Origin: a virus
Direction: 5' to 3' (one strand)
Virus record (IMG/VR): IMGVR_UViG_3300021354_000015
Coordinates: 1-39,816 of that record
DNA length: 39,816 nt
Position 1 is the first letter of the stretch, and every line of letters begins with the position of its first letter. This document shows, piece after piece, positions 1-39,816 of the stretch. The notes under the pieces are model-generated. The model was not told where the DNA came from. It did no database searches and saw only the letters and a program-made list of their open reading frames with translations. The position numbers were made by a program, and so were the translations under genes.

Positions 1-127
1 TTTGGGATGCTTGCCGTAGCCTTCTTTCTGAAAATGGGCTGGCGGTTATGCAATTCCCTGGTGAATATTACGATGGGTCTATGCGTTTAACCACCATTAT
101 TTCCCATAAATCAGGGGAATTTATAAG
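1..127. repeat. 127-bp exact direct repeat, left copy
   Basis: Bases 1-127 match 35420-35546 without a mismatch, and the first difference is at base 128 (A here, C at 35547). The repeat lies inside the ERF gene. Downstream the two copies keep the same gene order but differ at many positions. A repeat of exactly 127 bases that starts at the first base of the sequence is what a de Bruijn assembler with k=127 leaves at a branch point. A biological terminal repeat would lie at both ends, and this one does not reach the right end. Confidence 0.95.
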
Positions 128-296
128 ACAAGAAATGTCTGTACCTGTAACTAAGCCTGATGCACAAGGCGCAGGGTCAGCATTAACTTATATGCGTAGA
201 TACGCATTAGCAGCAGTAGTAGGAGTAGTACAAGCAGATGATGACGGTAATGCCGCATCAGCACCTAAACCAGTAGTAAAAGCAAAGGAAATTTAA
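1..296 (+). CDS. erf: ERF-family ssDNA-annealing recombinase, 5'-truncated (variant A)
   Basis: The reading frame is open from base 3 and its true start lies outside the window. The counterpart at 35293-35724 shows that about 42 N-terminal residues are missing. ERF proteins anneal single-stranded DNA during phage recombination and genome circularisation. The family signature is the tyrosine/arginine block before the hydrophobic helix, here YMRRYALAAVVGVVQADDDG, which is closer to the ERF consensus than the variant B copy (YMRRASLSAVVGV). The next gene starts one base after the TAA, so the two are probably translated together. The family call is by recognition of this motif and of the neighbouring exonuclease. 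Confidence 0.8.
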   Translation, partial: WDACRSLLSENGLAVMQFPGEYYDGSMRLTTIISHKSGEFIRQEMSVPVTKPDAQGAGSALTYMRRYALAAVVGVVQADDDGNAASAPKPVVKAKEI

Positions 297-297
297 A

Positions 298-540
298 ATG
301 GCGTACGAAATGAAGGAAGGCTCTGGAAGCCTTTTCAAGAACTCAAGAAAAACAAGTGATTCGCACCCAGACTTTACAGGCTCAATCATGCTTGATGGCA
401 AGGAACATTGGTTTAGCGCATGGGTAAAAGAATCACCTAAAGCTGGCAAATTCTTTAGCGTATCAGTAGGTAAAGTCAAAGAGCCAATGGGTTTTAAACC
501 TAAAGGTCAAGACGAAATTCTTGACGATACGCCTTTCTAG
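298..540 (+). CDS. Small conserved protein next to ERF, possible ssDNA-binding partner
   Basis: This 80-aa protein starts one base after the ERF stop codon. It has a recognisable phage-type pattern, GSLFKN near residue 10, HPDFTGSIMLDGKEHWFSAW in the middle and FFSVSVGKVKE near the end, suggesting a small beta-rich fold. Similar small proteins often accompany annealing proteins in phages. A single-strand-binding role is inference from position only. The variant B copy at 35726 is almost identical, with differences such as D/N at residue 33 and M/V at residue 63, so the protein is under strong constraint. No membrane segment or signal peptide is visible. Confidence 0.75.
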   Translation: MAYEMKEGSGSLFKNSRKTSDSHPDFTGSIMLDGKEHWFSAWVKESPKAGKFFSVSVGKVKEPMGFKPKGQDEILDDTPF

Positions 541-549
541 GAGATAGCC

Positions 550-747
550 ATGCTAAGTCACATCAAAGATGTTATTGGCGAAAAAGCCATTATTACTATG
601 GAATCCTATGGAGTTGATGAAGAAAGGCGGTTAATTTCTTTTGAACCACTAGACTTAGAGTTAATACTTAAAGATGTGATTCAAGTATGCGCTGATATGT
701 GTATTACTGAAGTAGATAGAAATGCAATTTTAGAATTACTCAATTAA
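550..747 (+). CDS. Small acidic hypothetical protein of the recombination operon
   Basis: A 65-aa acidic protein, nine bases after the previous stop, preceded by the ribosome site AGGAGA that overlaps that stop. It keeps its position and most of its sequence in variant B (35978-36175). The substitutions fall mostly in the C-terminal half, and the central stretch MESYGVDEERRLISFEP is unchanged. I do not recognise the family. Its place between the ERF partner and the exonuclease suggests an accessory role in recombination, which is inference. Confidence 0.7.
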   Translation: MLSHIKDVIGEKAIITMESYGVDEERRLISFEPLDLELILKDVIQVCADMCITEVDRNAILELLN

Positions 748-767
748 GCATTTAAAGGGGAATTAAC

Positions 768-1517
768 ATGGCTGAACATTGGTACTGTGCCGTTACAGGC
801 GCACCACGCTATACAACTACAGGTAAAAATGGAAAAGAACGAAATACAACTTTGCGAGATGCAAAAGCAGCACCAGGCACTCTCGTACCTTCCGTTTCTA
901 CAATTAACAGCCAATTATCTAAAGCTGGACTTGATACTTGGAAACAAACCCAAGTCTTGTATGCTGCTACAGAAAACCCACGATTAGATGGGGAAGATGA
1001 AAAATCTTGGATTTCTAGAATATTAGAGTTAGCCAAACGCAAAAGTCGTGAAGCTGCTGATAGAGGCACAACCATCCACGATTGGATAGAAGCCCACTAT
1101 TCGCAAGAATATGTGCCAGATATGCCAGCGTATGTCAAAACTGTAGATGAGGCTATAACGGCCCATTTTGGGGCGCAGTTATGGATTCCTGAACAGAGTT
1201 TAGTTAACGCAGCAGAAGGCTATGGTGGTAAGTGCGATTTGTATTGCAAGCCACGCCATGACTTCTCTGGGGTCGTTATTGACTTCAAAACCACGGAGAA
1301 ATTCCCTGGTGATTTAACACCCTACCTAGAGCATACACTACAGCTTGCAGCGTATAGAGAGGTTTTAGCCCCATCTGCACGATGCGCTAATGTCTATATC
1401 AATGGCGAAACAAATGTAGTTGCTATCTATGAACATAGCGAACAAGACCTTAGAGATGGCTACCAGATGTTTCTAAATTTGGTAAACATTTACAAATTGA
1501 AAAATAAGTTAAACTAA
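768..1517 (+). CDS. PD-(D/E)XK exonuclease, RecB/Cas4-like (variant A)
   Basis: This 249-aa protein carries the motifs of RecB-family nucleases: RGTTIH at residues 99-104, GKCD with Asp157, DFKT with Asp172 and Lys174, and QLAAY at 192-196. Family members degrade one strand of double-stranded DNA ends, giving the 3' tail that an annealing protein such as ERF uses. The gene follows a strong AAGGGGAATTAAC ribosome site. Variant B (36197-36931) has a TTG start and is 244 aa. An insertion of about five residues (KPRHDFS) between the motifs in A accounts for most of the length difference. I infer a two-component Red-like system with ERF. Confidence 0.88.
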   Translation: MAEHWYCAVTGAPRYTTTGKNGKERNTTLRDAKAAPGTLVPSVSTINSQLSKAGLDTWKQTQVLYAATENPRLDGEDEKSWISRILELAKRKSREAADRGTTIHDWIEAHYSQEYVPDMPAYVKTVDEAITAHFGAQLWIPEQSLVNAAEGYGGKCDLYCKPRHDFSGVVIDFKTTEKFPGDLTPYLEHTLQLAAYREVLAPSARCANVYINGETNVVAIYEHSEQDLRDGYQMFLNLVNIYKLKNKLN

Positions 1518-1578
1518 TTACGAGGCTGGCTTGGTTTCCCCTTCCATTACTCCTTCACACGAGAGTCAGCCTCACCTT
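1515..1578 (+). ncRNA. Conserved hairpin with SD-complementary loop (candidate regulatory RNA, copy A)
   Basis: Bases 1500-1578 are identical to 36914-36992 although the coding sequences on both sides have diverged. Arms 1522-1531 (GAGGCTGGCT) and 1564-1573 (AGTCAGCCTC) pair over 10 bp with one G-U pair, leaving a 32-nt loop. The loop contains GTTTCCCCTT (1534-1543), complementary to the AAGGGGAA motif before many early genes and a 10-base match to the site at 27220-27229. A T-run after the stem is present only weakly in B and absent in A, so a plain terminator is unlikely. On the opposite strand there is a possible 9-codon ORF after AAGGAG. Strand and function are inferred. Confidence 0.5.
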
Positions 1579-1777
1579 CCAATGACCGAAAGCGTAAAGA
1601 AGCAAGTAGGTCACCTTTTTGTCTCTTTTTTACAACACATTAGGGTATATCCCTATGTAAAAGTGCATGAAACTTTAATAAATTACTTACATAGCAGGTC
1701 TTGACACTATTCAGCTTTATGGCCCTTGGGGATTTCAAACTAAAAAGACATGACCTGCTACTTTTAATTGGGGATTT
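1518..1777. other. Non-coding gap after the exonuclease (variant A)
   Basis: There is no convincing gene in these 260 bases. They hold the conserved hairpin at 1522-1573, a pair of short arms TGACC/GGTCA followed by T-runs near 1583-1632, the inverted repeat TAGGG-TATAT-CCCTA at 1641-1655, and the structured leader at 1692-1760 just before the next gene. Variant B keeps the two main elements but replaces the DNA between them. No promoter with both boxes near consensus was found. A start upstream of 1692 is expected if the leader is transcribed. Confidence 0.6.
1692..1760 (+). ncRNA. Structured 5' leader with paired base changes (copy A)
   Basis: Outer arms TAGCAGGTC (1692-1700) and GACCTGCTA (1752-1760) pair perfectly over 9 bp. 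Variant B has TCAGGTCA/TGACCTGA at 37157-37164 and 37216-37223, so a G-C pair in A becomes T-A in B and pairing is kept. The enclosed sequence is nearly identical and holds a small inner hairpin, CCCTTGGGG in A and CTCTTAGAG in B, again with one C-G to T-A exchange. The element ends 17 bases before the start codon at 1778, as expected for a cis-acting leader or attenuator. Only two sequences were compared. Confidence 0.45.
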
Positions 1778-2011
1778 ATGCAAACATATATTAGTAGTGT
1801 ATTTGAGGGTGAAGCCCCTTGTGACCATTGCAGTCAAAAAACAGACTGTCAAGAGTATGAATTAGCTTGTAGGGCATTTTCTTATTATGTTTTGCATGGC
1901 AGATTTCACGACCATACAGTCAGGATGCCAACCCATAACTTATTTAACAAAATCTTTAAAGAAGATGATAAAGCGTTAAAAAATTATCTTAAATCTAAGG
2001 AAGCAGAATGA
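1778..2011 (+). CDS. Cys-rich small protein, possible zinc-binding regulator
   Basis: A 77-aa protein that follows the structured leader with a TTGGGGATTT ribosome site. It has CxxC-x5-C and a later AC (PCDHC...DC...LACRAF). The homolog at 37240-37500 keeps the same Cys spacing (PCPCRGC...KC...LACNRF), although the rest has diverged strongly. That pattern suggests metal binding and selection on the cysteines. The last four bases overlap the start of the FkbM gene (ATGA). Function unknown, and DNA or RNA binding is only a possibility. Confidence 0.65.
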   Translation: MQTYISSVFEGEAPCDHCSQKTDCQEYELACRAFSYYVLHGRFHDHTVRMPTHNLFNKIFKEDDKALKNYLKSKEAE

Positions 2012-2787
2012 ACCCTATTGCATTTGTAGTTACATCAACTAACCAAGGTACTCTTATTCTTAATAAAAACGACTATAAGATGGTAGAAGATGGTAAAGGC
2101 TTTGGAGTAGGATTTTCTTTATTAAATACAGGTAGTTACGATGCAAATGAAGTAGATTTTTTAAAGATTATTTTGCAAAAAAGGCGTGAAAACTTTGGTG
2201 ATGGCGTAATAGCAATAGATTGCGGTGCAAACATTGGTGTACATACAGTATCTTGGGGTAGATTAATGACAACTTGGGGTCATATTATTAGCCTAGAAGC
2301 CCAAGAAAAGATTTACTATGCTTTGTGCGGAAATATTGCCATAAACAACTGTTTTAATGTTACAGCTAAAAATTTAGCAGTTGGCGCAGAAAATGGTAGC
2401 TTAACGATTCCAGAACCAAATTATTTCAAACCTTCTTCTTATGGTTCTTTAGAGTTAAAAGACCACCCAGAAAAAGAAGATATTGGTCAACAAGTTACTA
2501 GCAAAAAACAAATTGGTCTAGTAACAATAGATTCTATAGGCTTGCAAAGATGCGACTTGATTAAGATTGATGTAGAACGCATGGAAGAAGAAGTATTATC
2601 TGGCGCATGGAAAGTCATAGATGAGTGCCATCCTGTGTTGTTTATTGAAGTAGCAAAGTGTACAAGTTTAGATGCAGCTTTAACAGAACATGGTTACAAA
2701 CTATACCCATTGGGCGCTAATCTGTTAGCTGTGCATGAGTCTGACCCTATGCAAGTTACTGTTAATGAAAATGGGATAACAATATGA
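2008..2787 (+). CDS. FkbM-family SAM-dependent methyltransferase
   Basis: This 259-aa protein has the class I methyltransferase signature AIDCGANIGVHT at residues 69-80, the acidic SLEA strand at 95-98 and the FkbM-type block IKIDVERMEEEVL at 185-197. In most relatives that block reads DVEGME, so the Arg in place of Gly is unusual. FkbM enzymes methylate hydroxyl groups of sugars or polyketides. In phages they usually belong to glycan-modifying cargo. ATGA overlaps on both sides place it in the operon. It is absent from the otherwise matching variant B region, where the flanking genes overlap directly, so it is a recent gain or loss. Confidence 0.85.
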   Translation: MNPIAFVVTSTNQGTLILNKNDYKMVEDGKGFGVGFSLLNTGSYDANEVDFLKIILQKRRENFGDGVIAIDCGANIGVHTVSWGRLMTTWGHIISLEAQEKIYYALCGNIAINNCFNVTAKNLAVGAENGSLTIPEPNYFKPSSYGSLELKDHPEKEDIGQQVTSKKQIGLVTIDSIGLQRCDLIKIDVERMEEEVLSGAWKVIDECHPVLFIEVAKCTSLDAALTEHGYKLYPLGANLLAVHESDPMQVTVNENGITI

Positions 2788-2984
2788 GATATAGACCTAA
2801 ATCTGCTTTTAAAGAGATGTTTAAGTATAAAAATCACATTACGCATACGCTAGAAAAGCTAGTAGCGATTGAAAGCAAAAGACGCATTGTAGAAGTATCT
2901 AGTGGGCCATTATGGTACATCTTTGGCTACAAATTAGTGTCTAAACCTTGGCTAACTTACGAGGAAATGTATGACTGTAAATGA
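2784..2984 (+). CDS. Small basic conserved hypothetical protein (variant A)
   Basis: A 66-aa basic protein starting in an ATGA overlap with the FkbM gene. The variant B protein (37472-37702) is about 90% identical over the shared part, including RYRPKS.FKEMFKY and VSSGPLWYIFGYKL, and is ten residues longer at the C-terminus. The high identity despite different upstream neighbours indicates a real gene. I do not recognise the family. An aromatic-rich C-terminal half and a basic N-terminal half could fit nucleic-acid or protein binding, without direct support. Confidence 0.7.
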   Translation: MRYRPKSAFKEMFKYKNHITHTLEKLVAIESKRRIVEVSSGPLWYIFGYKLVSKPWLTYEEMYDCK

Positions 2985-3222
2985 ACCAGTAGCTTTTGTA
3001 ACAGGAGTAAGACAATTTGACCCTGTAATGGCTGATACTGTTTTAAAGGTTGGAACACCACTCTACACCCATCCAGCAAAGACACTAACAGATGAGGAAA
3101 TATACGCTTGTTTTCATCAATATTTTGTTTTAGGCGAACCAAAGCCAACGCATTATGAATTGGAATATGAAGATTTAATTGATTTTGCTAAAGCAATACT
3201 AAGAAAGGCACAAGAGAAATGA
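2971..3222 (+). CDS. Small acidic phage protein with PLYTHPAKTLTDEEI motif
   Basis: An 83-aa protein overlapping the previous gene by 14 bases, with the ribosome site GAGGAAATGT inside that gene. The central stretch PLYTHPAKTLTDEEI is a pattern common in small phage proteins of unknown function, where an N-terminal 'EPVA' segment and PLYTHP are followed by a helical DEEI segment. No variant B counterpart is present, because a different 77-aa gene occupies this slot at 37668. No enzymatic motif is seen. Confidence 0.65.
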   Translation: MTVNEPVAFVTGVRQFDPVMADTVLKVGTPLYTHPAKTLTDEEIYACFHQYFVLGEPKPTHYELEYEDLIDFAKAILRKAQEK

Positions 3223-3410
3223 ACTATTCAGACTTTGTAATTCGCAGTTGTCGTAAAACCCCTAATTCAATGGCAGAAGCGTTTAAAACAGATGATTGGT
3301 GTGTAGCTATTACTAAGCCAAAAGAAAGCGAATACAGCGTGTTTTGGAGTGTTTTAGGGGTATTAACAACACTAGCTTTAGTGGCTTATTTAATAATTAC
3401 CCGTTTTTAG
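3219..3410 (+). CDS. Small C-tail-anchored membrane protein
   Basis: A 63-aa protein starting in an ATGA overlap. Residues 1-40 are polar and 41-61 (VFWSVLGVLTTLALVAYLII) form one membrane segment, which suggests a tail anchor in the inner membrane. Its last 14 bases overlap the 3' end of the endolysin gene on the other strand, so two transcripts meet here with no hairpin between them. Function unknown. A role in exclusion or lysis control is possible from location alone. Confidence 0.6.
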   Translation: MNYSDFVIRSCRKTPNSMAEAFKTDDWCVAITKPKESEYSVFWSVLGVLTTLALVAYLIITRF

Positions 3411-3915
3411 CCATATTTAGGGCTTCTTTTTCTTCATTATCGACACGCTTTAACCATCCTGCACCAAAGATAGGAAATGTCTTTAATGAATGGTAGTATT
3501 CCCGCCTAGTTTCTGAGAATTTTGAGATAAGAGTTGCACTATTACTTGCGAGAATAAGGCTTCTTGTTGCTGGGCCAATAACTCCGTCAGGTACACATCC
3601 AAGAGATTGTTGAAGCAATTTAACGCTTCTGCCTGGGCCTGCGTTAACTGCCATTGAAAAACTAAGCAAGTCGAGTCCCCTAGGTAATACTTCTCCATAG
3701 CAAGGCCTCCAGTATCTTTGTTCATATAAAGGTGCTACAAGGTCAGGAGTAAGGTTTTTCATACTATTAACAGGATGACCTACCCATTCTTCCCAGACTG
3801 CTTTAGTAACGCCTAAATTCGTTTCTCCGCCTGGGTCACCTTTAAGACCTTGTGCGCCAGTCCAACCACCTTCAGACTTTAAAACTAATGCTAAACACTC
3901 TTTAAAATTGTTCAT
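3397..3915 (-). CDS. Endolysin, glycosyl hydrolase 108 muramidase (variant A)
   Basis: A 172-aa protein with the GH108 N-terminal signature LVLKSEGGW (catalytic Glu15), then DPGGETNLGVT (27-37), and a C-terminal peptidoglycan-binding region of the PG_binding_3 type beginning near NAGPGRSVKLLQ (91). The family cleaves glycan strands of the cell wall. No signal peptide is present, so release would depend on a holin. It starts in an ATGA overlap with the spanin gene and is the last gene of the leftward late transcript. The variant B enzyme (38191-38700) differs mainly around residues 19-27. Confidence 0.92.
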   Translation of the reverse strand: MNNFKECLALVLKSEGGWTGAQGLKGDPGGETNLGVTKAVWEEWVGHPVNSMKNLTPDLVAPLYEQRYWRPCYGEVLPRGLDLLSFSMAVNAGPGRSVKLLQQSLGCVPDGVIGPATRSLILASNSATLISKFSETRREYYHSLKTFPIFGAGWLKRVDNEEKEALNMAKNG

Positions 3916-4322
3916 TTAATGGTAGATTGTTCTTTTAGCCAATCTTGTAGGCTAATTAATTGTTGGGTTGCTTCAGCACATTTTCCAGCAAGAACATTGT
4001 AGGCGGTGATAACATCAACTGACTTGGGGGTAGTGGAAAGTCCTGACACTTGACTGCTGTTACTGTTCCACACGCTTGTAGACTTGTAATAATTCCGCAA
4101 AGCAGCAATTTTTGCATCGTATTCATTGGCGATTCCTTTAGTGACTAAAGCGTGTTGTTTTTGGATTGACTCGACATGGGCTTCTTGTATTTTGGCAATA
4201 GCCTCGACTTCTGCTTTAAAATTAACATATTTGTTATGTTGATATTTTCCATAACCAAAACCAGCTAAAGCTATAACGCTTAAACCAGCCATAATCCATG
4301 TACTTATAGGCAATGGAAACAT
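3912..4322 (-). CDS. Rz-like inner-membrane spanin (variant A)
   Basis: This 136-aa protein has an N-terminal membrane segment (about residues 8-24) followed by a long charged helix, the layout of i-spanins that link inner and outer membranes in the last step of lysis. The motif ESIQKQH.LVTKGI..EYD.K..ALR.YYKSTSVWN is shared with the 147-aa variant B protein, whose membrane segment differs. TAATG and ATGA overlaps join it to both neighbours. No separate outer-membrane Rz1 lipoprotein frame was identified inside it, which I could not exclude by eye. Confidence 0.75.
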   Translation of the reverse strand: MFPLPISTWIMAGLSVIALAGFGYGKYQHNKYVNFKAEVEAIAKIQEAHVESIQKQHALVTKGIANEYDAKIAALRNYYKSTSVWNSNSSQVSGLSTTPKSVDVITAYNVLAGKCAEATQQLISLQDWLKEQSTIK

Positions 4323-4876
4323 TAAACAATCCTTGGTGAAAAAGCAAAAGTAGCAGGGTAATCTTTTATAAGTTCTTCATTTGAGTGCCATTGGTCAGAA
4401 GTAATAAAAGCAGGGTCAACTAACGCTTTAATATTCCAGCCAAAGTTTAAATATAAACACTTAGAACCTAATTTCTTGTAGTAAACCCATTGGAATAAAC
4501 CATGACCTGTTACTAAGATATAGCCAGGTTTATCTACATTACAGTCTAAAGTGCCTTTATAGGACATTCCTGTAGAACCATCAAAGGTCTTTACGGCAAA
4601 GCCGTAGAAAGGGTTTCTCCATAGCCAATGACATCTTGACCACCAACTAGGGGGAAATAAATTTTGAAAAGTATGGTCACCATCTAAGCTGTTATCTGGA
4701 GTTTGAAACCATGACAAAAACTTAAATAATCTTGGCCCACTTCCTTGCTTTGTAGCGTTGTCTAACCAACCTACTTGATTAGACTTAAATAGCACAATTA
4801 ATGGTGCTAATGGATAAGTTAACGCTGTGCCAATTAGATTAATAATGACTAAAAACGGATATAAGATATAGTTCAT
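4322..4876 (-). CDS. Membrane-associated hypothetical protein in the lysis cassette
   Basis: A 184-aa protein with a hydrophobic N-terminus (residues 1-30, ILYPFLVIINLIGTALTYPL) and a Trp- and Tyr-rich soluble remainder. It resembles phage proteins of about this length carrying a WW.R..WLWRNPFYGF block and a G..LFQW.Y...G..LYLNFGW block, listed as a domain of unknown function. It starts in an ATGA overlap with the holin candidate and ends in a TAATG overlap with the spanin gene. Variant B lacks it at this place. Its role in lysis or exclusion is unknown. Confidence 0.7.
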   Translation of the reverse strand: MNYILYPFLVIINLIGTALTYPLAPLIVLFKSNQVGWLDNATKQGSGPRLFKFLSWFQTPDNSLDGDHTFQNLFPPSWWSRCHWLWRNPFYGFAVKTFDGSTGMSYKGTLDCNVDKPGYILVTGHGLFQWVYYKKLGSKCLYLNFGWNIKALVDPAFITSDQWHSNEELIKDYPATFAFSPRIV

Positions 4877-5058
4877 TCTACAGGCCCAGTAGTGAGAAAA
4901 CGCAATATAGCCACAATAATACCAATGCCAACCAGCAATACGCCATAGTATCTTTCGCTTATAACTGACTGCAAATAAGAAAAATTATCAAATAAAGCAC
5001 CAAAAATAACCAATGCGAGTGAAAACCACATTGTTTTTGATTGACGCATACGCTTCAT
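4873..5058 (-). CDS. Holin candidate, two membrane segments
   Basis: A 61-aa protein from the ATG at 5058, chosen because it forms an ATGA overlap with the upstream stop codon as elsewhere in this cassette. A longer 85-aa reading would run 73 bases into the previous gene. It has a basic N-terminus (MKRMRQSK) and two hydrophobic helices separated by SYLQSVISERYYG. Size, topology and place before the spanin and endolysin genes fit a class II holin. No sequence motif proves this. Confidence 0.65.
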   Translation of the reverse strand: MKRMRQSKTMWFSLALVIFGALFDNFSYLQSVISERYYGVLLVGIGIIVAILRFLTTGPVE

Positions 5059-5276
5059 TTGTGGAATAGCCAACCCATCAAATAAGTAACTACTCCACCG
5101 ACTAAAGAAGCGATTGTCATTCCCATCCAAAACCCACCTTTAGACTTATTGGCTAACTCTAATAATTCTTTAATGTCCCTATCCATTGAGTCCACTTTAG
5201 CTTGTAGATTCTCAACTTGATTGACCAAGCCACCAAATTTAAACATATCAAAATCGTCAGCCATGTCAATACTCAT
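5055..5276 (-). CDS. XhlA-like membrane protein (coiled coil plus C-terminal membrane helix)
   Basis: This 73-aa protein has a heptad-like region (LVNQVENLQAKVDSMDRDIKELLEL, residues 17-41) and one C-terminal membrane segment (53-70). The layout resembles XhlA/hemolysin-type proteins that cooperate with holins in some phages. ATGA overlaps tie it to the holin candidate and to the small gene upstream. The similarity is structural only. An anti-holin role is also possible. Confidence 0.65.
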   Translation of the reverse strand: MSIDMADDFDMFKFGGLVNQVENLQAKVDSMDRDIKELLELANKSKGGFWMGMTIASLVGGVVTYLMGWLFHK

Positions 5277-5440
5277 TTTTTAGGTTTACGGGTAGTTGCT
5301 TTTTTAACTGTCTTTTTTGCAACTTTTTCAAATTCAGGCGCTACATAATCTTTTTGCGTAGCAGGGAAAGGCCATGTAGATTCAACACTTACTTTAGGCA
5401 TATAGCCTAATCTGTCAAATAACCAAGATACGATAAACAT
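5273..5440 (-). CDS. 55-aa Lys-rich small protein
   Basis: This short gene (MFIVSWLFDRLGYMPK...KATTRKPKK) fills the space between the Gly-rich fibre protein and the XhlA-like protein. An AGGAAG ribosome site lies six bases before the ATG at 5440, and the TGA stop overlaps the next start as ATGA. The N-terminus is hydrophobic and aromatic, and the last 17 residues are mostly Lys, Thr and Arg. The overlap pattern is the main reason to accept it. Function unknown. Confidence 0.65.
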   Translation of the reverse strand: MFIVSWLFDRLGYMPKVSVESTWPFPATQKDYVAPEFEKVAKKTVKKATTRKPKK

Positions 5441-5441
5441 A

Positions 5442-6236
5442 TTAACTTCCTAACTTTAATGTGCCATTAGTTGAAAAAGTATGCACAATGTATTGCACAC
5501 CGCTTGATATGTAACTTGTTACTGTTCCACCAGTTGCTTTTTGACTTCCTGTATAAGAAACAATAGCAACACCTGAGCCACCATTACCGCCACTACCAGA
5601 ACCAGGACTTGTACCACCGCCACCACCATTACCAAGGGACGCGGTTCCATTACCACCTTGATAAGACCCCCCAGCAGCATAAGTTATAGCAGAACCAGTT
5701 ATTGAATTAGAAGAACCAGAACCTCCTGAAGACCCAGAGCCAGCAGACCCTGCTCCACCGCCGCCACCCCCAGGCTCTCCTTGACCATTAGCGCCGTTAT
5801 TGCCTTGTCCTGCTGTTCCAGCACCACCATTGCCAGCAGAGTTATAACCTCCACCACCAGAGCCTCCATAGCTACCATTAGCGTAGCCATTGTTGCTATT
5901 ACAACCCCCACCACCTCCGCCTATGGCAGTTGAGGTAGAAATTCCAGAGCCTGAAATAACAGAGTTATTGCCATTTGAACCATTTGATAATGAAGCACCT
6001 GCCCCACCTGCTCCACCTAATCCTACAGTAACGGAATATACAGTACCAGGAATGGCTGTAAATGAGCCAGTTAATAAACCTCCTGCACCTCCACCGCCAC
6101 CGCCAGCTTGAGCATTTGTACCACCACCTCCACCTCCACCGCCAGCAATTAATAAATAACTAATAACTAAAGGTGCGCTTGTAGTAAAACCATAAGCGTG
6201 TGCTGTGTCATTTCCAATTTTAGAAATAAATGGCAT
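5442..6236 (-). CDS. Glycine-rich fibre/adhesin protein
   Basis: A 264-aa protein dominated by poly-glycine runs (GGGGGGGG near residues 33-40 and many later) with Ser, Asn and Ala between them, and a C-terminal VHTFSTNGTLKLG segment typical of the Gly_rich_2-type domain in phage and bacterial surface proteins. Such glycine sandwiches form polyproline-II bundles at the tips of fibres and can bind the receptor. It lies directly after the 233-aa fibre protein (two bases between them), so the pair probably builds one tail appendage. The repetitive DNA is a likely site of copy-number change. Confidence 0.75.
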   Translation of the reverse strand: MPFISKIGNDTAHAYGFTTSAPLVISYLLIAGGGGGGGGTNAQAGGGGGGAGGLLTGSFTAIPGTVYSVTVGLGGAGGAGASLSNGSNGNNSVISGSGISTSTAIGGGGGGCNSNNGYANGSYGGSGGGGYNSAGNGGAGTAGQGNNGANGQGEPGGGGGGAGSAGSGSSGGSGSSNSITGSAITYAAGGSYQGGNGTASLGNGGGGGTSPGSGSGGNGGSGVAIVSYTGSQKATGGTVTSYISSGVQYIVHTFSTNGTLKLGS

Positions 6237-6238
6237 AT

Positions 6239-6940
6239 TTAAGCAAACTTAGTTTGAGAAACAAAAGAAGTAAATGTAGCAGAACCAGTTTTTACTATAG
6301 CAATAGTATAAATATCTATAGAACTTGCATTGCCAGCAGTAATGGTTAATCCACCTTGATATTTTGGGGTTATAGTTGAACCATCAATTTTAATGACATT
6401 TGGGTAATAAGGTGTAGCACCATTTGTAACCATTAATACCATTGTTGCTGTTTGACCAGTAGTCATTATTGAGTCTAAGCTAGTAGTAGAATTTCCACGA
6501 ATATTAAGTGTAAAGTTTGTTGTGTTACTAGATGTGTAATATTGAACAGCTTGAGTTTTAAAATCATAATTTGTTGTTGAAGTTGGCGCAGAAGCGGTAA
6601 TAGTAGAGCCTTCTAACAATGAACTTATAGAACCACCTGTAATAGCTACTGCATTAGCATTTTGAGTAGACATAGTGCCTAAAGCACCTACATAGGTGTC
6701 TACATAGTTTTTAGTAGCAAGAGCTTGTGCAGTAGTAGGGTCAGCAGCATTAGTTACTTGATTTGTACCCATATTAAGGTTGCCAGAAGCGGTAGTTTGA
6801 CCATCAGCAGATAATGAGCCAGTTAAAGCATTAGCAATGTCTGTAAGCGTAGTATTAGCCCATGTAGAACTAATAGTTGTGCCTGTTACTACTGGATTAC
6901 CCGTAGGTAAGGTATATGTACCGCTTCCGTTTCTACTCAT
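6239..6940 (-). CDS. Tail fibre protein
   Basis: A 233-aa, Thr/Ser/Asn-rich protein without cysteine. Its middle has the fibre-shaft pattern NMGTNQVTNAADPTTAQALATKNYVD (residues 57-81), found in many phage tail fibres. Residues 88-103 (LGTMSTQNANAVAITG) match residues 75-90 of the 996-aa adhesin (LGTMATQNANAIAVTG), so a module was duplicated or exchanged between the two proteins. It overlaps the end of the preceding ejection-protein gene by eight bases. A role in host attachment is inferred. Confidence 0.75.
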   Translation of the reverse strand: MSRNGSGTYTLPTGNPVVTGTTISSTWANTTLTDIANALTGSLSADGQTTASGNLNMGTNQVTNAADPTTAQALATKNYVDTYVGALGTMSTQNANAVAITGGSISSLLEGSTITASAPTSTTNYDFKTQAVQYYTSSNTTNFTLNIRGNSTTSLDSIMTTGQTATMVLMVTNGATPYYPNVIKIDGSTITPKYQGGLTITAGNASSIDIYTIAIVKTGSATFTSFVSQTKFA

Positions 6941-8468
6941 TTCCTACTCCTTTTGGTGTGCCAGCCCTCATTAGTGCTGCCAACTTGCTAACATCATTTT
7001 TTCTAATTTGCGTGGCGGCCATTTTAGAAGCTCCACCAACAACAGGGGCAATAACCGCTCCAGCAGGCCCTAACATTTGTGCGCCAGCATAAGAACCAGC
7101 AGCAGTTGCCAATACGCTTTCAGGACTATATTTACCAGCCAATTTCAATATATTCTGTATTTTACCGCCTTGGGCTGCTTCTTGAATTGCTTTTTGTTCT
7201 GTTGGTGTAAACAAACGCATTTTCTTTTCGCTATTAGAAAGTTCTAATAACTTATTATGTAAATACTTTTCTGTGCCAACTTTAGACGCATTAATATCAG
7301 CTTTATTTAGCATATCTTCAAATATTTCAGATTTACTCAATCTTGACCATGTATCTCTTGCTGTTTTCCATGCTTCTGCGCCTTGTTTTGTTGCGCCAAC
7401 AACATCTTTTGGAGGCGCATTAAGAACATAATCATCAAATCTATCTTTTAAAATAGTGGCAAATTTGCGTTCTGTGCCGTCTTTACTTTTTTGACCATTT
7501 CTAATAATGGTTCTTAAAGTAGACAATTCCTCAAAATCTTTAGGATTTGTAACATCAGTCAAGTTACGCAATGCACCAGTAATTTTTGCATAAGGGTCAG
7601 TTTCACCAGGGGGAGGCTTTGTGTAACCTTCTTTTCTTAAATCTGCGCCAATTTCTGCCATTTTTGTAGAGAATTTTTCTGGATTAAATTGCATACCAGA
7701 TTCTTTAGCAGTAGTAAATGCAGCTTTAGATTGTTCTAATAATTCTTTAGATGTTGGTGCTGTTTTAATAATTGATGGTTTTAATCTTAATGTATCAGCC
7801 ATTTTGCTTGCTACAGGAGATACAACATCAGAAACAGCATTAATTGTTGGTTGCACGGCTTCTTTAACCATTCCAGCTTCATTACGCAATGCACCAGCCA
7901 TTCTATTAGCTACTGGCATTACAGACTCTTGCATAACTGGCTTTGCAACACTTCCAGCTTTTAAAGCAGAAGGAATAGCGCCAATATTACCAAGATAAGG
8001 AGGTATTTTTGCGGCTTCCATTGCCCCACCAATAGACTCTAAAGCATTTGTAGAAGCAGGTGATGTTGGTTGATATTGTAATTTTTGTGCTAATTCACCA
8101 CCAGCTTGTTGTGCTTGTTGCATAGCTTGTGGATTTTTAGGGCCTGTAATACCTTTATAAGCTGCATAAGCAGCACCTACAGGTTGTGCAACTGCACCAC
8201 TAGCTAAAGCAGTAGGGACTTCATATAAAGCCTTTAATTTATCAACCATAGAAGTTGGTTTTGCTTCTATTGGCGCAGGATTAGGCACTTCACCAGCTAC
8301 AGTAGGCACATCAGAAGTAATAATATTGCTACTTTGTTGCATTTTAGGCTGTGCAGACTTTAACATCAACAAACCTTGTGTTGATACTTTATCTAAATTT
8401 CCAGCTTTTAAAGCAATTAAATCTTCAGTAGTAAATTTATTAAGGTCTAATTCTGGTGTGTCTGCCAT
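6933..8468 (-). CDS. Ejection/internal virion protein (gp16-like DNA-transfer type)
   Basis: This 511-aa protein begins with DLNKFTTEDLIALKAGNLDKVSTQGLLML, an N-terminal pattern seen in podophage internal proteins. It is rich in Ala, Lys and Gln, with an Ala/Gly-rich hydrophobic stretch near the C-terminus (about 450-490) that could insert in a membrane. In P22-like phages the last of three ejection proteins (gp16) leaves the capsid with the DNA and helps it cross the envelope. TAATG overlap with the upstream gene. The assignment rests on order and composition. Confidence 0.65.
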   Translation of the reverse strand: MADTPELDLNKFTTEDLIALKAGNLDKVSTQGLLMLKSAQPKMQQSSNIITSDVPTVAGEVPNPAPIEAKPTSMVDKLKALYEVPTALASGAVAQPVGAAYAAYKGITGPKNPQAMQQAQQAGGELAQKLQYQPTSPASTNALESIGGAMEAAKIPPYLGNIGAIPSALKAGSVAKPVMQESVMPVANRMAGALRNEAGMVKEAVQPTINAVSDVVSPVASKMADTLRLKPSIIKTAPTSKELLEQSKAAFTTAKESGMQFNPEKFSTKMAEIGADLRKEGYTKPPPGETDPYAKITGALRNLTDVTNPKDFEELSTLRTIIRNGQKSKDGTERKFATILKDRFDDYVLNAPPKDVVGATKQGAEAWKTARDTWSRLSKSEIFEDMLNKADINASKVGTEKYLHNKLLELSNSEKKMRLFTPTEQKAIQEAAQGGKIQNILKLAGKYSPESVLATAAGSYAGAQMLGPAGAVIAPVVGGASKMAATQIRKNDVSKLAALMRAGTPKGVGNE

Positions 8469-9631
8469 TATTTGACTCCACGAGAATTTAAAATTGCATC
8501 TATTGACCGTACATCAACATTGGGAAAAGCACCAGCAACAGGGGCTTTAACTTCTTCAGGTAACTTAATTTTAATATTGTAAGGATATTCAATTTTTGCA
8601 GCGCCAGTTTCAGATTCAGAAACCCTAGCATTATGTTCCATAACTTTGTTTGTAAGAATATCTTTGTAAACTGCCACAATTTTAGGAATAGCTGATGGGT
8701 CTGTACCAATCGTACCAAACGCTTGTTGCATGATTTGTTGTTGCATTTGTGAAGGCTGTGCATCAACCTTTTTAAGGTTTTCCATTGTGCTTTGAAACAA
8801 TGCAGAGCGCATTTCTTCTGTATTAGCTACTTTATCAGCATTAACACTTGTACCTAAGTTGTTATTAAAGAATTTAGTAATTGCTAATTTAGCTTCAGCG
8901 CCACTACCTAAATAAGCTGGAGATTTAGCTAAATCAATAACTTTATCTAAATTTTTAATTTCTGTAGGTGCATTTTTAAGGGTGCTATAATTTTTAACTA
9001 AATCTTCTGCCATTCCTTTTTGTATTTGTTCTTTAAATGGAAGTTGATTTTGTACATTAATGTTTTGACGATTAGCACTAGCAGTTCTACGCATTAAATC
9101 GTAATCAACAATAGAACCTTTAAATGCACCAGAGCTTACAGCTTGGTTGTAATCTCTTATTAATTCAGTTTTCTTTTCTCCACCTTGTGCAATAGGGATG
9201 TAACCACCTTTTGAAAAATCGTATTCATTAATGGTTTCACCTTCACCAAGTTTTTGTGGTTTTAAGCGTTCCCATGTAGCAGCTTGCAATGCGGCAGGCG
9301 CATATGAATTTGTTCCAATAGCAAACTTCTCTTGCGGAGTCGTAGCTTCTCTATATTGTCTAAGTAAATCAGCTTGTTTAGATTGAATAGTATTAGCTAA
9401 TTGAGTTTCTGCGGTATCAGCTTTCTTTTGACCATATAAACCAACTGCTGTTTGCAATAATGGATTAAGATTTTGAGCAAGACTAGGAGCAATATATCGC
9501 CCACTAATCATTTGACCTTGTGGTTGTTGTTGACCACCTTGCATTAAAGCAGTAGCTAACGCACGATTGCGTTCAATTCCAGCAAGTTCTTGTCCATACG
9601 GATTAGTTAAAGCAGTTAGGTCTAAAGCCAT
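8468..9631 (-). CDS. Ejection/internal virion protein (gp20-like)
   Basis: A 387-aa, mostly helical and Gln/Ala-rich protein. It opens with MALDLTALTNPYGQELAGIERNRALATAL, a pattern typical of podophage internal proteins, and has a long helical region around residues 60-110. It occupies the second position of the ejection-protein set, between the 309-aa protein and the 511-aa protein. No enzymatic motif such as a lytic transglycosylase is visible. Function by position. Confidence 0.62.
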   Translation of the reverse strand: MALDLTALTNPYGQELAGIERNRALATALMQGGQQQPQGQMISGRYIAPSLAQNLNPLLQTAVGLYGQKKADTAETQLANTIQSKQADLLRQYREATTPQEKFAIGTNSYAPAALQAATWERLKPQKLGEGETINEYDFSKGGYIPIAQGGEKKTELIRDYNQAVSSGAFKGSIVDYDLMRRTASANRQNINVQNQLPFKEQIQKGMAEDLVKNYSTLKNAPTEIKNLDKVIDLAKSPAYLGSGAEAKLAITKFFNNNLGTSVNADKVANTEEMRSALFQSTMENLKKVDAQPSQMQQQIMQQAFGTIGTDPSAIPKIVAVYKDILTNKVMEHNARVSESETGAAKIEYPYNIKIKLPEEVKAPVAGAFPNVDVRSIDAILNSRGVK

Positions 9632-9632
9632 A

Positions 9633-10562
9633 TTATCCTCGTAACAAATTAGCCATTAATATATTATGGCGTGTAGTGTCAAGTTGTACTGGCATACCAG
9701 CAGTTGTAGTTCCTGTACCAGATACATCTAGTCCAGTTTTCATAAAAGTATTGTTTTGTTGTGGATTAGCTAAATAAGGCATACTTGTATAGTTATAGTT
9801 ACCAGAACTTCCACTACCACCAGTATTTTGAGCATTTTGAGATGCCCCACCAAAACCACTAAGCGCTTGTTTAGCTAATAATGCTTTTTGCATTGTACTT
9901 AAACCAGTTGCACCTGTAGCGCCTAATCCAAGTCCAGCAGCAGCTTCAGTTGCCGCAATACCAGCAGGTGATGCTGCTCCAGCTAAACTTCCAAATGTGC
10001 TACCTGCCGCAGGATATGTTAATGAACCAAAAGTTCCCCCTGTTGTAGCTGGATTTAAACCAAAACCACTAGTACCACCAGCGCCGTAAGCACCAGCTAA
10101 TTGACTAGAACCATAAGCACCACCTAAAACAGTTCCAGCAATAGTTAAAGCACCTGCTGGAGTTGTTGCCCAATCAGTAAAGTTACTACTTTGCTTTCGG
10201 TCAACTGGAGTATTAGAAAGCGCCCCAGTTTTAGGGTCTATTTGATATTCATAAGCGCCAGTAATAGGTACATTTGTACCATTAACATTATAAGTTTGGT
10301 CTAATGGGCCAAGAGCTAAATATTGTTCATTATTCATTCCTGAGCGAATTGCATCAGGATGTGCAGCATATTGGTCTTGATACCAAGATTGTGTTGGAGT
10401 ATATCCTACAGATTTACCAGTAGAATCTACAGTAACAGTACCACCACTAGCATCTTTGTATTGGTATGTTGTATTTCCATTGACATCAGTCATACCACCA
10501 GAAGCGCTTAATTCATCAAGCGATGGTGCAGAACTTCTGAGTGCGGATGCTAAATCAGCCAT
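9633..10562 (-). CDS. Virion-associated Ala/Gly-rich protein (gp7-like position)
   Basis: A 309-aa protein with a short helical start (LASALRSSAPSLDELSASGGM), a region resembling a peptide-linker fold up to about residue 125, then a Gly/Ala/Thr-rich hydrophobic part (135-230) and a Ser/Gly/Asn-rich tail. Low complexity suggests a flexible virion or ejected protein. Its gene overlaps the one upstream by one base (TAATG). It takes the place of P22 gp7 in the operon. Sequence alone does not prove that. Confidence 0.6.
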   Translation of the reverse strand: MADLASALRSSAPSLDELSASGGMTDVNGNTTYQYKDASGGTVTVDSTGKSVGYTPTQSWYQDQYAAHPDAIRSGMNNEQYLALGPLDQTYNVNGTNVPITGAYEYQIDPKTGALSNTPVDRKQSSNFTDWATTPAGALTIAGTVLGGAYGSSQLAGAYGAGGTSGFGLNPATTGGTFGSLTYPAAGSTFGSLAGAASPAGIAATEAAAGLGLGATGATGLSTMQKALLAKQALSGFGGASQNAQNTGGSGSSGNYNYTSMPYLANPQQNNTFMKTGLDVSGTGTTTAGMPVQLDTTRHNILMANLLRG

Positions 10563-11473
10563 TAACTTAATCCGTAAGCCATTAGTGCAGTACCGCCAAG
10601 ATTAAACAAACCATTAGTTAAATTAGACCTATTAGCAGTATTAGCGTTTTGCACTCCTAAAGCATTTTGATTAGATAAACCAGATGCACCCAAATAGTCT
10701 GGCCCAGCAACAGTAGCTTGTTGATATGGGTTTACATAGTTTGGCGTTGCAAGGTTTTTAATTCCAGTAGCAACTGATAATGGCTGTTGGTAATTCGATA
10801 ATTGTTGTGTATAACTTTGATTTTGCGCTGCCATATTTTGAGTGTTTGCACCCAAATTTTGATTATATTGTTGATTATTTGCAGCTAATCCAGTATTCAT
10901 ACCACCAACTACAGCGCTAGTTCTTGCATCATTTTGTGTTTGACCAAGCAAAGTTTTAGCTGTGTTATATGCAGCAGAACCAGGCATAATGCCTTTATTT
11001 GCTAACTGCACATCTGAAGATTGTGTTTGACGGTCTAAAGATGGTTGTAAACGCTGCATAATAGCGTCTGTGTAATTTTGACCAGGGTCGATTCCATAAG
11101 AAGGCAAATTAGACTGTGGGTTTTGCAAAGAATTAGGGTTAAATGCTTGTCCTTGAAATCCTTGATTGTATGCAGATAATCCACCTAAACTTGAATCAAC
11201 AGCACTTTGAAGTTGTGGATTTAAAGTTTGATTAGCAGACCATGTTGGATTACCATTAGCATCTGTACTTTGAGTGTAATTTAAAGAACCATAAGGGGTA
11301 TTTTGATTTACACGATTAGCATTAGTAGCGTATGATGCGCCAGCTTGATTACCTAAAGCTGTTTGATAAGACGCATTAGCCCAAGGGTCTTGAGTGTTAT
11401 ATGGACTTCCAAATGGCGATTGAGTGCCATTATAAGAAGAACCTAAATTATTTAATCCTGAAGTTGTTGCCAT
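10562..11473 (-). CDS. Asn/Gln/Tyr-rich virion protein
   Basis: This 303-aa protein is rich in Asn, Gln, Tyr and Gly, with repeats of the form QN..Y.Q.L and NQNTPYGSLNYTQS. The central part (about 130-230) is helical and similar in style to phage 'tail/neck' proteins that have a LANKGIMPGSAAYNTA segment. It is the first gene after an 80-base gap and has a clear AGGAATTAAC ribosome site. I infer a neck or internal virion protein at the start of the ejection set. Confidence 0.58.
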   Translation of the reverse strand: MATTSGLNNLGSSYNGTQSPFGSPYNTQDPWANASYQTALGNQAGASYATNANRVNQNTPYGSLNYTQSTDANGNPTWSANQTLNPQLQSAVDSSLGGLSAYNQGFQGQAFNPNSLQNPQSNLPSYGIDPGQNYTDAIMQRLQPSLDRQTQSSDVQLANKGIMPGSAAYNTAKTLLGQTQNDARTSAVVGGMNTGLAANNQQYNQNLGANTQNMAAQNQSYTQQLSNYQQPLSVATGIKNLATPNYVNPYQQATVAGPDYLGASGLSNQNALGVQNANTANRSNLTNGLFNLGGTALMAYGLS

Positions 11474-11553
11474 GTTAATTCCTCAAAGTATTTTGACTAT
11501 AACCAAGGAATCGGCTGAACCAATTATAACTTGATTTATAGCTTATTTCTTAA
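11474..11553 (-). promoter_or_regulatory. Intergenic gap with possible leftward promoter
   Basis: This 80-base gap is one of few in the late operon. On the minus strand it has a TATAAT at 11523-11528 with TTAAGA 19 bases upstream, and a good ribosome site before the next gene. It could give extra transcription of the ejection and fibre genes. The long spacer makes the call weak, and no terminator hairpin is seen. Confidence 0.3.
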
Positions 11554-13326
11554 TTACAACACACCGCCTCGTTCCATAACATAATCAGAAGATACCCAAT
11601 GTACATCAATTCCTTGGGTGGCTACTTTCATTACAATGCCACCTGAGTAACCAATGCCCGTAACGCCTTGCCATAGCTTTGTAAGGGCTAAATCACCACC
11701 CCATACTTGGTTATCCCATTTAGCGTTATCCCAAGTGCCTAAAGTCGTGTTTACAGCGTTAAAACTAACTGAACCCAAACTATTTTGAGCATCAAAATCA
11801 GTATTAATGCCTACTAAAACACCTGGTAAACCATTATCTGTTTGGAAAATAGGGCGAATCATAGTAAAACGCTTTAATTGTCCAGGTGCATCAAAATAAC
11901 TATAAGCCTGTTGTACTTGGGCATTAATGTTGTTTCCTGCATCAGAATATCCATCCCAAAACTGTGCTACATAGCCATTTCCACCAAAATAAAGATTATC
12001 AAAATTCATTTCCCAGCAAGTAGCATTAACATCAGTAAAGCTACACCATGCTTTAGAAATAGTGTGCATACAGTATTGTTGTATTCCTTCGGTAGAAGGG
12101 ACATTAATAATTAACATATTTTCACGGGCAAAATAGATAATTTGCCAGCCAAAATTAGTTGAATAAAGACTAATTTCTCTTGATATTTCGTAAAAAATCT
12201 TATCCGTTAGGTTAATACGAGGGTCTAGCCTACTAGATTGTAAAGAAGATGCTAATGGGCATAAACCATCTTGGGTTAATAAAAGAAGGTCACCAGCAAA
12301 CTTTAAAAAACAACGCCTAGCAAATGTTTGCCCTAATTGCCAAATACCTTCTAATCCCCAAGCTGTTGAATCTGATGGATTTGTTCCTGTATATACAATA
12401 ACTTCACCATTATTAGTAACCCATACTGCGTAATCATCTGCGCCTTGTCCAGCGTCAAGAGTCCAAGTACCCATAGCTTGTAAAAAGCCACCCATTCTGG
12501 CATATCCACCAAAATCTAATGGAGATGCTGCGCCTGCAACTTGACCTATTGGCAAATACCAAGCCCTTAGACTTCCTGTTTCAACAAAAAATAAAAAGTT
12601 TTTAAATAGGTTTACATGGACTAATTTAGTTGAATCTATGCCTGTAATAGCGTAATTAACGGTATATGTGCCAACAACAGTAGCGTCATTAGCAGGTGCA
12701 GAAGCCATTGTATAAGTAAATGTATTTGTGCCTGTTTTGGTAATAATATAAGTGCCATTAAATTGGCTTGGCGTTGCGCCAGTAATTGTTACTTGATTGC
12801 CACTAATTAAACCGTGTGCAGAAGCCGTAGTAAGGGTAGCAGTTAAGTTGCCTGTGCCGCCTCTAGTAATGCTGCTAATGGTTTGTGCTGTTGAAGTAGA
12901 GGCATATTTAATCCAATTTGTGCCGTCATACAACATTGCAGGGTCTACACCATTACAACAAACAAGGAAATGATTTCCACCTGTTGTTGCCATATTGACA
13001 TGTTGCCATTTGTCATTGCTTAAACCAGTTACCTTAGAAACTGCTGTAGAAGCAGAAGCGTCATATAAGACACTTCCAGCTACGGCAAATAGTTTTTGAG
13101 TGCTTGCGCCAGCCCAATTCATCAAACTATTAACTTGTCCAGTAATACCAGTAGAAGTCTTTTGGTATCCTAATCTAATCTGTACATCTGTAGGTGTAGG
13201 AAAAAAATTGTTTAATGTCACAGCATCTAGCGGTGGCATATTAGCAATAGAATCTCTAGCGTTCCAACCACCTGTAGGGGCTGAAACACTAGCAGTAACA
13301 GCAGTTCTTGTTTGCGGTGTTGCCAT
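11554..13326 (-). CDS. gp10-like tail/DNA-stabilisation protein
   Basis: This 590-aa protein starts with the pattern SAPTGGWNARDSIANMPPLDAVTLNNFFPT..DVQIRLGY, recognised in podophage tail hub and packaged-DNA-stabilisation proteins. Family members form a beta-propeller-like ring that closes the portal. Residues about 145-225 (STAQTISSITRGGTGNLTATLTTASAHGLISG) look like an inserted immunoglobulin-like or beta domain common in phage structural proteins. The family protein in P22 is shorter (472 aa), which fits that insertion. It follows the gp4-like gene in order but is separated from it by the homing endonuclease gene. Confidence 0.75.
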   Translation of the reverse strand: MATPQTRTAVTASVSAPTGGWNARDSIANMPPLDAVTLNNFFPTPTDVQIRLGYQKTSTGITGQVNSLMNWAGASTQKLFAVAGSVLYDASASTAVSKVTGLSNDKWQHVNMATTGGNHFLVCCNGVDPAMLYDGTNWIKYASTSTAQTISSITRGGTGNLTATLTTASAHGLISGNQVTITGATPSQFNGTYIITKTGTNTFTYTMASAPANDATVVGTYTVNYAITGIDSTKLVHVNLFKNFLFFVETGSLRAWYLPIGQVAGAASPLDFGGYARMGGFLQAMGTWTLDAGQGADDYAVWVTNNGEVIVYTGTNPSDSTAWGLEGIWQLGQTFARRCFLKFAGDLLLLTQDGLCPLASSLQSSRLDPRINLTDKIFYEISREISLYSTNFGWQIIYFARENMLIINVPSTEGIQQYCMHTISKAWCSFTDVNATCWEMNFDNLYFGGNGYVAQFWDGYSDAGNNINAQVQQAYSYFDAPGQLKRFTMIRPIFQTDNGLPGVLVGINTDFDAQNSLGSVSFNAVNTTLGTWDNAKWDNQVWGGDLALTKLWQGVTGIGYSGGIVMKVATQGIDVHWVSSDYVMERGGVL

Positions 13327-13334
13327 GCTACAAT
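13305..13334 (+). promoter_or_regulatory. Candidate plus-strand promoter for the HNH gene
   Basis: TTCTTG (13305-13310) and TACAAT (13329-13334) are separated by 18 bases, within the first codons of the gp10-like gene on the other strand. It is followed by GGAG six bases before the ATG at 13364. This would allow the endonuclease to be expressed independently of the leftward late operon. Confidence 0.4.
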
Positions 13335-13363
13335 ATCCCCATAGTTTGATAATGGAGATTTTT

Positions 13364-13846
13364 ATGGAACAATGGCGTGATGTCCTTGGATTTAAAGGAT
13401 TGTATGAAGTTTCTAATCATGGAAATATTCGTTCCTTTAAAAACAAAAGGCTTAAAAAAATTAGCCTTGATAAAAAGTTGAACAGACCTTTTGTTAATCT
13501 TTGGAAAGAAAACAAGCCGCATATTCGAAAACCGCACAAACTTGTTCTTGAGGCATTTGCAAGCATTTGTCCGAAAGGTATGGAAGGTTGCCATAACGAT
13601 GGAAACGCATTTAATAACCATATTGACAACCTTCGATGGGATACTCACAAAAATAACATTCTTGATAAATTTGGACACAACACCAGCAATAGTGGAGAAC
13701 GCTGTAATTGGGCTAAATTGAAACAATTTCAAGTTGATGCCATTCGCAATGACGACAGGCTTCAACGCATTATTGCGGAAGAATATGGCGTTAAACAAAG
13801 CCTTATTAGCCGCATTAAGAATGGCGTTAGATGGAAGCATCATTAA
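13364..13846 (+). CDS. HNH homing endonuclease with NUMOD4 motif
   Basis: This 160-aa protein has a NUMOD4-type start (EQWRDVLGFKGLYEVSNHG, residues 2-20), an HNH_3-type core (CHNDG at 76-80, NNHIDNLRWDTHKNN at 84-98) and a C-terminal DNA-binding helix region (IAEEYGVKQSLISRIKNG). Such enzymes nick or cut a target site and copy their own gene into it. It is the only plus-strand gene in about 21 kb of leftward late genes, and sits between the gp4-like and gp10-like genes. Its TAA stop shares the TTAA palindrome with the stop of the convergent gene. I chose the ATG at 13364 for its GGAG site. Confidence 0.88.
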   Translation: MEQWRDVLGFKGLYEVSNHGNIRSFKNKRLKKISLDKKLNRPFVNLWKENKPHIRKPHKLVLEAFASICPKGMEGCHNDGNAFNNHIDNLRWDTHKNNILDKFGHNTSNSGERCNWAKLKQFQVDAIRNDDRLQRIIAEEYGVKQSLISRIKNGVRWKHH

Positions 13847-14754
13847 GACCCATAGCCGGTGTCCGGTATATTAGCATAGCCAATAAGCACTTTAGATGGA
13901 TAAGGGGCAAATGATAAGTTTGGTGCGCCTTTATCGTTAGCTTTAGCAACTGATAAATAACGCTGATAATCTTGTGATAGCGCAGTAGTATCAAAGTTTT
14001 TAACTTGAAAATATTTTAATTTGGTAGCCAAAACCATAATACGGTCATCATAAACAGTAGTATCTGTATCAACTGTAAAACTGTTTTTGACAACATTACT
14101 ATCGCTTCTTGCCCAACCTTTACTGCGGTATTCCCATCCCAAATACTCTTGGGTGTTCATAATAGGCCAGATTTGGAATTGACCATCTAGAATACGCCAA
14201 CGAACTCTAGGGCCAGTTGAGATATAACCAGATTTTAACCATTGCCATTGCTGTGCATCTTCAGGCCCTAACATTTCCCAATGTTTTGACTTATCCCATT
14301 GAGTTCTATCAGTAATGGTTTCAAAATCATCAGGAAGGTCATAAGCAGTTTGAGCACATACTACAGACTGTGTGCCAGTACCAGAAGCCATTTGACTCAT
14401 TACAACTTCTTTTGTAGTGTTATTGGCGCTTACAACATAAGTATCTTGAGGAATGTTATAGCCTGATAATTGCCATTGGCTTGTAACATTGCTCAAATCT
14501 GTGCCAGCCGCAAAAGTTAATGTAGTAGAACCATTAACAGTTGTGGCATTGGCGGTTAAAGATTGCGTGTAAAAACGATATTGCACTTGTAATGCTTGCC
14601 AGTCGTACTCTTTTAGCAAGTCATAGCCAGAACCATTCATTAATGCCAATATTTGTTGGACATCTTGAGATGGGTTGCCAGCTACATAGGAAGGCACAGC
14701 GAGGTTTAACTCGGCAGTTACCTGTTGGACAAGTGACAACATCGTTTGGGACAT
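13843..14754 (-). CDS. gp4-like head-to-tail adaptor/tail accessory protein
   Basis: This 303-aa protein has the pattern of podophage head completion proteins: a helical start (LSLVQQVTAELNL), then ..LALMNGSGYDLLKEYDWQAL, then a domain with YDLPDDFETITDRTQWD and W..L.SGY.S.GPRVRWRI.DGQFQIWP. These adaptors attach under the portal ring. It lies after the capsid genes and before the gp10-like gene, the order expected for P22-like phages. The insertion of the HNH gene at its 3' end leaves it intact. Confidence 0.72.
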   Translation of the reverse strand: MSQTMLSLVQQVTAELNLAVPSYVAGNPSQDVQQILALMNGSGYDLLKEYDWQALQVQYRFYTQSLTANATTVNGSTTLTFAAGTDLSNVTSQWQLSGYNIPQDTYVVSANNTTKEVVMSQMASGTGTQSVVCAQTAYDLPDDFETITDRTQWDKSKHWEMLGPEDAQQWQWLKSGYISTGPRVRWRILDGQFQIWPIMNTQEYLGWEYRSKGWARSDSNVVKNSFTVDTDTTVYDDRIMVLATKLKYFQVKNFDTTALSQDYQRYLSVAKANDKGAPNLSFAPYPSKVLIGYANIPDTGYGS

Positions 14755-14755
14755 A

Positions 14756-15379
14756 TTAAGCCTCGGCTACTTTGGTTTTGCGTGTTTTTGGGGTCTTTTC
14801 CGCAACAGCCGCAAGTAGCGCTTCCATTTGTTCTTGCATTTTGGATAGCTTCGCATCTGTTTCTGCTGTAATTTTAGCATTTTCTTGGCGTAATGCTTCT
14901 AATTCTTCTTGTCTTTGTGCTACTTCGGCAGAATCAGACGCTAAATTCAAGAAAGCCTTAGCTTTTAAGCGAAAATTATGGGGTGACATACCAGCTACCA
15001 TACCAATTCTTTGCAGTTGTTGGTCAGAACAGTCAGCAATAGACTCAACTGTGTGGAATTTAAGTCCACGCAATTCTTCAGCTTGACTGCGAGTAATCTG
15101 AGGCCATTGTTCTAATGGTGTTCCAACAATGTTTTCATGGTTTGCAACTTGATTCTGGTAATGCGCCCATTGACGGGGAAAGCGTGCTTTGTGTGATTCT
15201 TGGGCATAAGTGTCAATTTCTGTCAGATTATCTCCAGGAATCATAATCCTTACAAAGTCGAATTCTTTAAAAATAGGTCTGCCAGCAGCATTTGATTCGT
15301 CATCTTGCTTTACTGACTTTTTATAGAATTGGACTGCTAGTCGTGCGTCTGCACCTTGAACATCGCTATCAATAGCCAT
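14756..15379 (-). CDS. Head-associated hypothetical protein with coiled coil
   Basis: A 207-aa protein with a mixed N-terminal part containing DFVRIMIPGDNLTEIDTYAQESHKARFPRQWAHYQNQ (about 41-77) and a C-terminal coiled coil (150-190, EVAQRQEELEALRQENAKITAE) ending in Lys/Thr/Ala. Similar proteins lie between capsid and neck genes in other podophages, without a known role. It follows a strong terminator, so its transcription may depend on read-through. It ends one base before the gp4-like gene starts. Confidence 0.6.
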   Translation of the reverse strand: MAIDSDVQGADARLAVQFYKKSVKQDDESNAAGRPIFKEFDFVRIMIPGDNLTEIDTYAQESHKARFPRQWAHYQNQVANHENIVGTPLEQWPQITRSQAEELRGLKFHTVESIADCSDQQLQRIGMVAGMSPHNFRLKAKAFLNLASDSAEVAQRQEELEALRQENAKITAETDAKLSKMQEQMEALLAAVAEKTPKTRKTKVAEA

Positions 15380-15413
15380 TTAATTCTCCTAAAGTGGTTT
15401 AGGTACTACAGTT

Positions 15414-15447
15414 AAAAGAAAAGGGACTCCCCTTGTGAGAGAGTCCC
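15414..15447 (-). terminator. Rho-independent terminator after the capsid genes
   Basis: Read on the minus strand, GGGACTCTC pairs with GGGAGTCCC (15423-15447; 9 bp with one G-U pair), followed by TTTTCTTTT (15422-15414). It lies just after the small decoration-like gene. A partly effective terminator here would make more capsid and decoration transcript than downstream neck and tail transcript. Confidence 0.8.
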
Positions 15448-15471
15448 AGTTTTTACTACATTATCTGTTGA

Positions 15472-15753
15472 TTAAACAGATGCAATAGAGAACCAGCCAT
15501 AGTCACCAGAAGCCATAGAAGCTGCTGTTAAATATGAACCAGCACCCAAAGTCGCTTGGAATGTTGAAGCATTTACTACAACGGTTGCTGAAGATGCTGC
15601 AATAGCTACACCTGCTTGACCGTAAACATAACGCTTACCATCTGATGCAAATGTTTCTGCACCTAATGGGCCAAATGAAGGCAAACTGCCTGATGCTACT
15701 GTTTGAGGTGCTGTCAAATTAACACCTGCGATTGGAAGAACTGAATATGCCAT
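15472..15753 (-). CDS. Head decoration-like small protein
   Basis: A 93-aa protein with high Ala, Ser and Gly content and no charged clusters, predicted all beta (GAETFASDGKRYVYGQAGVAIAASSATVVVNASTFQATLGAG). The place next to the major capsid gene, the ribosome site AAGGAAAATATC and the terminator right after it fit an abundant capsid surface or decoration protein. No family motif is certain. Confidence 0.55.
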   Translation of the reverse strand: MAYSVLPIAGVNLTAPQTVASGSLPSFGPLGAETFASDGKRYVYGQAGVAIAASSATVVVNASTFQATLGAGSYLTAASMASGDYGWFSIASV

Positions 15754-15790
15754 GATATTTTCCTTAAATAATTAAATAGACTGTTAAAAC

Positions 15791-15804
15791 AGGGGTTTTC
15801 CCCT
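15791..15804 (-). terminator. Short GC hairpin after the capsid gene (attenuator?)
   Basis: Bases 15791-15804 (AGGGGTTTTCCCCT) form a perfect 5-bp stem with a four-base loop, five bases past the capsid stop, followed on the minus strand by TGTTTTAACAG. The T-run is short, so it may be a weak terminator, an mRNA-stabilising hairpin or both. Confidence 0.45.
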
Positions 15805-15809
15805 ATTTA

Positions 15810-16790
15810 TTAACTACCAGTCAACAAGCCTTGTAGGAAGCTGTTTGAAGTTGTAAGATTCCCGGCCCAGCCATACAATTTTACAATCGCATCCTGGTTG
15901 ATAGCTTGACGCTCGCCACCGATAGGTACAAAGTTACGCTCTTTATGTGGGCGTAGGAAGATGTAATTAGTGTTCAACATATACATATATGTAGCTGTTT
16001 CTTGAGCACCATAACCACCGCCTAATACCACATCAGCAGATGTACCACCACCGTAGAACTTCAATGAAGCAAAACCAGCAGCGCCTGATTCCTCAGAAGC
16101 GATACGCTGAATAGCTTGCAAAGCGCCTACATAGTAACCATACAAAGTGTTACCAGCAACAATCAAGTCAGCCTTGTCTGTACCACGAATCTGCTTGATA
16201 GCAGCAGTAGTCATCGCAGCAAGGATGGTTGTTGAGGAAGTAGCACCAGTAGTGATTTGGTTCTGCCAGAATGTCCAAGTAGCACGGTTAATACCACCGT
16301 AAGTACCAGATGTAGGAGAAACTGCAACAGCAGCGCCCAAACCATCTAAGTTCTTACCACCGTTACCAGTACCATCACCGTACAAGTCACCAGAAATGCG
16401 ATTAAGCAAACGGGCTTCAGAAACTTGCATACGACCATCTAACAAGTCGATGATTGCTTCTTTGCTGCTGTTTTGCAACATTTCAAGACCAGACATAGTT
16501 ACAGAGTCTGCGTACTGTGCAATTTTGTATTGTGCAGCAGAGATTGGGCTATCTGGGGCGATGTTCAATACTTCATATCCTGAATAGGAGTTTGCGTTGT
16601 TGGTTGACGAATCCTCATACATCAATTCCTGAAGGATGACATTACCGCCTGAGAAAGGCTTAATGTTACCCTTTTGATTTAAACGAGTAAGAATTGCGTT
16701 GTTTTGTGTTAAGTTATCTGCCAATTCACCGCTACGACTTTGAATCGTGGTGGCAATTATGTCAGTGATTGCTGAGTTAGCAAATGCCAT
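15810..16790 (-). CDS. Major capsid protein
   Basis: This 326-aa protein is the best capsid candidate from its sequence and position. It begins with a helical stretch (SAITDIIATTIQSRSGELADNLTQNNAILTRL) and continues with NIKPFSGGNVILQELMYED, a pattern typical of phage coat proteins of the HK97 fold. Later parts include LIVAGNTLYGYYVGALQAIQRIA and FLRPHKERNFVPIGGERQAINQDAIVKLYGWAGNL. Codon choice looks richer in G and C than in flanking genes, as is common for highly expressed genes, though this was not computed. The scaffold-like gene lies upstream and the decoration-like gene downstream. Confidence 0.85.
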   Translation of the reverse strand: MAFANSAITDIIATTIQSRSGELADNLTQNNAILTRLNQKGNIKPFSGGNVILQELMYEDSSTNNANSYSGYEVLNIAPDSPISAAQYKIAQYADSVTMSGLEMLQNSSKEAIIDLLDGRMQVSEARLLNRISGDLYGDGTGNGGKNLDGLGAAVAVSPTSGTYGGINRATWTFWQNQITTGATSSTTILAAMTTAAIKQIRGTDKADLIVAGNTLYGYYVGALQAIQRIASEESGAAGFASLKFYGGGTSADVVLGGGYGAQETATYMYMLNTNYIFLRPHKERNFVPIGGERQAINQDAIVKLYGWAGNLTTSNSFLQGLLTGS

Positions 16791-16828
16791 GATTATTATC
16801 CTTAAAAAAATGCGCCAAAATTGGCTAG

Positions 16829-17878
16829 TTAAACCCTACGACTCATTGCTTCGCCTAATTGTTCGGCTATCATTGAGCGTCTATCCTTTTTATCGCCTGA
16901 GTCTGCCACTTTTCCACTAGGTGTAGTAGATTTCGGACTTACCGCAGCCGCCTTCGCTTTCTGTACTTGCTGCGCTTTGATTGACGCTTGTTTGGAATCT
17001 TTCAGGAGTCGGTCCTGTTCTAATGCCCAAACTTCATCATTCATACGCACAGCTTTCTTGTAAGCTGTTTCTAGGTCTTGGGCTTTCCCTAACTCAAGTA
17101 ATTGAGCCATTTCTTCCCTTACCACATCAAAATGCGGAAACTTCTCCACATCACTTCGTACTCTTTCAATTTCACCCATTAAGCGTTGATTTTCCTCTTG
17201 GGCAAACCGACCTTTAATAGATGAAACTTCCTGATTTACCTGATTTAACTGGTACATCAGTTGTTGAGTGTATGGGTCAAGCTGTTGTGCTTGAGCAACA
17301 CTTTCACCATTTAATTGTATTCCATATTCTTGTGCAAGTCTTTGAAAAATTTGTACTTTCTGGTCATAAGGTGCATTTGTCAGAATTTGGTCAGCCCTAG
17401 CCAAGTTTTGAATGTACTGTACAGGCTTAATATTGCGTCTTTCTAAGTCAGGTACAAATGGCGCTACTGCCTGTTCATACTCTTTAGCCCTATCAGCTTC
17501 AGCTTTATAAGTAGAAACGCCTTTTTTATACTCTGATTCACGCTGATTAGCATATTCAGCAAATTTAACAAAGTCATCCTTGTTAATTTGCTCGCCTTTT
17601 TCTAGCTTATCCCAGATATTGACATATTCTTTCTTCCAGGTTGAAGGGCGATTTATCTTTTCCTGCGGTACATCATCCTCAGCTTCAGACTCAGTAGCTT
17701 CAATGACTTCGGAAGGTTCTTCGTGGTCTGATTCGCTAACTTTCTCTTTAGCGGATTCTTCGGAAATATTGTCCGTTTCAGGCACTTCAATGTCTTTTTC
17801 GATAGGTGCTTCAAGAGTGCCTTCTTCTGCTGCTTCTAGTGCAGCCTCTAACATATCCCTACGGTCTAATTCTGCCAT
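16829..17878 (-). CDS. Scaffolding protein candidate
   Basis: A 349-aa, very acidic protein at its N-terminus (residues 1-75 mostly Glu, Asp, Ala and Ser) with a middle and C-terminal coiled-coil region (about 120-300) and a short basic C-terminus (KKDRRSMIAEQLGEAMSRRV). A small basic helix at the end of a helical acidic protein is how P22-type scaffolds bind the coat. It is directly upstream of the capsid gene. The call is by composition and location. Confidence 0.72.
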   Translation of the reverse strand: MAELDRRDMLEAALEAAEEGTLEAPIEKDIEVPETDNISEESAKEKVSESDHEEPSEVIEATESEAEDDVPQEKINRPSTWKKEYVNIWDKLEKGEQINKDDFVKFAEYANQRESEYKKGVSTYKAEADRAKEYEQAVAPFVPDLERRNIKPVQYIQNLARADQILTNAPYDQKVQIFQRLAQEYGIQLNGESVAQAQQLDPYTQQLMYQLNQVNQEVSSIKGRFAQEENQRLMGEIERVRSDVEKFPHFDVVREEMAQLLELGKAQDLETAYKKAVRMNDEVWALEQDRLLKDSKQASIKAQQVQKAKAAAVSPKSTTPSGKVADSGDKKDRRSMIAEQLGEAMSRRV

Positions 17879-17886
17879 GATTTTTC

Positions 17887-18258
17887 CTAGTATTTAAGTT
17901 TTTCGTATGCTATTTCAGCTATTTGACGCTTTCGTGCTTCTTGGGACTTTTTACTGATTTCTACAGCTTTTCTTTCCATAGGTACATCGTTGCCTAATTC
18001 AATACAATGGTTGCGTTTTAGGTTCTCTCTATGCTTAGAACGGCTTGAAATCCATGTACCATCTGCCATGCTAATGTGGCCTTGAATATCAGAAATCACC
18101 ATGTGGGTTGTCTGTCTAGGGGCATTTTGCTTCTCTAACCATGACTTTTTAGCTTCTTCGAGTCCCAAAGTGGGAGTCCATATTTCCATGAAATAATCTT
18201 CATCGCTAAGTTTTGCAACATGATTTCCTTCTTCATATCCGCAATTTGGGCATTTCAT
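17887..18258 (-). CDS. Zinc-ribbon-containing hypothetical protein
   Basis: A 123-aa protein starting MKCPNCGYEEGNH, half of a zinc ribbon (CxxC; the only later Cys is in RNHCIELG), with a C-terminal basic helix. It has GGAGAATGTA before the ATG and overlaps the glycosyltransferase-like gene by one base. The middle part with MVISDIQGHISMADGTWISSRSKHRENLKRNHCIELG occurs in phage head modules. Function unknown. Confidence 0.6.
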   Translation of the reverse strand: MKCPNCGYEEGNHVAKLSDEDYFMEIWTPTLGLEEAKKSWLEKQNAPRQTTHMVISDIQGHISMADGTWISSRSKHRENLKRNHCIELGNDVPMERKAVEISKKSQEARKRQIAEIAYEKLKY

Positions 18259-19160
18259 TACATTCTCCTTATTAATTCTGGGATTTGGTCATATTCGTGG
18301 GGTCTTAAAGCAACTACAGAGTCGTACCATCTGCCATTCTTCCAACGCCAGCAGACAAATTCTTCTTTAGGTAACAAAACAATGGTTTTAATGCCCAATG
18401 CGCCTGCAAGATGGGCTGTTCCTGTATCGACTGTAACAATGCCTTTACACGCTTTCATGTGGCTTGCAGACTTATTCCAGTCTGTTTTCCAACCATCGTC
18501 AGGTAAAGAATTAAATACACCATCAGTTTTAGGGTTTAAGCTGTAGCAATCGCTTCCTACGAGCTTTTCCATCTCACGCATATCTATAGACTTGATGTAG
18601 TACAAAATCTGCTTAGAAGCCTCCCAATTCACTCCAATCTTGGGTGGAATATTGCTAGGAATAGCGTGTAAATAACCTTCAGAACCTACTATTTTCTTAG
18701 TAGTAACAGGAAATAGATTTTTAGCAATAGGATGCGAAACAGACAAATAATAGGGTAAAGACATCAAGCCAATCCAATAATCTGACTCTGTTGCTACACC
18801 TATATCGACTTCATTTGTAAAGACATCTACAGCGTCTATTTGACCTAATAAATAATGAAGTGAGCCTTCTTGTAGGACTACGACCTTTTTAGCGCCCAAT
18901 ACCTTTAATGCAGGCAAGAATCTAGCAAACATAATAATGTCACCAAAGCCTTGTTCTACCTGTACAGTAATGGTTTTCCCTAATAAGGATTGACCTTCCC
19001 ATACTGGGATTTTTAGCGCAGGTCTAGTAGGAGAGGGTTCATTTTTAATGATGTCCTCATGCCAGCGATATTCGTATAACTTAAAACCTTGTTCATATCT
19101 GCCAGCGTGTAAGTGTTTAGAGGCTAGGCTAAATTGCTCTTGGGGGTTTACAGTAGTAAT
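18258..19160 (-). CDS. Glycosyltransferase-family-9-like protein with no standard start codon
   Basis: The frame is open from 19172 and reads NPQEQFSLASKHLHAGRYEQGF, then a TPR-like LYEYRW, then IPVWEGQSLLGKTITVQVEQG and FGDIIMFARFLPALKVLGA. This matches the conserved start of heptosyltransferase-like (GT9) proteins fused to TPRs. The C-terminal donor-site block GIVTVDTGTAHLAGALGIKTIVLLP is intact. The only ATG near the front (18932) would delete the first Rossmann strand. No ATG, GTG or TTG occurs upstream in frame. An ATT at 19160 with GAGGAA eight bases before it, or a -1 frameshift from the 155-aa gene that ends at 19148, could give the full protein. Confidence 0.65.
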   Translation of the reverse strand: MTTVNPQEQFSLASKHLHAGRYEQGFKLYEYRWHEDIIKNEPSPTRPALKIPVWEGQSLLGKTITVQVEQGFGDIIMFARFLPALKVLGAKKVVVLQEGSLHYLLGQIDAVDVFTNEVDIGVATESDYWIGLMSLPYYLSVSHPIAKNLFPVTTKKIVGSEGYLHAIPSNIPPKIGVNWEASKQILYYIKSIDMREMEKLVGSDCYSLNPKTDGVFNSLPDDGWKTDWNKSASHMKACKGIVTVDTGTAHLAGALGIKTIVLLPKEEFVCWRWKNGRWYDSVVALRPHEYDQIPELIRRM

Positions 19161-19615
19161 AGTATGGCTTCCTCATCGTCTAGTTCTGCTTGTCGTTTGG
19201 CTTCGAGTATTGCAATCTCCTGCTCTAAGCGGAGTTTTGCTTCTCTCATTGCTACTGCGGTTTGCAGGTCTTGTTGCTGTCTAACAAGATTAGCGATGTA
19301 TCGGTCAATATTTGCTAGGTTTGACGGTATATCAACGCTAACTTCTTGATTGGATTGTACTTTATTTTGTTGTATTGGCGCAACTGGTTTAGGGTTAACT
19401 AAATCAGCAATTGCCTGTTTTCTGTTTTTTGCATCAGTTTTTAATGCTTCAATTCGCTTATTTTCTGCTACTTGAAGTTTCTTTTGTAAAGCCTTATATT
19501 TTTTGCGTTCCTCTGGTGTCCAAGCATCATCACCGCCTGTAGGCCTAACAGGGGTAATGACAATTTGAAATGCGTTATTTTGAAACGCAGTCGGTTGAAA
19601 AGCAGTTTGAAACAT
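19148..19615 (-). CDS. Coiled-coil hypothetical protein in the head-module insert
   Basis: A 155-aa protein with an N-terminal repeat (FQTAFQPTAFQNNAFQ, residues 2-17), which resembles short phage 'AFQ.NAFQ' proteins, then a long charged coiled coil (30-150) ending ILLLL. The start forms a TAATG overlap with the 89-aa gene. Its 3' end overlaps the open frame of the GT9-like gene by 13 to 24 bases. Function unknown, and a structural or fibre-assembly role would fit the location. Confidence 0.6.
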   Translation of the reverse strand: MFQTAFQPTAFQNNAFQIVITPVRPTGGDDAWTPEERKKYKALQKKLQVAENKRIEALKTDAKNRKQAIADLVNPKPVAPIQQNKVQSNQEVSVDIPSNLANIDRYIANLVRQQQDLQTAVAMREAKLRLEQEIAILEAKRQAELDDEEAILLLL

Positions 19616-19884
19616 TAAGCGTCTGTTGCGTTTTGATACTGGGTAAACGTCTTCAAAATGCCGTAAATAGCTGGAATTATATCACCCTTAAGGTCCTCAA
19701 CGGCAATATAATGCGCATCCTCACGCACCGTAGCCATATTGCCTTGTCTTGCGGCTTCATCATAATAAATAGCCACTTGTACTTGGATTTGGTCTTTAGT
19801 GCCAAAGAAATTAGTAATTCTAGCGTATGCCTTGGGTGCTGGTACGCCAAATTGAGTTGATTCTAATGCTAATTGCAAAGCCAT
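19615..19884 (-). CDS. Small conserved structural-region protein
   Basis: An 89-aa protein, predicted alpha/beta, with MALQLALESTQFGVPAPKAYARITNFFGTKDQIQVQVAIYYDEAARQG. Proteins of this kind occur next to fibre genes in many phages, without a defined function. It has a GGAGAATTAC ribosome site and lies ten bases after the 996-aa adhesin gene. Confidence 0.6.
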   Translation of the reverse strand: MALQLALESTQFGVPAPKAYARITNFFGTKDQIQVQVAIYYDEAARQGNMATVREDAHYIAVEDLKGDIIPAIYGILKTFTQYQNATDA

Positions 19885-19894
19885 GTAATTCTCC

Positions 19895-22885
19895 TTAGTA
19901 TGTCATTTCTGTAGTTCTTAGCTGGCAGACGACACGAATAGTCGTGCCAGCTTGCCCTGTAAAGGTAACTCTTAAACCACCGTTGGTTGTATCTGCCGCC
20001 AATGCTATTGTCCAAGTTGCTGCGCCAGCATCCGCATAAAGGGAAGTTACTGTAGAACCAACAAGGGTAGTAGTTCCTACACCAGCACCTCGTTTAATAA
20101 CACCCTCAATAGTCCAGCCTTTAGTATCGCCACCGCCAGTTACTCCTGAGATAACTTCACCTCTAAAGAAGTAAGCAGAGTTATTAGGTAGTATTACTTG
20201 GTTTGAAGTAGAAGCAGCACCGCCATTGGTTGTTAAAACTGTAGGTGTAGCATCTGTAGTGTTTGCCCTAGCGACAAAAAATTCGTATTGAGCATCTCCA
20301 CCAACAGTCGTATTTCCAGAAGCGTATGCAAATGCACCATAGATGCCCCTAACTGTTGAATATCTACCACCAGCGGTTGAATATGCTCCACTTGCATTAA
20401 CATTATAACCACCAAGAACTGTACTAAAATCATTTCCAGAAATATTAGAGCCGCCTCCAGTAAGTACTGAACCTGTTCCTGATGCTGTATTTGAGTAAAT
20501 AGAAAATGTTGTTGCTCCACCACCACCAATAAATGCTCCCATACCAGATGCAGTATTAAAAGCACCACCACAAACGGTTGACCAATCGCCTGAAGCAATA
20601 TTTTTTTGTGCCGCGTTACCAGCGTTTCCACCACCACCGATAAATGAATAACTACCAGTAGCTTGGTTATTACCACCGCCTACTACTACTCCATGAGGAG
20701 TAAAGAAAGATAGAGTTGGAGAACCACTTGCACTAGCGTTTTGGCTTAAAGTAAGCGATGTGCCTGAAATGGCGGCTACATAAGTATGGGGATACTGTGT
20801 AACACCTGTGCCAGTAATTAACTGTCCTACTTTGATATTAGCGTTAGAGCCTGACAATGTTACTGCTGTTGAACCACTTGTAAAAGATGTAGTGGCTTGA
20901 GTAGTAACTGCGGCACTAGCTGTTCCTGTGTTTAAATATCCAGCACCAATAAAGTTAAAATAACCAGCGGCTGTATGAGTATGTCCGCCGCCAATAAAAG
21001 CGGCTGTACCTGTTGCTGTATTTGCTATTCCACCGCCAATAAAGGAATATGAACCAGTATTAGTATTTTGATTACCACCTGCTACTGTAGAGTAAACTGC
21101 AGAAGCTGTATTTGATGCACCGCCTAATGTAGCTGAACCAGTACCACTAGCTACTTGTGCGGCACTACCTCTTAAAGTCTGCCAATCAACAGCATTAGCA
21201 CCTCTAGCATTACCACCTACTGTAGATGATGTAGTAGCTTGTGCTTGTAGTGCGCCTGTTCCTGCTGGGCTTACATAAAGACTACCATCTGATTGAAGTC
21301 CTAGTCCTGCTACTCCACTAAAGGATAGGGTAGGAGTTCCGTATACTGCTGTGGTTGTTGTTGGGACATAGGTGTTTAAGGTGCTTCCCAATTCAAATTG
21401 TGCGCCCCAAAGATATATTCCTGTTGTTCCATCTCCAGTTGCGGCATCTCTAATTTGAATTCCAGAACCAGTAGTTGCTAAAGTTGTTGTAAAAGAAATA
21501 GAACATCTATACCAGCTACTGCCTATAGAAGTAATTGCAGCTATTATTCCACTTCCTGAAGATGAGGCTACTGAACCGCTACCAGTTAAAGTAAAAGTTG
21601 CACTTCTGCTTGTGGCATCTGAAAACATATTGCTTTGTGCTAATAATGTCCAAGATGTTCTATTATTTGGTTTTAAATAAACAGAAAAAGTGTAGGTTAA
21701 TCCAACAACAGAGTTTGTAGCATTAATACAATAACCAGTTGTAGCATTATTGGAAATAAAGGATGCGGCAGTTGTTGTGCCATCTGGTGCTGTTGTTACA
21801 TTATCTACCGCAGTTCCGTTGGTTCTATTCCAAATTATATTGGTAAATTGTTGGCTATAGGTAAGTAAATTCTGCCCAGTACCTTTTAATACTTCTGTCT
21901 GTCCTGTAATAGTAGTAAATGTACCAGCCGCTGGGGTAGTTCCTCCGATGGCAGGAGGGCTAGAAAGGTCTAAAGTACCGCCTAAAGTTAAGTTTCCGCT
22001 AGAAGTAACTGTACCGCTCAAACTAATGCCTGAAACTGTACCTGTGCCGCTTACAGAAGTTACTGTGCCTGTTGTAGGAGTTGCCCAAGTAGGCGTTGCT
22101 GCATTACCAGCAGAAGTTAATACTTGACCGCTTGTACCATAATTCGTTGTACCTGTGGCATTAGTATTTAAACCAATAGAGCCTGTAGCGTTGATGACAT
22201 GGGCTGATTGCCCTGCTGAACCCCAAGCTAAATAAGTTTTAAATCCATTTCCTGAACCTACTGTAATATCTCCGTCATGCCCTGAATAATAGATTCCGTT
22301 GTTGATACTAAAGAAATCGGCTGGAGTTCCTGCGCTATAGACTGAGGAGTTCATACCAAACTCGCCATAATAGGTGCTGTCTGTGCCTAAGTCGTTGCTT
22401 AATACATAGTTTGTAGAAGCCCCCGAAGTACCTGATTTGTTCTGCAAAATAAATTGCAAATAGCTATTAGGAATTGTTGCGCCTGAAGCTATTGGAGAGT
22501 TTGAGCCATTAAAACTTAAAGTAGGCGTTGTGCTAGTAGAACCGCTAGTAGATAAATAAGTAAATGCGCCTGTAGAAGCTGTGGTAGCACCAATAATAGT
22601 ACCATTTATAGTACCGCCAGTAACCGCTATAGCATTGGCATTTTGCGTAGCCATTGTTCCTAGACCTGACACATCACCGCTAGGAATGGTTGTACTAGCA
22701 GTCATAGCACTTGTGCCATTGCCTATTACATAGCCTGTAAGCGTAGCTGCGCCTGTACCGCCATTAGCTACTGGGACTGTTCCTACTAAGGTATGGTCAG
22801 CGTTCCAATCACTAGGGCGTACTAAACTGGTGTCTGCATCATCAGGTATTGTTGAAACCTTACTATGCTTTACTGTTATAGCCAT
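19895..22885 (-). CDS. Large fibre/adhesin with YadA-like head repeats
   Basis: A 996-aa protein without cysteine apart from a few residues in the beta domain. Residues 1-90 form a fibre start (VPVANGGTGAATLTGYVIGNG). A middle carbohydrate-binding-like beta domain follows (about 330-520, LLTYSQQFTNIIWNRTNGTAVDN). Residues about 610-890 have repeats of the form GSYSFIGGG.AN.A.G, like the left-handed roll of trimeric adhesin heads. A beta C-terminal domain completes it. I infer a trimeric receptor-binding fibre. Its place between portal and scaffold is unusual, as fibres normally follow the tail genes. Confidence 0.75.
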   Translation of the reverse strand: MAITVKHSKVSTIPDDADTSLVRPSDWNADHTLVGTVPVANGGTGAATLTGYVIGNGTSAMTASTTIPSGDVSGLGTMATQNANAIAVTGGTINGTIIGATTASTGAFTYLSTSGSTSTTPTLSFNGSNSPIASGATIPNSYLQFILQNKSGTSGASTNYVLSNDLGTDSTYYGEFGMNSSVYSAGTPADFFSINNGIYYSGHDGDITVGSGNGFKTYLAWGSAGQSAHVINATGSIGLNTNATGTTNYGTSGQVLTSAGNAATPTWATPTTGTVTSVSGTGTVSGISLSGTVTSSGNLTLGGTLDLSSPPAIGGTTPAAGTFTTITGQTEVLKGTGQNLLTYSQQFTNIIWNRTNGTAVDNVTTAPDGTTTAASFISNNATTGYCINATNSVVGLTYTFSVYLKPNNRTSWTLLAQSNMFSDATSRSATFTLTGSGSVASSSGSGIIAAITSIGSSWYRCSISFTTTLATTGSGIQIRDAATGDGTTGIYLWGAQFELGSTLNTYVPTTTTAVYGTPTLSFSGVAGLGLQSDGSLYVSPAGTGALQAQATTSSTVGGNARGANAVDWQTLRGSAAQVASGTGSATLGGASNTASAVYSTVAGGNQNTNTGSYSFIGGGIANTATGTAAFIGGGHTHTAAGYFNFIGAGYLNTGTASAAVTTQATTSFTSGSTAVTLSGSNANIKVGQLITGTGVTQYPHTYVAAISGTSLTLSQNASASGSPTLSFFTPHGVVVGGGNNQATGSYSFIGGGGNAGNAAQKNIASGDWSTVCGGAFNTASGMGAFIGGGGATTFSIYSNTASGTGSVLTGGGSNISGNDFSTVLGGYNVNASGAYSTAGGRYSTVRGIYGAFAYASGNTTVGGDAQYEFFVARANTTDATPTVLTTNGGAASTSNQVILPNNSAYFFRGEVISGVTGGGDTKGWTIEGVIKRGAGVGTTTLVGSTVTSLYADAGAATWTIALAADTTNGGLRVTFTGQAGTTIRVVCQLRTTEMTY

Positions 22886-25203
22886 TATTGAACTCCAGTT
22901 ATTTTGCCATCAGGGCCACGCAATACAGTCTTAGGTTTATTTAAACTTTCTGACAATGCTGAAATCATTTGTGCTAATTGTGAATTACTATCAAATATAG
23001 CTTGTGTAACAGGCGCTAAAGGATGTTCTAAATGCTGCGCTTGTTCGATTGTGTCATCGTATGCTTGTTGACCATCATCTAAACCAGCAGAAATGCGTGT
23101 TTGTTCAATCTTTGCGCCATTGTTAACATAAGCTAACAATAAAGCAGTATTGCGTTCCATGTTCATTTTCATTTGCAATAACTTAGCTTCCATTTCTCTA
23201 TCAGAGTTATTCCTTTGTTCTTCTAGTTGGAATTTAAGCTGATTCTCTTGTGCTTGGTACTCTTGTTTAGCTTTCTCCAATTCCATTTCAGCTTGCAGTT
23301 TTTGCATCTCAATCTGTGCAGACATCTGCATTTCAGCCTGTTTAGCTTGGCTAGACGCTTGCATTTCTTGTTGTTTTAATTGTGCTTGCGCCTGAATCTT
23401 AGCTTGCTCACCTTGCATTTGCATTTGCATTTTTTGCACTTCTGGTGGCAATGGTTTAGGTTGTCCTTCAGACATCTTAGCTTGTTCTCTTAACTTATCA
23501 GCAGTTTCGTCAATAATGCCTTCTAATTGTTTTCCTGCTTTGAAGGCTGTTACACCAAACTTCAGCATTTCAATCGCCATAGGTGCAAGTTCAGGCTGTG
23601 CTTGAATCATTGGCACAGCTTGTTGAAAGAATGAACCTACAGCTTGCAAAAAAGCCATTCTATCTTGCTTTTCTTGTTGTTCATCTTGATAAATCATTGA
23701 ATCAGAAGTCACTTCAATACGGAAGTTCTTGCTGGCTTCATTACGCAACAACTCTAATGCTTGTGGAATTAACTGTTGGTCTTGTGGACTTAGTTGCATT
23801 GCACCAGAAATCTTGACAATCGTTTCATCTGTGAAGTGATTGCAGATAATCTGCGCTTTAATCGTTAATAAGCTAGTAGCAAAGTCAACTACTGCGTGTT
23901 GTTGGGTCTTTAAGCGACCCATAGCGTTGTTTGACTTGATAATTTGTGCGCCAAGCGTTTCATTAGGGTCAGTTTGACCACGCTGAATGTCAGCAATACC
24001 CATTAATTCATAGATTTGAGCTTTGACTTGTTCCATTGCTGTGTAGCAAGACTGCAATGCAGTAGCAAATGGGGTAATGTCAACTAAATCAATCGCACCT
24101 TTCATGCCTTGCTTTTCAGCAAATGCCATCCAGTTATGTACAGGTATTAAAGTGTTGTTTTCGCCTTCAGAAAATAAGCGTTGTAATTCGCTAGATGAAG
24201 CGTCATAGACACCACGCACTTTAAGGGCGTTGATTAAACCATCAATACGGTCACATAAAGCGTCTAGTTCTCTAGCTTGGTCTTGATATATAACAAAGTC
24301 AGGAATAGGCTCTAAAGAGTCTGTAGTGAGTGTTGCATATAGTGGTTTAGGGCAAGGCCAGAAGTTTTCAAGTTGTAAAGGGTCATCTCTTTCATCGAGA
24401 ATCTTGCCTAATGACTTGCTAATCCATAATACTTTGCCTGTTTCTTTGTCCCAGATTTCGTATATCAGCGCTTCATATACTCCATCATCATTTTTGTAAG
24501 ATTGTTTTAAATCATCAGGTTTTGTATCCAATGGGATTTTATAGCCTAATTCTTCGCCAAAACGCTCAACCAATGCCGAGCGTGACATATATACTCTGCG
24601 CCATACGGCTGTGACTTCTTCCCAGGTTCTAGCAATCGTATGTCCAAAATCTTTCCAATGGACATAATCAACAGGGCAACACTCATACTCAATGCGTTCT
24701 TGAGATTCGTTTTCAATACCGCTTTCTGTTTCAGCTTCATCACTATCTTCTGTGATTTCATAACCATCTTCAGGTTCATCAGCTTGTTCACCAACAATAT
24801 GCGGTTCATAACGAACCCAAGCCACACCACGACCACCCAATAAACGGTCAAGAACAGCGTTATTCATTGCTGCTTTGTAATCACCGTAATGTTCTAATTC
24901 AAACTCCAATGCTCGCTCTAGCATCATTGAAGCGACTCGCCCTATGGGGTCATTGTCCCTAAACCTACGGCTAACATCAGGTCTAGGAAGTCTAGCAAAG
25001 ATAGCTGGCTGGATGGTTTGAACATTAGACCAAAGAATATTAAATCTAGCATTAGGATTTCGGTCATAACGACTGTCATCCTTGTATTTCTTTACAATGC
25101 GGTCAACTCTGGCTTCCCAACGCTTGAAACTGCGTTCATACCCCATAATGGTTTTATACCAGTCCTCGTATGAGTGGTCTACAGTTGCTTTATCGTTTGC
25201 CAT
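22885..25203 (-). CDS. Portal protein (P22-like, large)
   Basis: A 772-aa protein with the podophage portal layout. The N-terminal part has NVQTIQPAIFARLPRPDVSRRFRDNDPIGRVASMMLERALEFEL (about 55-100), a mixed core follows, and from about 575 to 700 there is a very long Gln/Lys/Glu/Met coiled coil, like the barrel helix of P22 gp1. Portals form the dodecameric ring through which DNA is packaged and ejected. It follows TerL, as usual. The TAATG overlap with the adhesin gene shows that the late operon continues through the inserted genes. Confidence 0.85.
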   Translation of the reverse strand: MANDKATVDHSYEDWYKTIMGYERSFKRWEARVDRIVKKYKDDSRYDRNPNARFNILWSNVQTIQPAIFARLPRPDVSRRFRDNDPIGRVASMMLERALEFELEHYGDYKAAMNNAVLDRLLGGRGVAWVRYEPHIVGEQADEPEDGYEITEDSDEAETESGIENESQERIEYECCPVDYVHWKDFGHTIARTWEEVTAVWRRVYMSRSALVERFGEELGYKIPLDTKPDDLKQSYKNDDGVYEALIYEIWDKETGKVLWISKSLGKILDERDDPLQLENFWPCPKPLYATLTTDSLEPIPDFVIYQDQARELDALCDRIDGLINALKVRGVYDASSSELQRLFSEGENNTLIPVHNWMAFAEKQGMKGAIDLVDITPFATALQSCYTAMEQVKAQIYELMGIADIQRGQTDPNETLGAQIIKSNNAMGRLKTQQHAVVDFATSLLTIKAQIICNHFTDETIVKISGAMQLSPQDQQLIPQALELLRNEASKNFRIEVTSDSMIYQDEQQEKQDRMAFLQAVGSFFQQAVPMIQAQPELAPMAIEMLKFGVTAFKAGKQLEGIIDETADKLREQAKMSEGQPKPLPPEVQKMQMQMQGEQAKIQAQAQLKQQEMQASSQAKQAEMQMSAQIEMQKLQAEMELEKAKQEYQAQENQLKFQLEEQRNNSDREMEAKLLQMKMNMERNTALLLAYVNNGAKIEQTRISAGLDDGQQAYDDTIEQAQHLEHPLAPVTQAIFDSNSQLAQMISALSESLNKPKTVLRGPDGKITGVQ

Positions 25204-25257
25204 AGAGTTGCCTTAATCTTGAATAATTTGGCGAAATGTTGGTTTATTTTACCTTTT

Positions 25258-26604
25258 TTATATTCTATTGTCTGTTTTAACCTTGGTATCTTTCCAAAGG
25301 TCATTAAGAGATACATCCGTTTGACCAACAAACACACCTCTTATAGGTTCATCTGCCGTAACAATCTTTGCTTCATCTTTCCATACTATAGACAAGTACC
25401 TAAAGGCATCTGCACCATGAGAAGTCCAGTCATGTTTAGGCTTGTCTCTAAATGACTTTGAGTCTTCATCATATAAACGCTGGTACTGTCTTAAACACTC
25501 TATTCCATCTATTGTCTTATGGTCAAACCAAGTACGGGTAAGGGCTAGCCTTGATGCTTGAATACCGTCTTGCAAGGATAAGTTAGGGACTATCTTTAGG
25601 GTTTTTAAAGGAATCTTATCGCTTAGCTGCTCAATCACGCTTCGATTGCTTGATAAAGTCTTAGCCCTGGCGTCATGTGGTAGCCAATGAGTGCCGTAGG
25701 TATAGCCTCTCTCATCTTCCCTTGATTGTATGATTCCAGCGTAAAAGGCCACCGGCTGACCATTACTAGAGTGATAGTCTAAACATCTAATCTCCCCATG
25801 CACTACTTGAAACCACCATATCGCTGTGTCATCGCTATAGCCTAAGTCCCATGCGGTATGGACTGGGAATAAAGGGTCATATTCAATATCGGTGATTCTG
25901 TCTTGGTCAGTCAGTTGGCGCATCTCTTTACCATAGTAAGCGCCTAAGATAGCCGATTCAAAGTCACATTCAAACTCTTGCAAGTATTGGTCTTGGGTCA
26001 TTGTTTTGGCGGCATCGTCTAACTCCGATTGTTCCAGTAACCCTGTTTGACTTGCCCTTAAGACTTTGACATACCAGTCTTTATCTTGGGTTGCATTGTT
26101 GTAAACCTCCCAGAATGAATTATGGCCTTTAGGAGTGCCTATAAAGGTGCACCAGCCTTTTCTATCACTTAAAAGAGGTCTCAGCACAGCCCCAAAGATA
26201 GAGGGCTTCATATCTGCGTATTCATCTAAGACCACGCCATCCAAGTAAAGACCTCGGAGGGCATCAGGATTGTCCGCACCAAATAGCCTTATGCGTGCCC
26301 CATTGACTAATTCAACCCATAATTCTGACTGGTTGGCTTTAGCTAATACAGGCTGAGAGAAGCGGACTAAGTAATCCCAGGCGATTGTTTTACTTTGGGC
26401 ATAGTATGGACTGAGGTAAGCGTAGCGCCCATCTTCCTTGTCATCTATTAGCGCCCTATAAATTAAGTCGTTAATACACAATACAGTCTTACCGCACCGC
26501 CTATGCGCAACAATTACTGACCATCTTTGATGTCTATCGTGGAAGTCTTCAAAGACCTTTCGAGGACAATAGTCCATTTCTACTTCCAGGACTCTCTCTG
26601 TCAC
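25258..26604 (-). CDS. terL: Terminase large subunit
   Basis: About 448 aa. The ATPase motifs are AHRRCGKT (residues 33-40 from the chosen start) and VVLDE (124-128). The nuclease half begins with TAWDLGYSDDTAIWWF near residue 250, where the first Asp is a metal ligand. It drives DNA into the capsid and cuts the concatemer. I chose the GTG at 26604 because it overlaps the TerS stop as GTGA and follows GGAAG. A TTG at 26619 and an ATG at 26577 are alternatives. Confidence 0.92.
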   Translation of the reverse strand: MTERVLEVEMDYCPRKVFEDFHDRHQRWSVIVAHRRCGKTVLCINDLIYRALIDDKEDGRYAYLSPYYAQSKTIAWDYLVRFSQPVLAKANQSELWVELVNGARIRLFGADNPDALRGLYLDGVVLDEYADMKPSIFGAVLRPLLSDRKGWCTFIGTPKGHNSFWEVYNNATQDKDWYVKVLRASQTGLLEQSELDDAAKTMTQDQYLQEFECDFESAILGAYYGKEMRQLTDQDRITDIEYDPLFPVHTAWDLGYSDDTAIWWFQVVHGEIRCLDYHSSNGQPVAFYAGIIQSREDERGYTYGTHWLPHDARAKTLSSNRSVIEQLSDKIPLKTLKIVPNLSLQDGIQASRLALTRTWFDHKTIDGIECLRQYQRLYDEDSKSFRDKPKHDWTSHGADAFRYLSIVWKDEAKIVTADEPIRGVFVGQTDVSLNDLWKDTKVKTDNRI

Positions 26605-27008
26605 TCTGGGCGCTTCCAACTAATTACCATGCGCTGAGGGGCTGCCTCATCTCCTACGCTCTCAACTCTGGCAAGTTTAGGCAAGTGATACTCCATGACA
26701 GCTTGAAGCATAAGAAAGGCTTTCTCTGGATTAGGAGGGACTATCCACACAATATCGCCATTCTTGTCGTATCGGATACAGCCTTCCTTATCTGTCTTTG
26801 GTATTCCTGCGGCTACCTCTTCAAGCCAATGCTGCATACGAGGTGAGTTCTTATCTACAAATTTAGCAATGGCCTCTTTAGCTATGGCTGTGTGTTTATT
26901 GATTGCACCGACAGGGCGACCCTTTCCAGCATTAGGAGGCATACGCTTGGAGGGTTTAGCAAGTGAGCCATCTTCATTAATGGTCACAATATCAGACGAA
27001 TTTGTCAT
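26601..27008 (-). CDS. terS: Terminase small subunit candidate
   Basis: From the ATG at 27008 the protein is 135 aa (a TTG at 27038 would add ten). It has a basic N-terminal part with PPNAGKGRPVGAINKHTAIAKEAIAKFVDKN, typical of phage terminase small subunits with a helix-turn-helix, then a region ending in PEKAFLMLQAVMEYHLPKLARVE. It binds the packaging start site in the family. It is the first gene of the leftward late operon, right beside the divergent control region. Confidence 0.82.
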   Translation of the reverse strand: MTNSSDIVTINEDGSLAKPSKRMPPNAGKGRPVGAINKHTAIAKEAIAKFVDKNSPRMQHWLEEVAAGIPKTDKEGCIRYDKNGDIVWIVPPNPEKAFLMLQAVMEYHLPKLARVESVGDEAAPQRMVISWKRPE

Positions 27009-27038
27009 GTTTCTACAGCTTTCTATAACTTTCAGCAA

Positions 27039-27233
27039 TTAAGGAATTAATTAAACTCTAAGCCATTGATTCTATTGACTGCAATATATCATAAATTGGT
27101 AGTTATGATGCAAAACAACACTTTTTAATAATATTTAGTAATTTAAGGGTTTACCCTCTATTAAAGTATGTAGCAATAGACTACAGTCATGCTTAGCAGT
27201 AACGATTAACAGTCAACTAAAGGGGAAACTTAA
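27039..27233. promoter_or_regulatory. Divergent control region between late (-) and early (+) operons
   Basis: A 195-base AT-rich gap between divergently transcribed operons, so promoters must lie here for both. On the minus strand there is TATGAT (complement of 27088-27093) with only a poor -35. On the plus strand no pair of boxes is convincing. An inverted repeat AGGGT-TT-ACCCT at 27146-27157 could be an operator for one of the two HTH proteins. The gap ends with AAGGGGAAAC (27220-27229), the strongest example of the early ribosome motif. Confidence 0.55.
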
Positions 27234-27545
27234 ATGACTACTATCAAACAAGAAGCAGCACAAGAGCTAGGCAACATTCTAAGCACTATTCCAACAGACA
27301 CCATATATACAGTTATTCGTCATGTATCAGCATCAGGTATGCAAAGAGAAATCTCTGTAAAGATGATAGATGCTGGACGAATCATTCATCTTGATTACTT
27401 AGTCTCTACAGCTTTAGGTAGAAAGCTAGGTAAGCATGGAGGAATTGTAATAAAAGGCTGTGGCATGGATATGGGCTTTCATCTAGTAGAGAACATTAAT
27501 CATTGGTTCTCACCATCCAAGAAGTTTAGACAGGAGTGGATTTAA
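27234..27545 (+). CDS. Conserved early phage protein (VIRHVSASGMQREISV type)
   Basis: This 103-aa protein matches a widespread phage family of unknown function. The order TVIRHVSASGMQREI, then a hydrophobic core, then LG.KLGKHGGIVIKGCGMDMGFHLV is characteristic. No catalytic role is known for the family, although the conserved Cys-Gly-Met-Asp-Met stretch suggests a ligand or metal site. It leads the early rightward operon and its TAA overlaps the next ATG (TAATG). Confidence 0.75.
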   Translation: MTTIKQEAAQELGNILSTIPTDTIYTVIRHVSASGMQREISVKMIDAGRIIHLDYLVSTALGRKLGKHGGIVIKGCGMDMGFHLVENINHWFSPSKKFRQEWI

Positions 27546-27634
27546 TGAAGAATTGGCAAGCGGTTCTCATTTCTATTTTTTTGGGCGGATTTTTCTACTT
27601 TATTTGGTATCTAACCGCTATACATTACATTTAA
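27545..27634 (+). CDS. 29-aa single-span membrane peptide
   Basis: This tiny gene starts in a TAATG overlap and encodes MKNWQAVLISIFLGGFFYFIW..., which is one membrane helix with a basic start and a short tail (LTAIHYI). The overlap and the helix argue that it is translated. Its role is unknown, and small inner-membrane peptides of phages often block secondary infection. Confidence 0.5.
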   Translation: MKNWQAVLISIFLGGFFYFIWYLTAIHYI

Positions 27635-27657
27635 ACGCATTTAAAAGGGGATTTAGC

Positions 27658-27834
27658 ATGAAAAACACAGGTAAAAGCAGCACAGTAGCTACTCAATACA
27701 TATATCAGCGTATCCACGATATTTTAGATGTAGAGGATGTGATTGATGTTTCTTTCGAGCTTTCTAGGCTTATGGATGAGCTTGCACACAATTACAAGGT
27801 AGATACAGGCCGTTTAATAGGGGAGGATTTGTAA
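27658..27834 (+). CDS. 58-aa acidic early protein
   Basis: I choose the ATG at 27658, after AAAAGGGGATTTAGC. A longer frame from 27553 would cover the membrane peptide in another frame. The protein (MKNTGKSSTVATQYIYQRIHDILDVEDVIDVSFELSRLMDELAHNYKVD) is acidic and helical. TAATG joins it to the next gene. Function unknown. Confidence 0.6.
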   Translation: MKNTGKSSTVATQYIYQRIHDILDVEDVIDVSFELSRLMDELAHNYKVDTGRLIGEDL

Positions 27835-28019
27835 TGTTTACGATTGACCATGACGAAATGAATACTATCTACCATTTATTAGAGATAGCTAAAGACCATA
27901 TTCAGCAGAAAAGGGATACATCTGAAAGGTGGACTAAATATTTCGATTGTCAGGTTGATTCTATGCTTAAAGGCGTGGATTTAATTGACAGGCTTGAATC
28001 AGAATTTGCACAAGTTTAA
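27834..28019 (+). CDS. 61-aa helical early protein
   Basis: The 61 residues (MFTIDHDEMNTIYHLLEIAKDHIQQKRD...) appear to form two or three amphipathic helices. The start overlaps the previous stop (TAATG), and the stop runs into the GGGGG of the next ribosome site. No recognisable family. Confidence 0.55.
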   Translation: MFTIDHDEMNTIYHLLEIAKDHIQQKRDTSERWTKYFDCQVDSMLKGVDLIDRLESEFAQV

Positions 28020-28029
28020 GGGGGTAATT

Positions 28030-28176
28030 ATGAATAGCTTAAAAGTTCTAGAAAACAGCTTGTATTGGCAGCAAGTAGTATTGCAACAAAGTCACATCCC
28101 AGCCCAGAAAGACAGGGCTAGGGCAGCAATCGAGAAGTTATCAGCACAAATCAACGCAATCAAAAAGGGGAACTAA
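28030..28176 (+). CDS. 48-aa helical early protein
   Basis: A short protein with a helical body (LENSLYWQQVVLQQSHIPAQKDRARAAIEKLSAQINAIKK). The ATG at 28030 follows AAGGGGGTAATT. The composition (Gln, Ala, Lys) suggests helix pairing with a partner. The next gene starts one base after its stop. Confidence 0.55.
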   Translation: MNSLKVLENSLYWQQVVLQQSHIPAQKDRARAAIEKLSAQINAIKKGN

Positions 28177-28177
28177 C

Positions 28178-28447
28178 ATGACCACAGAAAAAACAGAAGT
28201 TAAAACAGTAAAACCAGCAACTCCAAAGAAAATTACACAGGTAAGTAAAGAGGATATTTACGCAGCAGCCCTCTATCAGACTTATGATGATTTTGATGAG
28301 ATGTTTGCAGTCCTTCGGTACATTATTGAGGATGTAGAGAAAGAGGATTTCAGCAAGTATCAAGTGAGAGGCGCTTTGAAGTCTTTACGCACTCTTATGA
28401 TAGCTAATCAGTCGATGATGATGGATTGTGCTGGGCTTGAATACTAA
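28178..28447 (+). CDS. 89-aa early protein, last of the rightward set
   Basis: The N-terminus is Lys/Thr-rich (TEKTEVKTVKPATPKKITQ), then an acidic helical domain (DIYAAALYQTYDDFDEMFAVLRYIIEDVEKEDFS). AAAAAGGGGAACTAAC precedes it. It ends 13 bases before a strong terminator, so it closes this transcript. No motif identified. Confidence 0.6.
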   Translation: MTTEKTEVKTVKPATPKKITQVSKEDIYAAALYQTYDDFDEMFAVLRYIIEDVEKEDFSKYQVRGALKSLRTLMIANQSMMMDCAGLEY

Positions 28448-28460
28448 CGATTAACTAACT

Positions 28461-28487
28461 AAGGGGGCTTGTCCCCCTTTTCTTTTT
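28461..28487 (+). terminator. Strong rho-independent terminator of the early rightward operon
   Basis: GGGGG (28463-28467), a five-base loop CTTGT, CCCCC (28473-28477), then TTTTCTTTTT. Flanking AA/TT pairs extend the stem to seven. It separates the 89-aa gene from the HTH regulator, which must therefore be read from its own start or by read-through. Confidence 0.9.
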
Positions 28488-28502
28488 GCGAGGAATTTTT
28501 CT

Positions 28503-28697
28503 ATGGTCTATGACCTGAAAGGGTGGCGCACATCCTTAAGCCTTACACAAGAGGGCGCAGCGAGTTTGCTAGGAGTCCATAGGGTTACATACACTAGATG
28601 GGAAACAGGGGCGCAGCCGCCCCCTAAATTGATTGGGATGGCCTGCCTATCTTTACGGGATATTTTAAAAAGCAGGGTTATACCCGAAGAAACCTGA
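28503..28697 (+). CDS. Small HTH (XRE/Cro-like) DNA-binding protein
   Basis: This 64-aa protein is almost all helix-turn-helix: GWRTSLSLTQEGAASLLGVHRVTYTRWETG (residues 7-36), the classic XRE pattern with Q16 and the recognition helix around HRVTYTRWE. It follows the terminator and a GAGGAATTTTTC ribosome site. The inverted repeats at its 3' end and just beyond (28674-28722) could be its binding sites or terminators for the facing operon. Target promoters are not known. Confidence 0.8.
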   Translation: MVYDLKGWRTSLSLTQEGAASLLGVHRVTYTRWETGAQPPPKLIGMACLSLRDILKSRVIPEET

Positions 28698-28722
28698 AGA
28701 AAAATCTAGGGTTATACCCTAG
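28674..28722 (-). terminator. Tandem GGGT-TAT-ACCC inverted repeats, probable terminators for the leftward operon
   Basis: Two related inverted repeats. AGGGTTATACCC at 28674-28685 overlaps the HTH stop region, and CTAGGGT-TAT-ACCCTAG at 28706-28722 has perfect 7-bp arms. On the minus strand each is followed by a T-run (ATTTTTCTT and TGCTTTTT), as expected of terminators for the leftward operon that ends at 28743. The same core also resembles the repeats at 27146 and 1641, so an operator role is an alternative. Confidence 0.6.
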
Positions 28723-28742
28723 CTAATCTGAAGAAATTTTAT

Positions 28743-28910
28743 TTAACCAACAATATCAGGGTCGTGGTATTTGTTCATAGCCTTAGACAATGCTTCTTTA
28801 CGCTTTAGTCTTTGATTAACCTTTTTATTGAGTATGTCAGTCTTACTATTAACTGTTTCTTCAGGCTTCTTTGTATTTGGGCGGCCTACTACAGACTTAT
28901 TAGTAAACAT
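28743..28910 (-). CDS. 55-aa basic small protein, end of leftward operon
   Basis: The protein (MFTNKSVVGRPNTKKPEET...QRLKRKEALSKAMNKYHDPDIVG) is basic. Its ATG overlaps the stop of the upstream gene as TAATG, which is the main evidence that it is real. The helical QRLKRKEALSKAMNKYHD half could bind nucleic acid. No known family recognised. Confidence 0.6.
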   Translation of the reverse strand: MFTNKSVVGRPNTKKPEETVNSKTDILNKKVNQRLKRKEALSKAMNKYHDPDIVG

Positions 28911-29146
28911 TACATTTCACCCATTTCAGCTTTTTTAGACTCTTTTTTAACATCTGTCTTTTCTTCGGCTGATTTCATGTGTTTAGCGTATTGTTCTTCT
29001 AATTTAGCCTTACGACTGCCTTTAGAGTGCGCCCGTTGTTCACTTAATGCGATTGCCAATGCTTGTTTCTTAGGTTTTCCTGCGGCAACTTCAGTTTTGT
29101 AGTTTTTACCTACACTTTGGGCTGACCCACTTTTATCCATTGGCAT
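28910..29146 (-). CDS. Small Lys/Glu-rich phage protein
   Basis: A 78-aa protein with MPMDKSGSAQSVGKNYKTEVAAGKPKKQALAIALSEQRAHSKG, a pattern that recurs in small phage proteins of unknown function (the PKKQALAIAL core in particular). It is highly charged and likely helical. CAGGAGAAATAATC is a strong ribosome site that overlaps the end of the nuclease gene. Confidence 0.65.
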   Translation of the reverse strand: MPMDKSGSAQSVGKNYKTEVAAGKPKKQALAIALSEQRAHSKGSRKAKLEEQYAKHMKSAEEKTDVKKESKKAEMGEM

Positions 29147-29148
29147 GA

Positions 29149-29436
29149 TTATTTCTCCTGTTTGTATGATTTTAGCAAATCTATTGCTTCTTGTTCATTA
29201 TTTACCCTAAATAAATCACCACCTTGCCAGCCAGCTATAAACTTTAACTGGTCAGGGGTAAAAACTTTATCTACGCCATCTTTTACTTCGATTAAAATAG
29301 TATGTCCTTCATAAGCGCATAATAGGTCGGGAATACCCTTACCTACCATGTGAAGAAGATATACATCAGCCCCATAATCTCGTAGTGCTTTTACAACAGA
29401 TGCTTGATTCTTATCAACTTTTTTAATATAAGACAT
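29149..29436 (-). CDS. VRR-NUC-type PD-(D/E)XK nuclease
   Basis: This 95-aa protein has the compact core GKGIPDLLCAYEGHTILIEVKDG, with Asp37, Glu50 and Lys52 as the expected metal and catalytic residues. Its size and motif spacing fit the VRR-NUC group. These nucleases act on branched or flap DNA and could resolve Holliday junctions before packaging. It is the first gene of the minus-strand part left of the metallophosphoesterase gene. The substrate is not shown by sequence. Confidence 0.8.
   Translation of the reverse strand: MSYIKKVDKNQASVVKALRDYGADVYLLHMVGKGIPDLLCAYEGHTILIEVKDGVDKVFTPDQLKFIAGWQGGDLFRVNNEQEAIDLLKSYKQEK
29404..29432 (+). promoter_or_regulatory. Good sigma70-like promoter for the metallophosphoesterase pair
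   Basis: TTGATT (29404-29409) and TATAAG (29427-29432) with a 17-base spacer, inside the 5' end of the nuclease gene on the other strand. It points to the plus-strand pair starting at 29478, giving a leader of about 40 bases. Both boxes are near consensus, making this one of the clearest promoters in the window. Confidence 0.6.
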
Positions 29437-29477
29437 AATTGTATGTTAGTGTTCTTTTACTTGTTAAGGGGAATTCA

Positions 29478-30431
29478 ATGTACCATTTAAGCGATGAAGA
29501 ATGGATTGCAGTCTGGAAAGAATGTGGTTCAGCCGTTGTAATGGCAACAAAAATAGGTGTTAGTCAGCGTTCAGTATATAACAGAAGAAGGTCAATAGAA
29601 GCAAGGCATAAGATTGAATTGCCTTCAGTAGATGACCAGCGTTTTGACCAATTAAAAAAGATAGCACAGACTACAGGACATACTCGTAGGGGTATGGATA
29701 TAGAAAAAGGCAGAGTCATCGTGTTTTCGGATGCACACTTTTGGCCTGACGATACCACCACAGCGTTTAAAGCACTCTTAGAGATGATTAAAGAGTTTAA
29801 GCCTACCGCAGTAGTCTGCAATGGTGATGCGCTTGATGGAGCTAATTTAAGCCGTTTCCCACGCCAAGATTGGAATAAAATACCAACTGTCAAAGAAGAA
29901 TTAGAAGCCTGTCAGTATTATCTAGGTGAAATTGAAGCAGTTTCTAAAGGTGCTAAATTGTTTTTTCCCCTAGGAAACCATGACCAGCGTTTAGAAATGT
30001 CTATTATTGCTAATCTTCCTACCTTTGAAGGTGTACATGGGACAAGTCTTAAAGACTATTTTCCTATGTGGCAGCCTTGCTGGTCATTTTGGGTAAATGA
30101 GGATACTTGCATTAAACATCGTTGGAAAGGTGGTTGGACTGGTGGTAGGAATAATGCAGTTAATTCGGGGGTCAACATGATTACGGGCCATACCCATGTC
30201 TTATCTTCCATACCATTTAATGATTACAACGGCACACGATGGGGTGTGCAAACTGGGACTTTAGCTGACCCTATGGGACAACAATTTGCCTATACTGAAG
30301 ATACTCCTAAAGACTGGAATAGCGGTTTTGTAATGCTATCGTTTGACCATAGCAAGATGCTTCAGCCTGAATTAATTCGTGTATGCGGTGAAAATAAAGT
30401 AGATTTCCGAGGAAAAATACATTGCGTTTAA
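29478..30431 (+). CDS. Calcineurin-like metallophosphoesterase with N-terminal HTH-like region
   Basis: A 317-aa protein (start at 29478, after TTAAGGGGAATTCA). The metal-binding motifs are all there: FSDAH (83-87), NGDALDG (115-121), GNHD (166-169) and GHTH (237-240). Residues 1-45 look like a winged or plain HTH (WIAVWKECGSAVVMATKIGVSQRSVYNRRRSIE). Family members are phosphodiesterases or nucleases acting with two metals. Phage relatives may process DNA ends or RNA. Opposite in strand to its neighbours. Confidence 0.85.
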   Translation: MYHLSDEEWIAVWKECGSAVVMATKIGVSQRSVYNRRRSIEARHKIELPSVDDQRFDQLKKIAQTTGHTRRGMDIEKGRVIVFSDAHFWPDDTTTAFKALLEMIKEFKPTAVVCNGDALDGANLSRFPRQDWNKIPTVKEELEACQYYLGEIEAVSKGAKLFFPLGNHDQRLEMSIIANLPTFEGVHGTSLKDYFPMWQPCWSFWVNEDTCIKHRWKGGWTGGRNNAVNSGVNMITGHTHVLSSIPFNDYNGTRWGVQTGTLADPMGQQFAYTEDTPKDWNSGFVMLSFDHSKMLQPELIRVCGENKVDFRGKIHCV

Positions 30432-30775
30432 ATTCAGAGGTTGTACGCAACCTTTATGCCTCTCTGTGTTGTTGTTATCCATTTACTAAGTGGAAAATGC
30501 CTTTACCAGAAGAAGTAGATTTTGTAATTACTTCTGACCTTGAAACAATGGGTACTTATTTATACGATACAGGGGAAGATTATGAGCATTGCATTACTAT
30601 ATCTTCTGCCAGATGCGGTCATTTCTATACAGTATTAACCACTTTAGCCCATGAATGTGTACACATGAGTTTTCATCGGCAAAAAGGTGATAAATGGATG
30701 CAACATGGCAAACCATTTAGGACTCGTTGCAAGATGGTGGCACACGAATTAGGGCTTGATGGGCTTGAGCTTTAA
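30422..30775 (+). CDS. SprT-like zinc metallopeptidase-like protein
   Basis: A 117-aa protein with LAHECVHMSFH, where H77-E78-xx-H81 matches the zinc protease motif HExxH, and a later RTRCKMVAHELG. The start is TTG at 30422 with GAGGAAA eight bases earlier, overlapping the phosphoesterase gene by ten bases. SprT-like proteins act on DNA-bound proteins, but no C-terminal zinc ribbon is present. The gene converges with the 61-aa gene on the other strand, overlapping it by 59 bases. Confidence 0.75.
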   Translation: MRLNSEVVRNLYASLCCCYPFTKWKMPLPEEVDFVITSDLETMGTYLYDTGEDYEHCITISSARCGHFYTVLTTLAHECVHMSFHRQKGDKWMQHGKPFRTRCKMVAHELGLDGLEL

Positions 30776-30902
30776 TTAACTTTTCTAATTCCCTAGCAAA
30801 TCTATAGCGTGTTTGCCATTCATTAGCGGAAGCAACGCCTCGTAATCCTAAAGAGTACCAAGCGTTTTCAATTTCTTCATCTGTCAACTCAGCACTATCC
30901 AT
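30717..30902 (-). CDS. 61-aa small early protein (LTDEEIENAW type)
   Basis: It matches a pattern common in short phage proteins: LTDEEI near the start, then W..RY.FAREL.KLI. It is translated as part of the minus-strand operon and overlaps both the 25-aa membrane peptide gene upstream and the convergent SprT-like gene. No function known. The sequence pattern and the chain of overlaps support it. Confidence 0.55.
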   Translation of the reverse strand: MDSAELTDEEIENAWYSLGLRGVASANEWQTRYRFARELEKLIKAQAHQALIRVPPSCNES

Positions 30903-30961
30903 AATGCTATAAAAGGTAATAACATTGTTATAACACCAAAATATAGTAAAAGGTCATTCAT
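30884..30961 (-). CDS. 25-aa membrane peptide
   Basis: MNDLLLYFGVITMLLPFIALW..., one membrane helix from the second residue to the end. The ATG overlaps the stop of the HNH gene as ATGA, the junction used through this operon, and its end overlaps the next gene by 19 bases. The pattern supports translation. Function unknown. Confidence 0.45.
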   Translation of the reverse strand: MNDLLLYFGVITMLLPFIALWIVLS

Positions 30962-31227
30962 ATTAGGGCTAACAAATCTTCTTCAGAGAAACCCCAATGC
31001 TTTTCAAACCCTTTATGTCCAAGCTGGTGAATACTGGTATCGCCAAGTCGATGATGAATGGCGCACAAAGGGATGACAGGTGCAAGGCTTCTTTTACCTC
31101 CATATCTTCTGATGTGGTGCATTTCAACAGGGGAATCGTCAAGGTTTCGCACATCTGTTTGTTTGCACAATATACAGCCCAGTCGTGCCAGTTTTGCATA
31201 ATTGTCTTTTTCTGCTTTAGTTGCCAT
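30958..31227 (-). CDS. HNH nuclease, Ref-like (RecA-dependent nuclease type)
   Basis: An 89-aa protein from the ATG at 31227 (a TTG at 31239 is possible). It has LGCILC (Cys18, Cys21), MHHIR (His37-His38), IPLCAIHH (Cys55, His58-59) and IHQLGHK, the pattern of the Ref/RecA-dependent nuclease group from P1-like phages, which cut DNA at D-loops. It follows the PD-(D/E)XK gene with an 11-base overlap. A recombination role is inferred. An ordinary HNH endonuclease is an alternative. Confidence 0.75.
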   Translation of the reverse strand: MATKAEKDNYAKLARLGCILCKQTDVRNLDDSPVEMHHIRRYGGKRSLAPVIPLCAIHHRLGDTSIHQLGHKGFEKHWGFSEEDLLALI

Positions 31228-31588
31228 CTGCCCATTCAAACCATTGTTTGTAATACGCTATAAATTCTTGCTTGGATGTACCAATTTTTATACATGACCC
31301 ATGTGGCTGCACTAAGAAAAATTCTTCAATTTTCATACCATTGTCAGTATCACCTATTACTATAACAACAATAAAATCAGCTTTACCAGCTAGTGCTTGC
31401 AACATAATACGCTGACCGGTGCTTACTTTTTCTTTGGGGCGCTTCCATTCCATTACAAAAAACTTGCCATTTCTTTCAGCAATACCATCTAAATCACTAG
31501 GCGTAAATTTAGGACTATTGGGGATTACCCCAACAAAATCCCCATAATCAACATGAGAAGCTAATAAAGACCGCATTAAGACAGCCAT
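31217..31588 (-). CDS. PD-(D/E)XK nuclease-like protein
   Basis: A 123-aa protein with PSDLDGIAERNGKFFVMEWKRP (residues 30-51), where Asp34, Glu47 and Lys49 give the D-x12-E-x-K spacing of the fold, and a conserved QRIMLQALA helix after it. It lies between a small helical protein and the Ref-like nuclease. The early region thus has four nuclease-type genes. The target is not known. Confidence 0.7.
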   Translation of the reverse strand: MAVLMRSLLASHVDYGDFVGVIPNSPKFTPSDLDGIAERNGKFFVMEWKRPKEKVSTGQRIMLQALAGKADFIVVIVIGDTDNGMKIEEFFLVQPHGSCIKIGTSKQEFIAYYKQWFEWADGN

Positions 31589-31752
31589 TGTTTTCTTATC
31601 TGGTCATAAGTAGCAAATTCTAATTTAATGGTTTCTTCTGATAATTCATGGGCTAATTGTGTAGCTAATTCATAATCACATTTAAGCGTAGCGTTATGGT
31701 AAGATTTCATAAGTCTTTGAAGTTTAAGGTAGTTTTGAGAATAGTCATTCAT
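31576..31752 (-). CDS. 58-aa helical early protein
   Basis: The start at 31752 is chosen for its ATGA overlap with the upstream stop. A longer 74-aa reading would run 48 bases further into that gene. The protein (MNDYSQNYLKLQRLMKSYHNATLKCDYELATQLAHELSEETIKLEF...) is a pair of helices. Unknown family, and a small accessory role in the nuclease cluster is possible. Confidence 0.6.
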   Translation of the reverse strand: MNDYSQNYLKLQRLMKSYHNATLKCDYELATQLAHELSEETIKLEFATYDQIRKQWLS

Positions 31753-32078
31753 CGTGTCATTCTTTCTATGTTTCTGTTGCTTGCTTCCATGCTTCTCCAC
31801 GCCTCAAATCTCATTTTTGCAGCTTCTAATTGCCATTTAAGTGCTTCCGTCTGTTCCGTAGCGTTTCCAATTGCTTTGCATAAATCTTGGTAGTCTTGCG
31901 AGCGATAAGCCTCTCGTTCTTGAGCGCCCAAACTTTGTTCGTCTGTTTGCGCCATTTTAATCGCCTTAAGAGAACTTTTAAAAGTTTCAAGTTGCGCCAA
32001 TTCCCCTTTAGCTTTGGCATATAAGGGCGCTGTCTTGAAGATGAAGTCAATCGCATCATTAGGGTCATATTCTTTCAT
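31749..32078 (-). CDS. Conserved helical phage protein (AQEREAYRS...RFEAWRSMEASNR type)
   Basis: This 109-aa protein belongs by pattern to a conserved phage family of unknown function: YAKAKGELAQLETFKSSLKAIKM, then AQEREAYRSQDYQDLCKAI, then A...LRW-like LKWQLEAAKMRFEAWRSMEASNR. It is mostly helix. In other phages it sits near recombination or replication genes. ATGA overlaps on both sides. Confidence 0.7.
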   Translation of the reverse strand: MKEYDPNDAIDFIFKTAPLYAKAKGELAQLETFKSSLKAIKMAQTDEQSLGAQEREAYRSQDYQDLCKAIGNATEQTEALKWQLEAAKMRFEAWRSMEASNRNIERMTR

Positions 32079-32623
32079 TTAATTTTCTCGCAAATTTTGG
32101 TCATAAACTCAATTAAACCGTCAGGTGTATATTCTCTTTGGTATTGGGTGCAACGCTTAGTGCCTTTAACATTTCCGCAAATTGACCTGTCAGTAGAGTT
32201 TGTATTTTTAAATGGCAATTCTGGCAAATCTTCTATTTTTATTCCGCAAATATAAAGTTTGGTGTTTTTGTGGGCCACATGACCAAAATCAAACTGGTCA
32301 ATCAACATAGTAAATCCACCATAAGAATCATAGCCCCCCCCAACTTCACAACATTTAGCTTCTTTAAAAAACCTAGAACCTTTAGGGTGTTCTAATACGC
32401 CACCATTTTTGCGTACTTTATCAATGGCAAACCAAGCTAAATCTTTTTCATCTGGTCTGGGGTTAGCCATGTGGCTTAACATTCCCCAAGCCCTGCATGG
32501 TGGATGTGCAATAACAGGGTAATTACCGTCAAAGTTTCTAGCATCACGGTCAATATCATAAACATCGTAACCTGGGAACTGTTTATAACGGCTGTCCTGT
32601 CGTGAAAATAACACAGCTATCAT
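32075..32623 (-). CDS. Cytosine-methylase-like phage protein (HPPCRAWG motif)
   Basis: A 182-aa protein with HPPCRAWG (residues 39-46) holding a Pro-Cys like the catalytic loop of DNA cytosine-5 methyltransferases, followed by VRKNGGVLEHPKGSRFF, as in target-cleft motifs of that group. It lacks a clear FxGxG SAM motif, beginning MIAVLFSRQDSRYKQ instead, and is about half of the normal length. It could be a compact or degenerate DNA modification protein that protects from host restriction. Conserved phage protein, activity uncertain. Confidence 0.6.
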   Translation of the reverse strand: MIAVLFSRQDSRYKQFPGYDVYDIDRDARNFDGNYPVIAHPPCRAWGMLSHMANPRPDEKDLAWFAIDKVRKNGGVLEHPKGSRFFKEAKCCEVGGGYDSYGGFTMLIDQFDFGHVAHKNTKLYICGIKIEDLPELPFKNTNSTDRSICGNVKGTKRCTQYQREYTPDGLIEFMTKICEKIK

Positions 32624-32769
32624 TTAAGCGCCATCCAAAGACCTATTTGGCTAAAACTATAACCAGCCCAAATCATTGAGTTTGGTATAGACCCTTTTTT
32701 AAACTGAATAACTGCAACTATGCAATAAGAAAATCCTGTCATTGCAATTAATATTTTATCTAAAGCCAT
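32620..32769 (-). CDS. 49-aa membrane protein
   Basis: MALDKILIAMTGFSYCIVAVIQF, then a short linker KKGSIPNS, then MIWAGYSFSQIGLWMAL: two short hydrophobic segments. A GGGGAG ribosome site is upstream, and the TGA overlaps the next ATG as ATGA. The small size and place in the early operon would fit a membrane-acting early protein. No family recognised. Confidence 0.55.
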   Translation of the reverse strand: MALDKILIAMTGFSYCIVAVIQFKKGSIPNSMIWAGYSFSQIGLWMALK

Positions 32770-32939
32770 TTGTTTATTTCTCCCCTGTTGCCTTTTTCAT
32801 ATTGCGTATAAAAATTTTGAAGTAGCTTATCGTCAAGTTTATGTTTAGTAAGATAAAGTCTAAATTTGTTTAAACCCCATTCTTTACGCCATTTGCATAA
32901 CTGTCTTACAGCGCACTCATGCCTAGCTGTTTCATACAT
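32760..32939 (-). CDS. 59-aa basic protein
   Basis: This frame (MYETARHECAVRQLCKWRKEWGLNKFRLYL...GNRGEINKWL) overlaps the previous gene by 34 bases and the next by ten. It has a Cys/His/Arg-rich start (RHEC..RQLC) and could be a small zinc or nucleic-acid-binding protein. The pattern RHECAVRQLCKWR.EWG is seen in phage proteins near replication genes. Long overlaps lower the confidence. Confidence 0.5.
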   Translation of the reverse strand: MYETARHECAVRQLCKWRKEWGLNKFRLYLTKHKLDDKLLQNFYTQYEKGNRGEINKWL

Positions 32940-33277
32940 TTGGCTTTTAAACTTGCATAGGTGTCATAACCATTACCCATAATTCCCAATTCCCTAGCTT
33001 TAGCGTCAATGCCTTCATTGCTAAACATCCACCTTTTGTCAATTTTTTCTTTCTTAGGTTCTATTACTATTTCATCTTCAAATCTTTCGCCATTAAGCCA
33101 GGTGCTTGCATGGGGTATAAATTCTAACTCAGTTTCTTTTGCTTTCCAGTAGTCGCAATGTACGCTAATAGCTTTTGCAGCCATAAGTTGTTGTTCTTCT
33201 GTGAGTCGTTGCCAGGACTTTCGTGCAACTGCTTTATTAACTTTGCGTGGATAAATAGACCAGAATTCATCAAACAT
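32906..33277 (-). CDS. Replication-O-like protein, C-terminal type only
   Basis: This 123-aa protein opens with FDEFWSIYPRKVNKAVARKSWQRLTEEQQLMAAKAI and has FIPHASTWLNGERFEDEI, the pattern of the C-terminal half of phage replication initiators and helicase loaders. Full family members are usually 200-300 aa with a winged-helix N-terminus, which is absent here. It is the only replication gene recognised, so the phage probably uses the host replisome. It might recruit the helicase, with another protein binding the origin. Confidence 0.7.
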   Translation of the reverse strand: MFDEFWSIYPRKVNKAVARKSWQRLTEEQQLMAAKAISVHCDYWKAKETELEFIPHASTWLNGERFEDEIVIEPKKEKIDKRWMFSNEGIDAKARELGIMGNGYDTYASLKAKCMKQLGMSAL

Positions 33278-33389
33278 TCCTTATGTACCTGTCACTAGGG
33301 TTGTTAATCATACTTTCAATAAGGTCATCAATAGTGCTAAACCATTGAATGACTTTCATGCCATCATGCGTAATGATTGTAAAACTCAT
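33270..33389 (-). CDS. 39-aa early peptide
   Basis: MSFTIITHDGMKVIQWFSTIDDLIESM..., a small beta-then-helix peptide. It has an ATGA overlap with the upstream secreted-type gene and its stop lies inside the first codons of the replication-O-like gene. These junctions indicate that it is translated. No function can be assigned. Confidence 0.5.
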   Translation of the reverse strand: MSFTIITHDGMKVIQWFSTIDDLIESMINNPSDRYIRNV

Positions 33390-33691
33390 TGTAAAACACG
33401 AGGGCTACTTAATGTAACTGGACTTGGCGGAACAGTATAACTTGGTGTGCCAACAACGGTAGTGCCAGTTGCATTTTGTATAACAACCTGGTTAGGGTAA
33501 AGCGTTGCAGTCTGAGTGGTGTAACCCATTGGGTTTACAAACTGTGCGGTATTGCCGTTGATTTGTACCGTACCCATGTTGTAACCACGACTGTCGGTCA
33601 GTTGAACTGTTTGTGCTTTTGCTGGAATACCGTAAGCAAACATACAACCAAGCAATGCACCTAATAAACAACTACCTATAAAGTCTTTCAT
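33386..33691 (-). CDS. Exported early protein (signal peptide)
   Basis: A 101-aa protein with a basic start, a hydrophobic segment to about residue 20 and a signal-peptidase-like AKA site at 25-27. The stretch LLGC at 13-16 could alternatively be a lipobox. The mature part is beta-rich with two related motifs (DSRGYNMGTVQINGNTAQFVN and PMGYTTQTATLY) and a Pro/Ser tail. First gene of the leftward early operon, with AAGGGGAATTAA before the ATG. A periplasmic or outer-membrane protein made first after infection could block superinfection. This is inference. Confidence 0.65.
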   Translation of the reverse strand: MKDFIGSCLLGALLGCMFAYGIPAKAQTVQLTDSRGYNMGTVQINGNTAQFVNPMGYTTQTATLYPNQVVIQNATGTTVVGTPSYTVPPSPVTLSSPRVLQ

Positions 33692-34000
33692 TTAATTCCC
33701 CTTAAATGTCACTCAACATTGAGTAAATACAGTTTGCCTAATAGTCTATAAGTAGTCCACTAGTATTTATACTTAGTTGCTTTTATACCACTCCCAAAAG
33801 GTTTGAGCGCACCTAGCCTACCTAAGTGCGCCTTCAGAGTATCCCATTAAGGAATCGCTCACCCGACAGTCTTACGAGGCACAGGCACTATCTTCGCCAC
33901 CTGTATTGCGCTGTTTCAGCCTCTTACCCTACTAGTAACGCTATAACCTTATGACGCTACGATGTCGTTAGAGCCGCCATCATAAGGGGTTGTAATTCTA
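33692..34000. other. 309-base non-coding region rich in inverted repeats
   Basis: No gene of useful length exists on either strand. Read on the minus strand, there is CCTTATGA/TCATAAGG (8 bp, ends near 33987 and 33947), ACAGG/CCTGT around GGCGAAGATAGTG, GAG-ATTCC/GGGAT-CTC with loop TTAAT, and GCGCACTTA/TAGGTGCGC (9 bp, loop seven). The part near 33692-33790 is AT-rich and probably holds the leftward promoter. The GC-rich hairpin part could be a replication origin, a small RNA or a packaging-related signal. Confidence 0.55.
33711..33724. promoter_or_regulatory. Perfect inverted repeat, candidate operator
   Basis: ACTCAA-CA-TTGAGT at 33711-33724 has perfect 6-bp arms, about 20 bases before the first start codon of the leftward early operon. 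The position between promoter region and ribosome site suits a repressor site. One of the two HTH proteins could bind here. Confidence 0.4.
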
Positions 34001-34723
34001 CTACTTTATTTCTTCTTCTGCCATATGGCAAAAAATACCGCATTGAATGTCTTGTTCTTGTGGGTAATTGCCAGCATCAGTCGGCAATTCATCCAAATAT
34101 ACATCTTTTAAAACTGTTTGTTTTTTAAATCTTTCCAACTTAGCCATGCGGTCAAATTGCTCAGGAAAGTCTACTTTAATCTTATTCCAATAGCCTTTAC
34201 CACCTTTTACGCAGCCAATACAATTATTGTTATGGTAGCCTAGCTTATACATTGCAGGAAGCTCTATACCAGCATTTTGAAGCATTGCAAGGCAATCTAT
34301 TTTGCCAAGCCCTTTGTCAATTAAAGGTGCTATGGCCTTAATGTTATTGGCATCAAGAAAACGGTCATAACGGTCTTGTTCTTCCATTGTGTAGCCAAAT
34401 ACTTGAATATCTGTAGGCTTCTCAAATTTAAGTCTTACATCTTTTTTTAATTTTCTAGTGCATGGACTTGCACCTTTTATATTCATTGCTGAAGTTTCAA
34501 AACATTTGTAAATTGACCTGTCATAACGGTCATTGCCTAAAATAAGGATTTTTTGACCAAACCATTGTTCGCAATCAGCTAAAAAACGCTTATTGTCAGG
34601 GTGTTCTTCAATGACTTCGGTATATGCAATAACGACTTCATGGTCTTTATATTGCGACAAAGCCAGCTTTGTAGCTACAGCACTAGCAGCGCCACAGGAA
34701 AACCAACAAACAACTCTATTCAT
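34001..34723 (-). CDS. PAPS-reductase-like (PP-loop) protein
   Basis: This 240-aa protein (ATG at 34723) has the PP-loop-type WFSCGAASAV (7-16), SPCTRKLKK (86-94) and NNNCIGCVKGG (165-175). Relatives use ATP to activate a substrate and transfer sulfur or reduce PAPS. In phages, proteins of this type are frequent, and their substrate is mostly unknown. CxxC and other Cys may bind a cluster or metal. The gene overlaps the Cro-like regulator gene by eight bases, so both are read from the same control region. A role in sulfur-based DNA or RNA modification is possible but not shown. Confidence 0.75.
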   Translation of the reverse strand: MNRVVCWFSCGAASAVATKLALSQYKDHEVVIAYTEVIEEHPDNKRFLADCEQWFGQKILILGNDRYDRSIYKCFETSAMNIKGASPCTRKLKKDVRLKFEKPTDIQVFGYTMEEQDRYDRFLDANNIKAIAPLIDKGLGKIDCLAMLQNAGIELPAMYKLGYHNNNCIGCVKGGKGYWNKIKVDFPEQFDRMAKLERFKKQTVLKDVYLDELPTDAGNYPQEQDIQCGIFCHMAEEEIK

Positions 34724-34985
34724 CTTGTACACCAAAGGCGTTGTTTTTAAGCAACTCAGGCCAAATAAGCCAAAAATTTGTAGGAAATAAGTCTTGCCTG
34801 GTTACAAGGCCATGACTTTCGGTTTCAATCCTAGCCCCCAAAAGCATATATTTATCGGCTGGTATGCCACGAATTCGCCAGTTAGAAACGGCTGCTGGGT
34901 CTACTTTGCACATTCTTGCCACCTTTGCTGTACCGCCCAAAAGGTCAATAATTGCGCTATCGGTTAGTTTTAATTTTGTATTCAT
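34716..34985 (-). CDS. Cro/YdaS-like DNA-binding regulator
   Basis: An 89-aa protein with AIIDLLGGTAKVARMCKVDPAAVSNWRIRGIPADKYMLL (residues 11-49), a helix-turn-helix of the YdaS/Cro type in which VSNWRIRGIPA is the recognition helix and wing. It faces the ERF operon and probably controls both directions through the inverted repeat between the two start codons. The C-terminus (FPTNFWLIWPELLKNN) is unusual. No cI-like partner was found, so a one-protein switch or simple early repressor is likely. Confidence 0.8.
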   Translation of the reverse strand: MNTKLKLTDSAIIDLLGGTAKVARMCKVDPAAVSNWRIRGIPADKYMLLGARIETESHGLVTRQDLFPTNFWLIWPELLKNNAFGVQDE

Positions 34986-35020
34986 TCACGCAGTTTAACT
35001 TAAATGTTGTTTATTTGCAT

Positions 35021-35076
35021 ACACTTTACTTTTTTTATTTACTTGTGTTAAAGTGTGTATATAGCAATTTCGCTAT
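35021..35076. promoter_or_regulatory. Bidirectional promoter-operator region
   Basis: On the plus strand, TTTACT (35038-35043) and TATAGC (35060-35065) have a 16-base spacer, pointing to the gene at 35096. On the minus strand, TTAACA and TAAAGT with 17 bases between them point to the regulator. The inverted arms ACACTTTA (35021-35028) and TAAAGTGT (35049-35056) cover the minus -10 and the plus spacer, so one bound protein would block both. A second hairpin, ATAGC-AATTTC-GCTAT, lies at 35061-35076. Confidence 0.55.
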
Positions 35077-35095
35077 GTATTTAAGGGGAACTTAA

Positions 35096-35296
35096 ATGTC
35101 TGAATTACACCAAGTAATGCTGGAAATGGAAGAACGCTTAGAAGAAGCGTTACAAAACATGGAATTTGGCACAGACCTATCACAAGACGATATTGATGTC
35201 ATTCGTGCAGCTTGTGGCAAACCAAACAACAAACGCAATGTGTTACTACAAAATGTATTTGAAGATTTTGGCACAATCTTTGGAGGTGCAAAATGA
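35096..35296 (+). CDS. 66-aa acidic protein, first gene of the ERF operon
   Basis: An acidic, helical protein (MSELHQVMLEMEERLEEALQNMEFGTDLSQDDIDVIRAACGKPNNK) after TTAAGGGGAACTTAA. Its last four bases overlap the ERF start (ATGA). As the first product of the recombination operon it might regulate or assist it. I do not recognise a family. It is present once, because the left copy of this region begins inside the ERF gene. Confidence 0.65.
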   Translation: MSELHQVMLEMEERLEEALQNMEFGTDLSQDDIDVIRAACGKPNNKRNVLLQNVFEDFGTIFGGAK

Positions 35297-35724
35297 TTAC
35301 TTCTGACTCCATTACTAACTTGACTTTAGCTTTATCTATCGTGCAAGGAAAAATGACTCATGCGATTAAAGACTCTGCTAATCCTTTTTTTAAGTCTAAA
35401 TATGCTGACCTTGAGTCTGTTTGGGATGCTTGCCGTAGCCTTCTTTCTGAAAATGGGCTGGCGGTTATGCAATTCCCTGGTGAATATTACGATGGGTCTA
35501 TGCGTTTAACCACCATTATTTCCCATAAATCAGGGGAATTTATAAGCCAAGAAATGTCTTTTCCTGTATCAAAGCCCGATGCTCATGGATGTTTGGCAAC
35601 GGTGACTTATATGCGAAGAGCGTCTTTATCAGCAGTAGTAGGAGTTGTGCAAGCTGACGATGATGGAAATACAGCAAGCGGCAAAACAATTAATCAACCA
35701 GTAGTAAAAGCAAAGGAAATTTAA
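35293..35724 (+). CDS. erf: ERF-family ssDNA-annealing recombinase (variant B, complete)
   Basis: The full-length protein is 143 aa. It begins with SIVQGKMTHAIKDSANPFFKSKYADLESVWDACRSLLSENGLAVMQ, the ERF N-terminal pattern (KDS.NPFFKSKYADL), and ends in AVVGVVQADDDGN. It is shorter than the 200-aa proteins of P22. The bases 35420-35546 are identical to the window's first 127 bases, after which the two copies diverge (for example FPVSKPDAHGCLATVTYMRRASLSAVV here). The shared N-terminus would serve both variants. Confidence 0.88.
   Translation: MITSDSITNLTLALSIVQGKMTHAIKDSANPFFKSKYADLESVWDACRSLLSENGLAVMQFPGEYYDGSMRLTTIISHKSGEFISQEMSFPVSKPDAHGCLATVTYMRRASLSAVVGVVQADDDGNTASGKTINQPVVKAKEI
35420..35546. 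repeat. 127-bp exact direct repeat, right copy
   Basis: The second copy of the window's first 127 bases, offset by 35,419. The base after it differs. Together the copies mark one complete unit length of the genome. DNA to the right is a diverged version of the DNA at the left end. Confidence 0.95.
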
Positions 35725-35725
35725 G

Positions 35726-35968
35726 ATGGCGTACGAAATGAAGGAAGGCTCTGGAAGCCTTTTCAAAAACTCAAGAAAAACAAGTGATTCACACCCAGAC
35801 TTTACAGGCTCAATCATGCTTAATGGCAAGGAGCATTGGTTTAGTGCATGGGTAAAAGAATCACCTAAAGCTGGCAAATTCTTTAGCGTATCAGTAGGTA
35901 AAGTCAAAGAGCCAGTAGGTTTTAAACCTAAAGGTCAAGACGAAATTCTTGACGATACGCCTTTTTAG
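35726..35968 (+). CDS. ERF-partner protein (variant B)
   Basis: An 80-aa counterpart of the gene at 298-540, with only a few changes (N for D at residue 33, V for M at 63). It starts one base after the ERF stop. The low divergence compared with the exonuclease shows strong constraint or recent exchange. Confidence 0.75.
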   Translation: MAYEMKEGSGSLFKNSRKTSDSHPDFTGSIMLNGKEHWFSAWVKESPKAGKFFSVSVGKVKEPVGFKPKGQDEILDDTPF

Positions 35969-35977
35969 GAGATAGTT

Positions 35978-36175
35978 ATGCTGAGTCACATCAAAGATAC
36001 TATTGGCGAAAAGGCCATTATTACTATGGAATCTTATGGGGTAGATGAAGAAAGACGGTTAATTTCTTTTGAACCCCAAGACTTAGAATCAATACTCAAA
36101 GATGTGATTCAGGTTTGTGCAGATTGTTGTATTACTGAATTAGATAGAGCAGCAATTTTAGAATTATTGAATTAA
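35978..36175 (+). CDS. Small acidic protein of the recombination operon (variant B)
   Basis: A 65-aa counterpart of the gene at 550-747. Most differences fall in the second half (for example ADCCITELDRAAILELLN against ADMCITEVDRNAILELLN). It has the same AGGAGATAGTT ribosome site overlapping the previous stop. Confidence 0.7.
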   Translation: MLSHIKDTIGEKAIITMESYGVDEERRLISFEPQDLESILKDVIQVCADCCITELDRAAILELLN

Positions 36176-36196
36176 GATGCAAATAAGGGGAATAAC

Positions 36197-36931
36197 TTGT
36201 CAGAAAGTCAACATTGGTACTGTGCTAAAACAGGCGCACCACGCTATACAACCATTGGAAAAAACGGAAAAGAGCGCTCAACTACACTTAGAGATGCTAA
36301 AGCTGCGCCAGGAACGCTTGTACCGTCAGTATCTACAATACTCGGAATGTTATCGAAAGCAGGACTTGATACATGGAAACAAACTCAAGTCTTGTACGCT
36401 GCCACAGAAAACCCAAGATTAGATGGTGAAGATGAAAAAGCATGGATAGATAGAATCTTATACCTTGCTAAAGCTAAATCTAGGGAAGCAGCAGACCGAG
36501 GCACTACCATTCACGGCTTTATAGAAGCTCACTATAGCGGTGATTTTATCCCTGACAGCCCTTCGTATGTTTCGATGGTCGTTCAAGCCGTAGAAGCCCA
36601 TTTTGGGGTTCAGGATTGGATTGCAGAGAAGTCTTTAGTATCACCAGAAGGTTATGGCGGTAAATGCGACTTGTACTGCAATGGAGTAGTCATTGACTTT
36701 AAGACTACGGAAAAATCCCCTGGTGACTTAACACCCTATCTAGAGCATACCATTCAATTAGCAGCTTACAGAGAGATTTTGAGTCCTGGAGCTAAATGTG
36801 CCAATGTATATATCAACGGCACTACAAATGAAGTGGCCATTTACGAACATAAAGAGCAAGATATTCGAGATGGTTATGAAATGTTTTTAAATCTTTTGAA
36901 TATTTACAAATTAAAAAATAAGTTAAACTAA
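36197..36931 (+). CDS. PD-(D/E)XK exonuclease, RecB/Cas4-like (variant B)
   Basis: This 244-aa protein has a TTG start after AAGGGGAATAAC. It keeps RGTTIH, GGKCDLYC, VVIDFKTTE and QLAAYRE. It lacks the short insert seen in A between the two acidic motifs (DLYCNGVVIDF here). Differences to A are spread over the protein, including the third codon positions, in contrast to the identical non-coding DNA that follows. Confidence 0.88.
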   Translation: MSESQHWYCAKTGAPRYTTIGKNGKERSTTLRDAKAAPGTLVPSVSTILGMLSKAGLDTWKQTQVLYAATENPRLDGEDEKAWIDRILYLAKAKSREAADRGTTIHGFIEAHYSGDFIPDSPSYVSMVVQAVEAHFGVQDWIAEKSLVSPEGYGGKCDLYCNGVVIDFKTTEKSPGDLTPYLEHTIQLAAYREILSPGAKCANVYINGTTNEVAIYEHKEQDIRDGYEMFLNLLNIYKLKNKLN

Positions 36932-36992
36932 TTACGAGGCTGGCTTGGTTTCCCCTTCCATTACTCCTTCACACGAGAGTCAGCCTCACCTT
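36929..36992 (+). ncRNA. Conserved hairpin with SD-complementary loop (candidate regulatory RNA, copy B)
   Basis: The second copy of the element at 1515-1578, with arms 36936-36945 and 36978-36987 and the loop sequence GTTTCCCCTT at 36948-36957. The identical run is 36914-36992 (79 bases). After the stem it reads ACCTTTTATTAGG, a slightly better T-run than in A, so termination in B cannot be ruled out. Confidence 0.5.
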
Positions 36993-37239
36993 TTATTAGG
37001 GCGTTAAGCCGCCAATGTAGGATGCAGTAATTGGGTTGTTTTGCGGCTTTCTGACCCATTTGTAACAACTGCCAAATACAGCCCTGTTGTTTTGGCACAA
37101 CAAATAAGGGTTTGTCCTAGTATAAAAGTGCATGAATTTTCAATAAAGTTCTTACATCAGGTCATTGACACTATTCAGCTTTATGGCTCTTAGAGATTTC
37201 AAACTAAAAAGACTTTGACCTGACTTTTTTTAAGGAATT
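36932..37239. other. Non-coding gap after the exonuclease (variant B)
   Basis: No gene is seen in these 308 bases. Besides the two conserved elements there is B-specific DNA at about 36993-37110 with inverted repeats AAGCCGC/GCGGCTT and TGTTGT/ACAACA, and AGGGTTTGTCCT at 37106-37117 where A has its TAGGG/CCCTA repeat. A conserved TAAAAGTGCATGAA lies at about 37123-37136, 20 bases before the leader element. Confidence 0.6.
37157..37223 (+). ncRNA. Structured 5' leader with paired base changes (copy B)
   Basis: The counterpart of 1692-1760. Arms TCAGGTCA (37157-37164) and TGACCTGA (37216-37223) pair over 8 bp and are followed by CTTTTTTT, which would also make a terminator. The inner hairpin is CTCTTAGAG. 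The sequence between, TTGACACTATTCAGCTTTAT and ATTTCAAACTAAAAAGAC, is the same as in A. A leader that can end or continue transcription before the 86-aa gene would fit. Confidence 0.45.
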
Positions 37240-37500
37240 ATGAGAATAGATTTATATACAAAATTATTAAATGAACCATGCCCATGTAGGGGATGTACAT
37301 TTGTTGATAAATGTTCTCAATATAGATTAGCTTGTAACCGTTTTCTTCATTACATCAATGAGGATAGATGGGTAAATTTACCGCAAAAAACACCTACCAA
37401 TAAACTGTATGAGTTTATATTTCATCCTAAAACCGATGATTTGATTAAATTATTTCAAAAAAAGGCTAGAAATGCCAAGAAGATACAGACCAAAATCTGA
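37240..37500 (+). CDS. Cys-rich small protein (variant B)
   Basis: An 86-aa counterpart of 1778-2011 with the same Cys spacing (CPCRGC, KCSQYRLAC) but an otherwise different sequence, including the basic tail KKARNAKKIQTKI. AAGGAATT precedes the ATG. Its end overlaps the next gene by 29 bases because FkbM is absent here. Confidence 0.65.
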   Translation: MRIDLYTKLLNEPCPCRGCTFVDKCSQYRLACNRFLHYINEDRWVNLPQKTPTNKLYEFIFHPKTDDLIKLFQKKARNAKKIQTKI

Positions 37501-37702
37501 GTTTAAAGAGATGTTTAAGTACCGTAATCACATTACGAGTACGCTAGAAAAATTAGTAGCGATTGAAAGTAAAAGACGAATTATAGAGGTTTCTAGCGGC
37601 CCATTATGGTACATATTTGGGTATAAATTAGAGTCTAAACCTTGGCTCACTTACAAGGAAATATACGGTGAATATAAAAGTTCAAATAATAAAAGAAAAT
37701 GA
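37472..37702 (+). CDS. Small basic conserved hypothetical protein (variant B)
   Basis: A 76-aa protein, close to that at 2784-2984 (KSEFKEMFKYRNHITSTLEKLVAIESKRRI), with a ten-residue longer basic C-terminus (EYKSSNNKRK) that runs into the next gene. The start lies within the Cys-rich gene. Confidence 0.7.
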   Translation: MPRRYRPKSEFKEMFKYRNHITSTLEKLVAIESKRRIIEVSSGPLWYIFGYKLESKPWLTYKEIYGEYKSSNNKRK

Positions 37703-37901
37703 AGATGGTTCAGCCAACGCTCAAGTTGACTTTGACAAAGAAGGGCTTGAAACCCTTGTCCAATGGGGTTTGGTTGGTTTGCTTACCAAAGCCATTGATG
37801 TGTATAGAGTTAAACCAGAAGAAGATTCTCAAGTTGTTATTAAACGGTCTAAACCAGTCAAAGCCAAGCCTGTGGCGAAAAAGAAAATAAACAATGATTA
37901 A
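37668..37901 (+). CDS. 77-aa variant-B-specific protein
   Basis: A GTG start with AAGGAAATATACG upstream. The body has DGSANAQVDFDKEGLETLVQWGLVGLLTKAID and a Lys/Pro/Val tail (KRSKPVKAKPVAKKK). It replaces the 83-aa gene of variant A at the same place. The N-terminal pattern is seen in small phage proteins with unknown function. Confidence 0.6.
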   Translation: MNIKVQIIKENEDGSANAQVDFDKEGLETLVQWGLVGLLTKAIDVYRVKPEEDSQVVIKRSKPVKAKPVAKKKINND

Positions 37902-37998
37902 TTTAATCATCACAATATTAGCTTTAACTGGTGTTATTGCTTGGGCATTTGCAATAGGAATTATTGCTTATATTTACTTGGAGAATAACAATGAATGA
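37894..37998 (+). CDS. 34-aa membrane peptide
   Basis: MINLIITILALTGVIAWAFA..., one membrane helix over residues 3-28 with a polar tail (ENNNE). It overlaps both neighbours by eight bases. It probably corresponds in role to the 63-aa tail-anchored protein of variant A, with different sequence. Confidence 0.5.
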   Translation: MINLIITILALTGVIAWAFAIGIIAYIYLENNNE

Positions 37999-38194
37999 TT
38001 ACATTTATACGCCTACAGGTACAGATATTACAATTCGCTGGAAATTACAAGGCTGGATTCCACCATCTGAATTACCTGAATACCAAGCTAAATGGAAGTA
38101 TTTTCAAGAACTTCCATTACGCAAATTAGATGACCAAGCCAAAAAAGAATACGAAATTGTATTAAAAAGAGCTAAAGTATCCCGTATTCGTTAG
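37991..38194 (+). CDS. 67-aa variant-B-specific protein
   Basis: I choose the ATG at 37991, which has GGAG ten bases upstream. The protein (MNDYIYTPTGTDITIRWKLQGWIPPSELPEYQAKWKYFQ) has a WKLQGW..PSE pattern found in short phage proteins. Its stop overlaps the endolysin stop on the other strand (38191-38194). Confidence 0.6.
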   Translation: MNDYIYTPTGTDITIRWKLQGWIPPSELPEYQAKWKYFQELPLRKLDDQAKKEYEIVLKRAKVSRIR

Positions 38195-38700
38195 CCGTTT
38201 TTAGCCATTTCTAAGGCGGTGGCTTCTTCATGGTCAACCCTTGAAAGCCATCCCTTACCAAATATAGGGAAAGTCTTTAATGAACGGTAGTATTCCCTTC
38301 GTACTTCTGAGAATTTATTGATAAGAGTTGCTGTATTACTGGCACAAATAAGGCTTCTTGTTGTTGGCCCGATAACTCCGTCAGGTACGCAGCCAATAGA
38401 TTGTTGAAGCAATTTAACGCTTCTGCCTGGCCCTGCATTAACTCCCATTGAAAACACAATAAAGTCGAGTCCCCGAGGTAATACTTCTCCATAGCAAGCT
38501 CTCCAGTATTTTTGTTCATATAAAGGCGCTACATCGTCTTTGGTAAGGTTTTTCATGGTCTGTACAGGATGACCTACATACTCCTCCCAAACTGCCTTAG
38601 TGACCCCTAAATTGGTTTCTCCACCAGGGTCTTTAGGATTATTTACCCAACCACCTTCAGACTTTAATACTAAATCTAAACATTCTCTGTAATCGTTCAT
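38191..38700 (-). CDS. Endolysin, glycosyl hydrolase 108 muramidase (variant B)
   Basis: A 169-aa protein with catalytic Glu15 in LVLKSEGGW, then NNPKDPGGETNLGVT, and the same C-terminal binding domain as A. In A the stretch between W18 and DPGG is TGAQGLKG, here VNNPK, which is closer to the GH108 consensus. ATGA overlap with the spanin gene. Confidence 0.92.
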   Translation of the reverse strand: MNDYRECLDLVLKSEGGWVNNPKDPGGETNLGVTKAVWEEYVGHPVQTMKNLTKDDVAPLYEQKYWRACYGEVLPRGLDFIVFSMGVNAGPGRSVKLLQQSIGCVPDGVIGPTTRSLICASNTATLINKFSEVRREYYRSLKTFPIFGKGWLSRVDHEEATALEMAKNG

Positions 38701-39140
38701 TTAATGCCTATTTGCTCATTTAACCATTTTTGAAGTTCTACCAACATTAGCGTGGTTTGGGCGCAATTTCCAGCAAGCTCATTGTAGGCGGAGATAACAT
38801 CAGTAGACTTGGAGGTTGGGGAAAGACTGGACACGGTGCTGCCACCATTGTTGTTCCACACGCTTGTAGACTTGTAATAGCTACGCAAAGCGCTAAGTTT
38901 CGTATCATATTCATCTTTAATTCCTTTTGTAACTATCTCATGTTGTTTTTGGATAGATTCCGTTTTTGCTTGCGCTGCTGCTCCAGCCGCTTCAACTTTA
39001 GTTTCGTATGCAGAAAAACGCAAATGTTCCACATAAAAACCAGCACCAAAGCCGCCAAGTAAAATAGCAATATAAATGTAAACTTGGATGCTAGAACCAC
39101 CGATAAAGTCCATTCCCATGCTGAGTAAGTTTTTCCACAT
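38697..39140 (-). CDS. Rz-like inner-membrane spanin (variant B)
   Basis: A 147-aa protein with a membrane segment around residues 18-37 and the coiled part EAAGAAAQAKTESIQKQHEIVTKGIKDEYD. The C-terminal half matches variant A, but the N-terminal 40 residues do not, so the boundary of a past exchange lies inside this gene. Confidence 0.75.
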   Translation of the reverse strand: MWKNLLSMGMDFIGGSSIQVYIYIAILLGGFGAGFYVEHLRFSAYETKVEAAGAAAQAKTESIQKQHEIVTKGIKDEYDTKLSALRSYYKSTSVWNNNGGSTVSSLSPTSKSTDVISAYNELAGNCAQTTLMLVELQKWLNEQIGIK

Positions 39141-39373
39141 TATTTAGACTCTGGCTCTGCGCCAGCCATTTGTTTACCAGCTACGGAAGCTGCACCTGAA
39201 CCTGATACGATGCCCAAAGCACCAGCAAGCTCTGTAAGGCTAATCTCTTTGCCTGTATATATAAGATATATAGCAGAACAGCCTACAAGCAAGAATCCAA
39301 GCATCCATGCCCATTTAGCAATGTCATGGGTAGAATTATCTTTACCTGTAAGAATATGAGTAAATATGTTCAT
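39140..39373 (-). CDS. Small membrane protein, holin candidate of variant B
   Basis: A 77-aa protein with one clear membrane helix (residues 20-40, WAWMLGFLLVGCSAIYLIYTG) and a second weaker Gly/Ala-rich segment (49-67). It takes the holin place before the spanin (TAATG) but shares no sequence with the A genes. A class II holin is the likely role. Confidence 0.6.
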   Translation of the reverse strand: MNIFTHILTGKDNSTHDIAKWAWMLGFLLVGCSAIYLIYTGKEISLTELAGALGIVSGSGAASVAGKQMAGAEPESK

Positions 39374-39816
39374 TTATATCCCCAGGTTAGATACCAAGCG
39401 ATGAGCGCAGCCAACGCAAAACAATAGAACTGTACTCGCCTAATTTCTTTAAGGTCATGTTTAAAAGCTTCATTATTCTGCCTTTCCATGTTTTCAATAT
39501 CTAGCTTAATCTTTAATACTGCATCCCATTCTTTAGCACCATACTTCTTTACAAAGTCTATTTTAAGCTTTGCTTCTTTGTCGCTAATTTGTTTCTTTTG
39601 TTGCCAATCTTCTAAAGCCTTAATTAACGCTGTTTGTTTCTTATGCTCTGCTTCTCTTTGCTCTCTGCGCCTTTCTTGGGCTTTTTTTTGAGCTACATCT
39701 ATACCGTCTTTTTGTATTCCTTCAATAGATTTGGATAAGCTTTTAGAAGCCTCACGACTAGAATCAATAGAGTGTGCAAGAGTTTTTGCACCTTCAGAAA
39801 TCCCATAATCCACATC
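39370..39816 (-). CDS. Coiled-coil protein with C-terminal membrane helix, cut by the window end
   Basis: The frame is open to the right edge. A GTG at 39813 could be the start (147 aa: MDYGISEGAKTLAHSIDSSREASKS...). A charged coiled coil covers about 30-120, and a membrane helix (FALAALIAWYLTW) ends it. The layout is like the 73-aa XhlA-like protein of variant A but it is longer and unrelated in sequence. It probably works with the holin. Confidence 0.6.
   Translation of the reverse strand, partial: DVDYGISEGAKTLAHSIDSSREASKSLSKSIEGIQKDGIDVAQKKAQERRREQREAEHKKQTALIKALEDWQQKKQISDKEAKLKIDFVKKYGAKEWDAVLKIKLDIENMERQNNEAFKHDLKEIRRVQFYCFALAALIAWYLTWGYK

Follow-up and report, generated by a model that had tools for sequence, protein, structure and literature searches.

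A structured phage RNA behind an exonuclease gene carries a loop complementary to early ribosome-binding sites

A PD-(D/E)XK exonuclease gene (768-1517, identified with Pfam) in a virus record of 39,816 bases, which was analysed over its whole length and is referred to here as the window, is followed directly by a segment that recurs without change at the other end of the record. The question raised by this locus is what the segment encodes, and whether the C-rich stretch within it could act on the ribosome sites of the early phage genes. The first-pass annotation had described 79 bases shared by two strains. The identity is real: the identical run that joins both ends of the contig covers exactly 79 bases (1500-1578 and 36914-36992), with a 99% match between 1490-1578 and 36904-36992, and the sequence at 1515-1578 is as given there. 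However, what was taken for a second strain is the opposite end of this contig, where 35350-38200 repeats 1-3400 with many differences. These diverged copies probably arose when sequences of mixed strains were assembled across the ends of a genome that is circular or permuted. The two ends also differ in their downstream genes and in their RNA modules (elements A and B in one, elements A and C in the other).

The segment folds as a three-way junction (-18.9 kcal/mol, z -3.3, single-sequence fold), to be referred to as element A. The features at the two copies are:

1510-1515, + strand: probable -10 box TAAACT, which overlaps the 3' end of the exonuclease gene, conserved 6-8 nt before P1
1522-1573, + strand: element A, the core RNA, a three-way junction (fold; covariation over 74 homologs, 34 of them distinct)
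1522-1531 with 1564-1573, + strand: P1 (fold)
1532-1534 with 1544-1546, + strand: P2, around the loop 1535-1543 (fold)
1535-1543, + strand: loop of P2, UUUCCCCUU, which complements the early leaders AAGGGGAA (conservation, energies)
1550-1552 with 1561-1563, + strand: P3 (fold)
1584-1612, + strand: element B, an optional hairpin with a GAAA/AAGUA internal loop, then CACC and U-runs (covarying stems in relatives)
36936-36987, + strand: element A, second copy, located in the diverged contig end, with its loop at 36949-36957 and the hexamer TAAACT at 36924-36929
36999-37084, + strand: element C, a pseudoknotted 84-nt RNA behind the second copy (covariation)

The 10-bp stem described earlier is P1 (GAGGCTGGCT with AGTCAGCCTC, 10 pairs including one G-U). 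The plain 32-nt loop that this stem was thought to close was rejected. Both the fold and the covariation replace it with the three-way junction, in which two small hairpins, UGG-UUUCCCCUU-CCA and CUC-CUUCACAC-GAG, stand on P1.

A protein search with the exonuclease gave 80 loci, and nearly all of them show the same layout 3' of the stop codon. A covariance model built from ten of the loci found 74 copies in 81 sources. In about 80 related contigs element A follows the exonuclease, one per genome: the model finds a single copy in 20 of 21 related records, and the window has two because its end is repeated. The model misses the record (G004) from which locus L030 derives, where the element is plain by eye.

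Pairing is conserved across these relatives, as the first-pass annotation had proposed to check. In the 74 homologs (34 distinct), 98.0% of the cells are paired, and 13 of the 18 pairs have changed on both sides. The number of cells changed on both sides is 89, compared to 21.7 ± 4.2 in shuffles, and pairing drops to 36-39% when the partners are slid by one column. The alignment was fitted to the model and is biased towards it; the stem variants are nevertheless legible by eye (GAGGCTGG/CCAGCCTC, GAGGTGG/CCACCTC and GGGGGCG/CGCCCCC). The covariation is carried by P1 and P2, P3 being short and variable. G-U pairs are common (42 of 622), which identifies the + strand as the RNA. A structured + strand RNA is therefore well supported.

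No Rfam family reached its gathering score on either strand of element A, and only chance-level matches were found at E≤5, in agreement with the earlier statement that no known family was recognised. Judged by these sequence models, element A is not a member of any described RNA family. Matches from a loose pattern scan for relatives were mostly due to chance, and neither element A nor element C has a DNA match in named phages. By the exonuclease, the nearest named relatives are MW202674 (43%) and Stenotrophomonas phages, and only one distant relative was found in bacterial genomes. The RNA family, absent from Rfam, is common in freshwater phages. Elsewhere in the window, 33861-33987 (minus strand) matches the Rfam Betaproteobacteria-1 sRNA with 89 bits. 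This sRNA is also present in four related phage records, so the family is at least partly phage-borne, and the match hints at a betaproteobacterial host.

Several features bear on a separate transcription of element A. In 84 of 85 distinct places the hexamer at 6-8 nt before P1 is TAAACT, and in the remaining one TATAAT, while the codons and stops around it vary (TTA/CTA, TAA/TGA/TAG). In L006 and L067, where an extra gene is inserted between the exonuclease stop and the RNA, the hexamer before P1 is TATAAT. In L034, the inserted gene (about 4760-5280) ends in AATAAGTTAAACTAA, adjoining the RNA, and the exonuclease has lost the hexamer. In all three loci the extra genes are inserted precisely between the stop codon of the exonuclease and the RNA. 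Among distant relatives with an RNA at this place, the stop codon forms TATAAT in 52 of 64 distinct loci, compared to none of nine without one. These patterns point to a promoter with a -10 box that overlaps the exonuclease stop codon. The candidate -35 box (TTTACA, 1489-1494, 15 nt spacing) is weak, and a simple promoter scan of the window found no consensus promoter. U-run terminators are present in the relatives of the L357 and L407 types. The + strand of the window has none that is certain, and P1 is adjoined directly by ACCUUCC instead of a U-run; element A was rejected as an intrinsic terminator itself, as it lacks a G+C-rich stem with a direct U-run. The U-runs after element B are the probable 3' end of the transcript in the first copy.

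The neighbourhood contains further structured elements. Element B has covarying stem segments (GACC/GGTC, GGGC/GCCC, GAGG/CCTC) around GAAA...AAGUA, similar to a bulged-G (sarcin-ricin) motif. In element C, AAGCCGC pairs with GCGGCUU inside a hairpin loop to form the pseudoknot; 97% of its cells are paired and 9 of 25 pairs have changed on both sides. Element C has no match in Rfam. It follows the loop RNA in group 1 relatives and in L410-L415, and is absent from the first copy in the window. A conserved leader structure, element D (1694-1758 and 37158-37223), precedes the ORFs at 1778 and 37240, with an outer stem GCAGGTC...GACCTGC and an inner hairpin that changes from CCCTTGGGG to CTCTTAGAG between the copies. 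The palindromes TAGGGTATATCCCTA, CAGGGTTATACCCG and CTAGGGTTATACCCTAG (1641-1655, 28673-28686 and 28706-28722) lie close to early promoters and a small ORF (28503-28697) resembling a helix-turn-helix regulator, and are possible operators.

The sequence displayed in the P2 loop has its complement in the leaders of early genes, as the first-pass annotation had noticed for the same genes:

755-762, + strand: leader AAGGGGAA of the exonuclease gene at 768
27220-27229, + strand: leader AAGGGGAAAC of the gene at 27234, with ten bases that complement the loop plus its flank (-16.6 kcal/mol)
28165-28172, + strand: leader AAGGGGAA of the gene at 28178
29466-29473, + strand: leader AAGGGGAA of the gene at 29478 (metallophosphoesterase)
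33696-33703, - strand: leader AAGGGGAA of the gene at 33691
35083-35090, + strand: leader AAGGGGAA of the gene at 35096, just before the ERF recombinase gene
36185-36192, + strand: leader AAGGGGAA of the second exonuclease copy at 36197

Both the shared motif, with seven AAGGGGAA sites at these genes, and the ten-base match at 27220-27229 are real. The window contains 10 AAGGGGAA sites compared to 1.25 expected, a number that none of 100 shuffles reached: seven gene leaders, the two loops in reverse and one site inside a gene. Late-gene leaders have AGGA or GAGG. With gene starts called by a simple purine-richness rule, identical across groups and strands, AAGGGGA leaders are found at 57 of 257 genes on the early strand, compared to 17 of 727 on the opposite strand (about one gene per genome, 17 genomes), and at none of 181 in three genomes of group 2, where the UCCCCUU loop is missing; Fisher P values for the leaders are not to be taken at face value because the sequences share ancestry.

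The mean duplex energy of the 74 AAGGGGA leaders is -12.9 kcal/mol with the loop and -8.1 kcal/mol with the 16S tail, both values being those of free strands, with loop strain ignored. When the 9-nt loop is scored against every early leader in the window, 13 of 500 shuffles of the loop do as well, a modest advantage; for the late leaders, 297 of 500 do. The comparison with shuffled controls proposed earlier thus separates the early leaders from the late ones. The P3 loop CUCCUU and the tail CUCACCUU of the window are no better than shuffles as pairing sites.

The P2 loop is nearly invariant. UCCCCUU is kept in 49 of 50 distinct variants while the stems change, and the exception (L030, loop CCCCCCUUU) is still able to pair with AAAGGGG. 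Free change of the loop beside constant leaders, which the first-pass annotation had named as evidence against pairing, is absent in the 50 variants. The second base of the loop varies in group 1 (UAU or UUU), with no clear accompanying change of the leader.

A search anchored on distant exonucleases found loci with an RNA at the same place and of another build, in which a stem is followed by GAA facing AGUA (bulged-G-like), then by an inner stem and a C-rich loop, with ACC after the stem. This core is resembled by element B. Loci of the L357 type combine TATAAT, a hairpin whose loop contains CACUCCUUGUU and a clear terminator, and by their looks would be full small-RNA genes. The L407 clade (L407 and L417-L419) branches off separately in the exonuclease tree; its RNA, at the same place and of a different build, has the loop UCCCCUUUGU, and its leaders are ACAAAGGGGA. 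The loop sequence CUUAUCCCCUUUGU and these leaders have ten complementary bases, which exceeds what the ribosome needs. On its own leaders the L407 loop scores better than 200 of 200 shuffles; with group 2 and group 3 leaders its score is unremarkable. Given the separate branch, the UCCCCUU-AAGGGG match arose at least twice; two independent origins on the exonuclease tree are too few for a formal test.

Loci with a UCCCCUU loop have AAGGGG leaders at 151 of 544 genes, compared to 18 of 658 for loci with CUCCUU or CUCCUA loops. The latter loops are those of most of the distant clades, in which leaders are of the AGGTG type at 177 of 658 genes. The CUCCUU loops show no special match to these leaders, so the correspondence of loop and leader is not universal. 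Whether the leaders follow changes of the loop therefore has a divided answer: in the L407 clade they do, in the CUCCUU clades they do not match the loop specially, and for the UAU/UUU variation of group 1 there is no clear signal. The tail GCACC of groups 2 and 3 does match the AGGTG leaders there (z about -1.3 to -3.4), which proves little because the 16S tail matches them too.

The RNA could instead act mainly on host mRNAs or on the ribosome, mimicking the C-rich 3' end of 16S rRNA and dampening host translation, and its likeness to the leaders would then reflect general purine-richness. The loop of the CUCCUU clades is indeed the canonical anti-Shine-Dalgarno sequence, next to AGGTG early leaders that have no special match, and in nearly all groups the pairing of leaders with the 16S tail exceeds that of shuffles. 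However, group 1 and L407 have CCCCUU in the loop, not the CUCCUU of 16S, and their leaders deviate correspondingly, including flanking bases (ACAAAGGGGA) that the ribosome does not need. A host or ribosomal target is considered unlikely. A role in cis at the 3' end of the exonuclease mRNA, as a stabiliser, a processing site or an attenuated terminator with a protein bound to the loop and no pairing in trans, would fit the position of the element 4-9 nt after the exonuclease stop in nearly all loci, and the U-run terminators in which the L357-type and L407-type relatives end. It is judged distinctly unlikely: the RNA keeps its own upstream hexamer despite an inserted gene (L034, L067), a stabiliser does not need an invariant CCCCUU loop that matches distant leaders, and the + strand of the window has no terminator.

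The sequence GTTAAAC or TTTAAAC lies upstream at the right spacing in most group 1 loci, and with the spacer and the strong structure behind it would resemble a -1 ribosomal frameshifting signal at the exonuclease end (slippery GUUAAAC/UUUAAAC). This reading is very improbable and was rejected, as the X XXY YYZ rule is broken by GCTAAAC in L022, L105, L192 and others, the hexamer is TATAAT in L006/L067 and most group 3 relatives, and the spacer varies in length, owing to which the downstream frame is not conserved. It is equally hard to credit that the segment acts as DNA, as an operator or a replication start whose inverted repeat is coincidental. An inverted repeat that lies in non-coding DNA close to genes for replication and recombination would be in keeping with this, but the many G-U pairs, the nested helices, the invariant unpaired loop and the loss of pairing upon sliding the partners by one column are not.

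The preferred reading, with a probability of roughly 0.6, is that element A belongs to a phage small RNA that blocks ribosome entry on the early mRNAs of the phage. The small RNA gene would span 1522 to about 1616, with transcription from the promoter at the exonuclease stop codon. The three-way junction, shown by covariation, displays UUUCCCCUU in the P2 loop, and pairing of this loop with AAGGGGAA in the early ribosome-binding sites, that of the exonuclease included, would keep the 30S subunit out. AAGGGG pairs with the 16S tail via a G-U pair, and through it would still function as a ribosome site. It is a perfect match for the phage RNA alone, by which the RNA could target the early genes of the phage as a group; host mRNAs and late phage mRNAs with AAGGAG-type sites would be spared. 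Moreover, the RNA lies at the end of an early operon, so that early protein synthesis would be ended or balanced as the RNA accumulates. The group-wise antisense RNA proposed by the first-pass annotation is thus favoured by the conserved pairing, the invariant loop, the + orientation, the L407 clade and the early-leader energies, while the lack of a universal loop-leader rule speaks against it.

A further step is offered tentatively, at somewhat less than even odds. This phage family may have co-evolved a ribosome site shifted by one letter (AAGGGG for AAGGAG) together with an exactly complementary small RNA, a private translational control, arisen at least twice, that turns off the early set and leaves host and late genes untouched. 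If true, this would be a new control layout, with a single RNA addressing the early gene set via a shared, altered ribosome site, and the targets of other phage RNAs would be predictable from leader motifs. Known phage systems rely on proteins (RegA, RegB) for the early shut-off of translation, and on antisense RNAs to silence single genes; a literature search for phage anti-Shine-Dalgarno RNAs found none.

In phage T4, RegB cuts GGAG ribosome sites and RegA competes with the ribosome on about 30 mRNAs (PMC3014915). Early translation is shut off as a group there as well, via the initiation regions, by proteins, while here an RNA would do it. The sar RNA of P22 and the OOP RNA of lambda are also small and phage-encoded, and each represses a phage mRNA through base pairing (PMC12197685). 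They have single targets, in comparison to a short loop motif facing a set of leaders in element A. In the C4 antisense RNA of phages P1 and P7, the pairing sequence is probably located in loops and the target is a phage ribosome-binding site (PMC12197685). C4 is described with one target, ant, whereas the leader motif matched by element A is shared by at least seven genes, and the Rfam covariance model of C4 does not match element A.

The Gram-positive sRNAs with C-rich loops, RNAIII, RsaE and SprD of Staphylococcus aureus, LhrC of Listeria and FsrA of Bacillus subtilis, use UCCC(C), placed in a loop or an unpaired stretch, to pair with the G-rich Shine-Dalgarno sites of several mRNAs and block the 30S subunit (PMC9217828, PMC4132741). 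Element A likewise has a C-rich loop complementary to several ribosome sites, beyond chance (seven AAGGGGAA leaders, with 1.25 sites expected in all), its pairing being predicted here. The Gram-positive RNAs are host RNAs that act on host mRNAs, while element A is phage-borne and has another fold. It apparently targets early genes of the phage itself, with a site that has diverged to match.
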